Assembly: GCF_033100135.1 (NCBI RefSeq) | Contig: NZ_CP136920.1 | Span: forward strand, 4,893,001-4,957,000 | From: Rubellicoccus peritrichatus | GTDB taxonomy: Bacteria; Verrucomicrobiota; Verrucomicrobiia; Opitutales; Cerasicoccaceae | DNA length: 64,000 nucleotides | Direction of reading: 5' to 3' | Part shown: positions 1 to 64,000 of the stretch, one piece after another | How the letters are laid out: each line of letters opens with the position of its first letter | Position numbering within the stretch: position 1 is the first letter of the stretch | Position numbers and translations under genes: made by a program | Notes under the pieces: model-generated | What the model saw: the letters and a program-made list of their open reading frames with translations, nothing else | Databases searched by the model: none | What the model was told of the DNA's origin: nothing

Positions 1-103
1 CCGTGAAGCCTTAAAGTCAGTCTCAATCGGGTCCCTGAGTGGAATCAAAGGCGGCGAGGACCTTACCTTATGGCCAGAGAGACGCAGCTCCTCATGATGT
101 GAC

Positions 104-568
104 TTAGGTCAAGGCGGGTGCGTAAGCGGAAAGATGCTTTTGCTTTTCGTAAAGTTCGACTTCCATCAACGCTGCCCAAGTCCTCATATAAAGTGCGGCG
201 TCAGAACGCTGGCCTTTTCGCAAATAACGAAACCCTCCCGGAAGAGCGTTGAGGACTTGCTGATTCGATAAATACTCCAATTGGTGGATGTCCTTCAATT
301 CCAGACCAATAGCGAACATAGCGTCCATAATCATATCCATCGGCGCCCCACTCGATGGACAATAGTCTTGGGCATACTCAGACCATTCTTCCAGAGCCTG
401 GCTATACGCACGCTGGTAAATTTCTGAAGATGTCAGCGGTGTGATGCATTGCGCTAAATGGCCGCAATTACAATGGCCAACATGCCCCCAGCAATAATCG
501 GCCCCTGATTCGATTTTTGCGGCGGCTTCTCTCAGTTTGTCGATGAGTTCTCGGTTCGCTCTTGCCAT
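104..568 (-). CDS. Conserved hypothetical protein with GHCNCGHLAQ motif
   Basis: A 154-residue soluble protein without signal peptide or membrane segment. It has a cysteine-rich patch near the N-terminus (C26, C33, C35, C41, with the motif GHCNCGHLAQ) and a further cysteine at about position 70 followed by PSSGAPMD. From memory, proteins with a similar CNCGHLAQ motif and a following YCPTSG-like segment occur in Bacteroidetes and Verrucomicrobia, without a known function. The cysteine spacing could bind a metal, which is inference. The ATG at 568 is the first in frame; upstream lies only a non-coding stretch. It is transcribed away from the AraC gene and looks monocistronic. No function is proposed. 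Confidence 0.75.
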   Translation of the reverse strand: MARANRELIDKLREAAAKIESGADYCWGHVGHCNCGHLAQCITPLTSSEIYQRAYSQALEEWSEYAQDYCPSSGAPMDMIMDAMFAIGLELKDIHQLEYLSNQQVLNALPGGFRYLRKGQRSDAALYMRTWAALMEVELYEKQKHLSAYAPALT

Positions 569-909
569 CTTAAACTATTTCACAAGTTAACTTGGATATT
601 AAAAAGACCTTATAGCTTCTATTAGTTTTTGCTGTTACCAACATTCATTGCCCAAGGTAAATTCCGTAGGCATAACACCGTTTGCACAACGAAAGCCCGT
701 TGTCAACAAGGTGGACTTTTTGAAGGAAGCCAGCATGTTGTTTGCATGCGAAACTTAATCATAGCTGGCGCAAAGGCCTGAAGCAAACCTGATCTTCTTT
801 GCGACTTGGAGTGAGATAATCACGGCCTTCAGTTTTCCAGGTAAGCCACTCGCAGAGGAAAACCCGATAGCGCACCTCAGGAGTTACTTTTTCGCTGATC
901 ACGATTTGC
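569..909. other. Gene-poor stretch between the hypothetical gene and the AraC gene
   Basis: No convincing gene lies here. The half nearer the hypothetical gene is AT-rich (for example around 575-640) and would carry its promoter. The other half, about 759-909, is open on the minus strand and continues in another frame into the 3' end of the AraC gene. I do not recognise the translation and regard it as chance or a decayed remnant. No clear hairpin terminator for the AraC gene was found. Confidence 0.5.
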
Positions 910-1794
910 CTACCGCTTAAAATATTCGCGAGGTCCGTAGCCGTAGGTTTCGAGAAATACTTTATAGAACTGAGCATAACTGCCAAACCCGGCGGCAAAG
1001 ACAGACTCCAGCAAGGTCTTTTGCTCGGGCTGTCGATAATAAGACATAAAACGGCTCAAGCGAATTGAATTGCGGTAGTGATTGAGTGGCACCCCGACTT
1101 GCTCCCTGAATAAACGGCTTAAATATGCAGCGCTGACACCACAACGGGATGCAATATCATCCAGGCCGGCCAGTTCACCTTCACCCAGTAATTGGAGCGC
1201 CCGATAAACTGCAGGATGCAATTGAGTCGAACTATCCCGCTCGGATTTTTCCTGGGACAATCTCCAGCAAAGAATCAACAGATAGCGCAATCCGGCATTA
1301 AGGGCATCGGGATCGTTGTGCTCGAATCGGAAACTTGACTGTGATCCAAATCCAGCCTCGCGATTCAGAAGGGCGGAATCAAGCGATCCCACCATAAGTG
1401 TATCCATAATGCCCTTCAGCAAATCAAAAGACTCGGGACGTAATTGCCGGTTAAGGATACCTTCGCAGTTAATATCTTCCCGCTTGAGATCGCCATAATC
1501 ATCACCACGGCATGTCTCAGCGATCATCTCTGGCTTAAACACGCCGACATAGTTATTGGCATCAGGAGTACGATGAACCAGCTGATGCTCCTGAGCCGGA
1601 AAAAACCACAGAAGCGTCCCTTTTGAGAATACATATCGCTTCCCACCAACGACATAGGTGAGCTCCCCCCGGACAACTAAATTCAACTCAAGCTCAACGT
1701 GACGATGACTGCCAATCGCACGCGGATTTAGCTCGGACTGGGACAGATAGAGAAACCCATCGTAGGTGTCACTGATCTTTAGATTCTCAAGCAT
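910..1794 (-). CDS. AraC-family transcriptional regulator
   Basis: A 294-residue one-component regulator. Residues about 10-110 form a cupin-like sensing domain (pattern HRHVELELN then WFFPAQEHQL). The C-terminal 100 residues contain the paired helix-turn-helix of the AraC family: a first helix-turn-helix around LDDIASRCGVSAAYLSRLFR and the signature ending GFGSYAQFYKVF followed by YGPREYF. Length is usual for the family. It is divergent from the oxygenase gene at 1918 with 123 bp between the start codons, so it most likely controls that catabolic operon in response to its substrate or a pathway intermediate. That role is inferred from position. Cupin AraC regulators often sense sugars or small acids. 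Confidence 0.9.
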   Translation of the reverse strand: MLENLKISDTYDGFLYLSQSELNPRAIGSHRHVELELNLVVRGELTYVVGGKRYVFSKGTLLWFFPAQEHQLVHRTPDANNYVGVFKPEMIAETCRGDDYGDLKREDINCEGILNRQLRPESFDLLKGIMDTLMVGSLDSALLNREAGFGSQSSFRFEHNDPDALNAGLRYLLILCWRLSQEKSERDSSTQLHPAVYRALQLLGEGELAGLDDIASRCGVSAAYLSRLFREQVGVPLNHYRNSIRLSRFMSYYRQPEQKTLLESVFAAGFGSYAQFYKVFLETYGYGPREYFKR

Positions 1795-1917
1795 GAGTTA
1801 AAAAAATGATAACTTTTTCATCTATATCGAGTAGAAATCAAGAAAATCTTAGCATATAATGATCATTACTGCAGCTTATTTTACCTATCAGATGAGGCAG
1901 CAAACCAATTTACTCCC
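1795..1917. promoter_or_regulatory. Divergent promoter region with palindrome AATGATCATT
   Basis: The 123 bp between the AraC and oxygenase start codons is AT-rich. A TATAAT box lies at 1855-1860 on the plus strand, overlapping a perfect 10-bp palindrome at 1858-1867. No good -35 box is seen 16-18 bp upstream, as expected for an activator-dependent promoter. The palindrome sits where a regulator could act on the plus-strand transcript. Binding by the adjacent AraC protein is inference. Confidence 0.4.
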
Positions 1918-4206
1918 ATGGCAACGACCTTAGAAAAACCAGAAATTGATCTCAGCGACTATAGTCTCGTTGGTAAAAATGCCGAACTCGCCATTGAGAA
2001 AGGCCTTGCCGAAGCGGACTGGTACACAAGTCCTGTTTCCAAATCCGAAATGCGCAAACTCCTTGAGCGCAAAGACGGTCCAGCCATCCGTGACACATTA
2101 ATTTGGTTCGGGCTACTCATCGGCTTTGGTCTCTGGGGTTTTGCTGCATGGGGAAGCTGGTGGGCTATCATCCCCTTCATGCTTTATGCCGTGATTTACG
2201 GATCGTCTTCCGATTCCCGCTGGCACGAGTCCAGCCATGGCACTGCTTTCAAAACCGACTGGATGAATAACGCACTGTATGAGATCTCATCTTTTATGGT
2301 TATGCGCGAATCCGTCCCGTGGAGATGGAGCCATACACGTCATCACAGTGACACAATCATCGTCGGACGCGACCCGGAAATCGCCGTCCCCAGACCTCCC
2401 GATGTCAAGGGCATAGCGATGAGCTTTTTCAATCTGGGAGTTTACCCCAAATACTTTAAAGGCATCCTCCTGCACAGCCTTGGAGAACTCCAACCCGAAG
2501 AGAAAACCTACATACCTGAAAGCGAATATGGAAAGGTCATTTTCAGAGCCCGTATCTACGTGTTAATCTATGCAACCATCATTGGCTCGGCCCTTTACTT
2601 TAATACATTCCTTCCCCTCCTCTATATCGGGCTTCCCAATATCTATGGCTCATGGCTGATGGTTATTTACGGCCTTACGCAACATGCAGGCCTGGCGGAA
2701 AACGTCCTGGACCATCGCCTCAACTGCAGGACGGTCTACATGAATTTCATCAACCGATATCTTTACTGGAATATGAACTACCATGTGGAGCACCACATGT
2801 TTCCCCTGGTCCCCTATCACAATCTCCCACACTTGCATGAGCTCGTTAAAGACGACATGCCCACCCCCTACAGTGGAATTGTTGAAGCCTATCAGGAGAT
2901 CATCCCCACAATTTTCAAACAGGTCAAAGATCCGGCTTATTATGTCAGGCGCAAGATCCCAACTCCGACGACTCCTAAAGCGCATCATACATCCGAAGCG
3001 TTTACCGCCGAAGGCCGCCCTGTAGTCGATGGCTGGGTGGAAGTCTGCGATGCCGGCATCATTGAGAAAGAAGATGTCATTCGCTTTGACCATGACAGCC
3101 GAACCTTTGCCATCTATCGTACACTCAATGATGAGTATCATGCCACTGATGGCGTTTGCACCCATGGTAACACGCACCTCGCGGATGGACTGGTCAAAGG
3201 CAAACTGATCGAATGCCCCAAGCACAATGGTCGCTTCGACATCACCGACGGTTCACCGCAACGCGCACCTGTCTGCGTCGCCTTGAAAACCTACAAGGTT
3301 AAAGTAGAGAATGGGAAGATCTACTTCAATCTAGACTCTGCCGGCGGCTGCGGTGCGAAGCTGAAACAGACGACTTATAAATTCAAAGTCGTCAGCAATG
3401 ACAACGTCGCCACTTACATCAAAGAACTCGTTCTGGAACCAACTGAAGATTCTCCCAAGCTTGATTACCAGGCCGGAGATTATATCCAGCTGAACATCCC
3501 GGCCTACGGTGAGTTAAAATTCAGCGACATGGATGTTCAGGAGCCATATCGCAAAATCTGGGAAGCACATCATGTCTTCGATCTAACCGCGACAAACAAG
3601 GCGCCCGTCCACCGCAACTATTCACTCGCGACCAACCCGCAGATTGACAAAACCCTTCGCTTCAACGTTCGTATCGCGATTCCGCCACGTGGCCAGGATT
3701 GCAGCGCAGGCGTCGGTTCGTCCTATGTTTTCAATCTGAAGCCCGGTGATACTGTCAGTGCGATTGGCCCGTTCGGGACCTTCCACATCAAAGACACAGA
3801 CAAAGAAATGGTTTATCTCGGAGGCGGTGCTGGAATGGCCCCGCTACGCGCACACCTCTCTCAACTTTTTGACACCTTGAAGACCGGGCGCAAAGTGAGC
3901 TACTGGTATGGCGCACGCTCACTCCAGGAAATGTTCTATCAGGATTATTTTGAAGCATTGGAAAAGCGTTTTGAGAATTTCAGTTTCCATCTTGCCCTTT
4001 CAGAACCGGAACCGGAAGACAACTGGGATGGCCCGACCGGGTTCATTCATGAGGTGCTCCGCGATCAGTATCTTGCCAACCATGAGAAGCCGGGAGAGGT
4101 GGAATTTTATCTCTGCGGTCCACCTGCAATGATCGACGCAGGCAAAAACATGCTTGCTTCTACTGCTGTATCCCCCAACCAGATCTCCTACGACGAGTTT
4201 TCTTAA
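1918..4206 (+). CDS. Self-sufficient membrane di-iron oxygenase: desaturase-Rieske-NqrF-type reductase fusion
   Basis: A 762-residue three-part protein. Residues 60-340 are a membrane fatty-acid-desaturase/hydroxylase domain with hydrophobic segments (about 60-95 and 213-250) and the three histidine boxes HESSH (103-107), HTRHH (139-143) and HVEHH (289-293). Residues 370-475 are a Rieske-type 2Fe-2S domain with C414-x-H416 and C433-x2-H436. Residues 480-762 resemble the FAD/NAD-binding half of NqrF: RNYSLA (566-571, FAD), GGGAGMAP (635-642, NADH) and CGPPAM (733-738). The Rieske domain stands where NqrF carries its ferredoxin. The chain would pass electrons from NAD(P)H via FAD and Rieske centre to the di-iron site for O2-dependent hydroxylation, desaturation or demethylation. 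The substrate is unknown. It heads the catabolic gene run and is divergent from an AraC regulator. Confidence 0.88.
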   Translation: MATTLEKPEIDLSDYSLVGKNAELAIEKGLAEADWYTSPVSKSEMRKLLERKDGPAIRDTLIWFGLLIGFGLWGFAAWGSWWAIIPFMLYAVIYGSSSDSRWHESSHGTAFKTDWMNNALYEISSFMVMRESVPWRWSHTRHHSDTIIVGRDPEIAVPRPPDVKGIAMSFFNLGVYPKYFKGILLHSLGELQPEEKTYIPESEYGKVIFRARIYVLIYATIIGSALYFNTFLPLLYIGLPNIYGSWLMVIYGLTQHAGLAENVLDHRLNCRTVYMNFINRYLYWNMNYHVEHHMFPLVPYHNLPHLHELVKDDMPTPYSGIVEAYQEIIPTIFKQVKDPAYYVRRKIPTPTTPKAHHTSEAFTAEGRPVVDGWVEVCDAGIIEKEDVIRFDHDSRTFAIYRTLNDEYHATDGVCTHGNTHLADGLVKGKLIECPKHNGRFDITDGSPQRAPVCVALKTYKVKVENGKIYFNLDSAGGCGAKLKQTTYKFKVVSNDNVATYIKELVLEPTEDSPKLDYQAGDYIQLNIPAYGELKFSDMDVQEPYRKIWEAHHVFDLTATNKAPVHRNYSLATNPQIDKTLRFNVRIAIPPRGQDCSAGVGSSYVFNLKPGDTVSAIGPFGTFHIKDTDKEMVYLGGGAGMAPLRAHLSQLFDTLKTGRKVSYWYGARSLQEMFYQDYFEALEKRFENFSFHLALSEPEPEDNWDGPTGFIHEVLRDQYLANHEKPGEVEFYLCGPPAMIDAGKNMLASTAVSPNQISYDEFS

Positions 4207-4409
4207 TCTGAGTTTACCCTTTTATCCAAATCTATTTAGTTTAATATCGCTGGGTATCCGATAAGGCTCTTAAAGCTAACTCGTAACGCCAATACTTCAG
4301 ACGGAATTGACAGAATTGGGTTACTAAAAATTTTCTTTAATTCCATTAATTCTGTCTAAAATCAACTGCAGAAACGCATTTAAATAAGTAGAACCAATTA
4401 ATCACATAT

Positions 4410-5264
4410 ATGAGCGAACCCACACCTGAACTGAAAATCACCATCAACGCCTGGACGATGGTCAACCAGCCAAGCGCCGAAAACAAATGGTCACTCGAAG
4501 AGCAGCTTGATCAAGTCAAGCAAGCAGGCTTTGATGCCTTTAGCTGCGGACCAGATGCACCCGGGCTAAAAGCTGCGCTTACAGAACGCGGCTTACGTTA
4601 CGGCGGTGCTTTTGATGCAGACGCAGTGGATCAATTTGAGTCAAGGATCAAAGCCATCCTGGCAATCGACAATGGCCCGATCAATTGTCAGCTGGCTGAC
4701 CATGATACACCGGTCGAGCATGCAACCGAACTTACGATTGCGTTGATGGAAGAAGCCGAACGCCAGAATGCGGAAGTGCATCTCGAAGTGCATCGCGACA
4801 CTTGTACCGAAACTCCGGAAAAAACTTATGCCATCGCAGAAGGTTACAAAAAAGCCAAAGGTGTTTATCCCCGGATCAACTATGACTTCTCTCACCCAGC
4901 TATCGTTAAGCACCTCGGAGCAAATAATTACATAGAACGCCTCTTCGAGAACATCCCCTCATTTCAACAGTCGACACTCTGGCACATGCGCCCCTTCAAC
5001 GGACATCACTGCCAAATCCCCATCACCGACGGAAATGGAAATTTTTCTCCTGAATACGAAGACATCCGCCCATTCATCAGACAGGCATTCATCTACTGGC
5101 TCAGCGGACCTCGCCCAAACAACGAATTATGGGTTGTACCGGAACTCGGCCCGAAAGGGGGCTACGGTCTTAGCTGTTTCCCCAATATATGGGATGATGC
5201 GGTCGTGCTCGGCAAAGATATTCAAAAAATCTGGAACGAAACGCTTGCAGAGGTCAGTAAATAA
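4410..5264 (+). CDS. Xylose-isomerase-like TIM barrel protein (sugar phosphate isomerase/epimerase family)
   Basis: A 284-residue soluble protein of the AP endonuclease 2/xylose isomerase-like TIM barrel superfamily. Likely divalent metal ligands are visible as LEVHRD (about 126-131), NYDFSH (about 152-157), a histidine in the WHMRPFNGHH segment (about 195-204) and the glutamate of VVPELG near 255. Members include hydroxypyruvate isomerase, ketose epimerases and inosose dehydratases, and sequence alone does not separate them. It lies 203 bp after the oxygenase gene and 51 bp before the dehydrogenase gene, all in the same direction. It is plausibly an isomerase, epimerase or lyase acting on the oxygenase product or a later intermediate. 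The ATG at 4410 has no Shine-Dalgarno sequence. Confidence 0.75.
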   Translation: MSEPTPELKITINAWTMVNQPSAENKWSLEEQLDQVKQAGFDAFSCGPDAPGLKAALTERGLRYGGAFDADAVDQFESRIKAILAIDNGPINCQLADHDTPVEHATELTIALMEEAERQNAEVHLEVHRDTCTETPEKTYAIAEGYKKAKGVYPRINYDFSHPAIVKHLGANNYIERLFENIPSFQQSTLWHMRPFNGHHCQIPITDGNGNFSPEYEDIRPFIRQAFIYWLSGPRPNNELWVVPELGPKGGYGLSCFPNIWDDAVVLGKDIQKIWNETLAEVSK

Positions 5265-5315
5265 TCAGATAGAACATTCTACATTCCATTTTACATTAGA
5301 TCTTAAAGCATACCT

Positions 5316-6203
5316 ATGAAGGATAAAAAAATCGGATTTGTCGGCCTTGGCCGTATGGGCGGAAACATGGCACGTTGCCTCAAGGACAAGGGCTATAACG
5401 TCGCCAGCGTTTTTGACATTCAGAAAAGCGTTGCTGATGAACTCGCCGCAGAAATCGGCTCCACAGCCTACTCGGCCCTGGCGGAAGTAACCGCAAACTC
5501 AGACATCATCCTGACTGTCGTGACCAACGACAAGGCGATGGATGCTATTTTCTTTGGAGAGGACAACCTCTTCACTGAGGCCAAAGGGCGTGTATTCATC
5601 AATTGCGCAACCCTGAGCCCAGATGTCCACCGCAAACTGGAAGCAGCAGCCGAAGAAGTCGGCGCGGAATGCATGGAAGCCTGTATGGCATCCAGTATCC
5701 CACAAGCACGCAATGGTGAGCTATTCCTCATGATTGGAGGAAGCGAGGCATTGTTCAATGCGAACAAACCGCTACTCGATGACCTTAGCAAGGCTCTCCA
5801 TTATGTCGGGCCAGCAGGTAAGGCTGCTGAGGTGAAAGCCCTGGTGAATATGGTTATGAACATCAATACCGCTGCACTCGCCGAAGGCCTGGGTATTGGA
5901 GACGCACTGGGTCTCGATCTTAAAATGCTTTGCGATATCTTCAGCCAAACCGGTGCGAACTCACGTGTTCTGGAAACAGATTCCGAAGACATGCTCAACC
6001 GCGACCACGAATGTTATTTCTCAGCTGATCATGCAGCTAAGGATTCTGGTATCGCAATTGCCCTGGCCGAAAGCAAAGGCATCAAAACACCTTTGGCCAA
6101 AGCCACTTATGATCAATATAACAAGATGATCAAACTGGGATTGGGCGAACTGGACAAGTCCGGCATTGCCGAGCTCACCTTCCCTGGCCGCACACTCGGT
6201 TGA
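5316..6203 (+). CDS. NAD(P)-dependent beta-hydroxyacid dehydrogenase (3-hydroxyisobutyrate dehydrogenase family)
   Basis: A 295-residue protein with an N-terminal Rossmann motif IGFVGLGRMGGNMA. The substrate-binding segment is around MEACMASSIPQARNGELFLM, in place of the usual DAPVSGG-type sequence, and the catalytic lysine is probably that in AAEVKALVNMVMN (about 175). The family covers 3-hydroxyisobutyrate, tartronate semialdehyde and succinic/glyoxylic semialdehyde reductases. The altered substrate loop argues against a simple name transfer. It sits between the TIM barrel and hydrolase genes (21 bp to the next gene) and is almost certainly in their transcription unit. A short run of 7-bp-period repeat lies just before the start codon. 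Confidence 0.85.
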   Translation: MKDKKIGFVGLGRMGGNMARCLKDKGYNVASVFDIQKSVADELAAEIGSTAYSALAEVTANSDIILTVVTNDKAMDAIFFGEDNLFTEAKGRVFINCATLSPDVHRKLEAAAEEVGAECMEACMASSIPQARNGELFLMIGGSEALFNANKPLLDDLSKALHYVGPAGKAAEVKALVNMVMNINTAALAEGLGIGDALGLDLKMLCDIFSQTGANSRVLETDSEDMLNRDHECYFSADHAAKDSGIAIALAESKGIKTPLAKATYDQYNKMIKLGLGELDKSGIAELTFPGRTLG

Positions 6204-6224
6204 TCCAGCAAAACAACTGCGTTT

Positions 6225-6965
6225 ATGAATAAGATCATAATCAACAGTGCATCCGAGAAGATCGACTACTCCTTCGAAGCTGGAGCTCCTGCTCAGAAAA
6301 AGGATTGGTTGGTCGTGCTCGGGCACGGTGTCACTGGTAATAAAGATCGACCAGTCGTGGCCGACACAGCTCACGCGCTCAACGCAGCGGGCTTTGATAC
6401 ACTGCGCTTCTCCTTTGCAGGAAATGGCGATTCCGACGGAGATTTCCGTGATGCCACAATTTCCAAAGAAGTCGGCGACCTTGCTGCCATCCTGGACGTA
6501 GTCAGCAAAAGTTATGCTAAGATCTGTTACGTCGGGCATAGCATGGGTTGCGCCGTTGGCGTTATCCAGGCAGCCAAAGACGACCGGATCAACGCACTGA
6601 TTTCGCTCGCCGGGATGATTGATACCAAGGCTTTTGCGCAAACGGAATTCGGTTCAGAAACACCGGATGCAGGTTTAATGTGGGAAGAGGAAGACTGCCC
6701 GCTTTCCTCAGCCTACATGCAGGATCTTTGCGAAACGATCCAATCCGTTGCACCGCAAGTTGAATCCGTCAAAGTCCCCTGGTTACTCCTACATGGCACT
6801 GCCGATGATGTGGTTTTACCGAAGGATACTGAGCTTGTTAAAAGCCTGAAAGGAGATGGCGTTTCGACCATCTTTGTGAATGGAGCAGATCACAGTTTTA
6901 ACGAACCCGCTCATAAAAAACAGGCTACAGAGGCTGTGGTAACCTGGTTAAGCGAGCAGTCTTAA
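6225..6965 (+). CDS. Alpha/beta hydrolase
   Basis: A 246-residue cytoplasmic alpha/beta hydrolase. The nucleophile elbow is GHSMG (about 105-109). An oxyanion-type HGVTG segment lies at about 34-38, the acid is probably in LLHGTADDV near 190, and the catalytic histidine is in GADHSF near 220. No signal peptide. Members with this pattern are carboxylesterases, lactonases or acyl hydrolases. The place between a dehydrogenase and FdhD fits hydrolysis of a lactone, ester or formyl ester in the same pathway, which is inference from context. The gene follows the dehydrogenase by 21 bp and precedes fdhD by about 50 bp. Confidence 0.85.
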   Translation: MNKIIINSASEKIDYSFEAGAPAQKKDWLVVLGHGVTGNKDRPVVADTAHALNAAGFDTLRFSFAGNGDSDGDFRDATISKEVGDLAAILDVVSKSYAKICYVGHSMGCAVGVIQAAKDDRINALISLAGMIDTKAFAQTEFGSETPDAGLMWEEEDCPLSSAYMQDLCETIQSVAPQVESVKVPWLLLHGTADDVVLPKDTELVKSLKGDGVSTIFVNGADHSFNEPAHKKQATEAVVTWLSEQS

Positions 6966-7017
6966 AGTCTCGCTTAATCCAGTAAATGGGTTTAGCTTGT
7001 TGGATCAACACAAGCTC

Positions 7018-7923
7018 ATGCCCCGTATCATAACAATAGAGCCAAGAACCTCAAAATTTGTGGAAAATAAACGACGGCCTTCAATCAAAGTCGTGAAGCA
7101 GCGTGTGGTTGGCGAAGCGGTATTACCGCCGGAGGAGGACCTTTTGGCGATTGAGGATCCGCTTGAAATCAGTCTTGTCTATGATCAGTCAGGTGAAAGT
7201 ATTGAAAAGGTATTAACACTCACGATGCGGACGCCGGGCAATGACTCGGAAATGATCACTGGCTTCCTCTACGGCGAAGGCATTATTCAGCAAGCCAGTG
7301 ATATCGAGTCGATCCGTTTCGAAGATCCTGTCGGGGAAGAACCACCCACGCGGGCAAAAGTCACCTTACAGCCTGAAATTAAGTTCAAACCAAATGACTT
7401 TGAGCGTCACTTTGCGGTCAATTCAAGCTGTGGTGTCTGTGGAAAAACGTCGTTGGGCAAGCTAGCCCTACCGGAGTCCCTCAAGTTTGATGACAAGGTA
7501 GAAATCAAGGCCAGTTTGATCCATGAACTTCCGTCGTTAATGAACGCGGCCCAACCAACTTTTCAAAAAACCGGCGGACTGCACGCAGCATCACTTTTCA
7601 CTTCAGAGGGAAAACTCCTGGGCTCCCGGGAAGACATCGGCCGACATAACGCTTTGGACAAAGTCGTCGGCATGCAACTACTCGATAAGAGTATGGCTCA
7701 AGACGACAACATACTTTGCGTAAGTGGACGAATGAGCTACGAAATCCTGCAAAAGGCAATCATGGCGCGCATCCGAATCATCGCTGGTGTTGGCGCTCCG
7801 TCCAGCCTTGCCGTCACCTTGGCCAATGACTTCCACGTCACTCTCCTTGGATTCGTTCGGCAAGGTTCTTACAATATTTATAGCCAACCGGAACGCATCA
7901 TAAACGCCCCAGCACTTGCCTAA
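7018..7923 (+). CDS. fdhD: Formate dehydrogenase accessory sulfurtransferase FdhD
   Basis: A 301-residue FdhD homologue. It transfers sulfur from the cysteine desulfurase to the molybdenum cofactor of formate-dehydrogenase-type enzymes. The sulfur-carrying pair is C-G-V-C in the segment NSSCGVCGK, and the family signatures GFLYGEGII, TGGLHAAS, REDIGRHNALDKV and SGRMSYEILQKA are all present. I chose the ATG at 7018. A TTG at 6997 is also in frame but would only add seven residues. The stop codon directly abuts the ATG of the next gene, so the two are co-translated, which fits FdhD serving that enzyme. Confidence 0.95.
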   Translation: MPRIITIEPRTSKFVENKRRPSIKVVKQRVVGEAVLPPEEDLLAIEDPLEISLVYDQSGESIEKVLTLTMRTPGNDSEMITGFLYGEGIIQQASDIESIRFEDPVGEEPPTRAKVTLQPEIKFKPNDFERHFAVNSSCGVCGKTSLGKLALPESLKFDDKVEIKASLIHELPSLMNAAQPTFQKTGGLHAASLFTSEGKLLGSREDIGRHNALDKVVGMQLLDKSMAQDDNILCVSGRMSYEILQKAIMARIRIIAGVGAPSSLAVTLANDFHVTLLGFVRQGSYNIYSQPERIINAPALA

Positions 7924-10236
7924 ATGAAAGCAAATAAAACAGAAGACTCTCTTCCCGATGCCGAACCACCACGCAAGCTTGAGCACTTGGAACGCGGTGA
8001 ACCGAAGAACAAGGCGGTTGGTTCTGCCGCAGTTATTTCATCGCTGAAACATATCAACGATCAGGCTGGTCCCGTCCGCGGCACGAAGGCTTTATTGAAA
8101 ATGAATCAAAAGGGTGGCTTTGATTGTCCAAGCTGCGCATGGCCCGATCCAGATGACGAACGTTCGAAATTTGAGTTTTGTGAAAATGGTGCCAAAGCCG
8201 TTGCAACTGAGACGACAAAGAAACGTATCGGGCCTGATTTCTTTTCAAAATACTCTGTTGCCGAGTTGGCTGAGCAATCGGACTTTTGGTTAAACGACGC
8301 CGGTCGGCTGACGCAACCCATGTTGCTCGACCGTGATTCCACACATTACAAACCAGTATCATGGGAAGATGCATTCTCTGTTATTGCCGAAGAGTTACAG
8401 GCTGCGGATAATCCGGACGAAGCTATCTTTTACACATCGGGCCGCGCTAGCAACGAAGCTGCATTTCTCTATCAGCTTTTCGTCCGCCAGTATGGTACGA
8501 ACAATCTTCCCGATTGTTCAAATATGTGTCATGAATCCAGTGGTGCAGCACTCAATCAAACCATAGGCATAGGAAAAGGAACAGTCACGCTGGAAGACAT
8601 CGAGAAGACCGACTGTATCCTCATTATGGGACAGAATCCCGGCACGAACCATCCTCGAATGCTAACCTCTCTGGAGCAAACCGTCCAGAACGGCGGCAAA
8701 ATCATCTCAATCAATCCGTTGCTGGAAACGGGCGTAAAGGCCTTCGCTCACCCACAGAAAGTTTCCGGAATGATGGGCAAAGCCACTCCCCTCGCCTCAC
8801 TACATTTACCGGTCAAGATAAACGGAGACCTCGCCTTCCTCAAAGGCATGCTGAAGTGTGTACTTGAAGCCGAAGCCAGGAAGCCCGGAAGCGTCGTCGA
8901 CCAACACTTCATCGACACTTATGCGCAAGGCTATGAAGCCTTTCGCGAAGCACTTGATCAAGTCACCTGGGATTCTATTGTTGAACAATCCGGCTTAAAT
9001 GAAGCTGATATACGCAAGGCAGCTGACGTTTTCATAAACGCCAAGGAAGCGATCACTTGCTGGGCCATGGGCCTGACCCAGCACCATAATGCCGTCGAGA
9101 CAATCAGGGAGCTGGTCAACTTACATCTTATCACAGGGAAAATTGGCAGACCCCGCAGTGGCGTTTGTCCGGTTCGTGGACATAGTAATGTCCAGGGTGA
9201 CCGAACGATGGGTATATGGGAAAAGATGCCCGAAATGTTTCATGAGAGGCTCGACAAAGAGTTCCGTTTCACTTCACCGCGAGATCATGGCTATGATACG
9301 ATTGATGCCATCCAGGCAATGCATGCCGAACGCGGACGTGTTTTTATTGGATTAGGAGGCAACTTCCTTTCAGCCTCTCCTGACACACACTACACCGCCG
9401 AAGCGATGCGACGTTGCAAACTGACCGCGCACATTTCCACAAAATTGAATCGTGGCCATCTCGTTACCGGTGAACGTGGTTTAATTCTACCCTGCCTAGG
9501 ACGCAGCGAAATAGACCAACAAAAAAGCGGCGAACAATTTGTCACGGTAGAGAACTCAATGGGCGTGGTCCAACAATCTCAGGGTAGGCTGGAACCGGCA
9601 TCATCGGATTTACTGAGTGAGGTTGCGATTGTCTGCCGAATGGCCGAGCAAGCGCTTGGTGCTAAATCTGAAGTCCCCTGGTCTGGCTTTGAAGACAACT
9701 ACGATTTGATTCGTGATCGTATCGAGCGAGTTATTCCCGGATTCGAAAACTACAACCAGAAGGCACGGCAGCCTGGCGGTTTTTACCTGCCAAACGGCGT
9801 CAAAGAGCGAAAGTTCAATACCGCTAGCGGCAAGGCTGAGATCACCGTCAACCCACTAGACCCAATTGCATTGGAGTCCGGCCAACTTCTGTTGCAAACC
9901 TTCCGCAGTCATGACCAGTTTAACACGACGATCTACGGAAACAATGATCGCTACCGAGGCATCAAAAATGAACGCCGCGTCATCTTCATGAATTCTGAAG
10001 ACATGAAAGAGCGTGGTCTAAAAGCCGAACAGCCAGTCGATATCACCAGCCACTTTGAAGGCGAAACACGCACGGCAGAACTATTCCTTGTCATTCCCTA
10101 TGAAACACCTCGTGGATGCGCAGCTGCTTACTACCCTGAAGCCAATGTCCTGGTGCCAATCAAAGCGAAAGCAAAAGTAAGCCATACACCGATTTCAAAG
10201 TCAGTTATAGTAACCGTGAAGCCACACATTGCCTAA
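7924..10236 (+). CDS. FdhF/YdeP-family molybdopterin oxidoreductase
   Basis: A 770-residue molybdopterin (bis-MGD) oxidoreductase of the YdeP branch of the formate dehydrogenase alpha-subunit family. The N-terminus has the YdeP-like CPSCAWPDP motif (about 73-81). The active-site segment is CSNMCHESSG (about 199-208), where Cys-His lines up with the Sec/Cys-His of FdhF and would ligate molybdenum. MGQNPGTNHPRML, the GHSNVQGDRTMG segment and a C-terminal molybdopterin dinucleotide-binding domain (from about 650) follow. There is no Tat signal, so it is cytoplasmic. Formate oxidation is the obvious guess from pairing with fdhD, but YdeP proteins have no firmly settled substrate. It overlaps the convergent IclR gene by 4 bp. 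Confidence 0.9.
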   Translation: MKANKTEDSLPDAEPPRKLEHLERGEPKNKAVGSAAVISSLKHINDQAGPVRGTKALLKMNQKGGFDCPSCAWPDPDDERSKFEFCENGAKAVATETTKKRIGPDFFSKYSVAELAEQSDFWLNDAGRLTQPMLLDRDSTHYKPVSWEDAFSVIAEELQAADNPDEAIFYTSGRASNEAAFLYQLFVRQYGTNNLPDCSNMCHESSGAALNQTIGIGKGTVTLEDIEKTDCILIMGQNPGTNHPRMLTSLEQTVQNGGKIISINPLLETGVKAFAHPQKVSGMMGKATPLASLHLPVKINGDLAFLKGMLKCVLEAEARKPGSVVDQHFIDTYAQGYEAFREALDQVTWDSIVEQSGLNEADIRKAADVFINAKEAITCWAMGLTQHHNAVETIRELVNLHLITGKIGRPRSGVCPVRGHSNVQGDRTMGIWEKMPEMFHERLDKEFRFTSPRDHGYDTIDAIQAMHAERGRVFIGLGGNFLSASPDTHYTAEAMRRCKLTAHISTKLNRGHLVTGERGLILPCLGRSEIDQQKSGEQFVTVENSMGVVQQSQGRLEPASSDLLSEVAIVCRMAEQALGAKSEVPWSGFEDNYDLIRDRIERVIPGFENYNQKARQPGGFYLPNGVKERKFNTASGKAEITVNPLDPIALESGQLLLQTFRSHDQFNTTIYGNNDRYRGIKNERRVIFMNSEDMKERGLKAEQPVDITSHFEGETRTAELFLVIPYETPRGCAAAYYPEANVLVPIKAKAKVSHTPISKSVIVTVKPHIA

Positions 10237-11000
10237 GTTGAGGCAATCCCCAGATTGGAATTTATTTCGGCAGCGCATCGCCGAACCGCTTTGACAGTTT
10301 TGTCCCAGGCCTTACGGCTTGTGTTACTTTGAAGCGAACTAATCGCGAGGGTTGCAGAAGTATCTGTTCCCGCAACTCCAATCGGTACGGAAACATCCTG
10401 GGCTCCGACCGTCAGTTCACTTTCGGTCACCACATAACCATCGCGTCGCGCATCAGCGATCGATTGGGCCAACATTTTTTTCCATTTCTCAGATCGGCTG
10501 GCATAGTCTTCATCCAGGCCCAGTATGCGCTCGATTTCTTCGTCATCCATTCGACTCAGAAGCACCTTGCCTGAAGCGGTTTGCAAAAGCGGCAGGATTG
10601 TCCCCTCGCCTACAGCCAAACAAATACGACGCCTTGGCATAGACTCCAAAAGAATGAGAAGCGATGCGCCATGCTCGACACTCAAATGGCAAGCCTGCCC
10701 GATTTCTTCCGCCAGCGTATCCATCGGTAATCGTGCTGCTCTTCGTAATAATGACGTCGTACTCTGCTGATGTCCGAGTTCAAAGACACGGAGACTCAAT
10801 CGATAACACCCAGAGGACTCGCCCTTAATGACATAACCTCGAGCCTCAAGGCAGGACAGCATACGATAGATTTCACTCTGCGTTCGCCCAAGCGCCTGGG
10901 CAATATCCGCCTGCGATTGCTCAACTGGTTGTGCTGCCAGAAACTCAAGTATATCCAACCCTTTCTCCAGAGCCGGTGCACTGTATTTCGATTCACTCAT
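10233..11000 (-). CDS. IclR-family transcriptional regulator
   Basis: A 255-residue regulator. An N-terminal winged helix-turn-helix (about 10-70; SQADIAQALGRTQSEIYRML) is followed by the IclR effector-binding domain (about 75-250; segments ACHLSVEHGASLLILLE and SGKVLLSRMD). The last bases overlap the 3' end of the molybdoenzyme gene, which is convergent. The start codon faces the enolase-superfamily gene at 11137 across 136 bp of very AT-rich DNA with repeats. IclR proteins commonly control sugar-acid and aromatic catabolism, so control of the dehydratase gene and possibly the molybdoenzyme operon is likely but inferred. Confidence 0.92.
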   Translation of the reverse strand: MSESKYSAPALEKGLDILEFLAAQPVEQSQADIAQALGRTQSEIYRMLSCLEARGYVIKGESSGCYRLSLRVFELGHQQSTTSLLRRAARLPMDTLAEEIGQACHLSVEHGASLLILLESMPRRRICLAVGEGTILPLLQTASGKVLLSRMDDEEIERILGLDEDYASRSEKWKKMLAQSIADARRDGYVVTESELTVGAQDVSVPIGVAGTDTSATLAISSLQSNTSRKAWDKTVKAVRRCAAEINSNLGIAST

Positions 11001-11031
11001 TGCATTGTATCTTTTATTTTATCTCCTTGAC

Positions 11032-11075
11032 TTAAATATTTATATATAAATTAAATATTCATATACAATTAAATA
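11032..11075. promoter_or_regulatory. Candidate IclR operator: TTAAATA direct repeats with inner palindrome
   Basis: In the divergent IclR/dehydratase intergenic region a 15-bp sequence TTAAATATTYATATA occurs at 11032-11046 and again at 11051-11065, differing at one base. A third, shorter TTAAATA lies at 11069-11075. Spacing is 19 and 18 bp, close to two helical turns. A perfect 12-bp palindrome TTTATATATAAA (11039-11050) lies between the first two copies. Repeated palindromic AT-rich sites next to an IclR gene suit cooperative binding by IclR dimers. Confidence 0.5.
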
Positions 11076-11136
11076 CCTTAACCTCATACCTGCTTGATTC
11101 ATCAAAAATGATCAAAGGTAAAGCTTCCGATTTCAA

Positions 11137-12366
11137 ATGATTAGCAACATATCCACCAGCGACCAACGTTTTCCTCTCGCCGAAGGCGAAGGCATCGACG
11201 CCATTCACCAGAACCCGGTTTACTCTTACTCGGTAACACAACTTGAGGACGATAGTGGCATCACTGGCACAGGACTGGCTTTCACACTCGGAGGTGGAAA
11301 CGACCTTGTCTGCCAGGTGGCGCAGCGATTTGCTGAACGTTTCAAGGGCTGCGAGATCGAGGAGATCATGAGCGATTTCGGAACGCATTTCCACGCACTC
11401 GCCGAAGATCCACAGATGCGTTGGCTTGGGCCGCACAAAGGCGTAGTGCATCTTGCCCTGGCGTCCGTCACTAATGCCTGCTTCGACCTCTGGGCGAAAA
11501 AACGCGGTCTTCCACTTTGGAAACTTTTGCTGGAACTTACTCCTGAACAATTCGTCGCGACGCTAGATCTGACTTACCTTGAAGATGTGCTAACCCGCGA
11601 TGAAGCGATTGCACTACTGCAAGATCAGCATTCAACCCGCAGTCAACGCGAAGCGGTCATCAAAGACGGTTATCCCGGATACGACACCTCAGTTGGCTGG
11701 TTCAATTACTCCGACGAATTAGTCCGCGAAAACTGCAAGAAAGCAATCGCCGAAGGTTTCTCAGCGATGAAGCTTAAAGTCGGTTCCGCTGATCCAGATC
11801 GTGACATCCGTCGCGCCAACATCGTCCGCGAAGTAGCCGGTCCTGATGCCAAAGTCATGGTCGATGCGAACCAGCAATGGAACCTCCCGGATGCAATAAA
11901 GATATGTAATCGCCTTCGGGACATGAATCCCTTCTGGATTGAGGAACCAACTCATCCCGATGATATCCTTGGTCATCGCACACTAGCTGATGAGATAAAA
12001 CCACTCAAGCTCGCAGCGGGTGAGCATATGCCCAACCGAATCATCTTCAAAAACTATCTGCAATCCGGTTCACTTGGCTTTGTCCAAGTCGACGCCGTTC
12101 GTGTTGGAGGAGTCAGCGAGTTTCTAGCCATCAGTCTGATGGCTAAAAAATACGGACTTCCAGTGGTTCCTCACGTCGGCGACATGGGGCAAATCCATCA
12201 ACACCTAGTTATTGCAAACCACATCGCAATGGGCCACGAAGCCTTATTCCTCGAACATATTCCGCACCTCCGCCAGCACTTCACCCAACCTGCAGTCGTC
12301 GAGCAAGGAGTCTATCGCACTCCGATGGAACCAGGCAGTAGCTCAGACTTGATTGGCTTAGCATAG
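11137..12366 (+). CDS. L-fuconate dehydratase-like enolase superfamily enzyme
   Basis: A 409-residue enolase-superfamily (mandelate racemase subgroup) acid-sugar dehydratase. Catalytic and metal-binding residues are in place: K212-x-K214 in MKLKVG, D243 in VDANQQW, E269 in WIEEP, E296 in AAGEH, and H346 in VVPHVGD. The segment GYPGYDTSVGWFNYSD and the C-terminal pattern EHIPHLRQHF resemble L-fuconate dehydratase (the ENOSF1 group), which makes 2-keto-3-deoxy-L-fuconate. No fucose dehydrogenase, lactonase or transporter of that pathway is visible next to it, so exact substrate specificity is open. It is divergent from the IclR gene and followed by the convergent rsmB. Confidence 0.85.
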   Translation: MISNISTSDQRFPLAEGEGIDAIHQNPVYSYSVTQLEDDSGITGTGLAFTLGGGNDLVCQVAQRFAERFKGCEIEEIMSDFGTHFHALAEDPQMRWLGPHKGVVHLALASVTNACFDLWAKKRGLPLWKLLLELTPEQFVATLDLTYLEDVLTRDEAIALLQDQHSTRSQREAVIKDGYPGYDTSVGWFNYSDELVRENCKKAIAEGFSAMKLKVGSADPDRDIRRANIVREVAGPDAKVMVDANQQWNLPDAIKICNRLRDMNPFWIEEPTHPDDILGHRTLADEIKPLKLAAGEHMPNRIIFKNYLQSGSLGFVQVDAVRVGGVSEFLAISLMAKKYGLPVVPHVGDMGQIHQHLVIANHIAMGHEALFLEHIPHLRQHFTQPAVVEQGVYRTPMEPGSSSDLIGLA

Positions 12367-12402
12367 TCTCTGCAGACCGCTTATGATGCGAAAACAATCG
12401 AT

Positions 12403-13671
12403 TTAATACATTTTACGCTTCATCAGGAAAGCCCCACCACCATCGTGATGACATTCCCAAGGTAAAGAAACAACAGACCGAAGAAGTTCGAAATCGGAAT
12501 TGGCAGCTAAAAAGCGTTCAACCAATTGCTCATTTTCTTCAGGTTCTATACTACAAGTGCTATGAACAAGTTTGCCACCAGCCCTGACAAAACTGGAGGC
12601 ATTCGTCAGAAGTCGAAATTGTAAATCAGACATTTCTGTGACTGATTTTGGCTCCAATCTCAGTTTCGCGTCAGGCCGACGTCGCAAGACACCTGTATTC
12701 GTGCAGGGAGCATCCAATAAGACTGCATCAAATGGACCCATTTCTTCCGAATCGATCTCGAGCGCATTGGCCTGTAATAGTTGAATTGTAGGGCCGCTAT
12801 CCGATGACAACTTGCGAAGATTCTCGTCAAGCTGCGTAATTCTCGGCCCGGGCAAATCGACACAAACAAGCTCACCAGCCTCATCATCCTTCAGAGCCTC
12901 AGCCAATATCAGTGCTTTCCCTCCTGGCGCAGAACAGAGGTCAAGGACACGCTGGCCAGGCTGCACTTCGAGTAGAGATGGAGGAATTCGTGTACTTGGA
13001 TCCTGAACATAGACTTTGCCCTCATTCAATAGCTTCTGAACATCCTGCCAGATCCCCTTGCTCTCATAGCGTATAAAGCCAGGCCATTCGGTTTTGGAAC
13101 AGCCAGGAATTTCTATTAGTGAGGCGTCTCTGATTCTCAAAAAAACTTCAGCCGGCTGCTGATCCCAATTCAGCAAAAGCTCAGTATTCTGCAGGCCATA
13201 ATTTGATAGCCATTTCTCAACAAGCCACCCAGGGTGACTATTAAGCAGGGCTCGGTTACCGGATTGCTCAATCTCAGACCAAACATCGCGGGCACGGCGT
13301 AAGACTGCGTTCACCAAACCTCCCTCACCGCGACTCAGTTTCTCACGGGTTTTTCCAACCCAAAAATCCACAACCTGAGGAACTTTTTCCTCATTTGTCT
13401 GAAGTAGGTCCGCTAATGCCGCTGTCAACATCCCACGTAGACGGGGCTTAGGCTGACGGGTAACCAGCGAATTGATCGTGTGGTCGATCAGTAGCCAATG
13501 TCGAATTGCACCTAAAAACAAGAATTGACAACGCTTCCTCTCGGCTATGCTTATTTTATTAACATAACGGTCAAGCAAAGCCTCGGCCTTCCCTAAAGCT
13601 TTTGGATATTCTCCGCACAATCTTGCTGCCAGCTCCCAGCCGGCGGTCAGGTTGTTTTGGTTTTTACTCAC
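12403..13671 (-). CDS. rsmB: 16S rRNA (cytosine-967-C5)-methyltransferase RsmB
   Basis: A 422-residue protein with an N-terminal NusB-like RNA-binding domain (about 1-145) and a C-terminal Nop2/Sun SAM-dependent methyltransferase domain. Motif I is LDLCSAPGGKAL. Motif IV is DAPCTNTGVLRRRPD, and motif VI is VHSTCSIEPEENE, giving the two active-site cysteines expected of m5C methyltransferases. It modifies C967-type positions of 16S rRNA. The start is a GTG at 13671 with a weak purine-rich AGAGGG just upstream, one of the few such cases here. It is divergent from the greA-like gene. Confidence 0.92.
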   Translation of the reverse strand: MSKNQNNLTAGWELAARLCGEYPKALGKAEALLDRYVNKISIAERKRCQFLFLGAIRHWLLIDHTINSLVTRQPKPRLRGMLTAALADLLQTNEEKVPQVVDFWVGKTREKLSRGEGGLVNAVLRRARDVWSEIEQSGNRALLNSHPGWLVEKWLSNYGLQNTELLLNWDQQPAEVFLRIRDASLIEIPGCSKTEWPGFIRYESKGIWQDVQKLLNEGKVYVQDPSTRIPPSLLEVQPGQRVLDLCSAPGGKALILAEALKDDEAGELVCVDLPGPRITQLDENLRKLSSDSGPTIQLLQANALEIDSEEMGPFDAVLLDAPCTNTGVLRRRPDAKLRLEPKSVTEMSDLQFRLLTNASSFVRAGGKLVHSTCSIEPEENEQLVERFLAANSDFELLRSVVSLPWECHHDGGGAFLMKRKMY

Positions 13672-13732
13672 TATGCCCTCTGGGTTGTTCGTCGCTTAAC
13701 TCAAATCTCATGACCGCCAATAAATTCAAATT

Positions 13733-15592
13733 ATGAAGCCAGAAGCAATAGATTTGCTCATTGAACAGAAACCTCAGCTGAAGCGGGCTCGTGGAAAGCT
13801 GGAAGCAATGCAGCCAGGTGCCTACTGCATGCACCGCGCATGGGGATTTGGAAAGATCCAAAGCTACGACGAAGCCGATAACAAGCTCGTCATTGACTTT
13901 GAAGAAGACAAGCCGGGTCACCGCATGGATCCTGCATTTTGCGTCGACAAACTGGAGATCTTACCAGAGGGCAATATTCTAGTTCGCCGCCGGACACATC
14001 CTGAAGAGATCGAAGAGATGATCAAGAAGCGCCAAGGCGACTTAGTCGCAGAAGTATTGGCGACAATGAAAGACCAGACAGCGAGCCCAACCGAACTCGA
14101 AAACCTGCTCGGTCGCCTGCTTGGACCAACTAAATTTAAGAAATGGTGGACCAATACGAAAAAGATTCTGGTCAAGGACCCACGTATCGCCACACCATCG
14201 AAAAAAACCGACCCTTACGTCCTCCGCGAAGAAGAGTTGAAGCCAGAGCAGGAAATCCTCGAAGATTTCTATGTCCTCAAGCAGCCAAAGAAGAAAATCT
14301 TACTCGCAGAAAAACTCTACCAAATCTCTGACAATGTAAAAGAGATCGAAGAAGACCTCCCCAATATCTTTGATCACCTGACTGAGGCCATTAAAGACGC
14401 ACGTGGTTTGAACCAAGCTGAGCGGCTCCATGGCGTTTGGGTTCGCAATGACCTTGCTCGTCACCTCAGCGAAGACCCTGAGACAATCGAGCCCACCTCG
14501 AAATCGCTTATTCTGGAAACGGAAGACACCAGCGAACTGGCCAGTAACATCCCATCAGCCTATCAAAAGCGTTTCCTTGACCTGATGTCCCGTGTTTATC
14601 CAGAAGACTGGAAAGAAGTCTTATTGGATATCCTGAAGAACAGCTCAGGTAAGTTGACTAATGAAACTGTCAACTTCATGAATGAACGCGAATGTGAGGA
14701 TCTCGTAGCCGAGAGCTTCCACAAGTGGCTCGCAGAACAGAGCATGAAGGGACCAGTCATTCACTGGGTTGTAAAGAACCGTAATTCCCGCAAATACGCA
14801 AAAATTGTCGAAGGCATGATCGGGCCAAAGCTGCTCGCAGCAATGTTCTATGCGATCGACTATGAGGCACTTCAAAACGCAACGGTACGCCGTATCCAGC
14901 TAGCGGATGCATTGATGGACGATCAGGAGCTCATTCACGACCTTCTGGAACATGCCAGCGAAGAAGAAGCCCGTGACCTTGCTCAAAGTCTCCTCCTGAA
15001 CCAAGGCTTTGAAGATCTGACGAAAAAGTCACTGATGGCGCGCTTCATTAAGCTTTTCCCTCGTATTCAGTCCCTTCTTTCAGGCGACGAGGAAGAAAAG
15101 ACAGACGAGCTTATCGTATCTCAGGAAAGTCTCGATCTCCGCAAGAAGGAGTACGAAGACCTTATCAACAAGAAGATTCCAGAGAACAAAGAAGCAATCC
15201 AAATTGCACGCGAGCACGGGGACCTCAAAGAGAACTCCGAATACAAGATGGCACGTCAAGACCAGGACACGCTACTCGCCCGCAAAGCGCAACTCGAAGC
15301 CGAAGTTGGACGCGCTCGTGTTACGGACTTCTCCGAAGCTGGCAACGATGTGGTTGGTATTGGATCAATTGTGGAGGTCTTGCAAAAAGGCGCATCTGCC
15401 CAGACCTTTGCAATTCTTGGTGCTTGGGATAGTGCTCCGGAACGCAATATTCTTTCTTACAAAACGCCTCTTGGCCAGGCTCTCCTCGGCCATGGAGCTG
15501 GCGAAACAGTCCAGACAGAAATCGACGGCAACCACGAAGACTGGGAAATCAAAACTATTTCGCGCTGGCTGGATTCCGGTCAAAGCTTGTAA
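13733..15592 (+). CDS. Large GreA-domain transcription factor of the PVC type
   Basis: A 619-residue protein, about four times the length of ordinary GreA (near 158 residues). The C-terminal 160 residues are a full GreA/GreB: a coiled-coil with the tip signature AREHGDLKENSEYKMARQ (about 485-502), whose acidic residues would enter the RNA polymerase secondary channel, and a C-terminal FKBP-like domain ending near the stop. The first 100 residues contain a small beta domain with MHRAWGFGKIQSYD, which looks like a polymerase- or nucleic-acid-binding Tudor/CarD-like fold (inference). The middle is helical and unrecognised. Chlamydial GreA is similarly extended, so this is probably the lineage's normal transcript-cleavage factor. 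The next gene starts 9 bp after it. Confidence 0.85.
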   Translation: MKPEAIDLLIEQKPQLKRARGKLEAMQPGAYCMHRAWGFGKIQSYDEADNKLVIDFEEDKPGHRMDPAFCVDKLEILPEGNILVRRRTHPEEIEEMIKKRQGDLVAEVLATMKDQTASPTELENLLGRLLGPTKFKKWWTNTKKILVKDPRIATPSKKTDPYVLREEELKPEQEILEDFYVLKQPKKKILLAEKLYQISDNVKEIEEDLPNIFDHLTEAIKDARGLNQAERLHGVWVRNDLARHLSEDPETIEPTSKSLILETEDTSELASNIPSAYQKRFLDLMSRVYPEDWKEVLLDILKNSSGKLTNETVNFMNERECEDLVAESFHKWLAEQSMKGPVIHWVVKNRNSRKYAKIVEGMIGPKLLAAMFYAIDYEALQNATVRRIQLADALMDDQELIHDLLEHASEEEARDLAQSLLLNQGFEDLTKKSLMARFIKLFPRIQSLLSGDEEEKTDELIVSQESLDLRKKEYEDLINKKIPENKEAIQIAREHGDLKENSEYKMARQDQDTLLARKAQLEAEVGRARVTDFSEAGNDVVGIGSIVEVLQKGASAQTFAILGAWDSAPERNILSYKTPLGQALLGHGAGETVQTEIDGNHEDWEIKTISRWLDSGQSL

Positions 15593-15601
15593 AGCAGCTT
15601 A

Positions 15602-16537
15602 ATGACCGCTTCCTGGGACATTCTAAAGCTCTTAGCCGACCAGACTCGGCTAAGACTTTTGAATCTTTTACAACAGGAAGAACTGTCCGTTGCTGAAATT
15701 CAGGAAGCCCTCGACATGGGGCAATCCAGAATCTCCACGCACCTTGGCTTACTTCGAGGTGCAGACTTGGTCATCGACCGCAAGCAAGGCAAGAAGAGCT
15801 TCTATCAGCTAAATCCAAAGTTGCCCAAAGAGGGCAAGGTGCTGATCGAAGCAACTTTTTCCACTTTTTCAGCCGATGCTCAATTCAAGGAAGATTCTGA
15901 AAATCTTTCAAGAATCCTGCAGCGAAGGCGCGACGCCACCGAACAGTATTTCAATCAAGTCGCAGGAAGGCTTGGTAAGCATTACTGTCCAGGGCGTTCA
16001 TGGGAGGCAATTGGACATTTCCTCCTCCACCTGACTCCACGCATAACCATTGCAGATCTTGGAGCTGGGGAAGGTGTCCTCTCTCAGTTACTTGCGAAAC
16101 ATGCAGAGCAAGTCTACTGTGTCGATAGTGCTCCTAAAATGGTCGAATTCGGACTGGATCTCGCCACCAAGCATGGGATTGAAAATCTTTCCTACAAACT
16201 TGGGGATATTGAAGCAGTTCCCTTGGAAAACTCCTCTGTTGATTTGGCAGTACTTAGCCAGGCATTGCATCATGCCAATAAGCCGCAACGTGCAATCGGA
16301 GAAGCATTTCGGATTCTAAAACCAGGCGGCAGACTTGTCGTTCTAGATCTTAAAGAGCATCAATTTGAAAAAGCTCGTGAGCTTTATGCAGATGTCTGGC
16401 TTGGATTTGGAGAAAACCAGCTTTACCGCTGGATGAAAGATGCAGGTTTTGTATCTGCCGATGTATCAATCGTTGCCCGTGAGGAGCAGGAGCCGTATTT
16501 CGAAACGATTCTGGCAAGCGGCATCAAACCAGAGTAG
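15602..16537 (+). CDS. ArsR-family regulator fused to a SAM-dependent methyltransferase
   Basis: A 311-residue two-domain protein. Residues about 1-90 form an ArsR-type winged helix (LLADQTRLRLLNLLQQEELS, then SRISTHLGLLRGADL) without an obvious metal-binding cysteine box. Residues about 130-311 are a class I methyltransferase with motif I IADLGAGEGVLSQLL, an acidic CVDSAP turn, and LSQALHHANKPQRA. Similar fusions are known in many bacteria, some next to methionine/SAM-cycle genes. Here it only follows greA (9 bp) and lacks such neighbours. The protein may sense SAM or its product, which is inference. Confidence 0.85.
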   Translation: MTASWDILKLLADQTRLRLLNLLQQEELSVAEIQEALDMGQSRISTHLGLLRGADLVIDRKQGKKSFYQLNPKLPKEGKVLIEATFSTFSADAQFKEDSENLSRILQRRRDATEQYFNQVAGRLGKHYCPGRSWEAIGHFLLHLTPRITIADLGAGEGVLSQLLAKHAEQVYCVDSAPKMVEFGLDLATKHGIENLSYKLGDIEAVPLENSSVDLAVLSQALHHANKPQRAIGEAFRILKPGGRLVVLDLKEHQFEKARELYADVWLGFGENQLYRWMKDAGFVSADVSIVAREEQEPYFETILASGIKPE

Positions 16538-16541
16538 CAAT

Positions 16542-16560
16542 AAAGGTCGTCACCTTTTTA
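16542..16560. terminator. Short hairpin terminator between convergent genes
   Basis: AAAGGT (16542-16547) and ACCTTT (16552-16557) form a 6-bp stem with a 4-base loop, followed on the plus strand by a T-rich run. It lies directly after the ArsR-methyltransferase stop and before the end of the convergent 515-residue gene, so it may serve both. Confidence 0.5.
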
Positions 16561-18108
16561 TTAATTCGTCGTAGGAGGAACCACTGGAACAGCAATTGGA
16601 GCGTCGCCGCGACGGTCAATAATTAATGGTTCATCGACTGAAGCCTGAACTTCTGTCTGCTCAACCTGCTCCACTTGATCAAACTCGTAAACCAAAGCCG
16701 GATTGTTGATGTAAATTGCTCCATTTGCAGAACCAGCAGCTTCCTCATATAAGATCTCGACAACAGAATCCCATACAAGTGGTGGCTGCATGGCCGATGG
16801 CCATTCAAACCGCAAATAGCGCCATCCCGACCAATCCAGTAAAACAGGATCAGGCTGAAAAACGCGACCAGTTGCATCACGAATTCCACATGTCACAAAA
16901 TTCAATGACTTGTCTGAGAAAACCCAGACACCGTATGCCGCCGGTTTGCCAATAATATTTTGGCCATTGCCTTCTTCCGGACGAATCTTGATTCCGATGC
17001 CTCCTTGCTGAAAACTGTAAACAAGAATCCCGGTGCCTGTGGTCTCATTTGGAATACCCTCGGCTGGTCGACCAGCCGTGAATTGCCAGTATGATTTGCC
17101 CTGACTGCGACCTTCATATCCCTTTGGTTGACTTACGGGATCATCGCTGACGAATGCAGCTAAAGGCGAAAACTGTGTCGGTAAACTTTCCGTCAAAGTA
17201 AAGACTTTCCCCATTTCGAGGCGAGAACGCTGCTTAATCGCAATCTTTGCCGGATAAGGCAAAATACCATCAAAATTGAGTGGAACTCTAATGGTCTTCT
17301 CCTTTTCCCCGGCAGTCATGGCGATATCAAAATTGAAAGGTTCAAACTCTTGACCATCGGGAGCGACCAATGTGATTTCAGCCTCTCCTCGAAATGGACT
17401 TCCTGCCGGATTGTCCAGGCGCAAAGTTATCGATTTACTAAACTCAGGCCATATGCCTAATTTCAATGGATTCTCAACTTGAACAACCACCTGCTGGACA
17501 ATGCCGTTCCCCTCTACGGGAACAATGAATGGCAACCAGGGGCGCCCAACATTAATCTCCTTTTTTACGGTGTACTGACCACCTGGTTTCAACACAACTT
17601 TGGTTGCAGGTTCTTCTACAGTAAAAAAGATATCTTGATCCAGTGGGTTGATGAAATCGCATTTCAAATCGAGTGTCTTGGGCCCTTTCACCGTTATTGG
17701 TGATTTGACCCGTTCAGCCGCGGCAGCAATCATCAGGTAGTCATTCTCCCGCTCAGGAACAAGAATACGTGGCTGACGATCCAGTTTTATAATCAGGCTA
17801 AAGGTATTGGTACTGATTGTTTCAAGCTCCTTGCCATCAACGTCAAGAACACGAAAAGCCATCGGACTTGTCGAAACTGCGGCAAAACGATCTCCTGGAT
17901 TCTCCGTCCAAACGACAACCCGATTGTCTTTGAATTTATCCCTCGAAAACAGCAGCACATGCTCGGATAATGTAGGCGCAGCCAATCTTTTATTAAACTG
18001 ATACCCTTTCAAAGGACCATCAAGTGCCTTGGCAACAGCCTCTTCCGGAGTCAGTGCAAAGGACAGTTGGCTTGAAAACAGAACCGCTAAGAGAATAAAA
18101 AACTTCAT
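16561..18108 (-). CDS. Secreted beta-rich protein of unknown function
   Basis: A 515-residue protein with a clear signal peptide (hydrophobic FFILLAVLFSSQLSFA, cleavage near residue 18). The rest is predicted beta-rich with no membrane segment. A C-terminal part around 400-480 (DWSGWRYLRFEWP) resembles a carbohydrate-binding-module-like jelly roll, which is tentative. The extreme C-terminus is low-complexity, with Glu/Gln-Val repeats and a proline-rich end. It is the last gene of a minus-strand run behind the HAD gene (12 bp gap). A periplasmic or surface role is likely; I do not recognise a family. Confidence 0.75.
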   Translation of the reverse strand: MKFFILLAVLFSSQLSFALTPEEAVAKALDGPLKGYQFNKRLAAPTLSEHVLLFSRDKFKDNRVVVWTENPGDRFAAVSTSPMAFRVLDVDGKELETISTNTFSLIIKLDRQPRILVPERENDYLMIAAAAERVKSPITVKGPKTLDLKCDFINPLDQDIFFTVEEPATKVVLKPGGQYTVKKEINVGRPWLPFIVPVEGNGIVQQVVVQVENPLKLGIWPEFSKSITLRLDNPAGSPFRGEAEITLVAPDGQEFEPFNFDIAMTAGEKEKTIRVPLNFDGILPYPAKIAIKQRSRLEMGKVFTLTESLPTQFSPLAAFVSDDPVSQPKGYEGRSQGKSYWQFTAGRPAEGIPNETTGTGILVYSFQQGGIGIKIRPEEGNGQNIIGKPAAYGVWVFSDKSLNFVTCGIRDATGRVFQPDPVLLDWSGWRYLRFEWPSAMQPPLVWDSVVEILYEEAAGSANGAIYINNPALVYEFDQVEQVEQTEVQASVDEPLIIDRRGDAPIAVPVVPPTTN

Positions 18109-18120
18109 TTGAGAAATAAT

Positions 18121-19029
18121 TTAAGCAAGGCATTCGGCGATCTGCTCAAGCTCAGTCACAACAACGTCCGGCTTTACACCGTTGAGCTCTTCATCACCCT
18201 CGCGAAGACGGAGTGAACGCTTGTCACCAGCAAATAGAGCGGTATTGAAACCAACCTCCTGAGCAGGCCAGATATCGTTCCGGCGGTCATTACCAACATA
18301 GAGGACCTCTTTGGGAGCAATGCCGTCCAAAGCCTGCAACCGATCAATACAAATGTTGTAGATCTCAGTTCCAGGCTTAGCTGTTCCATGCTCATAAGAC
18401 CATATACAAGCAATCTCCTCAAACCCCAGGTCTCCAACATTATCGTCAAAGAAGGTGTCAAAAAGCAGTGGCGTAAATTTCTGGGCATTGGAAATAATCC
18501 CTAATGATGCACCTTTATCCAATACACTCTCGACGATATCAAGGACGCCAGGCATCGGGTAAACCGGATTAACGCGTGCTTCGTAATGAATGGCTAGGAG
18601 CTCAAGCTTTGTACGCGTTACCTTGCCACGAATGAGCTCATAAGCTTCGAGCTGACCAATGAGGTCCTCCCAAACACCAACAATGTCGACTTCCGGATAC
18701 TTCATACCCTGATCACGCCGAATATCCTGCTCAGCATGGATCGTATCCATAAAGAGCTCACCAATCGGCGTCACTTCATCCAGAACATAAAAACCAGCTG
18801 CCTCAAGACTCTCGCGGACAATCGCTTCGCGTTTCTTCTTCGATGTACTCTCCTTCGCTAAAGAAATGTCACCAGCAGCACTTTGAAAAAGCGTTCCATA
18901 GACATCGAAAATCACAGCCCGAATGCCTTTAAGCTTCTTCAGTTGGGGCTTAACCCCCGTTGGCTCGGGCACCATCTCGGTTGAGAAGTTCCTAAAAATC
19001 TGATCAGGTTTCAAAGGTGATGAAGGCAT
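18121..19029 (-). CDS. HAD superfamily hydrolase
   Basis: A 302-residue HAD subfamily I protein. Motif I is FDVYGTLF (about 44-51), motif II is in GIISNAQKF, and motif III/IV is in VLYVGNDRRNDIWPA. The residue two after the nucleophile Asp is Tyr, as in L-2-haloacid dehalogenases, rather than the Asp usual in phosphatases. An N-terminal extension of about 38 residues is unusual. I start at the ATG at 19029; a TTG at 19053 is also in frame. Its place downstream of a glycosyltransferase and a GpgS-like gene suggests a glucosyl-3-phosphoglycerate phosphatase role, but the motif makes this uncertain. Confidence 0.8.
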   Translation of the reverse strand: MPSSPLKPDQIFRNFSTEMVPEPTGVKPQLKKLKGIRAVIFDVYGTLFQSAAGDISLAKESTSKKKREAIVRESLEAAGFYVLDEVTPIGELFMDTIHAEQDIRRDQGMKYPEVDIVGVWEDLIGQLEAYELIRGKVTRTKLELLAIHYEARVNPVYPMPGVLDIVESVLDKGASLGIISNAQKFTPLLFDTFFDDNVGDLGFEEIACIWSYEHGTAKPGTEIYNICIDRLQALDGIAPKEVLYVGNDRRNDIWPAQEVGFNTALFAGDKRSLRLREGDEELNGVKPDVVVTELEQIAECLA

Positions 19030-19112
19030 AACTGTATATTGCAGTATCACCAATGCACAGAAACCTCAGCCTAAGGCCAACCTTTTTCTTTGAAATGGAT
19101 TATCAGCGCCTC

Positions 19113-20540
19113 TTAAGTCCGCAACAGGCAAAAGCGCTCGGGCTTGAGAAACTCCTTCAGGATCACATCACTTGGCAGATTGCTGATACCGCCACTACCT
19201 TGAGCAATCATTGCATCGTAGATCGCTGTCAACCGCTGACCATAGGCATCCAGCGAGTAATGCTCCAGGACAGTCTTCTGATTTTTTTCTACATCCGCTT
19301 GAGGCAATGATGGTTTCATTAGACCCCATAAGGCATGACGGGCTTTGTGGTCGTTGACCACGCGTCGAATCACGATCTCCTGAAGCCGCTCATCAAGCCT
19401 GCCGAAGTCGACCATTCCTGAATTTACTGCAGCAGAAAAAGCGCGGTCTTCAGCATTCTCAGGTAAAGATTCTCCATATGTTTGGTAGTATTTCTCGAGC
19501 GCATGCTTCAATGTCGCTCTAAACTCAGTCTCGCCTACCCAGTCTAATGGTACTGTAAATCGGCCATAAAGATTGTCCAAATTCACTCCAGTATCACGAA
19601 ATTCACCAGTTACTTCAGGTAAATCCCGACCAACTAGAGGCTTGCCAAACAGCCATGGCTCCAGAAAAGCCAAACCAAAGCCCTCAGCCACACTCGTCGT
19701 AATGATCTCGTCGGCAGCAGACATCAATGCACCAAAGTCCCGACCATCTTCTCCCAGACCAAAGTAAACCGGAATCTGTAACTCTCTGGCCAAATCCACC
19801 CAATTATCATAAATTGGGCGAGCAGTAGGATTCGCCGGTCCCAAAGTGGAAGCCAATAAGGTATCGCTGTCAGCCAATGCCGCAAGAAGCAAAAACTCAC
19901 CCATATTTTTCCGCCGAATACCTCGCGTTGGGTAAAGAACCAGACGGCGCCCTTTCGCCTCTGGAACTTCCTCCGTTGAACTTGTGGTTTGCGGAACAGA
20001 GACAGCATTGGGCAGGAAATGCAGATTTGATTTCGAGAGTTTGGCTGTTTCAAGGACTTGATAATCACGGCCATTCAACACGGCATAGTGAATCTGAGGG
20101 CCTACCGGATACAATTTTGAGATATCGGATAACTGAGAGCGCAATAAAGCATAGTTGGCTGGTCGTCCATCCTCTGCAAAATCGTGAATCTGCAATAAAA
20201 CGGATCGCTCCAAAGCAAGTTTCGCAGCCGCCTCGGGAATCGCTGCATTTTTGCCCAAGCAATGATTGTGAATATGCCAGACATCAGGCAAAGCATCAAA
20301 CTCCGCCCTTGCCACGCGTTTCATTTCAAAAGCAAGTGCACCAGGATCAATTTTTTCGTTTGGCAGGGTATAACGCAGTGCGGGAACAACACGAACGGCA
20401 AATGATAAATCCTCAGTGGGTTTTTCACTGGCCAGCACCAAAACACGATGTCCCAGCGCAATAAGGGAAGAGGCTGCATGTTCTATCACGCGTGTCACAC
20501 CTCCAGGTTTCAGGTGATAGTGAACGATGCAGATGTTCAT
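19113..20540 (-). CDS. GT4-family glycosyltransferase
   Basis: A 475-residue GT-B glycosyltransferase. The N-terminus MNICIVHYHLKPGGVTRVIE is the typical acceptor-domain start with a glycine loop. The donor-domain signature E-x7-E is EGFGLAFLE (about 285-293), which fits a retaining nucleotide-sugar transferase. The start at 20540 is chosen because the fold begins there. It lies between the GpgS-like and HAD genes on the same strand. In this setting it may extend or build a glucosylglycerate-type solute, but a role in another glycoconjugate cannot be excluded. A 7-bp-period pyrimidine-rich repeat directly precedes its start codon. Confidence 0.85.
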   Translation of the reverse strand: MNICIVHYHLKPGGVTRVIEHAASSLIALGHRVLVLASEKPTEDLSFAVRVVPALRYTLPNEKIDPGALAFEMKRVARAEFDALPDVWHIHNHCLGKNAAIPEAAAKLALERSVLLQIHDFAEDGRPANYALLRSQLSDISKLYPVGPQIHYAVLNGRDYQVLETAKLSKSNLHFLPNAVSVPQTTSSTEEVPEAKGRRLVLYPTRGIRRKNMGEFLLLAALADSDTLLASTLGPANPTARPIYDNWVDLARELQIPVYFGLGEDGRDFGALMSAADEIITTSVAEGFGLAFLEPWLFGKPLVGRDLPEVTGEFRDTGVNLDNLYGRFTVPLDWVGETEFRATLKHALEKYYQTYGESLPENAEDRAFSAAVNSGMVDFGRLDERLQEIVIRRVVNDHKARHALWGLMKPSLPQADVEKNQKTVLEHYSLDAYGQRLTAIYDAMIAQGSGGISNLPSDVILKEFLKPERFCLLRT

Positions 20541-20679
20541 AGGGGAAGTAAAAATTGAGGAAGTGAGAAGGCAGAAGAGAGAAGGCAGAAGTAAATACAA
20601 ACTTTAGAACATAAAGCATCTGGGATGTATGAATCCAAAAACACTTCTGCCTTATTACTTCTCACTTTTCACTCAGTAA
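20541..20679. repeat. Paired, oppositely oriented heptamer-repeat tracts
   Basis: This intergenic stretch holds two related tracts facing each other. On the minus strand, directly upstream of the glycosyltransferase start, about 20544-20592 reads as degenerate 7-bp units such as CTTCTGC, CTTCTCT, CTTCTGC, CTTCTCA. On the plus strand 20643-20674 reads CTTCTGC, CTTATTA, CTTCTCA, CTTTTCA. The two can pair as an imperfect inverted repeat around an AT-rich centre. No gene is seen here. Confidence 0.7.
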
Positions 20680-21654
20680 TCAGTAGCCCATCTTTTTCCG
20701 ATAGCCTTCGACTTCGATCATGGGACGACGCTCTTCTTCAATGATCTCGTGGCATACCTGCTCATAATGCTGATCATTAGCCTGAAACTGCCGAAGAATA
20801 TTATGCATTTCAGGAAGCTGCCCTTCCATACCCATTTTTTCCATGCGGCCAAGAAAACTCTGGAGAATACCAAAACTCATCTTGCCAAGGCTAAGTGTCT
20901 CCTGGTTCCGATGGACACGCTGGTCGAGGTCAGTTTGCCCAAAGGCTTCCATCCCCCACTCTTTATAGACGTCAAGGATGTGGGATGTCTCAACACCGTA
21001 ACCGATTGGGAATGGCAAACGCTCAAGGACATGACGACGGACTGCATATTCGCCGGAAAGTGGCTGAATCAGCCCTGTCAGCTCCGGATAGAACAGGGAA
21101 AATAAAGGCCTAACAAGAATCTCTGTCACACGACCGCCACCACTGGGGCGAATACCCTGACTAAAGGCAAGCGGACGATCATAGAAAGCCTTTACGTAGC
21201 TTATTTCCTCACGATACAGTAGAGGTGCGACCAAGCCATAAACAAATCGCGGATGGATATTTTTAATATCCGCATCAACGTAGCAAATGATATCGCCCTT
21301 AAGCTGATGAATTGCCTTCCAGAGATTCTCTCCTTTTCCTCGCTTGTGGCCTTCCTCTGGCAGGATATCACCGGCGAAATAGGTATCCGCTCCAAATGCA
21401 GCTGCGACTTCCAACGTTTTATCCGTTGAGCCGGAGTCAATCACAGCAATCTCATCGACAAGCGGATATCGCTCCATCAATTCTGATCGCAGGATGACAA
21501 TCTCTTTCCCAATCGTCACTTCCTCATTCAACGTAGGAATGCAAAGCGAGATCGTCAGCCCTGTTTTTTCCTTCTGCTTCAACAGCTCCTTCTGATCGAA
21601 GAACTGCGAGTGGTGAAAGGTGTTTTTCTCAATCCAGTCTTCAATCTTCGACAT
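20680..21654 (-). CDS. gpgS: GT2 glycosyltransferase, glucosyl-3-phosphoglycerate synthase-like
   Basis: A 324-residue GT-A fold transferase related to glucosyl-3-phosphoglycerate synthases (GpgS). Visible features are LCIPTLNEEVTIGKEI (donor-site start), AVIDSGSTDKT, the DxD metal site in CYVDADIKN, and the acceptor region LIQPLSGEYAVRRHVL with the downstream GYGVETSHILDVY. GpgS makes glucosyl-3-phosphoglycerate from NDP-glucose and 3-phosphoglycerate, the first step to the compatible solute glucosylglycerate. The start at 21654 overlaps the end of the peptidase gene by 14 bp, so the two are translationally coupled. The GH13_18 phosphorylase nearby supports this assignment. Confidence 0.8.
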   Translation of the reverse strand: MSKIEDWIEKNTFHHSQFFDQKELLKQKEKTGLTISLCIPTLNEEVTIGKEIVILRSELMERYPLVDEIAVIDSGSTDKTLEVAAAFGADTYFAGDILPEEGHKRGKGENLWKAIHQLKGDIICYVDADIKNIHPRFVYGLVAPLLYREEISYVKAFYDRPLAFSQGIRPSGGGRVTEILVRPLFSLFYPELTGLIQPLSGEYAVRRHVLERLPFPIGYGVETSHILDVYKEWGMEAFGQTDLDQRVHRNQETLSLGKMSFGILQSFLGRMEKMGMEGQLPEMHNILRQFQANDQHYEQVCHEIIEEERRPMIEVEGYRKKMGY

Positions 21655-22816
21655 CACAAAGTCCTCCATCAATTGCTTGCAACATGACAATGAGTTGGGC
21701 CAATCCGGTAAACATAGGCTCAATTTCAACCTGCTCATCAAACTGATGACGCCTGTTCCCCTTGGTTAAGCCCAAAGTAATACCGGGAATTTCCTTTTCG
21801 ATCAAAGCCGCCAACTCACCAGTGGTTGGGGCAGGTCGCGCTTTAATATCAAGAGATTCGAGAATGCCCCGAGCTGTTTTAACCATCGGATGGCCGTAAG
21901 CGATCCCTCCGTTGTGTCTTCGGGCAACTTGCTCATGGGTGATTTCCATTCCAGTAGAAGCGCCAACTTCATCACAAATCTCGTCAATTTGATCGGAAAT
22001 TTCACCGACCATACCAACCTGTTCACTTCGTATTTCGAAACGCAACTGGGCTAGTTCAGCAACGGTATTGTAGGTTGTCCCACCATCCAGTGACCCCAGG
22101 ATGATGCTTGTCGCCGGCTCCCGCGGGATTGGTATCCCAAGAATCTGCGTCACAATTCGATTCAGGACCGGAATGGCACCTGTTGCACCAAAACGGGAGA
22201 AATCGTAATTGTGTGGTAAGTTAACCGTAACCACACCGCGATGCATCCCAAGTGAAGAGTAACTAAGACGCCCAAGTGTGCCGCCCTCAACGACAATTCC
22301 AGCTCGGATTGGCAATAAATTGCGTTCAAGAAAAAAACGAATACCTTCAATATCGCCTCGACCAAGGCTTCGAGAAGACCCCATCAGCACGAGATTACTT
22401 TGGAGTTTGATCCCCAGCTTTTCCAAAATGGACGGAAGTGATGCAATTGCAGCCAACCCCAGCGAGTTATCGAGAATACCCGGACCTTCCATGTCATTCG
22501 TATGCACCTTCACCGTATGATCGACGCTGTTGGAAAATGGTGTATCCAGATGTGAAACCAGGAGGATATGACTGGCAGAGCTTGACTGACCGGGATGAAT
22601 CCCAACGGCATTGCCCACTTCATCGGTCGAGACATTCAAGCAACCAGCCTCAATCAAACGGTCCTGCATAAAGCGAACACGGCCGCCTTCTCCATAGGTT
22701 GGCGAAGGTATCTCACCAAACATAACAGCATTCGCCAGAAGGATCTCTCTTAATTCCTGAAGCTGAGCACTGAGCTCAGGCATTGCATCCAGTAGGTTTT
22801 TCAAATCAATAGGCAT
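21641..22816 (-). CDS. M20-family metallopeptidase-like protein
   Basis: A 391-residue di-zinc M20/M42-like hydrolase. Visible are LLVSHLDTPF (first metal His and catalytic-type Asp), GPGILDNSLGLAA (bridging Asp), and VEGGTLG near the catalytic Glu position. The metal site is not fully canonical, since the Glu-Glu pair after the bridging Asp is hard to locate, so activity is uncertain. The start at 22816 is the first ATG consistent with the family. It is the first gene of the minus-strand cluster and overlaps gpgS by 14 bp. Its link to solute synthesis is unexplained; a dipeptidase or amidohydrolase role is possible. Confidence 0.75.
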   Translation of the reverse strand: MPIDLKNLLDAMPELSAQLQELREILLANAVMFGEIPSPTYGEGGRVRFMQDRLIEAGCLNVSTDEVGNAVGIHPGQSSSASHILLVSHLDTPFSNSVDHTVKVHTNDMEGPGILDNSLGLAAIASLPSILEKLGIKLQSNLVLMGSSRSLGRGDIEGIRFFLERNLLPIRAGIVVEGGTLGRLSYSSLGMHRGVVTVNLPHNYDFSRFGATGAIPVLNRIVTQILGIPIPREPATSIILGSLDGGTTYNTVAELAQLRFEIRSEQVGMVGEISDQIDEICDEVGASTGMEITHEQVARRHNGGIAYGHPMVKTARGILESLDIKARPAPTTGELAALIEKEIPGITLGLTKGNRRHQFDEQVEIEPMFTGLAQLIVMLQAIDGGLCDVED

Positions 22817-22949
22817 AGGCAAGAATTGGAAACTTAGCAGACACACTTGGCCTGCCAATTGTTTTTTAGGGGCTTTATCAAACGAAAGGGTTAGAATTAG
22901 GGTTAATGTGACTGTTTTTTAAAGGCATAAGTGAACGATATGCTCGTTT

Positions 22950-22966
22950 TAGCATGAATCATGCTA
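22950..22966. promoter_or_regulatory. Palindromic operator candidate in divergent promoter
   Basis: TAGCATGAATCATGCTA is an 8-bp perfect inverted repeat around one central base, located in the 261-bp region between the divergent peptidase/gpgS genes and the GT4/phosphorylase genes. The size and form fit a dimeric helix-turn-helix regulator. No regulator gene lies next to it. A short GC hairpin AGGGC/GCCCT lies at 22993-23004 in the same region. Confidence 0.5.
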
Positions 22967-23077
22967 GCTCTTTCTAATTATGAAAAAAAGCGAGGGCTTG
23001 CCCTAGTTACAAAAATAACCTTTAAACATCACAACTCTCCTCCCTTGATCATAGATACCTAAGAGTCCAAATCCACT

Positions 23078-24340
23078 ATGCCGAAAAACATCGGTTTTCT
23101 CTCCACACGCTTCGCCGGCACCGACGGAGTTTCCTTGGAAAGCGCCAAATGGGCGGAAGTATTATGGGACGGGGATCGTCACGTCAGTTTCTGGTATAGC
23201 GGACGAAGCGACCGTGAGCCAGGCATTTCACATGTCGTTCCTGAAGCCTACTTCGGTCATCCGGAAAACGAATGGATCAATAAGCAAATCTGGGGATGCA
23301 TCCGACGTGATCCACTCGTCAGCGCACGTGTGCGAGACATGGTCGACTACCTCAAAAGCACGATCTACGATTTTGTCAGGTGGCATGAGATTGATCTTCT
23401 TGTTCCTCAAAACGCCCTGACCATCCCAATGCACGTTCCCCTCGGAATTGCATTAACGGAGTTTCTCGCTGAAACTGGAATGCCGGCTATCGCGCATCAC
23501 CACGACTTCTTTTGGGAAAGAACCCGTTTTAGCGTGGGTTGTGTCCACGACTATCTGGATATGGCTTTTCCTCCATCACTACCCAACATCCGTAATGTCG
23601 TCATCAATCGCCAGGCAGAAGAGCAACTGGCCTTGCGCAAAGGCCACTCTGCCCTGCTCATCCCCAACGTATTTGACTTTGATAAGCCTGCACCACAGCC
23701 GGATGAGTATTCCAAAGACATCCGTGAACAAATCGGATTGACCGAAGATGATATTTTTATCCTTCAACCCACGCGAATCGTTCCCCGGAAAGGCATCGAA
23801 CACGCCATCAAGATTGTCGGCATGTTAAAAGATCCGCGTTACAAGCTGGTTATCTCGCATGAATCGGGTGATGAAGGCAGCGACTACAAACACATGCTTG
23901 AAGAGATGGCCCGTGAGGAAGGAGTCGATATGCGTATCATTGCAGATCGTATTGGTGAAGTTCGCCAGTATGATGATCAGGGGCGCAAAATCTATACACT
24001 CTGGGACCTGTACCCACATTGTGATCTGGTTACTTATCCGAGCACTTACGAAGGCTTTGGAAATGCCTTGCTCGAAACCATTTACTTCAGAAAACCATTG
24101 GTTCTGAATCGCTACTCCATATTCGTTCAGGATATTGAACCCAAGGGATTCCGCCTTGCACTCATGGACGGCATCGTCACGAACCGAGTGGTTAATGAAG
24201 TTCGCCGCATTCTCGACGACAACAAATACCGTCGGGAAATGGTCGAGCACAATTATCGTGTAGCGCGACGCTTTTACTCTTACACCGTTCTCCGCAGAAG
24301 TTTGAGGACGCTAATGACATCGCTAACCGGTCTCGGCTGA
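23078..24340 (+). CDS. GT4-family glycosyltransferase, possibly a mannosylglucosylglycerate-type synthase
   Basis: A 420-residue retaining GT-B transferase. The N-terminal domain starts IGFLSTRFAGTDGVSLESAKW, and the acceptor region has AIAHHHDFFWERTRF. The donor domain carries ILQPTRIVPRKGIEHAIK and the E-x7-E signature EGFGNALLE (about 323-331). It is 33 bp ahead of a GH13_18 phosphorylase gene in the same direction and divergent from the gpgS run. GT4 enzymes next to GpgS and glucosylglycerate phosphorylase are candidates to add mannose to glucosylglycerate. That function is inferred from neighbourhood and not proven by motifs. Confidence 0.8.
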   Translation: MPKNIGFLSTRFAGTDGVSLESAKWAEVLWDGDRHVSFWYSGRSDREPGISHVVPEAYFGHPENEWINKQIWGCIRRDPLVSARVRDMVDYLKSTIYDFVRWHEIDLLVPQNALTIPMHVPLGIALTEFLAETGMPAIAHHHDFFWERTRFSVGCVHDYLDMAFPPSLPNIRNVVINRQAEEQLALRKGHSALLIPNVFDFDKPAPQPDEYSKDIREQIGLTEDDIFILQPTRIVPRKGIEHAIKIVGMLKDPRYKLVISHESGDEGSDYKHMLEEMAREEGVDMRIIADRIGEVRQYDDQGRKIYTLWDLYPHCDLVTYPSTYEGFGNALLETIYFRKPLVLNRYSIFVQDIEPKGFRLALMDGIVTNRVVNEVRRILDDNKYRREMVEHNYRVARRFYSYTVLRRSLRTLMTSLTGLG

Positions 24341-24373
24341 TAAAGCCCAAGCATTGCCAGCAAACCTTCACTT

Positions 24374-26119
24374 ATGATTAAGAATATTTCAGAAGAGCAA
24401 CTCGCCAAAGTCCGCCGCCGTCTTCGTTTTCTATATGGCGATCAGGCAGAACGTCTGGCAGAACGCTTCTACTACCTCATTGGTCGATATGGCGTGGGCA
24501 TTGAACGCAAACCAATGCAAAAACGCCGCTGGGATCAAAAAGATGTCATGCTTATCACCTATGCTGACATGGTCCACAAGGAAGGTGAACGTCCTTTGCA
24601 AACGCTGACGCGCTTTTGTTCGGATCAGCTTAAGGGCGCTGTCAGCACTGTTCACATTTTACCATTTTATCCCTGGTCGTCCGACGATGGTTTTTCTGTA
24701 ATTGATTACCGGGAAGTCGAACAAGAATACGGAAAATGGGAAGATGTCGAAGCACTGGGCAAAGATTTCAATCTAGCATTTGATTTGGTCCTTAACCACT
24801 GCTCAAGCAAAAGCGAATGGTTCCGTGATTTCTTAATGGGGATCGCTCCGGCGAAGCATTACTTCCTCGAAATGGATCCGAAAACGGACACTTCTAAAGT
24901 ATTCCGTCCACGAACGACACCTGTCCTGACCAAGACGCAAACCAAGGAAGGTGAAGCCTATGTCTGGACAACGTTTAGTGCAGACCAGGTGGATTTGAAT
25001 TGGCAAAATCCCGATCTACTTTTCGAGTTTCTTGATATTCTTTTTCTCTATATCAGCAAAGGCGCACGCATTCTTCGACTTGATGCCGTGGCATTCTGCT
25101 GGAAGGAACAAGATACATCCTGCATCCACCTGCCACAGACACACGAGCTGGTGAAGTTAATTCGTGACGTCTGTGAAATCGTTGCGCCGGAAGTGATCAT
25201 CCTAACCGAAACCAATGTTCCACACCCTGAGAACATAAGTTACTTCGGTAAATCCGATGAGGCCCATATGGTCTATAACTTCACGCTCCCTCCCCTAACC
25301 CTTCATGCACTACTGACCGGCTCCGGAAAATACCTGACACAATGGGCCGAGAAACTGGAATACCCGGACGATTCCTGTACTTTTCTCAACTTCACGGCAT
25401 CACATGATGGTATTGGTGTTGGCGGTGCTCGTGGTATTCTTTCCGAACAGGAAATCGATACAATGGCAAAAGCTGTTGAAGATAACGGAGGTCAGGTTTC
25501 AAGAAAAACCAACGCTGATGGCACCGAGAGTATTTATGAGATGAACATCACGTATTCGTCAGCACTGATGATCGAAGGAGATCCAGCATTAAGCAGTGAT
25601 CGCTTCCTCTGTTCACAGGGTATTGCCTTGGCCATGCGCGGTGTACCTGCAGTTTACTTTCATAGTTTAATAGGAACCCCCAACTACACCGATGGCGTAA
25701 AGGAAACCGGCCGCGCGCGAACCATCAACCGCCGCAAATATGAAGAAGGAGAGCTCTTTCGCGTTCTTTCCAATCCGAATAACACACAAGGCGGCACTTT
25801 TAGAAAATACGTACAACTGCTCAGACGCCGTGCCAACAATCCCGCCTTTAATCCCGATGGCTCACAATTCATCCATGACATCGGCGAACATTTCTTCGTC
25901 ATAGAGCGGCGTTCACTTCTTGGAAACCAACGTATCTATTGTATTTTCAATCTCACAGCCAAGGAGCAGATCCTGAAAAATCCAGCCAACAACGAGGTGC
26001 TCCAAAAGGCTAAAAAGTTTTACGACATAGTTTCAGGGAAAACCTTCTCCAGTGGCAAAAAAGGTGTAAAGATGGCACCCTATCAGTTCTTCTGGCTGGT
26101 GCCACGTGAAGAAAGTTAA
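24374..26119 (+). CDS. GH13_18 sucrose phosphorylase-family enzyme, likely glucosylglycerate phosphorylase
   Basis: A 581-residue (beta/alpha)8 enzyme of GH13 subfamily 18. Conserved regions are LVLNHCSS (region I), ILRLDAVAFCW with the catalytic Asp (region II), IILTETN with the acid/base Glu (region III) and NFTASHDGIGV (region IV). The subfamily includes sucrose, sucrose 6'-phosphate and glucosylglycerate phosphorylases. Length and the absence of sucrose genes fit the last. It would split 2-O-glucosylglycerate with phosphate into glucose 1-phosphate and glycerate, recycling the solute after osmotic downshift. It follows the GT4 gene by 33 bp, and the pair is divergent from the gpgS run. 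Confidence 0.85.
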   Translation: MIKNISEEQLAKVRRRLRFLYGDQAERLAERFYYLIGRYGVGIERKPMQKRRWDQKDVMLITYADMVHKEGERPLQTLTRFCSDQLKGAVSTVHILPFYPWSSDDGFSVIDYREVEQEYGKWEDVEALGKDFNLAFDLVLNHCSSKSEWFRDFLMGIAPAKHYFLEMDPKTDTSKVFRPRTTPVLTKTQTKEGEAYVWTTFSADQVDLNWQNPDLLFEFLDILFLYISKGARILRLDAVAFCWKEQDTSCIHLPQTHELVKLIRDVCEIVAPEVIILTETNVPHPENISYFGKSDEAHMVYNFTLPPLTLHALLTGSGKYLTQWAEKLEYPDDSCTFLNFTASHDGIGVGGARGILSEQEIDTMAKAVEDNGGQVSRKTNADGTESIYEMNITYSSALMIEGDPALSSDRFLCSQGIALAMRGVPAVYFHSLIGTPNYTDGVKETGRARTINRRKYEEGELFRVLSNPNNTQGGTFRKYVQLLRRRANNPAFNPDGSQFIHDIGEHFFVIERRSLLGNQRIYCIFNLTAKEQILKNPANNEVLQKAKKFYDIVSGKTFSSGKKGVKMAPYQFFWLVPREES

Positions 26120-26221
26120 GAGCAAACAAAGAAGTCTCATTCAGTCATTTTTCAAGAAGGCTAAATGCAGTTCTGGTTAAGGCTTGAGCCGCATGAGAGT
26201 GTATTTATATAGGTAAAGATT

Positions 26222-27097
26222 GTGGAAGAGACAGACACAGATAATTCATTCCGTGTAGCAGCACTCTATAAATTTGTGCCGCTGGAAGATTTTGAAGCAA
26301 TGAAAAAGCCCTTTCTCAAGCAGGGAAATGCACTGGGTATACTTGGGACAATACTTCTCGCGAGTGAGGGTATCAACGGCACAATTGCCGGAACCGATGA
26401 AGGAATCGAAGCGATGCTTGCTTTCCTCAGAGAGGATCCTCGCCTCAATGATCTTGAGGCTAAATTCGCTCATTGTCAGTTGCGCCCTTTCGACAAATTT
26501 AAAGTAAAACTAAAAGAAGAGATCGTCCGCATGGGCGTGCCTGGTATTGATCCGCTCAAAAATGTTGGAAAATATGTTGAACCGAAAGACTGGAATGCAC
26601 TGATTGAAGACCCGGAAGTTATCGTTATCGACACGCGTAACCACTACGAGACACTCGTAGGTAAATTCAAAAATGCAGTCGACCCAGACACAAATGATTT
26701 CCGCCACTTTCCAGAATGGGTAACCCAAAATCTTGATCCGGAAAAGCACAAGAAAGTCGCCATGTATTGCACTGGAGGAATTCGCTGTGAAAAATCTACA
26801 AGCCTCTTAGTGCAGCAAGGCTTTGAAGAAGTTTATCACCTCAAAGGAGGTATTCTAAAGTATCTGGAAGAAGTTGATCCTGAAGACAGTATTTGGGAAG
26901 GCGATTGCTTTGTCTTTGATGAGCGGATTGCAGTTAATGAAAAGCTTGAACCTGGTGATTACTTGTTATGCGAACATTGTCAGGGTGCAGTATCATTGGA
27001 GGACCGTAAGTCTCCATTATATAAAGAAGGAGAATGCTGTCCTCACTGCTACACCAGACCCCGCAAAGGCGAAAAGAAATATCTGACTGTGCATTGA
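26222..27097 (+). CDS. trhO: tRNA uridine(34) hydroxylase TrhO (rhodanese/UPF0176)
   Basis: A 291-residue protein with an N-terminal ferredoxin-like domain ([16 protein letters not shown], then [16 protein letters not shown]), a central rhodanese domain with the active-site loop [10 protein letters not shown] (about 181-190), and a C-terminal zinc-type segment with CEHCQG and CCPHC. This is the family architecture of the oxygen-dependent enzyme that makes 5-hydroxyuridine at tRNA position 34. The start is a GTG at 26222, since the conserved N-terminal strand precedes any ATG. A hairpin terminator follows the gene. Confidence 0.92.
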
Positions 27098-27109
27098 TTT
27101 AAACGCCAC

Positions 27110-27140
27110 ATCCAATGTATGAACAAACATTGGATTCTTT
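27110..27140 (+). terminator. Rho-independent terminator after trhO
   Basis: ATCCAATGT (27110-27118) and ACATTGGAT (27127-27135) form a perfect 9-bp stem with an 8-base loop, followed by the T-rich run TCTTTT. It begins 13 bp after the trhO stop codon. Confidence 0.8.
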
Positions 27141-27350
27141 TGGTCAAAGGATCGTAAAGAATACAAATATTTATCAATAAATTTCTTAAAAAAGAGATTA
27201 ACTCTATATAAATTATGATGTTGCATAGAGCTGAAAGACCATCACTATGCAGCCTGTTTTTCTGACCTGATTTCAGAGAGCCAGCATAACTTTAGCACTG
27301 TTGAGTGATGCTGTTTTTTACCAATGGTGCATACTCAAAAGACAAGACTA

Positions 27351-27737
27351 ATGGATATATACGTAGGTAATTTACCTTACGAAACTGAAGAAGACTCCCT
27401 TCGCCAGGTATTTGGTGAGCATGGGAGTGTTGCTAATGTTAAAATCATCGTGGATCATGAAACAGGCCGTTCAAAGGGCTTTGCTTTCATTACCATGAGC
27501 GATTCAAGTGAAGGAAATACTGCCATCGAAGCACTGAATGGTGCAGATTTCGGCGGACGTCCCCTGAAGGTTAATGAAGCTCGTCCTCGTGAAGATCGCC
27601 CTCGTGGCAATTTTGGCGGCGGAGGCGGCGGCGGTTACAATCGCGGCGGCGGAGGCGGATTTAACCGTGGCGGTGGCCGCGGCGGTGACCGACGTGGAAA
27701 CGACCGACGCGGTGGCGGCGGTGGTGGCTATCGTTGA
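27351..27737 (+). CDS. Glycine-rich RNA-binding protein (RRM domain)
   Basis: A 128-residue protein. Residues 1-78 are one RNA recognition motif with RNP2 IYVGNLPY and RNP1 KGFAFITM. The C-terminal 40 residues are almost only Gly, Arg, Asn and Tyr. Such small RRM proteins act as RNA chaperones, often in cold response, in Cyanobacteria and the PVC group. I start at the ATG at 27351; an upstream in-frame ATG at 27324 would add nine residues not found in such proteins. The long AT-rich leader (27141-27350) may have a regulatory role, as in other cold-type RNA-binding genes; this is speculation. Confidence 0.92.
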   Translation: MDIYVGNLPYETEEDSLRQVFGEHGSVANVKIIVDHETGRSKGFAFITMSDSSEGNTAIEALNGADFGGRPLKVNEARPREDRPRGNFGGGGGGGYNRGGGGGFNRGGGRGGDRRGNDRRGGGGGGYR

Positions 27738-27777
27738 TTGCTATATCATTCCTCTGGCGAGTTTCTACCCCATAGAG

Positions 27778-27831
27778 GCCTGCCCACTTTTAACAAGCTC
27801 TGTTGTCTTTGTAGGCAGCGGGCTTTTTTTT
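27778..27831 (+). terminator. Probable terminator after the RRM gene
   Basis: GCCTGCC (27778-27784) can pair with GGCA and GGC in GGCAGCGGGC (27814-27823), leaving a small bulge, and is followed by a run of eight T (27824-27831). The loop is long (about 29 bases), so strength is uncertain. Confidence 0.55.
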
Positions 27832-27917
27832 GCTCATCAGTCAAGGTCACACCAAAATCACTCACATGCCCTTCATTCGGGATTGCCAGCGCGCCTGGTT
27901 CTTTTCAAATAGCACTT

Positions 27918-28391
27918 ATGGATTTAACAGATGAACAGAAAACTACGGTAGCTGGATGGCTGGCCGAAGGTATGGGCTTAGCCGAAGTTCAACAAAAACT
28001 GGAAGAGACTTTCGACATAAAGCTGACGTTCATGGATGTCCGTTTCCTCGTGGATGATCTCGATTTGACGATTCAGGATAAGCCGGAACCAGAGCCCGAA
28101 GCATCAGACGATAAAGCACCGGAAGCAGCAGAACCTGGTGAGCCTTCACTTGTGGATGAAGGTGGTGCTCCCGGCAGTATCAGTGTTGAAGTTGACAAGG
28201 TTCAACGCCCAGGTGCCATGGTTAGTGGGACTGCGACCTTCTCGGATGGCAACAGCATGGGCTGGCAGGTTGACCAGATGGGCCGTCTTGGATTGATCCC
28301 AGGAGTCGATAAGGATTATCGCCCATCGGAAGAAGATCTGGCGGAATTCCAAATGGTTCTTCAGTCTGAGCTACAGAAACAAGGGTTCTAG
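27918..28391 (+). CDS. Conserved hypothetical protein
   Basis: A 157-residue soluble acidic protein. Residues 1-50 look like a small helical, helix-turn-helix-like domain (WLAEGMGLAEVQQKL). A low-complexity Pro/Glu/Ala linker covers about 55-85, and the C-terminal part (VSGTATFSDGNSMGWQVDQMGRLGL) has a compact beta pattern. I do not recognise a named family and no function is proposed. The ATG at 27918 is preferred over longer readings that run through the terminator. It is convergent with the Fpg-like gene, 9 bp apart. Confidence 0.7.
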   Translation: MDLTDEQKTTVAGWLAEGMGLAEVQQKLEETFDIKLTFMDVRFLVDDLDLTIQDKPEPEPEASDDKAPEAAEPGEPSLVDEGGAPGSISVEVDKVQRPGAMVSGTATFSDGNSMGWQVDQMGRLGLIPGVDKDYRPSEEDLAEFQMVLQSELQKQGF

Positions 28392-28400
28392 GGAAACTCT

Positions 28401-29198
28401 CTATAGCCTTTGCCTCGCCGGGCTCCAACAGGTCGTTCGACCACCAATTTGATCACGCATCAAGGGCACATTAGTTTTGGGGCAAACCCCACCGTCTTTC
28501 CAGCGATGGTTAAAAAGCCAGGTATCAGGTGGATCAGACCAGTCTGTTCCGATGACTTCCATAGCATCACTGCACACAGCTTTTATCTCGTTAAAGAGCT
28601 GAGTGACCTTTTGAGATGATATGGAACCAGCAGGTGTCGCTGGATGAATTCCGGCCCGCCACAGCATCTCATCCGCCATCCAGTTCCCTATACCAGGAAA
28701 GCGCTCTTGCATCAACAACACTGCCTTGATTGATGATTTGGAACGCCGCTTAAGAAAGTTATTGAGGGAATCCTGGCTAAAGTCATCCGATAGCACATCC
28801 GGAGGTAATGCTCGCCACCAATCAGGAAAACCTTTCTCGGCATCAAAGCGAATGCGTCCGAAAAGACGTGGATCTTTAAAGACTATAGCCACCTTTTTTG
28901 TTTCAAGAACCAGATGCTCATGTTTATCAGGAGCGTAAGGTAACTGCTCAGTGTAAAGCTCACCTGTCATTCCCAGATGCACCCCAAGCCATCGTCCACC
29001 AGAGAACTCAAAAAGCATCTGTTTGCCATGTGCATATGATTTACGGAAGATAGCGCCCGTTAGCTCCTTCTCGATTGCATTGGTATCACTACCGCGAAAG
29101 ACACGCTTGTCTGCATGCAGACAAACACGAATGATTTTTTTTCCCAATGCAGGGTCCCATTGCTTACGATAATACTCAACTTCGGCTAGCTCAGGCAT
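28401..29198 (-). CDS. Fpg/Nei-family DNA glycosylase with degenerate zinc finger
   Basis: A 265-residue Fpg/MutM-type glycosylase that would excise oxidised bases such as 8-oxoguanine. The start at 29198 is fixed by the catalytic proline, which must follow Met (MPELAEVE). GVHLGMTGEL and the helix-two-turn-helix segment PGIGNWMADEMLWRAGIHP are present. The C-terminal finger is odd. In CPKT and CWSP only the first Cys of each expected C-x2-C pair remains, so zinc cannot bind in the usual way, although the DNA-contacting GGRTT turn is kept. It resembles the zincless fingers of NEIL1 and plant FPG. Exact substrate preference is not clear. Confidence 0.88.
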   Translation of the reverse strand: MPELAEVEYYRKQWDPALGKKIIRVCLHADKRVFRGSDTNAIEKELTGAIFRKSYAHGKQMLFEFSGGRWLGVHLGMTGELYTEQLPYAPDKHEHLVLETKKVAIVFKDPRLFGRIRFDAEKGFPDWWRALPPDVLSDDFSQDSLNNFLKRRSKSSIKAVLLMQERFPGIGNWMADEMLWRAGIHPATPAGSISSQKVTQLFNEIKAVCSDAMEVIGTDWSDPPDTWLFNHRWKDGGVCPKTNVPLMRDQIGGRTTCWSPARQRL

Positions 29199-29353
29199 AG
29201 TCATTTTCATATGAAGCTTTCTCAACAAAGCAAACTCATGTAGCGCTTTGTCTGAACCTTGGTCATTCGGACTTCACGCCAAGTCTCTTTCGATAGAGAA
29301 AACATTGACCCACCCCATAGGGAGTTTAGTCTATATGCACTACTATTACTGCG

Positions 29354-31339
29354 ATGGATCAATCGTACATACTCACTCAGGCCAAGCTTACTCTCTCAAC
29401 TCATATCGAAGAAAGTGAGCCGGAAAATGACATCCTAATCCTGAAACAGGTACCGGAGAAAAATTACCTCGTTGTCGAAAAGGACCAGTGGGAGTTGCTC
29501 TGTCGATTCAGAGCACCTCGAACGCTACAAGCCCTGGTTCCAGAACTGATTACTGAGCGCAAGGCACCCCCACTACGCAGCATGTATGAGCTGGTGCTCA
29601 AAGCAGTAGTTTCAGGTATGCTGCTTGTTGATGGTGAAACACAGACGAACCAAAGCAAAGTAAAGGCAGTCGAGTGGCGCCATAAACTACGCTTTGGCAT
29701 GGCCAACTGGGTTGGTGTTGCAGCGATCCTTTTTGGGTTTATTGCCCTGCTTCTCGAACCACTGCAAGTGCCAGGAAATCTTTATGAAATTCTTATAGGA
29801 TGGCTTTTAATCTGCGGCTGCCTCTCTACCGGTTACTTCCTGTCCGCATGCCTACTCGTCGGCTTTGACCGCGAAGTCTACGACACACACTTCAAATGGA
29901 AACACCCCTTCCCTCACTTCTCCTGCAATGTAGAAGATGCCCGCATGGCAGGTCGAACCTGTGAGATGACTGTCGCCCTCATGCAAATGGCTCCGATATT
30001 CTTCATCATCGGTATTGCAGCACTATGGTATCAACAGCTTCAATACATTGTCCTAATTGGCATCTTTTACGTAACATTGCCAACTGGACATAGTCCTGCC
30101 TGCTTGTTGCTGCGTAGCGTTTATCGACAGTTTCCGCTTTCGACGACCCGGGATTTCCTCTTCGTCCAAAACCGCCTCTTCTGGACGCTTATCAACTCGA
30201 AAATAAAGTTCACCGACAAACGTTATCTCCTCATCTTCAGTCTGTTCACTCTGATATGGCTTAGCACAGTTCTCTTTACCAATCTCAATACCTTCGAGCT
30301 TAACCTCGGCGAGCTCTCAACACAGTTCGTGCATAGCGGAGCTGCTCGCATCACCGCCATCATTGTTCTTTTAATAATGGGAGTCCTAACACTAGGCAGC
30401 CTCGGATTGCTCTCATGGATAATGGCAAAGAATATCCTCAGTCTCATTGATGATTTCTCAGCCCGCAAAAAAACTAAGAGCAAGTTATACCACAAACTCG
30501 AGCTCACAACGGAAGAGATTTCCACCTTCTTCAAAAAAACACTTCTCCTTCGCCAGCTTGATGACACCGTGATGGCACAGGTCGCCAAACGAGTCCGGGG
30601 ATTAATTGTCGAACCGAGGAAATATGTTGTTCGCCAAGGAGAACCTGGCGATGAATTGTTTATCCTCTACGAAGGCTCTGTTGAAGTGCTAATGAATCTA
30701 AAATCAGGACGACCGCTGCATATTACAGAATTACAACCAGGGGATGTTTTTGGAGAAATTGCACTACTACACGATGTTCCACGCACCCGTTCTATTCGTG
30801 CTGTTCGCAAAAGCCTTCTACTTCGTCTTTCTCGAGATGATTTCCGGCAACTTATCGTCAGCAGCATCGGAGCAAAAGTAATCGAAAGCATTATAGAGAA
30901 ACAGTCATTTCTACATCGCATCAAACTCTGCAATCATTGGCATCCACAAGCCTTAACGAGATTTGCCCAGCTTGCACATCTTGCTGAATTCAGGGCAGGT
31001 GAAGTGGTCATTAAAAAGGGAATGCGCAACCAGTTTTTTTATCTGATATATGATGGACTGCTGGAAGTTATGATCGATGGGAAACGGGTTGCTAAACTCG
31101 CAACCGGAGAATTCTTTGGAGAAATCAGCCTGCTGCAGAACAGCACCGCAACTGCCGATATCGTCGCCATCACGGAAAGTCGATGCCTCGTCGTTCAGCG
31201 ACGCGACTTTTTGCAATTTATCAGCACTGACTTTCTGGTCGGCTTACAGTTCGAAGACATCAGTTCAAAGCGGCTCAAGCATCCAATCTTTCCCCTGACC
31301 GGAGTTGCCTATGACGACTTCTCTGAGCGGCATGGCTAG
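29354..31339 (+). CDS. Membrane protein with PqqD-like N-terminus, degenerate M50-like core and two cyclic-nucleotide-binding domains
   Basis: A 661-residue protein. Residues 25-95 look like a PqqD-type winged helix. Several membrane segments lie at about 118-135, 145-170, 205-245, 290-310 and 332-360. The membrane core resembles site-2-protease-like proteins, but where HExxH should stand it has STGYF (158-162), so protease activity is unlikely. Two cNMP-binding domains follow. The first (about 398-500) keeps the phosphate cassette FGEIALL plus R477. The second (about 525-630) has FGEISLL but lacks the arginine. It is convergent with pilT. A cyclic-nucleotide- or ligand-gated membrane role is inferred. 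Confidence 0.75.
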   Translation: MDQSYILTQAKLTLSTHIEESEPENDILILKQVPEKNYLVVEKDQWELLCRFRAPRTLQALVPELITERKAPPLRSMYELVLKAVVSGMLLVDGETQTNQSKVKAVEWRHKLRFGMANWVGVAAILFGFIALLLEPLQVPGNLYEILIGWLLICGCLSTGYFLSACLLVGFDREVYDTHFKWKHPFPHFSCNVEDARMAGRTCEMTVALMQMAPIFFIIGIAALWYQQLQYIVLIGIFYVTLPTGHSPACLLLRSVYRQFPLSTTRDFLFVQNRLFWTLINSKIKFTDKRYLLIFSLFTLIWLSTVLFTNLNTFELNLGELSTQFVHSGAARITAIIVLLIMGVLTLGSLGLLSWIMAKNILSLIDDFSARKKTKSKLYHKLELTTEEISTFFKKTLLLRQLDDTVMAQVAKRVRGLIVEPRKYVVRQGEPGDELFILYEGSVEVLMNLKSGRPLHITELQPGDVFGEIALLHDVPRTRSIRAVRKSLLLRLSRDDFRQLIVSSIGAKVIESIIEKQSFLHRIKLCNHWHPQALTRFAQLAHLAEFRAGEVVIKKGMRNQFFYLIYDGLLEVMIDGKRVAKLATGEFFGEISLLQNSTATADIVAITESRCLVVQRRDFLQFISTDFLVGLQFEDISSKRLKHPIFPLTGVAYDDFSERHG

Positions 31340-31349
31340 AAGTCTTTAA

Positions 31350-32522
31350 CTAACGACGTTTCTTTTTCTTGCCCATATCCGGGGGAGGAAGACGACCCAC
31401 AATCTCATCACGGTTGGCATAGAGGATAGCATCTTCACGTGAAATGTAGCCTTGCTCGTAGAGGTCGAGCAGACACTGCTCCATCGTTATCATTCCCTCG
31501 CCTGACTTTGTTTCCATAATGGAATAGAGCTGGTGCCATTTGCCTGTCCGTAATAGATTGGAAATACCAGTGCTGTTACGCATCACCTCCATCGCAACAA
31601 GTCGCCCGTCTCCATGTATACGGGGAACAAGCTTCTGACTAATAACATAGTCCATACTGAAAGAAAGCTGTGTCGTGATTTCTTTCTCACGTTCAGGTGG
31701 ATACATATCAATAATACGTGTGATTGCTCCAACACAGTCACGAGTATGCAATGTGGAAAAGACAAGGTGCCCTGTCTCTGCAGCAGTAAGCGCGAGAGAA
31801 GCAGTTTCGATGTCACGCATTTCTCCGACATAGACCACATCAGGATTTTCACGCAAAGCACTAAAGAGTCCCCTTGAAAAACTATCTACATGTTCCCCGA
31901 CCTCTCTTTGTGAGATCAAGGAAGCCTCACTATCGAACATATATTCGATCGGATCTTCCAAGGTGATAATTCGGACGGGACGCTGGCGATTAATGGCGTT
32001 AATCAAACTGGCGATGGTCGTTGACTTACCACTGCCAGTGATTCCTGTGACCAGAACCAATCCACGCTTTAAATGGACCAGCTCTTCAGCAAGCCCTTCA
32101 GTAGGAAATCCCACTTCTGAAACATCAGGGACATGCTTGGGAAGCAGACGAATGGTGGCCGCGATACCATCACGATCACGAAAAGCATTGATACGGAAAC
32201 TGTATTGATCCTCCACTAACTCATAACCTGCATCCACATCGACCAACACATCTTCTTTCATCTTTTTGACGTGTTTTTCGCTCAGCAAAGGATAGATAAG
32301 CCGCTCGGCGATCTCCTGCGTTACAATCGCACCGTTGGGAATAGCTTGTAAATCATCATCCAGACGAAAACGCACCGTTTGGCCGACCTTGATATGGAAA
32401 TCCGAGATACGCGGCATGCCATTTGCCACATACTCAGGATCAAGCGCACTTCTCAATAAATCGTTGATGCTGTATATGTGATCGTCGGCTTGGTAAACTT
32501 TGTCGTCAGGATTGTAGTTCAT
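31350..32522 (-). CDS. pilT: PilT-family type IV pilus retraction ATPase
   Basis: A 390-residue GspE/PilT-family hexameric ATPase. Walker A is GITGSGKST (about 164-172), the Asp box and Walker B lie in IITLEDPIEYMF and VVYVGEMRDIETA, and the His box is VFSTLHTRD. The N-terminal PAS-like domain and length fit PilT/PilU, which drive pilus retraction. No other pilus gene lies nearby, which is usual for pilT in scattered arrangements. The C-terminus ends in a basic run of lysine and arginine residues. Confidence 0.92.
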   Translation of the reverse strand: MNYNPDDKVYQADDHIYSINDLLRSALDPEYVANGMPRISDFHIKVGQTVRFRLDDDLQAIPNGAIVTQEIAERLIYPLLSEKHVKKMKEDVLVDVDAGYELVEDQYSFRINAFRDRDGIAATIRLLPKHVPDVSEVGFPTEGLAEELVHLKRGLVLVTGITGSGKSTTIASLINAINRQRPVRIITLEDPIEYMFDSEASLISQREVGEHVDSFSRGLFSALRENPDVVYVGEMRDIETASLALTAAETGHLVFSTLHTRDCVGAITRIIDMYPPEREKEITTQLSFSMDYVISQKLVPRIHGDGRLVAMEVMRNSTGISNLLRTGKWHQLYSIMETKSGEGMITMEQCLLDLYEQGYISREDAILYANRDEIVGRLPPPDMGKKKKRR

Positions 32523-32603
32523 ATAATGGAGGTATGTCTCTGGTAAGGGTTATCACGACACCGGCTTGTGTCGAGGATTCTGTTTCGATTGTATATTCCT
32601 TTA

Positions 32604-33221
32604 TCACGTCCCGTAGAGACGATCACCGAAATCTCCCAAACCAGGGCAAATATAGGCTTTTTCGTTGAGACAGCGATCTAGAGCGGCAGCAATAATCTCA
32701 ATCTCGGGGAAAGCTGCTTCAATCCGAGCGAGACCTTCCGGCGCAGCCACGATATTGACCAATTTAACAGTAGCTGCCCCTGCATCGTAAAGGCGCTGCA
32801 CAACCGCCTCTGCCGATCCTCCCGTAGCCAGCATAGGGTCAATCGCGATTGCTGTCCGCCCGTCCATTGGGGGGAGCTTACAGTAATAGCTCTTGGCTTT
32901 GGCCGTTGTTTCATCGCGCTCCATCCCAACATAACCAACCGAAACCTCGGGTAGAAGATCGACAAAAACCTGTAGCATCCCTAGCCCCGCTCTTAAAATG
33001 GGCACGACGACTGGAGATTCCTCAATCGCAAACCCGCCCGTCTCTTCAAGTGGAGTGACTACGGTGGTGGTCTTCTCCTTCAGGCTGCGAGTCGCCTCCA
33101 TCGCCAGGAAGAGAGTCAGCTTTTCACACGCAGCTCTAAAAGTTGCATGCGGCGTCTGCTCGTCACGGAGAATAGTCAGGTAATGCCTCGCTGCTGGGTG
33201 TTCGACAATATGCAATGCCAT
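32604..33221 (-). CDS. upp: Uracil phosphoribosyltransferase
   Basis: A 205-residue pyrimidine-salvage enzyme that makes UMP from uracil and PRPP. Key segments are VVVPILRAGLGM, the PRPP-binding loop IAIDPMLATGGSA and the uracil-binding C-terminus GLGDFGDRLYGT. Length matches the family. It is probably transcribed alone. The upstream side carries a periodic repeat tract at 33267-33354. Confidence 0.95.
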   Translation of the reverse strand: MALHIVEHPAARHYLTILRDEQTPHATFRAACEKLTLFLAMEATRSLKEKTTTVVTPLEETGGFAIEESPVVVPILRAGLGMLQVFVDLLPEVSVGYVGMERDETTAKAKSYYCKLPPMDGRTAIAIDPMLATGGSAEAVVQRLYDAGAATVKLVNIVAAPEGLARIEAAFPEIEIIAAALDRCLNEKAYICPGLGDFGDRLYGT

Positions 33222-33266
33222 GGAATGGATATAGGTTTGGTTTGTTGTAGGGAGCGCGGTTTCTAT

Positions 33267-33354
33267 CCGCAGATTTCACAGATTTACGCAGATTAGTACT
33301 GAATTCTAGACGACCTTTCAAAATTCCTTGAAAAGAAAAATCTGCGCCAATCTG
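33267..33354. repeat. Periodic CGCAGATT-type intergenic repeat with inverted partner
   Basis: 33267-33295 holds three copies of a (C)GCAGATT/ACAGATT unit at 9-10 bp spacing. A reverse-complement relative (AATCTGCGCCAATCTG) lies at 33339-33354, so the region could fold as an imperfect hairpin. It lies in the 157 bp between upp and the upstream zinc-motif gene. Confidence 0.7.
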
Positions 33355-33378
33355 AGGATAATAAATAAGGAATTCGAA

Positions 33379-33948
33379 CTAAATTAAAATGATTTTCGGC
33401 AGATCCGACGAATCCGGCGAACCAAAGTGCTTACCAATGAAGTCATCAATAACTCCCAGAGTCTGATCAGAGAGCAGTTTTACGATATCATCAACTGCCT
33501 CTCCTGACAGACAGAAGGGCATATAGCTGAAAAGCATGTCACCATCCTGGCAGAGGGCACAAATTTGATGCTCCTCCCTGGGCTTAATCTCACGGTTCTT
33601 GATCATGCATTTGTCAAACCACGGTTTGGGGTCAAGGCCATGGTTACTCAACAGGCGCTCGCGCCGGGCAACGAGATCAACATGTTCCTCGTAGTAATTG
33701 TTGATAAGCTCAAGCGATTTGACTGAAAGCTCTGAACTCAAATTGTCACAGCAATCATGACACATGGCGTATTCAAACACCGGCTCATCACCTCGAAAAG
33801 CCTTTTCAATCAAGTAAACGACGCCGGGCTCACGCAGATTACGGTCACAAATAGAGCAGCGTTCAAATGGGCCATCATTCAGAAACGACCAGAGGTTTTT
33901 CGGAACAGGAATAAACTCGTTGACCGGTCCAAGTGGCGGAAGATCCAT
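33379..33948 (-). CDS. Hypothetical protein with CxxC zinc-like motifs
   Basis: A 189-residue soluble protein with three cysteine pairs: CSICD (about 32-36), CHDCC (about 59-63) and CALC (about 131-134). The first two pairs could form one treble-clef-like zinc site. The C-terminal part is helical and acidic. No known domain is recognised. It follows the membrane hydrolase-like gene on the same strand (55 bp), but no functional link is evident. The ATG at 33948 has no competing start. Confidence 0.65.
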   Translation of the reverse strand: MDLPPLGPVNEFIPVPKNLWSFLNDGPFERCSICDRNLREPGVVYLIEKAFRGDEPVFEYAMCHDCCDNLSSELSVKSLELINNYYEEHVDLVARRERLLSNHGLDPKPWFDKCMIKNREIKPREEHQICALCQDGDMLFSYMPFCLSGEAVDDIVKLLSDQTLGVIDDFIGKHFGSPDSSDLPKIILI

Positions 33949-34003
33949 ATCAGCACTATTTTTGTGACAACAACAACCCGTTGCAAGCCTAAGGCTGTGA
34001 TCT

Positions 34004-35155
34004 TCAATTTATCGGGGCGATGGGAGTCAGGATTTCTTCAATGACTTCAGGCTCTCGAAAATAACGAGTGTGATAAGCTCCAAAGAACTTTCGTAAGAGA
34101 TGAACATCCTCAAATTCAATTGTGCGATGATCGATGGTTCGATCTGCATCCTTAAATTCCTGAGTTTCAAAACTGAACTCGCTACTGGAATCTGGCATTG
34201 CCGTGCACATCCAATCCGCATCGGAATAAAAATCCACCCAACTCTGCTTACGGATTACCGGACTGGACAGTGCGAGTGACATGCGCTGACGAATCGACTG
34301 TGCTCGCAACGCCATGACTGCGAGTGGTCCGGCTAAAGTAATGTGCCGCATAGATGTACCTGAAGAGCCAGCATAATCGGCCATAAAATCAACATGGATT
34401 ACCGTCCCAAAGCTGTGGGAGACTATGGTGATTCGCTCATACTCCCCTGATGCCTCGATCTCCAGGATCAAGCCACTGACGCGTTTCCAAATCCCCTGCC
34501 GGAGGTTGTCGTCAGTCAGATAGCGGTAGGCAAAGCCCAATATGTTGACTGCCGACTCAATAACGATCGCAAGAGAACCTCCAAAGAGCAGAGTGGTCAG
34601 GCTGAGCCACCATTGAGTCATATCACTAATAAGACACCCGAGGAAGGCAAAAGGGAACCACATGTCGCTAGTGGCGTTACTGACCAAATCGCTGAAAGAT
34701 TTCCCGCTTGGTAGCGCCAAAACATTCAGGCTACTAGTCACCGCGCCGTACCACCAAAACAACATGGCAAGCGTTGTGATAAGCCCACAATAGGCAATGT
34801 AACGGTTTTTCGTTTTAGAAACCGGTGTATGCCCCCAGTAAAAGATGAGTATCAAGCCACGTAAGATCTGCTCTTTGATTGGTCGTTTCGTTAAGGCGGT
34901 GATAGTATCACCCCAAAAAGCTTCAAATAAATGCAGCTCACGTATATTTTCCGGGTCTTGCCTGGTTTTGACCTCCAAAACGCGTGCCTCGTGCTCTCCA
35001 AGACTGTGATCGGGCTTGGATTGTTTGTGTGTCAGCTCTCCCGAAGAGAGAATACCACGCTCCATCTTCGCCAGAATATCGCCACTTGTCTTCCCATCCA
35101 TGCCATGGATCAGTATGACAGCTTCGCGTTGTCTGCATGCAGCCGTATCGCTCAT
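34004..35155 (-). CDS. Membrane-associated alpha/beta hydrolase-like protein
   Basis: A 383-residue protein. It begins with AVILIHGMDG, the first strand and oxyanion-type HG of an alpha/beta hydrolase. Three hydrophobic segments (about 100-110, 120-145 and 165-205) then interrupt the fold. The nucleophile elbow appears late as TIVSHSFGTV (about 247-256), with Ser in S-H-S-F-G. A possible acid and histidine follow in FYSDADW and the C-terminal HTRYF. It may be a membrane-tethered lipase- or esterase-like protein. The interrupted layout is unusual and function is unknown. Confidence 0.65.
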   Translation of the reverse strand: MSDTAACRQREAVILIHGMDGKTSGDILAKMERGILSSGELTHKQSKPDHSLGEHEARVLEVKTRQDPENIRELHLFEAFWGDTITALTKRPIKEQILRGLILIFYWGHTPVSKTKNRYIAYCGLITTLAMLFWWYGAVTSSLNVLALPSGKSFSDLVSNATSDMWFPFAFLGCLISDMTQWWLSLTTLLFGGSLAIVIESAVNILGFAYRYLTDDNLRQGIWKRVSGLILEIEASGEYERITIVSHSFGTVIHVDFMADYAGSSGTSMRHITLAGPLAVMALRAQSIRQRMSLALSSPVIRKQSWVDFYSDADWMCTAMPDSSSEFSFETQEFKDADRTIDHRTIEFEDVHLLRKFFGAYHTRYFREPEVIEEILTPIAPIN

Positions 35156-35228
35156 TGATTGACGTATAATGTCGCTTACCTATTGGGTCAAACCAAGAGG
35201 TAAGCTAAAAGCTCGGAGAGCAGGCAAG

Positions 35229-35327
35229 ATGAGTTTCAGAGCCCTTGAGCAAGCATCCCAACCCTTGTCTAAGCTTTCCCAGGGCTTAAAGAAGTCTTCC
35301 CAAACGCTGGGCAAATTTGCCATTTAA
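35229..35327 (+). CDS. Possible 32-residue small protein
   Basis: An ATG-to-TAA frame of 32 codons in the gap between the hydrolase-like gene and the RmlD-like gene. The peptide is Ser/Leu/Lys/Gln-rich with a repeated pattern (SQPLSKLSQGLKKSSQTLGK), amphipathic if helical. A purine-rich GGAGAG lies about 14 bp upstream, which is too far for a classical ribosome site. It is the only plausible frame in this gap and could also be chance. Repeated short motifs argue for selection, weakly. Confidence 0.35.
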   Translation: MSFRALEQASQPLSKLSQGLKKSSQTLGKFAI

Positions 35328-35367
35328 TCGCTCGATTTTCTCAGGCGTATGCGCTCATACTTATTCT

Positions 35368-36327
35368 ATGAAGTTGATTGTTACCGGAGCAACAGGTCTT
35401 GTAGGACACTCCATAGTCGAAGCAGCACTCAGGCGAAAGTTCGAAGTGATCGCCATTGGAGGTAGCCGCGAGATTCGCTGGCCGGAGGGCGTCACCTCAG
35501 CTTCTTTGGATTTATCCGACCCGGAAGCTTGTGACCGCTTCCTCCTCGATGAATTTCCGGATGTCATTATCAACGCAGCTGCGGCTTCCAGCCAAACCAC
35601 AGTCGATGCCGATCCTGAGAAAGCGGAAAAGTTGAATGTGGCCCTTCCCCGCCGCCTGGCGCAACTGGCCAACCATCTCAATGCACGACTGATCCACTTT
35701 TCCACCGATATGGTCTTTGATGGCACGGCCGCCCCATATCGAAGCACCGATACGCCCTCCCCGATCAATCTCTACGGCCAGCTGAAATTAATGGCTGAGC
35801 GAGAAGTGCTGAAATATGGTGGAGACTTCGCAACCGTGCTTCGCATCGCAATTGTGACAGGAAATAGTCCTTCCGGAAGACGCAGTGTGCATGAACGCCT
35901 CTTTGCGGACTGGTCCGAGGGCAAAAAGACACGCCTCTACGAGGACGAAATCCGCCAACCGGTTTCCGCTGCAAATGTTGCCGAACTTATCATTGAGCTT
36001 TGCCAGCGTCCCAACCTTCACGGCATATTCCACTGGGCGGGCTCGGAAAAGCTGAGCCGTTATGAAATGGGGCGACGTATTGCCGAACATTTTCAATTAC
36101 CCACCGATCTCGTCGAAGCGGCACAAAGTGAAGGCAACCGTCAGGCAGACTTATCCATGGAGCTCCAACCCTTGATGGGCAAAGTCAGAACGACACCCGC
36201 AAGCTTTGAAGAACAACTCAAGTCCATGAGTGTCCCCCGCTGGTGCCGTGCCTGGTATGCCAGTATTCGTGGTTTGCCTCCGGAAGAAATCGAAACCGTT
36301 CGCCTGATCAAAGGGCGAGATTTTTGA
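35368..36327 (+). CDS. RmlD-like NAD(P)-dependent sugar-nucleotide reductase
   Basis: A 319-residue extended SDR protein. The start ATG at 35368 is fixed by the Rossmann strand MKLIVTGATGLVGHSI. It resembles dTDP-4-dehydrorhamnose reductase: INAAAASSQTTVDADPEKA, HFSTDMVFDG and the catalytic Y-x3-K in YGQLK (about 150). No other rhamnose genes are nearby, and RmlD-like proteins also serve other roles. The lipoate-ligase-like gene follows after 91 bp containing a heptamer repeat. Confidence 0.85.
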   Translation: MKLIVTGATGLVGHSIVEAALRRKFEVIAIGGSREIRWPEGVTSASLDLSDPEACDRFLLDEFPDVIINAAAASSQTTVDADPEKAEKLNVALPRRLAQLANHLNARLIHFSTDMVFDGTAAPYRSTDTPSPINLYGQLKLMAEREVLKYGGDFATVLRIAIVTGNSPSGRRSVHERLFADWSEGKKTRLYEDEIRQPVSAANVAELIIELCQRPNLHGIFHWAGSEKLSRYEMGRRIAEHFQLPTDLVEAAQSEGNRQADLSMELQPLMGKVRTTPASFEEQLKSMSVPRWCRAWYASIRGLPPEEIETVRLIKGRDF

Positions 36328-36360
36328 TCGTAGGATTAATGAAGAAGGAATAAAAATATG

Positions 36361-36395
36361 TCATTCGTCATTCGTCATTTGGCATTTAGCATTTC
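36361..36395 (+). repeat. Five-unit heptamer repeat upstream of the lipoate-ligase-like gene
   Basis: The units TCATTCG, TCATTCG, TCATTTG, GCATTTA and GCATTTC follow each other without gaps. The tract ends 23 bp before the start codon at 36419 and is pyrimidine-rich on the coding strand, like the other tracts of this type in the window. Confidence 0.8.
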
Positions 36396-36418
36396 TCCCT
36401 GCCTTTTTACTTAAAACC

Positions 36419-37123
36419 ATGGACTGCTTTCCTGACAGGCGAGCTGATGCAGCAACGAACATGGCGATGGATCAGCTCATGCTCATCGATTATCCGAGCG
36501 TAGAGATGCCAAGATTCAGGCATTATGATTGGGAATACTCAGCCTTTACTTTCGGATTTGCCCAAACCTGGGAGGAAGAACTGGATACATTGGTTCGGGA
36601 CGGACACGAAGTCATCCGACGTGAAACAGGCGGCGGTCTGGTTGATCATCGTAATGATTGGACATATGGACTTGTCATACCCTTAAGCCATCAACGCGGC
36701 AAAGAGGCACCAACTGAAATATATCGGGATGTCCATGTCTGCATGATTGAGGCGCTTCAAAAACAAAATGCTGATGCCATACTGCAACAAGAAGTTCCAC
36801 CACCTAAAATCGAGAATGAATTCAGCGCCTGTTTCAATCGGGCCGAGCTGAATGACGTTATCACTCAAAGCAAAGACAAGGTTGCTGGGGCAGCCCAACG
36901 CCGTAATCGTGAAGGTTTTTTGATCCAAGGCTACATCAGTCGATCCACTTTGCCCAACCTGGATTGGCAATGCTTCAAAAACGATTTCATTGAACGACTG
37001 ACCGACTGGTTGGATTCATCAGCCAGGGAAGTCAGTTGGCCGAAATGGGATGAAGTGGCTCTGAATAAAATGAAAGCACGCTTTGCTTCAGAAGCCTGGA
37101 ACAAGAAGCGTAAGCGTGAGTGA
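36419..37123 (+). CDS. Lipoate-protein ligase A-like protein (BPL/LplA family)
   Basis: A 234-residue LplA/LipB/BPL-fold protein. The motif RRETGGGLVDHRNDWTYG (about 62-79) and the lysine-containing DKVAGAAQRRNREGFLIQG (about 140-158) match the lipoyl-AMP-binding loop and catalytic lysine region of LplA-type proteins. It is shorter than two-domain LplA (about 337 residues) and lacks the C-terminal accessory domain, so it may be a lipoyl/octanoyl transferase needing a partner. No lipA or lipB gene is in the window. Confidence 0.8.
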   Translation: MDCFPDRRADAATNMAMDQLMLIDYPSVEMPRFRHYDWEYSAFTFGFAQTWEEELDTLVRDGHEVIRRETGGGLVDHRNDWTYGLVIPLSHQRGKEAPTEIYRDVHVCMIEALQKQNADAILQQEVPPPKIENEFSACFNRAELNDVITQSKDKVAGAAQRRNREGFLIQGYISRSTLPNLDWQCFKNDFIERLTDWLDSSAREVSWPKWDEVALNKMKARFASEAWNKKRKRE

Positions 37124-37151
37124 TCGTTCTGCCCACACGCAATGGTTCAGC

Positions 37152-39137
37152 CTAGTTAATGGCGACCTCAAACCATTCGTTCTCATTCAGGTCATAGAAG
37201 TAATTGGTGTTTATTCCCTCCAGGTAATACAACCAACTTGCCTTCTCATCGCTCCACAAAATGGGAAAAGTGACGGAATTGGTCCATAGCCATTCCAGGT
37301 CAAGTGAAGCTCCATACAGCCAGAAATCATCATCCTCTGCCCCGGTTCCACCAGGATACATCCAACCAAGTTGATAATGGTAAATCCAGGGTAACTGACT
37401 GACATTAAAATCTCCGAACCATTGGAAAGAATAGTCATCTCCTGAATCGTCATACTGACTCACGCCTAAATAGTAACTGCCCATTGGTGGTAGAATCTCA
37501 ACCAGTTGCATCATTCCCAGGTCTTCATGCTGAATCAAATGACAGTGAAGAACAAAAGCACCGGTATATTTCTTGTATCGCGAACGAAGCGTCACGCTTC
37601 CATTGGTTGGGATCATGACAGTATCCAGCCATAAAGGAAGCGTTGGATAAAGATCTCTGGCATTCCTGCCGTCCAAATACGTTCCTTCGATATCGACCAT
37701 ATACATATCGTTCGTATGAACATGATGCGGATGACCGGCTCCGGTTAAAACCCATTCGTCTACTTCGTTCAATGTAAGCGACTGATCCACCCGCGTCGGA
37801 TCAAACAGTTTTCCATTGATCAGAAAGTCAGGTAAACTCCCGGGATTGACACTCACCGAATACAGCAAATCTCTATAACCAGTGACTTCGTCTGCTTCAA
37901 TCGGATCATATATTGGTGATAATTCAATGAGCTCATTCGGTATTCCCATATTCAGCTTTTCACCCTCGACAATAACCGTGGCGATCGTCTGTTCGGCAAC
38001 TGGTCCGGCTGCAAGTTTTGTTAACGAATAAGTGCCAGCTTCTCTGGCCTTTGCCAACACTTCGATACGATTGGCTGAAGCCATATAAAGCTGCTCCATC
38101 AAGACAGGTTCATCAATTGGAATCCCGTCATATGCAATAACGTAAAAGTCGACACCATCACATTCAATCGGGAGCTGATCATCCCTCGACGCATTTACGA
38201 TACGCCAGCGCTGGACCTCGCCCGGTTGGATTCGAATGATAGGATTAATCTGGCCGTTAATAGTCCTGCCAACCTTACAGGTCGGAAAAATCTGGCCAAT
38301 CTGGGTTGCCTCAGTATCCGGATCATTGGTTGTAAAATACTGATCTGCTTCAATTTGCTGATAAAAGAGCAGTACGTCCTTCGCTGCAGCAATCTCCGGG
38401 ATCTCATCAATCGCACCTTCGACGATAATTGTGCCTGCCAATCCACTGCGATACTGAGCCCATATCGCACCATGATTATGTGAGTGATAAAAGTACAAAC
38501 CAGGAGCATGATCTTCCGGAATGCTTATGATGTTGGTAAAAGCTTCGCCCGGGGCAATGCCCTGCAAGACCTGATCCGCCTTGTATGCTGGAGATACGTG
38601 CAGGCCATGCGTGTGCAAGTTATAGGTGTTGATCTGATGAGGGAAATTATAGTCGTAATCCAAACTGGCCGCTTCGATCAATGCAGCCAGGTCACCATTC
38701 TCAATTTTCTGTTTTTGTAACGGCGTGCAAAATTCCAGATCGACTCCAAAGAGAGTAATCAGATCGTCAGTGTTGGCTGGAAGGTTGTTCTCCGTTCTGA
38801 CGATCAATGTATCACCAGCTTTTACGCGCAGTGTAGGCCCGGGAATGGTGGCATTATAAGTCGGCCCCCGAATAAACATGAATTCACTTTCGACATCAGA
38901 GGTCCCGTCACCAAGCAAGTGCCACGTTTCTTCCAAAAGGTGTCCTACTTTAAGCATGCCATCTGCCGAATGAAATTCCGCCGGCTGTTTCAATTCTTCA
39001 AAAGCCTCGACGAATACATTGATCGAATCGGTGGCATAACACGGCAAAGCCAGAGGTAAACTCAATGCAACGATGAACGAGGTAACACAACAGCCTCGAA
39101 ATCCATTCAATTTTCTCAAAGCAAGATTGAAGCACAT
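37152..39137 (-). CDS. Secreted multicopper oxidase with C-terminal Trp/Tyr-rich module
   Basis: A 661-residue exported protein. A signal peptide covers about 1-36. The copper-binding motifs are HTHGLH, YHSHNHG, HPHHVH and HCHLIQHEDLGMM, giving the type 1 and trinuclear copper ligands of a three-domain oxidase of the CotA/laccase type. It could oxidise phenolics, metals or bilirubin-like compounds. Residues 573-661 are an extra module (PWIYH, YPGG, LWT, FPILWS, WLYY, NEWF) found again at the end of the secreted protein coded at 60741-62774. This module is not part of the oxidase fold. The gene stands alone, between lplA-like and ppc. Confidence 0.9.
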   Translation of the reverse strand: MCFNLALRKLNGFRGCCVTSFIVALSLPLALPCYATDSINVFVEAFEELKQPAEFHSADGMLKVGHLLEETWHLLGDGTSDVESEFMFIRGPTYNATIPGPTLRVKAGDTLIVRTENNLPANTDDLITLFGVDLEFCTPLQKQKIENGDLAALIEAASLDYDYNFPHQINTYNLHTHGLHVSPAYKADQVLQGIAPGEAFTNIISIPEDHAPGLYFYHSHNHGAIWAQYRSGLAGTIIVEGAIDEIPEIAAAKDVLLFYQQIEADQYFTTNDPDTEATQIGQIFPTCKVGRTINGQINPIIRIQPGEVQRWRIVNASRDDQLPIECDGVDFYVIAYDGIPIDEPVLMEQLYMASANRIEVLAKAREAGTYSLTKLAAGPVAEQTIATVIVEGEKLNMGIPNELIELSPIYDPIEADEVTGYRDLLYSVSVNPGSLPDFLINGKLFDPTRVDQSLTLNEVDEWVLTGAGHPHHVHTNDMYMVDIEGTYLDGRNARDLYPTLPLWLDTVMIPTNGSVTLRSRYKKYTGAFVLHCHLIQHEDLGMMQLVEILPPMGSYYLGVSQYDDSGDDYSFQWFGDFNVSQLPWIYHYQLGWMYPGGTGAEDDDFWLYGASLDLEWLWTNSVTFPILWSDEKASWLYYLEGINTNYFYDLNENEWFEVAIN

Positions 39138-39291
39138 TAATTCACCATCAAGGCAAACAATTCTGCGTCAAACCTTTTGCCCTAAATACTTAAAAATAAC
39201 ATAATAATCACATCAAGATTAAGAAATACTAACGATAACTTAATCTGAAGCATGTTAGCAGCATGCTCCACTCAGGAACAAATGAATGAAC

Positions 39292-41958
39292 TTACCCCGT
39301 AGTTCGCAATCCACTCGCAATGGCATTCACAACTGAAAGAAGGTTCTCTGTTATCTCAGGATCTTCATGCTCACTGGCACGCATTACTTTCAGGAGTTCA
39401 ATCTGCTTTTGATGCAATATAGTCAAAGAACCTTCACGCTTCTGGATCGTTTTAACAAAGCGTGGGCGACGCTCCGGAAGCGGACGCATGAAAAGCTGAT
39501 CCAGATGACGAACCGTAAGCGCACGTTCATTGAGGATCTGACCAAGTATCTTTTCGCGTACTGCTTCGGACTGCACGAGATCGGCATACTTCCGCATCCA
39601 TTGTTCGTCTGAACTGGCCAGACTGCTTTCGATATTATAAAATACGTAGCGCAGGAAGGGTGTTGCCTGAAGGTTATCTTTAATCACAGCGTAACCTTCG
39701 GCAGATTCTTGCTCCAAAGTATCAAGGGCACTGCCGACGCCATACCAACCCGGAAGATAATAACGAGATTGATTCCAACTGAATACCCAGGGAATCGCTC
39801 GTAAATCTTCAAGCGTCGCTTGTCCGGTTCGACGGGCGGGACGGGAACCGATACGACTGCGTTCAATCGCATCAATAGGAGTCGCCTCGCGGTAGAACTG
39901 GATAAAATCAGGAGCGTCGAGCAATCCACGGTATGCTTTACGTGACCTCTCGACCATTTGATCCATGGCACCGCTGATGTCTTCCTGCAGAGGTGACAGG
40001 GTGGCAAGGAGCTTTGCTCCTAGACTTCCCGCCATGAGCCACTCAAGATTTGCAGTCGCCGTGGATGGAGTGTTGTATTTTTGGGCAATGACCTCGCCCT
40101 GTTCTGTTACGCGCAGACCACCATCAAGCGAATGTGCTGGTAACGCTTCAAGAAAACGATGAGTAGGTCCGGCCCCACGCCCGACGGTCCCACCACGCCC
40201 ATGGAAGAAAGTCACTTTCACACCATGTACTTTGCCAACATTCACGAGGTTGCGCTGGGCGTTGAATAAGACCCACTGGCTGGCAAGAATGCCCGTATCT
40301 TTGTTACTGTCACTGTAACCGAGCATGACCATGAACCTTGCAGGATCACTGCTGCCAATGCGAAGGCTTTCCTGTGTGCAGGGATGGGAAAGAAATCCAT
40401 CGGAGATCGCTGGAGCACGTTCAAGGTCCTCGTAGGTTTCGAAAAGCGGAACGACTGGCAAAACACAGCTCAGTTTGCCGTTCAAGGAGCGAGTCAAGCC
40501 AACCTCTTTGGCCAAAACGTAAACCGTAAGCAGGTCGCAAAGATTTCGTGTCATGCTGACGATCAAAGCACCGAATCCATCCGTGCCGCACTTTTCAATA
40601 TGGCGGGCAACGACGGCGAATGTTTTACGGACTTCAGTGGCTTCGTGAGGAAGTTTTACCGAAGCGTGAGTCAGTGGGCGCGGTGTCGCCAACTCCTGAT
40701 TTAAAAACTCAAGCTTCTGCTCCTCGGGCCATTGAGCGAAATTTTCAGCATCATCGATACCCGCAGCCTGCATCATCTGGCTCAATGCCTTTTCGTAAAA
40801 GGTGCTATTTTGCCGGATGTCAATGCGGGCCAAATGTAAACCGATACTATCCATGAGACGGATAATAGGCTGAAGGTAAGTTTCAGCGGTTCGGCAGGCA
40901 CTGGCAGACTCCAGCCAATAGGCCAGATTGCTCAAGTGCTCTTTCAGTTGAGCTGCAGAAAATGACTCAAGACGCTCGGTCAACGCACAGACATAGGCAC
41001 GCCATGGTTCCTCAGTATCGACATTGCCATGCCAGGCATCAAGTTGCGCTATTAGCTGCGGCGGGCATTCACTGTGGGTTCTGGTGAGTGAAAGCTTTTC
41101 CGAAAGCGCTTCAAAACGGGCGTGTAAGATCCGTAGCGCTGTTTCCCGCATAGTCTGCAAGGTATTGGAAGTCACATCCGACGTGACAAGCGGATGGCCG
41201 TCCCTGTCCCCTCCAACCCAGGAGCCAAACTGGAGCTGAGGCAAGTCTGCCGGGGTAAGTGGCGCTTCCTCTGGCCATGTTTCCCTCCATGCATTGCGGA
41301 GGTTGTCATCGAGCTGATTAAACATCGATGGAAAGACTTCGCTAAGGTAGTAGAGCAGATTATCCAGTTCATCCTTCACCTGTGGTTTACTCAGGTAAAT
41401 TTCGCCGGTGAGCCAGAGTCGTTCAATCACCGCCCTCGCCTGTATTGCGCAATGCTCAGCTTCACGCGCCGTGCGGATGTTCTCCCGCTCACGCAAAATC
41501 CGGACAATCTCCCGGTGCAACCCCAAAACAGACCAGCGCTTGGCCTCAGTCGGGTGCTTGGTAAATACAGGTTCCACCTGAAGCTCGCGTAGTTCCTCCC
41601 GGATCTTAGCTGGCTCAAAACCCGACTCCTTCAAGCGGCTCAGATAATGCCCCCAATGGCCTGGCTCAGCTGACGGGCCAAGCTTGGCTTCGCGAGTACG
41701 GCACATGCTGTTTGAAACATGCTCCTCTGCTAGATTCAGCAGTTGAAAGGAAAATGAGATTGCCTGAACAGCCGAGCCATCAAGCTGATCAGCCGAAATG
41801 TCAGTCAATTCTCCCTTTATCAGCTTTGCAGCCCCGTCTTCACCCAAGTTCTCCAATACATCGACCAAGGCTCCGATCAGAAATGCATTCTCATCTTCGA
41901 CCTGGGCAAGGCCATGCTGGACTAGCTCAATAAATTGACTGCTGACTGATTCGCTCAT
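39292..41958 (-). CDS. ppc: Phosphoenolpyruvate carboxylase
   Basis: An 888-residue bacterial-type PEP carboxylase (E. coli enzyme 883). Catalytic and binding motifs are FTKHPTEAKRWSV (histidine region, diverged from the usual TAHPTE), GYSDSNKDTG, FHGRGGTVGRGAGP with the catalytic His/Arg loop, and RIGSRPARR. It ends GLRTTG, close to the usual RNTG C-terminus. It makes oxaloacetate from PEP and bicarbonate to refill the TCA cycle. It lies 26 bp downstream of a bicarbonate transporter gene on the same strand, so both are probably co-transcribed, with substrate import coupled to use. Confidence 0.95.
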   Translation of the reverse strand: MSESVSSQFIELVQHGLAQVEDENAFLIGALVDVLENLGEDGAAKLIKGELTDISADQLDGSAVQAISFSFQLLNLAEEHVSNSMCRTREAKLGPSAEPGHWGHYLSRLKESGFEPAKIREELRELQVEPVFTKHPTEAKRWSVLGLHREIVRILRERENIRTAREAEHCAIQARAVIERLWLTGEIYLSKPQVKDELDNLLYYLSEVFPSMFNQLDDNLRNAWRETWPEEAPLTPADLPQLQFGSWVGGDRDGHPLVTSDVTSNTLQTMRETALRILHARFEALSEKLSLTRTHSECPPQLIAQLDAWHGNVDTEEPWRAYVCALTERLESFSAAQLKEHLSNLAYWLESASACRTAETYLQPIIRLMDSIGLHLARIDIRQNSTFYEKALSQMMQAAGIDDAENFAQWPEEQKLEFLNQELATPRPLTHASVKLPHEATEVRKTFAVVARHIEKCGTDGFGALIVSMTRNLCDLLTVYVLAKEVGLTRSLNGKLSCVLPVVPLFETYEDLERAPAISDGFLSHPCTQESLRIGSSDPARFMVMLGYSDSNKDTGILASQWVLFNAQRNLVNVGKVHGVKVTFFHGRGGTVGRGAGPTHRFLEALPAHSLDGGLRVTEQGEVIAQKYNTPSTATANLEWLMAGSLGAKLLATLSPLQEDISGAMDQMVERSRKAYRGLLDAPDFIQFYREATPIDAIERSRIGSRPARRTGQATLEDLRAIPWVFSWNQSRYYLPGWYGVGSALDTLEQESAEGYAVIKDNLQATPFLRYVFYNIESSLASSDEQWMRKYADLVQSEAVREKILGQILNERALTVRHLDQLFMRPLPERRPRFVKTIQKREGSLTILHQKQIELLKVMRASEHEDPEITENLLSVVNAIASGLRTTG

Positions 41959-41984
41959 GCTTTAAAAATCGATTGCCGGACTCA

Positions 41985-42950
41985 TCAATAGATCCATTCG
42001 CTCATCTTGAAGTAGAGTGGAATACCGATCACAAGATTGAATGGGAAAGTAATGGCGAGCGAAGTCGTGACGTAATAGCCAGGGTTGGCCTCGGGCAACG
42101 ATACGCGAACCGCCGCTGGTGCCGCTATGTAGGAGGCACTGGCAGACAAAACAGCAAAAATAACCGCCCCACCCTGTGAGAGCCCGATTGCATAGCTGAC
42201 GAGAACTCCAAGTGCTCCCTGCAAAATCGGGGAAATAATGGCAAAAGCCATAAGAGGGATACCCGCCTGCCTTGCATCTTTCATTTTCTCACCCGCAACC
42301 AGTCCCATTTCCAAAAGGAAAAGCATCAGAACACCATAGAAAGGCGTCACCAGGAAAGGACTCATCAGCGCACGGCCGTCTTCCGTTGCAACCGCACCAG
42401 CAAATAGCCCGCAGAGCAGCAGGATAAAACTTTTACCGGAAAGCACTTCATGGATGGCTACCCCGAAGGATACTTTGGAATCACTATTGAAAATCTTGGC
42501 CAGCAGCATCGCGATAAAAATGGCGGGGATTTCCATCACTGCCATCAAAGCGGGCATAAAATTCTCATAGCTGATGTCCTGATTATTGAGAAATGCCAGA
42601 CAAGCCATGAAGGTGACCGCGGAGACCGAACCATAGTGTGCCGCCAGAGCTGCTGCATTAACTACATTCATCCCAATAAGTATTCTAACCGCAAAAAATA
42701 CAATAATCGGAATCAATGCACCGACAATAATCGTGGCCAACAAAGGGATCGCCAGCTCTCCAATGCTGGAGTCCGCCATGGCGGAGCCTCCCTTAAAGCC
42801 GATTGCCAGAAGCAGATAAATCGTCAGAATCTGATAAACCTGCTCTGGAAATTTCAGGTCACTGCGAACCCAAACAGCAACAAGTCCCGCAGCGAAGGCG
42901 ATTACGGGCGGCGATAGAAGATTGGCTCTAAGAAGTAAAAGTGAATCCAT
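41985..42950 (-). CDS. sbtA: SbtA-family sodium-dependent bicarbonate transporter
   Basis: A 321-residue integral membrane protein with about ten hydrophobic segments. It belongs to the SbtA family, best known from cyanobacteria. Segments such as AIGFKGGSAMADSS, AHYGSVSAVTFMA and SASASYIAAPAAVRVSLPEANPGYYVT (read in short stretches) match conserved half-site motifs. The start at 42950 is preferred because an upstream TTG reading adds a basic tail unlike the family. It is the first gene of a two-gene unit with ppc, 26 bp apart. No SbtB regulator or carbonic anhydrase gene is nearby. In a heterotroph this points to bicarbonate supply for anaplerosis, which is inference. Confidence 0.88.
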   Translation of the reverse strand: MDSLLLLRANLLSPPVIAFAAGLVAVWVRSDLKFPEQVYQILTIYLLLAIGFKGGSAMADSSIGELAIPLLATIIVGALIPIIVFFAVRILIGMNVVNAAALAAHYGSVSAVTFMACLAFLNNQDISYENFMPALMAVMEIPAIFIAMLLAKIFNSDSKVSFGVAIHEVLSGKSFILLLCGLFAGAVATEDGRALMSPFLVTPFYGVLMLFLLEMGLVAGEKMKDARQAGIPLMAFAIISPILQGALGVLVSYAIGLSQGGAVIFAVLSASASYIAAPAAVRVSLPEANPGYYVTTSLAITFPFNLVIGIPLYFKMSEWIY

Positions 42951-43170
42951 GCAATTGGGATGGCAGAAAAATCGGCTTCGACCAGGTTGCAAGCTAAACC
43001 TTAGCATTTATTGTTCTCAACCTGCCTGAAAGTCGAAGAAATCGTTTATTTATCGTGGGCAACGAGTCATTAAGAACAAAAATTGTCTAATGTAAGGCGA
43101 TTTTGGTGATGAGTTTAAGCACATCAATCCATCGCGACGCTTCGAAAGTCCTAAAGATGTCTCTTACAAC

Positions 43171-44172
43171 CTATTCCCCTTGAGGCACTTCCTCTGAAAA
43201 AACAGTCGCCCAGTCATTCGCCATGTCGACCACGACCCACCCCTGCTCAGGCGCTTCAGTCAGGGCTTCGACGAGTTTACCGGAACTTTTCGGTTTGGCG
43301 TCATAGGCATACTCACGATCTGCATCGGTGTGATGGACGATGAGCCCGAAACGACGACCATCTCCGGCAGTGGTCCACTCCAGCATCGCCTTGTCTCCAT
43401 CGGAGTTTCCAAATGCGGCAATCGGGCGTCTGCCGATAAACTGGTAAATGCCAACCGGTTTCCCCTCTTTGTCATCCACAAAAAGATTATCGAATGTCTT
43501 GATAAGAACAGGCCCGTCTTCAGTGCGTTCGAAACGAACTCGCACATTGGAGCCAATAACCTGTTCAGGAGGAATCCCATAAACCCGCTCGCTCCAGACA
43601 CGCATAAAATCGGCCCCACCTCCTGAAACGATATAAGTTTTAAAACCATTATCGCGCAGGTAAGTAAGGACTTCCTGCATCGGTTGATAGGTGAGCTCGT
43701 CATAGCCAACCCCAAAGCGTGGATGCTTGGCTTCAGCTATCCACGCTTCCACACGCTTTTGAAATTCTTCTGTTGTCATGCCCGAGTGCGTCAAGGCAAT
43801 GACACGCAAAAGACCATCGTGATGCTCTCCCTCAAGCAGCTTTGCAATATCACCATCTAACGCAGCTTGAACCATCGGGTCAGCCGCCAGATCCGGTTCA
43901 TTCGGGACACGTCGTTTTAACTCATCAAACGCAAAGGCCAGTTGAAAGGGAATCGGGTTCTCCGGCCATAAATTGCCATCATTGTCAAAGACCGCAATAC
44001 GCTCTGCTTCCGGAACAAAATCGGGAGAATCTGGTGTCGTGACGGCCTCAACGAACTCTATAATCGCCGACTTTGGTGCAGTCTCATTCCATGAAGGAAG
44101 TGGATCTACTGCCCGCCCGAAGGCGGGCAGCAAAACACACAAAATGAAGATGCAGCAATTAGATCGCTTCAT
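43171..44172 (-). CDS. Secreted HAD-family phosphatase
   Basis: A 333-residue exported HAD hydrolase. A signal peptide covers about 1-21. Motif I is FDNDGNLWPEN (about 62-72; D-x-D), motif II is YIVSGGGADF, and motif III/IV lies in AAFGNSDGDKAML. The arrangement resembles phosphoserine-phosphatase-like periplasmic acid phosphatases. It lies 17 bp after the sulfatase gene on the same strand. Together they may remove sulfate and phosphate esters outside the cytoplasm, which is inference from co-location. Confidence 0.85.
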   Translation of the reverse strand: MKRSNCCIFILCVLLPAFGRAVDPLPSWNETAPKSAIIEFVEAVTTPDSPDFVPEAERIAVFDNDGNLWPENPIPFQLAFAFDELKRRVPNEPDLAADPMVQAALDGDIAKLLEGEHHDGLLRVIALTHSGMTTEEFQKRVEAWIAEAKHPRFGVGYDELTYQPMQEVLTYLRDNGFKTYIVSGGGADFMRVWSERVYGIPPEQVIGSNVRVRFERTEDGPVLIKTFDNLFVDDKEGKPVGIYQFIGRRPIAAFGNSDGDKAMLEWTTAGDGRRFGLIVHHTDADREYAYDAKPKSSGKLVEALTEAPEQGWVVVDMANDWATVFSEEVPQGE

Positions 44173-44189
44173 CGAAAAACTTGAACAGG

Positions 44190-45722
44190 CTATTGCCCAG
44201 TTACTGGTTCTTCCAGTGATGAAATCACTTTGTCCAAATTGAAAGACCCTGGTGTCTGACTCGGTGGATATTCCTTTAAGGTCATAGCAAGTTTACCAGC
44301 CATGGCTTGAAACGGAACCAGGATGAAAGCGTGATCCAGGAACCAATCATGGTAAGTATTTGAGCTTTCATCGGCTCGCTCAAACGGATCATTACGGAGA
44401 TCAAACAGCTTGGGCACACGTAGTTCGATGAAAGGTTCACGCCAGACACCGAAGGCTTTTCCACGATTCTCCATGAAAACCGCCTTCCAGCGGTCATAAC
44501 GAGCCGCCACGATCTCACCATCGTCGTTTACGTACCAGAAGTCTTTGCGTGGAGACTCATCAACATCGCCACTCAAATAAGCCAGCATATTCTTACCGTC
44601 GATGTATTCGCGGTAATTTCTGCCGATCACTTCCATACCGTCGCGCAGTTTCTCGGTTACATTTGGATCACCAGCGGCGGCAGCAAATGTTGGCAACCAA
44701 TCCTGGTGTGCCACGATACCATTAACCGTGACGCCCTTCTGAAACTTACCCGGCCAGCGAACAAAAGCAGGAACACGGAAAGCACCTTCCCAATTGGAAT
44801 TCTTCTCACTTCGGAAAGGCGTCACCGCAGCATCCGGCCAGGTGTTGTAGTGTGGTCCGTTATCAGTGGAATAAAGAACGATGGTGTCTTCGGTGATACC
44901 CAGTTCATCGATTAAATCAAGCAACTGACCGACCTGACCATCATGCTCAACCATGCCATCAGCGTATTCACCAAGCCCGGTTACTCCCTGGTTCTCTTCT
45001 TTGACATGAGTACGGAAATGCATGCGGGTTGCATTCCACCAGCAGAAGAAAGGCTTGTCTGCCTTGACCTGGCGCTGAATAAAATCGGAAGCCGCCGTCA
45101 GCGTTTCTTCATCGATGGTTTCCATCCGCTTCCTGGTCAGCGGACCTGTGTCCTCGATTTTCCCATTTGCTGTCGATTTAACGACACCGCGTGGACCGAA
45201 CCTCTTGCGAAATGCAGGATCTTTGGGGTAATCTGGATGCTCTGGTTCTTCCTCTGCATTGAGATGGTAGAGGTTGCCAAAAAACTCGTCAAAGCCGTGG
45301 TTGGTTGGCAGGTGTTCGTCACGATCACCAAAGTGATTCTTACCAAACTGCCCGGTTGCGTAACCAAGATTCTTAAGAATTGCTGCTATAGTAATGTCCG
45401 ACTCCTGCCAGCCTTCCTTGGCTCCAGGCAGACCGACCTTGGTCATACCCGTACGCAATGGACTCTGGCCGCTGATGAAGGCCGCGCGGCCAGCCGTACA
45501 ACTCTGTTGTCCGTAATAGTCAGTGAAGGAAACTCCTTCATGGCCAAGCCGATCAATATTCGGCGTGCGATAGCCCATCAGGCCACGACTGTTAAAACTA
45601 ATGTTGGTGATACCGACATCATCGCCAAATATGACCAGGATATTGGGTTGCTTAGCCTCCTGGGCCGATAGCGTTAATGCGCCAAGGGTAAGGGCAATAA
45701 GTACATGCAAATAGGGTTTCAT
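44190..45722 (-). CDS. Secreted arylsulfatase (S1 family)
   Basis: A 510-residue sulfatase with a signal peptide (about 1-20). The formylglycine motif is C-T-A-G-R in QQSCTAGRAAFISGQ (C about 77), in the C-x-A-x-R form (type I, needing a maturase). Metal ligands include the DD of VIFGDDVGI and the DN of LYSTDNGPHYN; a catalytic-type K-N-H occurs in FGKNHFGD. Such sulfatases cut sulfate from sugars or aromatic esters and are abundant in marine Verrucomicrobia. No polysaccharide lyase or glycosidase gene is adjacent, so the substrate is unknown. No maturase gene is in the window. Confidence 0.93.
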   Translation of the reverse strand: MKPYLHVLIALTLGALTLSAQEAKQPNILVIFGDDVGITNISFNSRGLMGYRTPNIDRLGHEGVSFTDYYGQQSCTAGRAAFISGQSPLRTGMTKVGLPGAKEGWQESDITIAAILKNLGYATGQFGKNHFGDRDEHLPTNHGFDEFFGNLYHLNAEEEPEHPDYPKDPAFRKRFGPRGVVKSTANGKIEDTGPLTRKRMETIDEETLTAASDFIQRQVKADKPFFCWWNATRMHFRTHVKEENQGVTGLGEYADGMVEHDGQVGQLLDLIDELGITEDTIVLYSTDNGPHYNTWPDAAVTPFRSEKNSNWEGAFRVPAFVRWPGKFQKGVTVNGIVAHQDWLPTFAAAAGDPNVTEKLRDGMEVIGRNYREYIDGKNMLAYLSGDVDESPRKDFWYVNDDGEIVAARYDRWKAVFMENRGKAFGVWREPFIELRVPKLFDLRNDPFERADESSNTYHDWFLDHAFILVPFQAMAGKLAMTLKEYPPSQTPGSFNLDKVISSLEEPVTGQ

Positions 45723-45932
45723 AAGATTCAGGTGTTACAAGTTTAGGTAGGAAAATTAAGCATATGCCCAATTTGATAATTAACAACGGAACTAACCAAA
45801 AAAAGTATAGGTTTTTTTAGAAAAAATTCATGCATATGTTAGCTGATCACTGTAGACACCTGCGTATTTTAAGCACCAGAAAATGACCCCGTAATAGATG
45901 GGGGAATCACTAATCCAGTATGTTAAGATGGC

Positions 45933-47147
45933 TTACGCCTTATCCAGCGTCACCACATTCTCGATGTGACGCGTCTGCGGAAAGAGATCGAATGGTTGCA
46001 CCTTGAGGATCTTATAGCCGCCATCTTCAGTCAGCATTTTCAAGTCACGGGCCTGAGTCGCCGGATCACAGGAGACATAAACCAGACGCACAGGAGCAAA
46101 ATCAATCAGCTGCCGGATAAATGCCTCATCGCAACCGCTGCGTGGCGGATCAATAATCATGGCCGTGCTGGAACCATCGAACTCCAGCCCTTCAAAAATC
46201 GCCTCGGCCTGCCCCGCGATGAAACGCACATTCTCCATGTGGTTTGCGGCGGCGTTGGCACGGGCCCATTCAATAGCCCGCTGGCTCACTTCCACTCCAG
46301 CCACCTGATCAAAATGAGAGGCAGCTGAAAGTGCAAACAACCCGGAACCACAATATGCATCGACCAGTGATGTCGTTTTGCTGTTGGAAGCTTCAGCCAG
46401 GACATAGCGCACCAGTTCTGGCAAGGCAAAGGGGTTGTTCTGAAAAAAGTCCCCTGCGTTGAAGTTGATAACCAGATCGCCTACCTTCTCGCTGACGATA
46501 TCGCTATGCTTACTGGTTACGCCCTCCAGGGTGTGGCGCATGAGCAAAGTCCCGCCCTTCTTCTTGCCCTTCTCATTACGGACGCGGTTCCTTGCCTCGG
46601 GTAAGGCTTCATTGATCTCATCGGTCGCAATCGGACAATTATAGACATCGATCATCTGACTGCGCGTCCCCACACGATGAAAGCCGATTGGAAACTCACC
46701 CGGTGTTCGCTTGGGATAATGCGGAGTCAACTTGGAGCGATAGCCAAACTGCTTGGGGGAACCAATCGGATCATGAACCTCCACCTTGATCCCACCAATG
46801 CGCTCAAGCCCCTCGGTGACCTGCTGTTTTTTCCAGGCCAGCTGGGCATCGTAGCTCATGTGCTGGTACTGGCAGCCACCGCATTCACCAAAGAGCTTGC
46901 AGACTGGCTCAATCCGTTCACTGGCGGGTTCAAGCACCTCGACCAGATCCGCATCCGAGTAATTGGGACGATTGCGATAAACCTTCGCCTTGATCAGCTC
47001 CCCCGGAAGGGCAAAAGGCACCATGACGACCCAGCCATCAATTCGTCCCAGGCCAATGCCGAGATTCGTCAACGAATCGATCCGGAGTTCGATCTCCTGA
47101 TGGTATTCGAAGGGTTCGGCAACGAATTTGCGTGGTATATTGGACAT
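45933..47147 (-). CDS. 23S rRNA (uracil-C5)-methyltransferase, RlmD/TrmA family
   Basis: A 404-residue RumA/TrmA-type m5U methyltransferase. The N-terminal TRAM domain is followed by the Fe-S cluster motif CKLFGECGGC (C-x6-C-x2-C), SAM motif I LVDAYCGSGLFAL, IIDPPRSGCD and the catalytic cysteine in YVSCDPATQARDL. It would methylate a uracil in 23S rRNA (U1939-type) or tRNA; the family does not settle which. I start at the ATG at 47147; a GTG at 47183 is also possible. It is divergent from the SpoU-type methyltransferase gene, about 60 bp apart. Confidence 0.88.
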   Translation of the reverse strand: MSNIPRKFVAEPFEYHQEIELRIDSLTNLGIGLGRIDGWVVMVPFALPGELIKAKVYRNRPNYSDADLVEVLEPASERIEPVCKLFGECGGCQYQHMSYDAQLAWKKQQVTEGLERIGGIKVEVHDPIGSPKQFGYRSKLTPHYPKRTPGEFPIGFHRVGTRSQMIDVYNCPIATDEINEALPEARNRVRNEKGKKKGGTLLMRHTLEGVTSKHSDIVSEKVGDLVINFNAGDFFQNNPFALPELVRYVLAEASNSKTTSLVDAYCGSGLFALSAASHFDQVAGVEVSQRAIEWARANAAANHMENVRFIAGQAEAIFEGLEFDGSSTAMIIDPPRSGCDEAFIRQLIDFAPVRLVYVSCDPATQARDLKMLTEDGGYKILKVQPFDLFPQTRHIENVVTLDKA

Positions 47148-47208
47148 TTGGACCTTAAAAATCATTTCATTGTTGGCGTCCACCGAGCTTTCGGCGAGTA
47201 AAAGTTAC

Positions 47209-48006
47209 ATGGATCTTCTAACCTCCCGACAAAACCCCCGTGTGAAGGCGCTGGTTCGCCTGCGGCAGCGGAGTGAACGGGAGAAGACGGGGCAATTCCT
47301 GATTGAAGGAATCCGCGAGACCAGCCGGGCGCTCAAGGCAGGTTACCGAATAAGCGACCTCTACTTTTGCCCTGAACAGCAAAAAGAGCATAAGACCCGA
47401 ACTGAACTTTCCACAGAAATTGAAGCCAAGGGCGGTCAGCTGACCCAGGTCAGCTCCGAAGTCTTTGAAAAGCTTAGCCTTCGGGATGGTCCGGATGGCA
47501 TACTCGCCGTCAGTTCGAAGCCAGCAAATGTCCTGGATAACCTGCAACTGGGCACCAATCCGCTCATCCTCGTAGTCGAAAATGTTGAAAAGCCAGGCAA
47601 TCTCGGTGCCCTGATGCGAACAGCCGATGCGACCAATGCCATTGTGCTGGCCGCTGATCCGAATACCGATTTTTACAATCCGCACGTCATCCGCAACTCA
47701 CAGGGAGCCGTTTTCTCAACCCCGCACGCGGCAGCGACAAGCGAGGATATCTTTGCGCTTTTCAAAGAGTACAATGTTCAAGTGGCCGCGACATCCCCGG
47801 ATGCAACCAAAACACTCTGGGAGTGCGATTTCAGCGGTCCCGTGGCACTGGCAGTTGGCAGCGAAGCCCATGGCCTGACCGCCAAATGGCTGAATCACGC
47901 CGCAATTAACCTCCGTATCCCAATGCTTGGCCAGGCGGATTCGCTCAATGTGTCGGTTTCGGCCGCACTTTGCCTCTACGAAGCCGTTCGCCAAAGGGTA
48001 AAGTAG
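47209..48006 (+). CDS. TrmH/SpoU-family RNA 2'-O-methyltransferase
   Basis: A 265-residue SPOUT methyltransferase. The N-terminal substrate-binding domain (SRQNPRVKALVRLRQRSERE, with QFLIEGIRE) is followed by the trefoil-knot domain with motifs ENVEKPGNLGALMRTADA, ALAVGSEAHGL and LNVSVSAALCLYEA. These are motifs 1-3 of 23S rRNA ribose methyltransferases (RlmB type) or TsnR-like proteins. The start at 47209 is where the conserved domain begins. The stop codon overlaps the first bases of a GTAGAACAAGC repeat element. Confidence 0.9.
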   Translation: MDLLTSRQNPRVKALVRLRQRSEREKTGQFLIEGIRETSRALKAGYRISDLYFCPEQQKEHKTRTELSTEIEAKGGQLTQVSSEVFEKLSLRDGPDGILAVSSKPANVLDNLQLGTNPLILVVENVEKPGNLGALMRTADATNAIVLAADPNTDFYNPHVIRNSQGAVFSTPHAAATSEDIFALFKEYNVQVAATSPDATKTLWECDFSGPVALAVGSEAHGLTAKWLNHAAINLRIPMLGQADSLNVSVSAALCLYEAVRQRVK

Positions 48007-48026
48007 AACAAGCAAAATGCTTGTTT
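48003..48026. repeat. GTAGAACAAGC dispersed palindromic element, short copy
   Basis: GTAGAACAAGC (48003-48013) and GCTTGTTT (48019-48026) form a 7-bp stem AACAAGC/GCTTGTT around a 5-base loop. It has the same head sequence as the elements at 60648-60724 and starts inside the upstream stop codon. Confidence 0.6.
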
Positions 48027-48069
48027 CCAAATTCAGGATAAACTGAAGTGCCCTACCTAATTCATAACG

Positions 48070-49080
48070 CTAGCGGCAGTAGTCATTCTCACGAAACCAT
48101 TCAGCCGCATCGGTTAGCGCTTCGCGAGCCGGACGGCTTTGATAGCCCAATTCACGCTCGGCCTTGGCGCTGCTGAAAAACATCCGCTTGCGGGCCATCC
48201 GCAGCACATCCATGTGAATGCGAGGCTCCTGTCCGGTTATGCGGGCGGCTTGCTCACTGACCCAGGCAATCGGAGTCAAAAGCCCGGGATTGAGCCGAAT
48301 CGAAGGTGCTTTGCAGCCAGCCAGATCGGAAAGATCAGCGAAAATCTGCCTCAGCGTGAGGTTTTCGCCACCCAAAATATAACGCTCGCCGATAACGCCC
48401 TTCTCGTAAGCGAGCAAAATGCCATCGGCCACATCATCGACATGGACAACATTCAAGCCGGTATCGATATAGGCGGGCATGTTGCCCAGTAAGGCGTCCA
48501 GGACCATCTGACCTGTCGGCGTCGGACGAATATCCCGTGGGCCAATCGGGGCCGAGGGATTGACAAAAACAACCGGTGCACTGGTCTCTTCCGCCGTCTG
48601 GCGAGCAGCTTCCTCGCCCAGGAACTTGGAACGCTTGTAGTGCCCGACCATGTCATCGACGGTTGAAGCCGTCTCCTCCGTAGCCGGATCGCCGGTCTGC
48701 TCAATCCCGAGCGTCGCAACGCTGGAGCAATAAACAATACGATCCACGCCAGCCGCCACCGCCTCTTCAACAATCCAGCGGCTCGCATCCACATTGGCGC
48801 GATACATGGGCTCGGGCTTCGGAACCCAAAGACGGTAATCTGCCGCCAGATGAAAAACCGCACCACAGCCAGCCATAGCTTTGCCCAGGGTTTCCCGGAC
48901 GCTGATGTCGCCATCGGCCACCTCGATATTCAAGCCCTCGAGGTTCTTGACATTCGGACTGTCAGGCCGGACCAAAACACGGACTTTGAAACCTGAACAC
49001 AAGAGTCGCCGGACTACCGCCGAACCGACAAATCCGGTTCCGCCGGTGACAAGCACGCGGGGCTGAAGACTTTGAATCAA
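48070..49080 (-). CDS. hpnA: Hopanoid-associated sugar epimerase HpnA
   Basis: A 336-residue extended SDR. The Rossmann motif is VLVTGGTGFVGSAVVRRLL (about 9-27), then FHLAADYRLWVPKPEPMY, and the family-type segment YCSSVATLG with the catalytic Y-x3-K in HYKRSKFL. This matches HpnA of hopanoid clusters. Its exact reaction is not proven; a role in extended hopanoid side chains is assumed. The only start that keeps the Rossmann strand is a TTG at 49080. It is divergent from hpnC, with 83 bp between the start codons. Confidence 0.88.
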   Translation of the reverse strand: MIQSLQPRVLVTGGTGFVGSAVVRRLLCSGFKVRVLVRPDSPNVKNLEGLNIEVADGDISVRETLGKAMAGCGAVFHLAADYRLWVPKPEPMYRANVDASRWIVEEAVAAGVDRIVYCSSVATLGIEQTGDPATEETASTVDDMVGHYKRSKFLGEEAARQTAEETSAPVVFVNPSAPIGPRDIRPTPTGQMVLDALLGNMPAYIDTGLNVVHVDDVADGILLAYEKGVIGERYILGGENLTLRQIFADLSDLAGCKAPSIRLNPGLLTPIAWVSEQAARITGQEPRIHMDVLRMARKRMFFSSAKAERELGYQSRPAREALTDAAEWFRENDYCR

Positions 49081-49163
49081 AACTGTATCAATGTTTTTAT
49101 GAGCGAGCTTACTTCTTATCTTGGCTTTTCCACGTCGCGGGCAAACCTATTCTGCTTAAACCT

Positions 49164-50033
49164 ATGACTTTAGAAGAAGCCTACCAGCGTTGTCACGAAC
49201 TGACGCGCGATCATTACGAGAATTTTCCTGTTGCCCGTCTGGTCCCGGGCGAAATCCGCCCCTACGTCAGCGCCGTCTACGCCTTTTCCCGCACCGCGGA
49301 CGATATCGCCGACGAGGGCTGGGGGGAATCCGGCAGTCCGACCCCCGAAGAACGCGTCGCCGCGCTGGATGCATTTGAGGGAGAACTGGAGGCATCGGCC
49401 GCCGGAAAGCCCCTAAAACCCGACACCGAGTGGATCTTCCTCGCCCTCGCCGACACGATCAAACAGCGCGAGGTCCCGATCCAGCTCTTCCGCGATCTGC
49501 TCAGCGCCTTCAAGCAAGATTGCGTCAAACTCCACTACGCCACCCACGAGGAGGTCCTCGATTACTGCAAAAGGAGCGCCAATCCCATCGGCCGTCTCGT
49601 CCTGATCCTCCATGGCTTGAAAAACGAACAGTTCTTTGCCTGGTCCGACCATATCTGCACCGGACTCCAGTTAGCCAACTTCTGGCAGGATGTCGGGGTC
49701 GACATCAAAAAAGATGGTCGGATTTACATCCCGGAGGAGGATTGGGGCCGATTTGGCGTCAATCGCGGCATGTTTGACCAAGCTTCCGCTCCCCAGGCCC
49801 TCCGCGATTGCTTAAAGTTTCAGGTCGAACGCGCGCAAAGCATTTTCGAACAAGGCCGCCCCTTAGGCAAAAAGCTCCCCTTCCCCCTCAGCCTCGAAAT
49901 CAAGCTGACCTGGCACGGCGGAACAACGATACTCAGAAAAATCGCCAAACAGGGCTATGACACCCTCTCCAGCCGTCCCAAACTCCACAAAACCGATGTC
50001 CCCGCATTGATGGCGAAGGCGGTCTTCGGATAG
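49164..50033 (+). CDS. hpnC: Squalene/hydroxysqualene synthase HpnC
   Basis: A 289-residue trans-isoprenyl diphosphate synthase of the squalene/phytoene synthase family. The first aspartate-rich motif is RTADDIADE (about 46-54) and the second is NFWQDVGVDIKKDGR (about 172-186). HpnC with HpnD and HpnE makes squalene via presqualene diphosphate and hydroxysqualene. HpnD, HpnE and the cyclase are not in this window. The gene is GC-richer than the window average. It is divergent from hpnA. Confidence 0.92.
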   Translation: MTLEEAYQRCHELTRDHYENFPVARLVPGEIRPYVSAVYAFSRTADDIADEGWGESGSPTPEERVAALDAFEGELEASAAGKPLKPDTEWIFLALADTIKQREVPIQLFRDLLSAFKQDCVKLHYATHEEVLDYCKRSANPIGRLVLILHGLKNEQFFAWSDHICTGLQLANFWQDVGVDIKKDGRIYIPEEDWGRFGVNRGMFDQASAPQALRDCLKFQVERAQSIFEQGRPLGKKLPFPLSLEIKLTWHGGTTILRKIAKQGYDTLSSRPKLHKTDVPALMAKAVFG

Positions 50034-50389
50034 ACGACGAGAGCTGCGTTTTAGCGAGTTCAGTTTTTAGCCACAGAGGCACAGAGAGCACTGAGGATCT
50101 ATGTTCTTCAGGTGTGCCATAAGTTCACCTCCGAACAACGATGCATCCAACACTGACGCTGCCACACTGTTTCATACGATGTGAACAAGTTTACACATTT
50201 TAAGCTTGTCACATTTGCCGAAAGCCCCCCATAAAGTACTTTCTCTGAGACAACCAAACCATCATACGAAAAACTTTTCTATCTTATTATTCATGCGGAA
50301 TGCAGACTCCAAACTGATGACTCACTACGCCCGCATTTCCAGCTTTTGTTAAACGATGTTTTCGTCACATAAAAAATACTGTTGGAAAA
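50034..50389. repeat. Gene-less stretch with CACAGAGG-type periodic repeat
   Basis: These 356 bp after hpnC hold no credible gene. At 50072-50096 three units CACAGAGG, CACAGAGAG and CACTGAGG follow one another with 8-9 bp period, a short periodic repeat of the kind found in other intergenic gaps of this window. The remainder becomes AT-rich toward the next gene, and no clear promoter boxes or terminator hairpin were found. Confidence 0.6.
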
Positions 50390-51133
50390 ATGAATAATGT
50401 AATTGCGATAGTAGCTATCTATTTTGCCTTTGTTCTATACATAGCAATTTACACATATTTTCGTGGATATATTTTTCCGGCTATCTATACCTCGTTTGCT
50501 CGAGAAAGTTCTAATCCTAGCTATTTCCCAAAAACATTATTGGATGAAGAGGAAATTTTCGAGAAGCAAGGCTACTTTTATGTTGGTGAAGAAAAAGTCC
50601 CTGGTGAGATTCCACAAAATACTATTACACGAATCTATTTGACTCCCGATCATAAAGGAGTGGCTCTATTTCAGTTGATAGATCTTCCCGAAATAGAAGC
50701 TTATTCAAGTATAGAAGTTTATTCCTTTTTTAGGGATTCGGGTTTTATATACGCCACAAGGAATGATTATCCGGTATCAGCGCAGGCCATCGCAAGAGAT
50801 GTTTTTAAATTTCAGATAGCTACTACTTTCGCTATGAGTGAATTGCTCGATTTTCACAACAATTTAAGGATGATAGTGCAGGAATCCAGTCAGGAATTAA
50901 TAGTTCTAGATCAAGGAAATATTGAAAAGCTTTTTAATGACAGGAGATTAGATGAATGGAAGTTTCAAGAGAGCCGAGGTATCGTGACTAAAGTTTCAGA
51001 GAGTAATTACAAATTTACATTTAAAGCTCAGCTCCTTACAGCTTTTAAAGTTTCGTTACCATTTTTAAACAGAAAGTCGCCACCTTCTGAACAACTTCAT
51101 AGATTTCGGCGGAAAATAAAAAGATTCCAATAA
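50390..51133 (+). CDS. AT-rich orphan gene, membrane-anchored hypothetical protein
   Basis: A 247-residue protein with one N-terminal hydrophobic segment (about 5-28) and then a soluble domain with no recognised motif. The C-terminus is basic. The gene is clearly more AT-rich than its neighbours, and uses many AT-ending codons, in contrast to the GC-rich hpnC just upstream. A hairpin lies directly after it (TTTGGCA at 51140-51146 with TGCCAAA at 51164-51170). It looks recently acquired. No function is proposed. Unlike most genes here it has a weak GGA just before the start. Confidence 0.7.
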   Translation: MNNVIAIVAIYFAFVLYIAIYTYFRGYIFPAIYTSFARESSNPSYFPKTLLDEEEIFEKQGYFYVGEEKVPGEIPQNTITRIYLTPDHKGVALFQLIDLPEIEAYSSIEVYSFFRDSGFIYATRNDYPVSAQAIARDVFKFQIATTFAMSELLDFHNNLRMIVQESSQELIVLDQGNIEKLFNDRRLDEWKFQESRGIVTKVSESNYKFTFKAQLLTAFKVSLPFLNRKSPPSEQLHRFRRKIKRFQ

Positions 51134-51227
51134 TTCGCTTTTGGCAATTCCGCTAACGCTCCATGCCAAAGCTAGACGTTCGCTAAAGAAATCATCTGCA
51201 ATTGCATCTGAGGCACCCTTCTTTCCA

Positions 51228-52127
51228 ATGAACCGTAAGACCAAAATCGCTATCTTCGCCATTCTTACTATCGGCTTGATAGGAATCTACTCCTTGTTGA
51301 ATACAAGATTGGGTGTGCACATCGCACTCGACGTTTTATCTGAGATGGGCAGCCCGAAAGAAATGCAAACTTCGGCCGAGGAAGGCCCACTGAAGTTAAC
51401 TAGAGAGTTATCTCCAATTGAGAAGATTACGTTGCCTTCTTCGATTGAGCAGCCTTCAGGTATCAAGCACCGCAACGACGCCGTTTACATCTCAACGGAT
51501 CAAACTGAGATCTTCAAGCTCGACAGTAGTCTTAATACTGCCTCTGAAGCTTTCTATCTCTTGGGTGGGCCACTTCTCTTCAAGCAGGGGTCTTTAGAGG
51601 GAATCGAGGTTAAGGGCAACAAGCTCCATGCCATCGGTGAGTTTGGTTCCATGCCAACATGGTTGGAAAATGATCAGAACGGTTGGACCAGGGCCGCAGA
51701 CACGATCTTGCCTGCCGAGATTGCGGCGACCGAATATTCAGGAATTACAGATTCTTCAAAGGGCTTCTTTGCCACTTCAGAGGACGGTGTAATAATCTTC
51801 AATCTTGATGAAGGCTCTAGGCACGAACTTCAATTTGACGGATTCCTCAAGGACAACGCTAATGTTGACAGCCTCGTCTTCTCAGGCATTGCTTACGACA
51901 ATAATCGGCTTTTCATCCTTAGCGAAAGCTACACCTCAATTATTGTAGCGAACGCGTCCACATTTGAAGTGGATCACGTTTTTGGCATCCAGCCCTGTGC
52001 TGCCGCCGACCTTTCCTTTCACCAAGGACGCCTCTATATTGTTGTCGACCATAATTACAATGAGGAGAGACCACCTGTATACGTTTATGACATCGACGAA
52101 GCCATAAATGCCTCCCATCAGCGATGA
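51228..52127 (+). CDS. SdiA-regulated-like periplasmic beta-propeller protein
   Basis: A 299-residue protein with one N-terminal membrane anchor or uncleaved signal (about 5-25, IAIFAILTIGLIGIYSLL). The rest resembles the SdiA-regulated/esterase-like beta-propeller family: QPSGIKHRNDAVYISTDQT, GSLEGIEVKGNKLHAIGE and FSGIAYDNNRLFILSES are typical blade segments with the E-G-I pattern. The role of the family is poorly known. The start at 51228 is chosen since the segment before it is not membrane-like. The upstream 90 bp contains the hairpin at 51140-51170. Confidence 0.75.
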   Translation: MNRKTKIAIFAILTIGLIGIYSLLNTRLGVHIALDVLSEMGSPKEMQTSAEEGPLKLTRELSPIEKITLPSSIEQPSGIKHRNDAVYISTDQTEIFKLDSSLNTASEAFYLLGGPLLFKQGSLEGIEVKGNKLHAIGEFGSMPTWLENDQNGWTRAADTILPAEIAATEYSGITDSSKGFFATSEDGVIIFNLDEGSRHELQFDGFLKDNANVDSLVFSGIAYDNNRLFILSESYTSIIVANASTFEVDHVFGIQPCAAADLSFHQGRLYIVVDHNYNEERPPVYVYDIDEAINASHQR

Positions 52128-52263
52128 GCAGTCATTTGCCGCACGACAGCGAACAGGACGTGATACATTTAGTCGGCTCTTTGTTTCATAATTTTGCGCT
52201 TTATTTGTCCGAATGTTCTGGTGAGTCTGACGTTAATCATCAAAAGATTTTTCGATACGAATA

Positions 52264-53343
52264 ATGGCTTCCTTGGATCAGTTCAGAAAACGAGTGGTAC
52301 GAAGCAGTTTGTTTTCGCCATGTAAGTTGGGGGAAGCGATGACTCGACTCGGCTTTGTGCAGGCGGATCCGATTCGCAGTCCGGCACGGGCACAGGATCT
52401 TATTTTGCGTCATCGGGTTAAAGGTTATCGAGCTGGAGATCTGGAACGTTCGTATCCCGAACTCGGGCTGGAGGAATGCTATTTATTCGCCTATGGATTT
52501 CTATCAAAAGAACTCTGGCGAGTCATACATCCAAAGACCAATGAAAGACTAACCAGTGCTCAAAAGAAAGCGCTGGAATTGATTGAGCAACATGGACCGA
52601 TGCACCCTAAGGAATTGGAAATCCATGTCGGCAAGGAGCGGGTGCGGAATTACTGGGGCGGTTTTTCGAGGACAGCGAAGTTCACCATGGAAGAACTGCA
52701 TGATCGTGGAGCGCTGAGAATCGCGCGTCGCGACAAAGGCATTCGCATTTATGAAACGGCGGAAGGGTTTGAGCAAACCTTGTCGAACGAGGAGCGCTTT
52801 AAGGAAATCGCCGTTGCAGCCTTAAAGGCGATGGGACCGACGACGCGGAGATTCCTCTTAAGCGAGCTGTCTCACTTTGGGAACCTGGCGAAAAACGCGG
52901 GAATGCGACGGAAGTGCTTGCAGGAGTTAATTGGCGCAGGCCGCGTGCGCGTGGATCTCGTCGATGAGGTTGAGTATATCTCTTTGGATGGCCAAAACGG
53001 TCGGCGAAGAAAGTCTGATGGCGTTCGCATCCTGGCGCCGTTCGATCCGATCGTGCGAGACAGAACGCGTTTCGAACATCTGTGGGGTTGGACCTATCGA
53101 TTTGAAGCCTACACTCCAAAGGCCAAACGAAAACTTGGCTACTATGCGATGCCAGTGCTCTGGCGGGAGCAGATCATCGGCTGGGCCAACGCTTCGGTTG
53201 AAGACAGTCGACTGAAGGTCGATTTCGGATACAATACCAAACGACCAGACGAACGGAAGTATCAGGAAGCAACCGAACTGGAGGTCGCTCGCTTAGCGAA
53301 GTTCCTGGGCCTTAAAGAGAGTGACTGGGAAGCTTCGATATAA
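52264..53343 (+). CDS. YcaQ-family winged-helix protein (putative crosslink-repair glycosylase)
   Basis: A 359-residue protein of the HTH_42/YcaQ family. The signature FVQADPIRSPARAQDLILRH (about 33-52) contains the QxD-type motif near the N-terminus linked to glycosylase activity in YcaQ/AlkZ proteins. Multiple winged-helix units follow, and the C-terminal part has ILAPFDPIVRDR and GYYAMPVLWREQIIGWA. E. coli YcaQ unhooks DNA interstrand crosslinks; whether this homologue does the same is unknown. It stands alone, convergent with the oxidoreductase gene. Confidence 0.85.
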   Translation: MASLDQFRKRVVRSSLFSPCKLGEAMTRLGFVQADPIRSPARAQDLILRHRVKGYRAGDLERSYPELGLEECYLFAYGFLSKELWRVIHPKTNERLTSAQKKALELIEQHGPMHPKELEIHVGKERVRNYWGGFSRTAKFTMEELHDRGALRIARRDKGIRIYETAEGFEQTLSNEERFKEIAVAALKAMGPTTRRFLLSELSHFGNLAKNAGMRRKCLQELIGAGRVRVDLVDEVEYISLDGQNGRRRKSDGVRILAPFDPIVRDRTRFEHLWGWTYRFEAYTPKAKRKLGYYAMPVLWREQIIGWANASVEDSRLKVDFGYNTKRPDERKYQEATELEVARLAKFLGLKESDWEASI

Positions 53344-53398
53344 TCGAACAACCGAAGCCTAAGAAGATTGGCGATAAATGACTCTCGAAGAGATCGAC

Positions 53399-54439
53399 TT
53401 ACCACTCCTGCCGAGCGCATTGATTTGACCAGGACTGCCAAACCATTTCGGTAAATCTCATATAGCGCAGGCCATCATCGAAGCTTGTCAGCTCAACTGC
53501 TTTTCCGGAGCGAATACTCTCGATGAAATCGGCCTCAACACACCAGCCAAGATCAGTTCCGGTATCGGGTGTGATCTTTGACTCTTTCTTCGAGGCAGTA
53601 TCTGCCAGAAAAAGCTCTTCAGTAGAGAAATCAAAACGCAGGCAACCGCCCTCGGTGTTAAGACGAATTTCATTAACCGGCGCAGCACAATCAATGCTGC
53701 TGATGTCGAAGTTGAACTTTGCCCCATTATTGTAACGACCCAAAACGGAGACAGCATCCGGGATGGTGACTTTAGCCGCAATGTCATCTGCTGATGGACG
53801 CTCTTCGACGAAAAGCTCGGCATCGGCAATCAGCCACGCAGGGTCAACTTCAGCTCCCAACCAGCGTTGAACCGTTTCGAAATGAATCCCGAGTGTGTGC
53901 GTGTTGTAGCCGCTTAAATCAAAGTCCTGACGCCATGACTTGGCAGCATCGGCATTTGCACCTGCTCCAAAACGATGAACAACGCTCACCTCTCTCACGG
54001 CTCCAAGCTCTTTCAGAAGCCGCTTGATCGTGGCGTCATAATCAAGGCTGAAGGGCGCTGGAACAATCTGAGCAACCAGATTCGAGTTTTCTTCTGCTGC
54101 AATGGCCATGCTCTGGGCTTCTTCGAGATTACGCGCCATCCTTGCCTCAGTCAGGACATGCTTGCCGGACTCCAATGCAGCAATGGTGATATCGGCGTGC
54201 AAATAAGGCCAGGTGCCAATGCAAATAGCGTCAAGATCCGGATCTGCGACTACATCCAGCCAGGATGTTGAGATCTTCGAAACCCCAAACTCATCCGCCA
54301 CTCGTTGCGATGATTCCTCACTGCGATTACATATTACAGCAACTTCAACCCCGCCGACATCCTGAAAACCAGGAATGTGACGAAGGCGCGTATTGCCTCC
54401 AGCTCCAATGATACCGATGCGAATGCGTGTTTGGCTCAT
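53399..54439 (-). CDS. Gfo/Idh/MocA-family oxidoreductase
   Basis: A 346-residue NAD(P)-dependent dehydrogenase. The N-terminal Rossmann motif is IGIIGAGGNTRLRHIPG; CIGTWPYLHADITIAALE and GKHVLTEARMARN form the co-factor region, where the usual EKP catalytic lysine motif is replaced by EAR (about 96-98). That change suggests altered or lost classical sugar dehydrogenase chemistry. The C-terminal sheet domain is complete. Substrate unknown. The gene lies alone, upstream side bordered by a 10-bp-period repeat. Confidence 0.85.
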   Translation of the reverse strand: MSQTRIRIGIIGAGGNTRLRHIPGFQDVGGVEVAVICNRSEESSQRVADEFGVSKISTSWLDVVADPDLDAICIGTWPYLHADITIAALESGKHVLTEARMARNLEEAQSMAIAAEENSNLVAQIVPAPFSLDYDATIKRLLKELGAVREVSVVHRFGAGANADAAKSWRQDFDLSGYNTHTLGIHFETVQRWLGAEVDPAWLIADAELFVEERPSADDIAAKVTIPDAVSVLGRYNNGAKFNFDISSIDCAAPVNEIRLNTEGGCLRFDFSTEELFLADTASKKESKITPDTGTDLGWCVEADFIESIRSGKAVELTSFDDGLRYMRFTEMVWQSWSNQCARQEW

Positions 54440-54481
54440 AAAATATGTTTCTTAGGCAAATTTTTACTAAAAGCATATTTG

Positions 54482-54553
54482 GCCACGAAAATGCACGAAA
54501 AAACACAAAAAAGCGAATATGTGGCATCAACTCTTCTTGTGACTTTTTGTGGC
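54482..54553. repeat. Decamer repeat CACGAAAAAA with inverted partner
   Basis: Three 10-bp units CACGAAAATG, CACGAAAAAA and CACAAAAAAG lie at 54484-54513. A reverse-complement relative, ending TTTTTGTGGC, lies at about 54534-54553, so the region could form an imperfect hairpin. It fills the gap between pheA and the oxidoreductase gene. Confidence 0.7.
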
Positions 54554-54589
54554 TAAAGATTGTTCAATTCTTTTTTTCTGGACAAAAAA

Positions 54590-55660
54590 CTATCGTGAGT
54601 TCGGGTAACTGCCCAGCCACTTGACCAGTGGGCAACTGGAATTCAGTTCGGCGATCGCTTCCTGGATTGTTGGATCATTCCAATGACCGTCGAAATCAAC
54701 AAAGAAGAGATACTCCCATGCCTTCTTCCGACTGGGACGGGATTCTATTTTGGAAAGATTGATCTGCCTAGTGCTGAAGGAGCGTAAGACCTTCTCCAAA
54801 GCACCGACTTCATGATGGATTGAAAAGACCAGACTCGTCTTGTCGAGACCAGGCCCGGTTTGACCATTGTTGGGCTCAGGAGCAATGACTAGAAAGCGTG
54901 TTTCATTGTCTTTACGGTCTTGAATACCTTTTGCGACGAGAGGAATGCTATAACGCTCAGCCGCAATTTCACCTGCGATGGCAGCAGTTCCGGGGTTCTT
55001 GGTCGCATGAACCACTGCACCAGTTGTACTGTCGCAATCAATCTGTTTGGCATTGGGAAGATTTCGCTGAAGCCAATCACGACATTGAATCAGCGCCTGG
55101 TCCTTGGACCGCACTTCGGTGATTTCGGAGAGCTTCGAGTGGGAAAGTAAACAATGCTCCACAGGCAGGTAAACCTGGCCAATGATCTTTAATTCAGTCT
55201 CCGCCAACATATCCAGAGAATGAATCACGGCTCCACCAGTCGAGTTCTCAATCGGAATCACACCATAGTCTGCCTCACGGCGTTCGACCTCGGAAAAGAC
55301 ATCGGCAATACTTGGAACAGCATGGTAATCGAGGCTGGAACCAAAGTTCTTCCGGGCTGCCTGCTCGGTGTAAGTGCCCTCGGGCCCCAGATAAGCGATC
55401 TTAAGCGGCTGCTCCAGCGCTATCATTGCTGAAATCACCTCACGATAAATGTGCCGGATCGCCTGCTCGGTCAATGGCCCTTCATTGATCGAAGACAGCT
55501 TTTGAAAGACCTGCTCTTCGCGCTCCGGAATATAAATCGGCAGGCCAGCAGCATGTTTCGCCCTGGCTACTTCTGAAGCCAGACGCACCCGTTCATTGAT
55601 CCGAGTGATTATCTCACGGTCAATAGCATCGATTTTCTGGCGCACATCATCGAGATCCAT
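54590..55660 (-). CDS. pheA: Bifunctional chorismate mutase/prephenate dehydratase PheA
   Basis: A 356-residue P-protein for phenylalanine synthesis. Residues 1-85 are an AroQ chorismate mutase (LDDVRQKIDAIDREIITRIN; Arg and Lys of the active site in R-x-R-LASEVARAKH). Residues about 90-270 form prephenate dehydratase with AYLGPEGTYTEQAA, VIPIENSTGGAV and the NETRF motif. The C-terminal ACT domain has INLSKIESRPSRK, the phenylalanine-binding ESRP motif, so feedback inhibition is expected. The start at 55660 matches the first helix. A heptamer-type tract directly precedes the start codon. Confidence 0.95.
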   Translation of the reverse strand: MDLDDVRQKIDAIDREIITRINERVRLASEVARAKHAAGLPIYIPEREEQVFQKLSSINEGPLTEQAIRHIYREVISAMIALEQPLKIAYLGPEGTYTEQAARKNFGSSLDYHAVPSIADVFSEVERREADYGVIPIENSTGGAVIHSLDMLAETELKIIGQVYLPVEHCLLSHSKLSEITEVRSKDQALIQCRDWLQRNLPNAKQIDCDSTTGAVVHATKNPGTAAIAGEIAAERYSIPLVAKGIQDRKDNETRFLVIAPEPNNGQTGPGLDKTSLVFSIHHEVGALEKVLRSFSTRQINLSKIESRPSRKKAWEYLFFVDFDGHWNDPTIQEAIAELNSSCPLVKWLGSYPNSR

Positions 55661-55744
55661 AAAAGAAAGGACAAATGACGAATTGCGAAAGACAACGAAA
55701 AAGTAAAACCTATGTGCTAACACAACAGATACTGCCACCTAACC

Positions 55745-56341
55745 ATGCCTGAATTTGACCGTAAAATACTTGTTCTATTTGCCCACCCGGGGCTGGAAAA
55801 CTCACGCTGTAATCAAGCCTTGAAAGAAGCGGTATGCGAAATGTCCGGAGTGACCTTTCATGACCTCTACGCAGTTTACCCGGATTTTGCTATTAATGTG
55901 AAAGCTGAGCAAACGCTATTGACGGATCATGATGCCGTCATTTTCCAATTTCCTTTCTACTGGTACAGCACGCCAGCTATTTTGAAAGAGTGGCAGGATC
56001 TTGTCCTGGAACATGGCTGGGCCTATGGTCAGGAGGGCAATCAACTGCAGGGAAAGCTCTTTGGGGTGGTAACAACCAGTGGTGGTGGCCCTGAAGCTTA
56101 TCAACGTGGCGGCTACAACCACTACACCATGAATGAACTGCTTCACCCTCTTGAAAGAACTGCAATTCTATGCGGCATGAGATGGTTGCTGCCTTTTGCC
56201 GTCCAACATGCGCTGACGATCGAAGATCATGAGTTAGTTGAAGCAGCCAAACACTACCGGCGATACCTTGAAGCAATCCGCGACGACACACTCGACCTGA
56301 ATGCTCTCCCGGAAAGTGGATTAATCAACACTTTCGCCTGA
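55745..56341 (+). CDS. KefF-like NAD(P)H quinone oxidoreductase (flavodoxin-2 fold)
   Basis: A 198-residue flavodoxin-2-fold protein. The FMN-binding start is ILVLFAHPGLENSRCNQAL, with IFQFPFYWYSTPAILKEW and GVVTTSGGGPEAY as the next flavin-contacting loops. KefF-type proteins bind and activate the KefC potassium efflux system and reduce quinones. The next gene, 4 bp downstream, is a KefB/KefC-like antiporter, so this is very likely its ancillary subunit. Length fits the family. Confidence 0.9.
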   Translation: MPEFDRKILVLFAHPGLENSRCNQALKEAVCEMSGVTFHDLYAVYPDFAINVKAEQTLLTDHDAVIFQFPFYWYSTPAILKEWQDLVLEHGWAYGQEGNQLQGKLFGVVTTSGGGPEAYQRGGYNHYTMNELLHPLERTAILCGMRWLLPFAVQHALTIEDHELVEAAKHYRRYLEAIRDDTLDLNALPESGLINTFA

Positions 56342-56345
56342 TATC

Positions 56346-58259
56346 ATGCTTGATCTTACGTCAGTCCTGCCACTTGCCATAGCCAATGCTGATCCGGACG
56401 ATGGTTTTCTGCTTCATGCCACTGTTTACCTTGCCGCAGCCGTTCTAGCCGTACCTTTTGCCAAGCGCCTTGGCCTCGGGTCCGTTCTTGGCTACATAAT
56501 AGCTGGAGTCGTGATCGGCCCCTATGTCCTTGGGCTAGTTGGTGCTGAGGGTCAAAGCGTCATGCATGCCGCAGAATTTGGTGTTGTCATGATGCTTTTT
56601 GTGGTCGGACTGGAGTTACGTCCAGCCATGCTTTGGCGTCTGCGAGGTCCGATATTGGGTCTTGGTGGCGCTCAGGTGATATGCACGGTTTTGATCATAG
56701 CAGGCATCACAATGGCTCTTGGCATGAGCTGGCAGGGAGGACTCGCCATTGGCATGTGTCTTTCCCTCAGTTCAACAGCAATCGTTCTTCAAAGTCTGAA
56801 TGAGAAAGGGTTAACGCGAAGTCGCGGAGGGCAGGCTTCCTTTTCCGTCTTGTTATTTCAGGATATTGCTGTGATTCCAATGCTGGCCATCATGCCCTTT
56901 CTTGCAATGGTACCAGAGGATGATGCGGCCAAGGCATTGCATACACCACATTGGCAAAAAGCAGTCTTAATCATAGGAGTTGTCGCCGGAATTGTTTTGG
57001 CAGGGAGATATCTAACACGCCCTATCTTCAGGTATATCGCTGCAACACAAATCAGGGAGATGTTTACTGCCATCGCCCTGCTTTTGGTTATTGGAGTCGC
57101 CCTTTTGACACAAAGTGTTGGCCTCTCCCCTGCCCTCGGTACATTCCTTGCAGGTGTTGTGCTTGCAGAGAGTGAGTTTCGCCATGAGCTGGAAGGCAAC
57201 ATCGAGCCTTTTAAAGGGCTCTTGCTTGGGGTGTTTTTCATCGCAGTAGGTGCCACCATTGATTTCCCATTTTTACTAAAACACCCCCTTGGCATTGCCG
57301 GAATTGTCATCGGCCTGGTTGTCATAAAATTCGTTATCCTTTTTATTCTCGGTAAGGTGTTCCACATAGGACGCGATCAGAACTGGCTTTTCAGCTTCGC
57401 CCTAGCTCAGGGAGGAGAGTTTGCTTTTGTTCTATTCTCATTTGCCGGCACTGTCGATGTTCTCCCCATCGAAGTCACAACTCCCCTGACTCTAGCAGTG
57501 GCTCTCTCTATGATGATGACTCCACTGCTCCTCATCATTCACGAGCGGATCGTCGCTCCCCTCATGCAAAATGCGGATGCTGAAAGACATGCTGATGATA
57601 TAGATGAAGAAAACCCGATTATAATAGCTGGATTTGGCAGCTTTGGAAATATCATTGGCCGTTTTCTCCAGGCAAATAACATCGGAACAACAGTCCTGGA
57701 CACTGACCCGGAGCACATTGAAACACTCCGCAAAATCGGCCTCAAAGTTTATTATGGTGATGCCTCGCGCATAGACCTGCTACATGCGGCAGGCGCAGAT
57801 AAGGCACGTATGCTAATCGTCGCCGTAGATGAGAAGGAAAAAGCCAATCAGATTGTATCCGTTGCAAAAAAGCACTTCCCCAATCTGATTGTTTACGCCC
57901 GCGCTCTGGATTATGAACATGGAGCAAATCTTTTTGAGTACCGTGCTGATAAGTGGCGTCACCAGAATGTCGGCTCTGCATTGGAGCTCGGTGTTGATGT
58001 CTTATCCTATCTTGGCTGGTCTCCATTTCGTGCCTGGCGGGCATCACGTCGCTTTAGTAGACATGAAGACGAAACTTTTAAGAAACTATTAAAGTTTCGT
58101 GAAGATGATAAAGCATTCTTTGACAAAGCCCGGCAAAGCCGTGAGGAGATAGAAAAGATCTTTATGGCTGATGCCGAGTTCAAAGAAAACCCGGACCATG
58201 CCTGGGATAACACTTCACTTAAAGAAGAGGTTTCCTCTCAGCAAGAAGAGCAAGCATAG
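56346..58259 (+). CDS. KefB/KefC-like potassium/proton antiporter (CPA2)
   Basis: A 637-residue CPA2 transporter. About twelve membrane segments cover residues 20-405, with the KefC-type motifs LGLGSVLGYIIAGVVIGP and SLSSTAIVLQSL. Residues about 420-550 form the RCK/KTN domain with the Rossmann glycine motif IIAGFGSFGNIIGRFL and the acidic TVLDTDPEH. A charged C-terminal tail follows. KefC systems release potassium when electrophile-glutathione adducts form, acidifying the cell for protection. The partner KefF-like gene is 4 bp upstream. Glutathione dependence in this organism is not shown. Confidence 0.92.
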   Translation: MLDLTSVLPLAIANADPDDGFLLHATVYLAAAVLAVPFAKRLGLGSVLGYIIAGVVIGPYVLGLVGAEGQSVMHAAEFGVVMMLFVVGLELRPAMLWRLRGPILGLGGAQVICTVLIIAGITMALGMSWQGGLAIGMCLSLSSTAIVLQSLNEKGLTRSRGGQASFSVLLFQDIAVIPMLAIMPFLAMVPEDDAAKALHTPHWQKAVLIIGVVAGIVLAGRYLTRPIFRYIAATQIREMFTAIALLLVIGVALLTQSVGLSPALGTFLAGVVLAESEFRHELEGNIEPFKGLLLGVFFIAVGATIDFPFLLKHPLGIAGIVIGLVVIKFVILFILGKVFHIGRDQNWLFSFALAQGGEFAFVLFSFAGTVDVLPIEVTTPLTLAVALSMMMTPLLLIIHERIVAPLMQNADAERHADDIDEENPIIIAGFGSFGNIIGRFLQANNIGTTVLDTDPEHIETLRKIGLKVYYGDASRIDLLHAAGADKARMLIVAVDEKEKANQIVSVAKKHFPNLIVYARALDYEHGANLFEYRADKWRHQNVGSALELGVDVLSYLGWSPFRAWRASRRFSRHEDETFKKLLKFREDDKAFFDKARQSREEIEKIFMADAEFKENPDHAWDNTSLKEEVSSQQEEQA

Positions 58260-58393
58260 GATTTGCGTGGACCTTGGCCACCGCATTTGAGTCAGGGATA
58301 AATGAGCGCAGCTGAACGCTGGATTAAGTGAATCTTAATAAAAGACCATACTCATTTATAACTATGAAATAAAATCATTGTCTCATTTCAGCG

Positions 58394-58762
58394 ATGCACT
58401 TAGCTTTAAACATAACCACCGTATTAATAACCCAATACAGCATAGTGCGAAAACTGTTTAAAGCAATTCTATCCCTACCAGATGTTGACGGCGTTTTTTA
58501 TCTTAATGATTATGGAAAATTAATAGCAGGCATTCTACCCGAGCCATTTACTGAGGATTCCTTTAAAAGCCTGACTCAGCACATAATGGACTTCCTTGAG
58601 GCAGTGGATGCCAATTCTGATCAAACCGATGAATACTTTTTGAAGTTTCACGGCCATGCTCTCTACCTCAGGCGCAATAGGATATGCACCCTCGGAATCT
58701 TCACAGACGAGAAACCGGATATGGGCCGACTTAGAGAAGCTTCTGACAGGTTCCTCGGATAA
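58394..58762 (+). CDS. Small roadblock/LC7-like protein
   Basis: A 122-residue soluble protein. The pattern of helices and strands, with ILSLPDVDGVFYLNDYGKLI followed by a long helix and HGHALYLRRNRICTLGIFTD, resembles roadblock/LC7 domains (MglB-like regulators of small Ras-like GTPases). Similarity is structural by eye and not certain. No GTPase gene is adjacent, but pilT is in the window, and such proteins often act in polarity or pilus control. Start site is uncertain; the ATG at 58394 has no ribosome site. Confidence 0.55.
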   Translation: MHLALNITTVLITQYSIVRKLFKAILSLPDVDGVFYLNDYGKLIAGILPEPFTEDSFKSLTQHIMDFLEAVDANSDQTDEYFLKFHGHALYLRRNRICTLGIFTDEKPDMGRLREASDRFLG

Positions 58763-58799
58763 TGAGCATTCAACTTAAGTCAAGTAATGATAGTCAGCA

Positions 58800-60644
58800 T
58801 CATCCTAAACCATCACTCCCCACACCATGGTGGCAACGGAAAAAATTATCCGGATCGTAACGACGCTTGATCTCCAGTAGTCTTGAATAATTGACACCCC
58901 AAAACTGGCGCTTCCAATCAGACTCAAAATAATCGGCTTCATTGGCATAAGCGCCGGATTCCGGTGTCAGCTTTCGGATGATGTACATGGCCGCATTGAC
59001 CTTATCTATTTTCTTTTTCGCTTCGCTCTCATTGGGCTCATGACCTTTCACACCAGGATAAACCTTTTGCTCGCCTGCGGTCAGGATTAAGAGCGCGGCG
59101 GCATTAAAGACCACGGGATTGACTGATGTTTCCCGCCCTCGGTCGATTGCCTCCTGCGAGGCACCTGCCTGTCCCTTATTAATTTGCATGGAAAGAGACC
59201 AATGCCGTGATGCATCAAAAAGTGCTTTCGCAAAACGCGTGCGAGCTCCTGCCCTAAAGTGGTTTTTAGGAATCCAGCGCGACTGGTAAGTGTACCAGTA
59301 TTTCGAAACTTCGCCCGAATTGGGAGCCCACCAATACTGGATGCCGGCATGATCCGGATTATTATTAAGCTCCACGAGTTCGGGGTGGTGTGCTTTCCAG
59401 TAATCATAATTCCACATATCACGGGCCGGAATATATGAAGGCTTTATCTCAAAGACATAGTCCTTCGAAAATTCATCAAGCCATTTCTTCAAAGGCTCCC
59501 AAGCCGACTCAACCTGCTCCGCTTTCAAGCCCTGGAACATAAGGAAGAGTTTGATCGAATTGTCCGGATTGAAGGAAAACTGTTCGCCCCAGTGCGGATT
59601 GTGAAGGGCGGTGTCGTAAAATTCCAAAAACCGCTTAATCAACCGCTGGTAGGCCTTGTCTGATTTCGCGTTTATATGCCCCTCAACAATCCCAAACTGA
59701 CTTGGCAGTGGATGCGTCGCATACGTGATGCGGGTAATGATTCCGTAAGTGCTGCCTCCACCTCCTCGCAAAGCCCAGAATAAATCCGGATGCTGAAATG
59801 CATTCGCAGTGATAAGATCACCATTGGCTGTTACGACTTCAGCTTCCAGAACACTGGATGCGCCCATGCCATATTTCTTGGAGAAACTACCAAAGCCGCC
59901 TCCCTGCGTAAAACCTCCAGCTGCGCCGACGGTCGTGCAACCACCGCCCTGAACATAACGCCCGGTATTGGTGGTAGCTTCTGTGTATGCCTCCAGCCAA
60001 CGCGTTCCCGCCATTACATTCAGAGCCGGCACCCCGCGATGACCAGCCGGAGCTCCAACTGGAACAAACGCATCTATTGTCGTGGCACCTCGCATATGAT
60101 GCGTCCAGATAAGCAAAGCATCAGGATCATTGGAACGTCCCAGATAATCATGACCCGTTCCTTTAACAACCACCCGGATGTTATGCTTGCGGGCAAACTT
60201 AACCGCAGCAGCGACATCCTGGGGCTCATGGGCAGCAACTGCATAAATGCTTGGAGCGGATTCCCAGGCATTAGCCCAGCCAATAGATTGAGTCGCCCCC
60301 GCCTGCTCTTCGAGGTAAAAGGGATTCTGGATTTGTTTCAATGCCAGGGAGCAGGTTTCGCCATCAGGATCGACTTTGCAGGCATGCAAAGGACTGATGG
60401 GTTGAATCAATCGCCCACGGACGGATTCTTTGAGAGCATCCCAATCAGCTTGTTTCGGCCATCCGACATCATTGGGTTTGTTATAAACAATACCCACTTT
60501 TGAAGTCTGATTCGAAGCAAATGCTTTGGAGCCAGCGAGAGAAAGACCAACCAGCCCCGTGCCCATGACATCAAGGAATCGACGCCTGCCCAAATTGGTT
60601 TGATCAGAACTGGGTTTTGTCTCTTGATTCCGATTTGAAGCCAT
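58800..60644 (-). CDS. Tat-exported FAD-linked oxidoreductase (berberine bridge enzyme type)
   Basis: A 614-residue flavoprotein. A twin-arginine signal lies near the N-terminus (GRRRFLDVMG, then a hydrophobic stretch ending in ASA-like small residues). The PCMH-type FAD-binding domain has VVKGTGHDYLGRSND and VQGGGCTTVGAAGGFTQGGG, and the C-terminal BBE motif is around WGVNYSRLLEIKRRYDPDNFF. It would oxidise sugars, phenols or alkaloid-like compounds with O2. Start at 60644 is the only ATG just before the Tat segment. It is convergent with the roadblock-like gene; a palindromic repeat lies upstream. Confidence 0.9.
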   Translation of the reverse strand: MASNRNQETKPSSDQTNLGRRRFLDVMGTGLVGLSLAGSKAFASNQTSKVGIVYNKPNDVGWPKQADWDALKESVRGRLIQPISPLHACKVDPDGETCSLALKQIQNPFYLEEQAGATQSIGWANAWESAPSIYAVAAHEPQDVAAAVKFARKHNIRVVVKGTGHDYLGRSNDPDALLIWTHHMRGATTIDAFVPVGAPAGHRGVPALNVMAGTRWLEAYTEATTNTGRYVQGGGCTTVGAAGGFTQGGGFGSFSKKYGMGASSVLEAEVVTANGDLITANAFQHPDLFWALRGGGGSTYGIITRITYATHPLPSQFGIVEGHINAKSDKAYQRLIKRFLEFYDTALHNPHWGEQFSFNPDNSIKLFLMFQGLKAEQVESAWEPLKKWLDEFSKDYVFEIKPSYIPARDMWNYDYWKAHHPELVELNNNPDHAGIQYWWAPNSGEVSKYWYTYQSRWIPKNHFRAGARTRFAKALFDASRHWSLSMQINKGQAGASQEAIDRGRETSVNPVVFNAAALLILTAGEQKVYPGVKGHEPNESEAKKKIDKVNAAMYIIRKLTPESGAYANEADYFESDWKRQFWGVNYSRLLEIKRRYDPDNFFRCHHGVGSDGLG

Positions 60645-60647
60645 AAA

Positions 60648-60724
60648 GTAGAACAAGCTTCCAGCTTGTTTAATTCAGTGTAAGGACGCGTTGTAAAATA
60701 AAACAAGCTGGAAGCTTGTTCTAC
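60648..60724. repeat. 24-bp perfect inverted repeat of GTAGAACAAGC elements
   Basis: The arms (60648-60671 and 60701-60724) are perfect 24-bp reverse complements around a 29-bp spacer. Each arm is itself a hairpin, AACAAGCT-TCC-AGCTTGTT. The elements share their head with the copy at 48003-48026. The pair lies between two minus-strand secreted-enzyme genes, in the gap upstream of the flavoenzyme gene, and could act as a terminator-like barrier or a REP-type element. Confidence 0.8.
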
Positions 60725-60740
60725 AATTTAAAACACCTAA

Positions 60741-62774
60741 CTAGTTCACCGCGAACCATTCATTTGTGTTGGTGTTGAAGAAATACCATGGGCTTGCTGT
60801 CGCAGTATCGTAATACAGCCAGGCATTCAGATCATTGCTCCAGATAAACGGAAAGGCGTTGTCCTGAGTCCAGACCCAGCCCATTTTTAATGTATCGAGG
60901 AAGAACCAATAGCTGTTAGTCTGGCTCCCCTCGCCTCCCGGGTAGACCCATTGCAGTTGTTCGTGATAGATCCATGGATACTCACTCAGGTAAACATTCC
61001 CCAGCCACGGCACCAGAGATGATTCCCCGTCAGGGTTCAATGCGATCGGCTGCAAATATGCCAGTTCGGGTGAGAGTGCGACAGCACGTGTGATGTTAGC
61101 CCCAATGGCCTCTGCCGGTCGAGTTGGTCCAGTGTTAGTAAATGTGTTTGCGTCTCTCGTGTTGACAAAGACGACAAGGGCGAAATCCAGATCCGGCATA
61201 AGCGTCAACTGGGTCGAGAACCCACTCAGGCCGCCGTCTTTGCTGACAACCTGTGGGATGCCAACCGATTCAACCGGCGGCGCCACATTCCAGGCCAGAC
61301 CGGCAAAGCTCGTTCCTGCTCCGGAAAAGTAAGGCGTCTGCGCGATGCTCAGGCCTTGAGTCAAGGTGGGAGGAACCACCATGTCATTAACAATCGTATG
61401 CCCAAGCCCAACCTCTGCAAAGGAAACCATGTCAGCAATGGTCGAACTGACTGCACCGGCTGGTGCCCAGATTGGGATGACATTTGTCGCCGGTGTATCG
61501 GGCAATGATACCTTAATCGAGAGTGGTTCCACGAAACCGGATCCCGGATTGGTCAGCTCAAGATGCACCACCTCGCCACCTTCAATAAAAGCCTGAGCCG
61601 TCGCACCGATTCCGCCTCCCTGAACGATCGTCACGGTTGGGGCGGAAGTATAGCCAGCTCCACCACTCGTAATGCCGAGCCCGACGACGGAGCCGTCCTT
61701 AACGATTACGGTTCCGGTCGCAGCTGTCGTTGGATTGCCTCCTGAAAAAGTCATTGCCGCAGTTGCATGATATCCGCTGCCGCCATTTACTTTGGTATAA
61801 CCCGTCACGCCGCCATCAGTAAGGACAGCCGTGTATTCGGCTCCGGTTCCCCCACCACCTGTAATCGTGACAGTTGGCGTGTTGACATAACCGGAACTCA
61901 CGGAAACCGGAGTCAATGCCTCAATGGCGCCTGTCGTTTGATCAATCGTTTCAGTGGCAAAAGCCAAATCAAACCCCTCGGCCACAGGCACACCGGGATC
62001 AGAAGGCACGAAGAGATAAGTATCACTCATCCCAATCGGAGTCAGCACTGTGTTGGAAAGATAAGTCCAGTAGTCGTCAATGGGATCACTGGAAAAGCCT
62101 TCATTGAATTGATAAGGCAACAACAATCCAAGAATACCGATGCTGATGTCCGAATAGAAATACGGCGCCGGAAGGGTTGTTGCTGTGGGAGGACTGACAT
62201 TAAAGTTCATTGGCGTCGTATTCTCCAAAAAGGTGATCAGATCCGGTGCCGTATACTCCTGGATTGTAGGGCGACTATTGGGTGCGCAGCCGGGGACATT
62301 ATCATTGGAGCAAAGCGTAGGTGTCGATGGGAGACCGCTGTTCATCACGCCCAGCTCAAGCAGACTGAGCGGTGCCATGCTCGGCTCAAGCGAAGTAATA
62401 ATCTGGGCGTAATCCGAAGCGGGCGTGCCCAGAGCAAGACTGCCTTCGGCAACTTGTCTGCCAAACCCGGCTGTGGTCAAAACCTTGGTCACAGAGCCAA
62501 TCTCAAAGATCGTGTCAGTCGTGAATGCATTTCCCGAAGAATCACTGACACCATATTGGTAGAAGAAACGCTGACCATTCCAGGTAATACCTATCGCCAC
62601 TCCCACGGCTTGACCTTCTTCCACCAAGGGCTCTCCATAAAGCGCGGCAAGCTCGGCAAATTCCTGGACAAGATATTCATTGGTCGATTGGGCCAATGCA
62701 GTGGTAGACGAAGCCAAAGAAGCGATGAGTAGTATGAGTGAGTGTCCTAATCGTAGCATGAGCGGAACATCCAT
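60741..62774 (-). CDS. Secreted beta-lactamase-family protein with inserted repeats and C-terminal Trp/Tyr-rich module
   Basis: A 677-residue exported serine beta-lactamase-like protein (class C/penicillin-binding type). Signal peptide about 1-29. S94-x-x-K97 (in IGSVTK) is the nucleophile motif, Y-S-D (207-209) takes the place of Y-x-N, and KDGG (512-515) the place of H/K-T-G. An insertion at about 293-425 holds three to four units of about 40 residues (GYxxxPTVTxxGGGxGA). Residues 590-677 form a module nearly the same as the end of the multicopper oxidase. A TTG at 62789 and an ATG at 62759 are alternative starts. It may be an esterase or peptidase rather than an antibiotic hydrolase. Confidence 0.85.
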   Translation of the reverse strand: MDVPLMLRLGHSLILLIASLASSTTALAQSTNEYLVQEFAELAALYGEPLVEEGQAVGVAIGITWNGQRFFYQYGVSDSSGNAFTTDTIFEIGSVTKVLTTAGFGRQVAEGSLALGTPASDYAQIITSLEPSMAPLSLLELGVMNSGLPSTPTLCSNDNVPGCAPNSRPTIQEYTAPDLITFLENTTPMNFNVSPPTATTLPAPYFYSDISIGILGLLLPYQFNEGFSSDPIDDYWTYLSNTVLTPIGMSDTYLFVPSDPGVPVAEGFDLAFATETIDQTTGAIEALTPVSVSSGYVNTPTVTITGGGGTGAEYTAVLTDGGVTGYTKVNGGSGYHATAAMTFSGGNPTTAATGTVIVKDGSVVGLGITSGGAGYTSAPTVTIVQGGGIGATAQAFIEGGEVVHLELTNPGSGFVEPLSIKVSLPDTPATNVIPIWAPAGAVSSTIADMVSFAEVGLGHTIVNDMVVPPTLTQGLSIAQTPYFSGAGTSFAGLAWNVAPPVESVGIPQVVSKDGGLSGFSTQLTLMPDLDFALVVFVNTRDANTFTNTGPTRPAEAIGANITRAVALSPELAYLQPIALNPDGESSLVPWLGNVYLSEYPWIYHEQLQWVYPGGEGSQTNSYWFFLDTLKMGWVWTQDNAFPFIWSNDLNAWLYYDTATASPWYFFNTNTNEWFAVN

Positions 62775-62876
62775 AAATCTGTCCAACAAGTAAAGATGAT
62801 AGACAATTTATAAGGTGCCAGCCCTAGGAGTTTAAGTATGTTACATAGTAAATGAACATCAGTGGACTCTGCTCAG

Positions 62877-62920
62877 GCGTACGTAGGCCCGACTGACGCG
62901 TTAGTTGCGCCTACATACGC
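62877..62920. repeat. 44-bp imperfect palindrome
   Basis: GCGTACGTAGGC (62877-62888) pairs with GCCTACATACGC (62909-62920) with one mismatch. The inner part is also nearly symmetric around a central ACGCGT (62896-62901). It lies upstream of the beta-lactamase-family gene and downstream of the STAS gene, in a 248-bp gene-free gap. It looks like a REP-type extragenic palindrome. Confidence 0.7.
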
Positions 62921-62984
62921 GCAATATCCTTCTACATAAACGCAAGATGCATCATCTGACATACAACTTCCTTGTTCATACAAC

Positions 62985-63016
62985 AAAAAAGCCTGCTTCT
63001 TACGAAACAGGCTTTT
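62985..63016 (-). terminator. Rho-independent terminator of the STAS gene
   Basis: AAAAGCCTG (62987-62995) and CAGGCTTTT (63008-63016) form a perfect 9-bp stem with a 12-base loop. On the minus strand it is followed by six T. It begins about 22 bp after the stop codon of the STAS gene. Confidence 0.85.
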
Positions 63017-63037
63017 CTAAAATTGTGTTAGCTGGCT

Positions 63038-63373
63038 TTAGGAAAGTGATTCCAAAGCTTCTTCACGCGTGGCGAAGATTGGGAAAATGCTGGTGAAACC
63101 AGAGATCTCGAAAACCTGCTTTACATTAGGGTTCAGAGCAGAGAGGGCAATCGAGCCATCAAGCTTCTTGAACTGCTTGGCACCTGCGAGAAGAACCCGG
63201 AGGCCAGCACTACTAATATAATCCAGCTCCCGGCAATCAACTAGAACCTTGGCTTCTCCAGCTTCAACGAGCGAGCCCAGGGCTTCTTCCAGTGATCCAG
63301 AGGTACCAGCATCGAGACGGCCCTTTACGGACACAACGTTAACATTGTCTTGTTTGTCTTGTGTAATTTCCAC
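63038..63373 (-). CDS. STAS-domain anti-sigma factor antagonist
   Basis: A 111-residue single STAS domain protein of the SpoIIAA/RsbV type. The conserved phospho-acceptor site is Ser-Ser in LDYISSAGLRVLL (about 53-65), normally phosphorylated by an anti-sigma kinase. It would control a sigma factor or other partner by partner switching. No kinase or sigma gene is in view. The start is a GTG at 63373. A strong terminator follows. Confidence 0.92.
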   Translation of the reverse strand: MEITQDKQDNVNVVSVKGRLDAGTSGSLEEALGSLVEAGEAKVLVDCRELDYISSAGLRVLLAGAKQFKKLDGSIALSALNPNVKQVFEISGFTSIFPIFATREEALESLS

Positions 63374-63562
63374 GGCAAATGCGTAATTGAGTGTTGTTTG
63401 AAGTAACAGATGAGAGACAAAGCATTGCAGCTCTCTGTTTCAAGCCCTATCTTAAAAAGCCTGAATGGCACCACAACAAGCAAAATCGTTGTCCTAAGGC
63501 AACTTACGGGAGTGAACCAGCTCATTTTGTTATTAGGAGCTTTAAAACGAAAAACGAACCAA

Positions 63563-64000
63563 TTAATAAGCAGTCGGCGGGGGGCGAAAGACAATCACAG
63601 CCGTCCGCGCGAGAATCTCCAGGTCGAGCCAAAGTGACCAGTCATTGATGTATTCCAAATCATACTGGACTCGTTGCCTGAGCACATCCGCATCGGTGAT
63701 TTCCCCACGGAAGCCATTGCACTGGGCCAGCCCAGTGATGCCTGGTTTGACGAAATGACGTTGCGGATAGACTTTCACGTCTCTGGAAAAAATAATGTCA
63801 TGCTGAGGCAAATGAGGACGAGGCCCAACCAGGCTCATGTCTCCTTTGAGCACATTCCAGAATTGTGGCACTTCATCCAGACTCGTCATACGCATGAATC
63901 GGCCAAAGCTGAATACCCGCGGATCCTCCCGTTTAGCTTGCTCTGATTCATCGACAGAAGGCCCATTAACATGCATTGTCCTGTATTTATAGAGCGTAAA
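63563..64000 (-). CDS. Undecaprenyl-phosphate sugar phosphotransferase (C-terminal part, cut by window edge)
   Basis: The 3' part (about 145 codons) of a polyprenyl glycosylphosphotransferase of the WcaJ/WbaP type, running off the right edge. It still reads in frame to position 64000, where the segment FTLYKYRTM appears, the usual start of the conserved catalytic tail. Further motifs are [23 protein letters not shown] and the [11 protein letters not shown] segment (read in short pieces). It would start exopolysaccharide or O-antigen repeat assembly at the membrane. The C-terminus ends FRPPPTAY. The N-terminal membrane part lies outside the window. Confidence 0.92.

Follow-up and report, generated by a model that had tools for sequence, protein, structure and literature searches.

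Dockerins and CBMs are portable accessory domains that secreted enzymes carry at one end or the other, as a rule in a single copy. Dockerins are helical, with two calcium-binding loop-helix motifs, and are attached to diverse enzymes; for CBMs, placement at either end is typical, as are homologues without the module. The linear sorting tags known to us are strictly C-terminal. In the phylum to which the organism considered here belongs, PEP-CTERM is a known surface-sorting tag (Haft et al. 2006, PMC1569441). The choline-binding modules of pneumococcal surface proteins form a beta-beta-solenoid of aromatic hairpin repeats (PMC4471590), while the OCRE domain (PF17780), known from eukaryotic RNA-binding proteins, has tyrosine octamers and builds its aromatic repeats into a beta-sheet that binds poly-proline (PMC5127646).

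The window, a 64,000-nucleotide stretch of the Rubellicoccus peritrichatus genome (contig positions 4,893,001-4,957,000), contains two genes whose products end in the same kind of aromatic module. Table 1 presents an overview of both genes and their modules. The first encodes a multicopper oxidase (MCO). Direct reading of its translation reveals the four copper-ligand motifs HTHG, HSHNHG, HPHHVH and HCHLIQHEDLGM, a Pfam scan assigns the catalytic part to PF07731/PF07732/PF00394, and the complete protein used as a query finds no homologue in relatives. The second gene encodes a protein of the beta-lactamase family (PF00144), for which an alternative TTG start at 62789 is possible (ORF 60741-62789, minus strand). 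The PF00144 profile (329 positions) is spread across residues 54-555 of this protein, and about three glycine-rich repeats (TPTVTITGGGGTGAEYTAVL...GGSGY) are inserted within the beta-lactamase domain at residues ~290-440. Adjoining the gene is a FAD-linked oxidase-like protein (58800-60656, minus strand) that has a twin-arginine-like signal, NLGRRRFLDVMGTGLVGLSLA, and no module.

Table 1. Genes carrying the aromatic module in the window, and the modules themselves.
Feature	Coordinates	Strand	Description
MCO gene	37152..39137	-	661 aa; signal peptide MCFNLALRKLNGFRGCCVTSFIVALSLPLALPCYA, three cupredoxin regions and C-terminal module
Aromatic module of MCO	37155..37421	-	residues 573-661, up to the stop codon; own-genome profile E 1.4e-27
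Beta-lactamase-family gene (PF00144)	60741..62759	-	672 aa from the ATG at 62759; signal peptide; C-terminal module
Aromatic module of beta-lactamase-family protein	60744..61007	-	last 88 residues; profile E 9.2e-28

An earlier note on this DNA had aligned the two tails by eye and counted about 38 identical positions. BLASTP agrees: with one gap, 37/87 positions are identical and 56/87 similar, which as a single comparison gives 80.5 bits and E 1e-26. The local score is 240, whereas 2000 shuffles of one tail average 40 with a standard deviation of 7.7 and never exceed 77. Since the score lies so far above the shuffles, a richness in Trp and Tyr common to both tails is insufficient as an explanation, and the shuffles, together with genome-wide profile matches reaching E 1e-30, rule out a chance or compositional likeness. 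Two further claims of the note, that the catalytic parts are unrelated and that both proteins are exported, are in keeping with the different Pfam families and with the signal peptides judged by inspection on both proteins.

The family is considerably larger than first noted. Against the whole window genome (one contig, 5.8 Mb), a single tail as query gave 47 matches at E <= 1, and a profile built from 25 copies gave 66 matches at E <= 0.1, of which 56 reached E <= 1e-5, some of the profile-tail matches being partial. The genome thus holds about 56-58 copies, and the 58 carriers taken for detailed analysis amount to about 1% of its genes. A signal-like N-terminus is present in 58/58 carriers versus 11 of 45 control ORFs of the window (Fisher p ~5e-18), both judged by one home-made rule (ATG, hydrophobic core, plausible cleavage site) instead of SignalP. 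Each of the 58 proteins has exactly one module, located within 10% of a protein end in 57 cases where 11.6 would be expected at random. In 44 carriers the module is C-terminal, with a median of three residues remaining after it, and in two it is internal. In the other 12 it lies at the N-terminus directly behind the signal peptide, beginning 31-49 residues after the start codon, so the tail is not confined to the extreme C-terminus as the note had supposed. N-terminal placement is also seen in relatives (L110, L117, L122 and L137), and a quick tree of 48 modules implies six changes of position, although its weakly supported branches would permit as few as one.

Several individual members of the family deserve mention. 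One copy (G000:C1:264980-265219, plus strand, G000 being the window genome) is broken by three stop codons and probably belongs to a decayed gene. Four paralogues, three of them in tandem (L054, L055 and L051 at G000:C1:839684-843217; L064 at G000:C1:5605138-5605410), carry the module immediately after the signal peptide and, at the C-terminal side, a region with a CxxCH haem-type motif; L055, the one that was scanned, has no Pfam match. L060 (G000:C1, ~2323200-2338219) is an exported protein of 4996 residues with the module at its C-terminal end; the module is also present in its 3107-residue orthologue L109 from G002.

The module is about 90 residues long and 27.6% aromatic (W 10.3, Y 9.1, F 8.2%), with a median net charge of -6. 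Four hairpin-like repeats (WIYHetLGWLY, iWfYD..LGWlWT, YPflYrasdgaWLyY and PRwFYnfsTgeWe) follow the pattern Ar-x-Ar, ~5-7 residues, Ar-x-Ar, where Ar is W, Y or F. AF2 modelled the window tail as all-beta (pLDDT 73.6) and a deltaproteobacterial member as eleven short strands with no helix (pLDDT 88.0, pTM 0.73); the models are shallow (8 sequences), and the five AF2 models range in confidence over 59.5-88.0. The module is predicted to be an all-beta domain of four aromatic hairpin-like repeats, in which the aromatic residues may serve mainly as core instead of binding surface. Foldseek against the PDB (best E 0.59 and 1.0) and VIA-align (best Z 4.3 and 4.2, to amine-binding lipocalin-like chains) returned no clear relative, and BFVD no structural match; with matches this weak, the fold may be new or already known. 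When profiles were run against PDB sequences, no hit fell below E 0.049. A Pfam scan of 91 modules at E <= 1 picked up only a weak OCRE signal, NCBIfam gave scattered single-member matches none of which was better than E 0.017, and no description of this domain was found in the open-access library searched. The note's remark that there is no named family therefore holds for Pfam-A and NCBIfam. Going by these searches, the module is a domain family that the versions of Pfam and NCBIfam searched do not list and for which there is no clear solved fold.

The family, with more than 90 members in total, has a patchy distribution. Within the same taxonomic family, G002 has 43 copies and eight other genomes have none or one; within the same order, some genomes have 12, 12, 27, 46 and 21 copies and most lack the module; and of 388 genomes sampled across the phylum, 9 have it. 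In a genome further removed within the phylum, five genes in a 30-kb stretch (G056:C45; L135, L136) end with a shorter relative of the module corresponding to about its first 60 positions. When the consensus sequence was used as a query against a wider contig collection, it matched one Opitutales MAG (43 copies) and three deltaproteobacterial MAGs (7, 5 and 9 copies), one of them titled Syntrophobacteraceae. Around the Syntrophobacteraceae MAG, 395 genomes were sampled and only that MAG itself is positive; this isolated deltaproteobacterial occurrence suggests transfer into a few lineages. A phage, plasmid or viral origin was dropped because the consensus has no match in such sequences. The deltaproteobacterial protein L195 (G411:C225:9590-9841, minus strand) has a C-terminal module on a body that resembles, by eye, a P-loop sulfotransferase (HAGLHKTGTTTLQ). 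Having no evident signal peptide and no Pfam match, it is the clearest exception to the rule of export; a second, L198, lies at the edge of a contig and is a polytopic membrane protein.

The proteins to which the module is joined are remarkably varied. Among the 32 of 58 window-genome carriers scanned with Pfam, the enzymes comprise S8 (subtilase) and S1 (trypsin) peptidases, a metallophosphatase with Calx-beta, a His phosphatase, a nucleoside hydrolase and a cyclophilin, alongside CAP, MauG peroxidase, arylsulfotransferase (ASST), DM13, PQQ propeller, DUF1800, DUF4331 and DUF4465 domains and LRR and Ig repeats. Other genomes add sulfatase, M12 and S53 (pro-kumamolisin) peptidases, purple acid phosphatase and SBBP/NHL propellers. 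Export is the only visible property common to all partners, and the function of the module must be something that they share.

Homologous bodies also exist without the module. Module-free homologues were found for the cyclophilin in G005, G022 and G023 and for DUF1800 in G002, G005, G007, G009 and G030, and the window genome itself has module-free paralogues of both. In six of the DUF1800 homologues (L158-L162 and L165), a calcium-loop-like segment, DxNxNGxxDxWE...DxDGDGMTNxxEAxAGTDP, lies behind the signal peptide, as if one N-terminal accessory domain substitutes for another. Where the module is present in both the window genome and G002, it is inherited along with its body. In 11 orthologue pairs, for which the G002 loci were chosen for module presence and a twelfth pair based on 53 residues (L095/L115) was left out, module identity is 39-67% versus 45-68% for the bodies, and the position is always unchanged. 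Since the two ranges are similar, the module is maintained by selection. In 11/11 pairs the best module match in the window genome is the orthologue's own module; modules thus travel with their bodies, and for loci chosen in this way a mobile gene cassette swapped among paralogues is ruled out. To judge by these comparisons, the module is an optional part that is retained once acquired.

With moderate confidence, we take the module to be a common tag by which secreted enzymes are probably attached to the cell surface or to the matrix around it. Export itself would be accomplished by each protein's own N-terminal signal peptide. The module, an independently folding domain added once, at either end, to unrelated exported proteins, would then come into play after export, as a tag that is portable and binds non-covalently. 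Aromatic faces exposed on it may recognise one ligand common to all carriers, candidates being a surface glycan, an exopolysaccharide or a surface protein belonging to the cell surface or extracellular matrix, and binding would keep the diverse enzymes near the cell. Binding, a ligand common to all carriers and the location of that ligand at the surface or in the matrix are three points that we infer. Since the partners have no substrate in common, a common location suits them better than a common substrate. Placement at either end, single copy and very diverse partners together speak for a binding tag for one common ligand and against both a substrate-specific module and a linear sorting tag. 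Signal peptides, unrelated partners and module-free homologues, the marks of a portable terminal module, are all found. The genomes analysed yielded no ligand or receptor, nor any partner gene distributed along with the module.

In role, though without a claim of kinship, the module is comparable to the choline-binding modules, which likewise append aromatic hairpin-like repeats to many unrelated exported enzymes. The differences are that the module is a fixed unit of ~90 residues, never in tandem, that none of the 91 members matches the Pfam choline-binding repeat models at E <= 1, and that no beta-beta-solenoid chain is among the Foldseek and VIA matches to the all-beta AF2 models, for which the best Z is 4.3. 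We know of no choline-containing wall polymer in these Gram-negatives.

The note had read the tail as an anchoring, sorting or secretion signal. Surface anchoring stays the best functional reading, whereas a linear C-terminal signal is contradicted by the N-terminal copies: a tag of this kind would not sit behind a signal peptide, and a strict C-terminal sorting signal such as PEP-CTERM or the T9SS tail is therefore rejected. Placement that is not exclusively C-terminal is also what distinguishes the module from the T9SS C-terminal domain. The likeness to the PEP-CTERM/exosortase tag (PF07589) otherwise extends to many copies per genome, a sporadic taxonomic spread, unrelated bodies with signal peptides and occurrence in Gram-negative environmental bacteria; however, the module is a domain predicted to be all-beta, lacks a PEP motif, transmembrane helix and basic tail, and is found at both protein ends.

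A folded passport for export or sorting would escape the objection to linear tags. An outer-membrane machine, for example type II secretion, would move signal-peptide proteins from the periplasm to the outside by reading the fold, so that either end works. This explanation is unlikely, although it accommodates cargoes that are numerous and unrelated, invariably have a signal peptide and invariably bear the module at an end, as well as a sporadic occurrence in multiple copies such as known sorting tags show. It also accommodates the separation from PEP-CTERM: the window genome has 38 PF07589 places, none inside any of the 58 module proteins, and none of 91 modules matches PF07589. That the two occur on separate proteins fits, weakly, two alternative address systems. 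Against such a passport, the tags known so far are confined to the C-terminus and the module is not, and homologous bodies are still exported in sister genera with few or no module copies. Moreover, the co-occurring secretion or sorting system for which the note had proposed a search was not found. Exosortase occurs in 27 of 29 genomes whether or not they carry the module; it was set aside as a partner for want of co-distribution, although a presence so general does not discriminate. A search for SprA_N of the T9SS gave no match in 29 genomes, but its control was equally silent.

Quite unlikely is a CBM-like role in which the module would direct its enzyme to a polymer outside the cell, for instance a polysaccharide of algae or sediment. 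An aromatic-rich beta domain at either end of proteins with module-free homologues is in character for a CBM, and some partners are degradative (sulfatase, proteases). Most partners, however, are not active on polysaccharides (MCO, beta-lactamase, cyclophilin, nucleoside hydrolase, MauG, DM13 and DUF4331), no CAZyme catalytic domain is found among the 32 of 58 window-genome carriers scanned, and no Pfam CBM family matches the module. Protein-protein docking, by which the module would bind one scaffold or surface protein and gather exported enzymes in a complex, is improbable: single copy, either end and diverse enzymes amount to dockerin-like usage, and aromatic repeats forming a beta-sheet recall OCRE, but the OCRE match is confined to five of 91 members (best E 0.0077), no scaffold was found, and a module predicted to be almost entirely beta has no Pfam dockerin match.

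Returning to the attachment tag, a broader version is possible, if tentative: a folded aromatic domain at either end would direct dozens of exported proteins in each cell, unrelated to one another, to a single destination, the surface or matrix, and would constitute an undescribed delivery or retention system, with its own receptor or machine, in some Verrucomicrobiota and a few lineages that acquired it. The natural N- and C-terminal fusions make the retention hypothesis directly testable. If the module is a retention tag, dozens of proteins per genome would gain an annotation and a ready protein-display tag would be at hand. With its carriers making up about 1% of the genes, the module indicates the destination of a large part of the exported proteome, and if it does serve for retention, it would explain how secreted enzymes can stay close to these Gram-negative cells in the absence of a covalent anchor.
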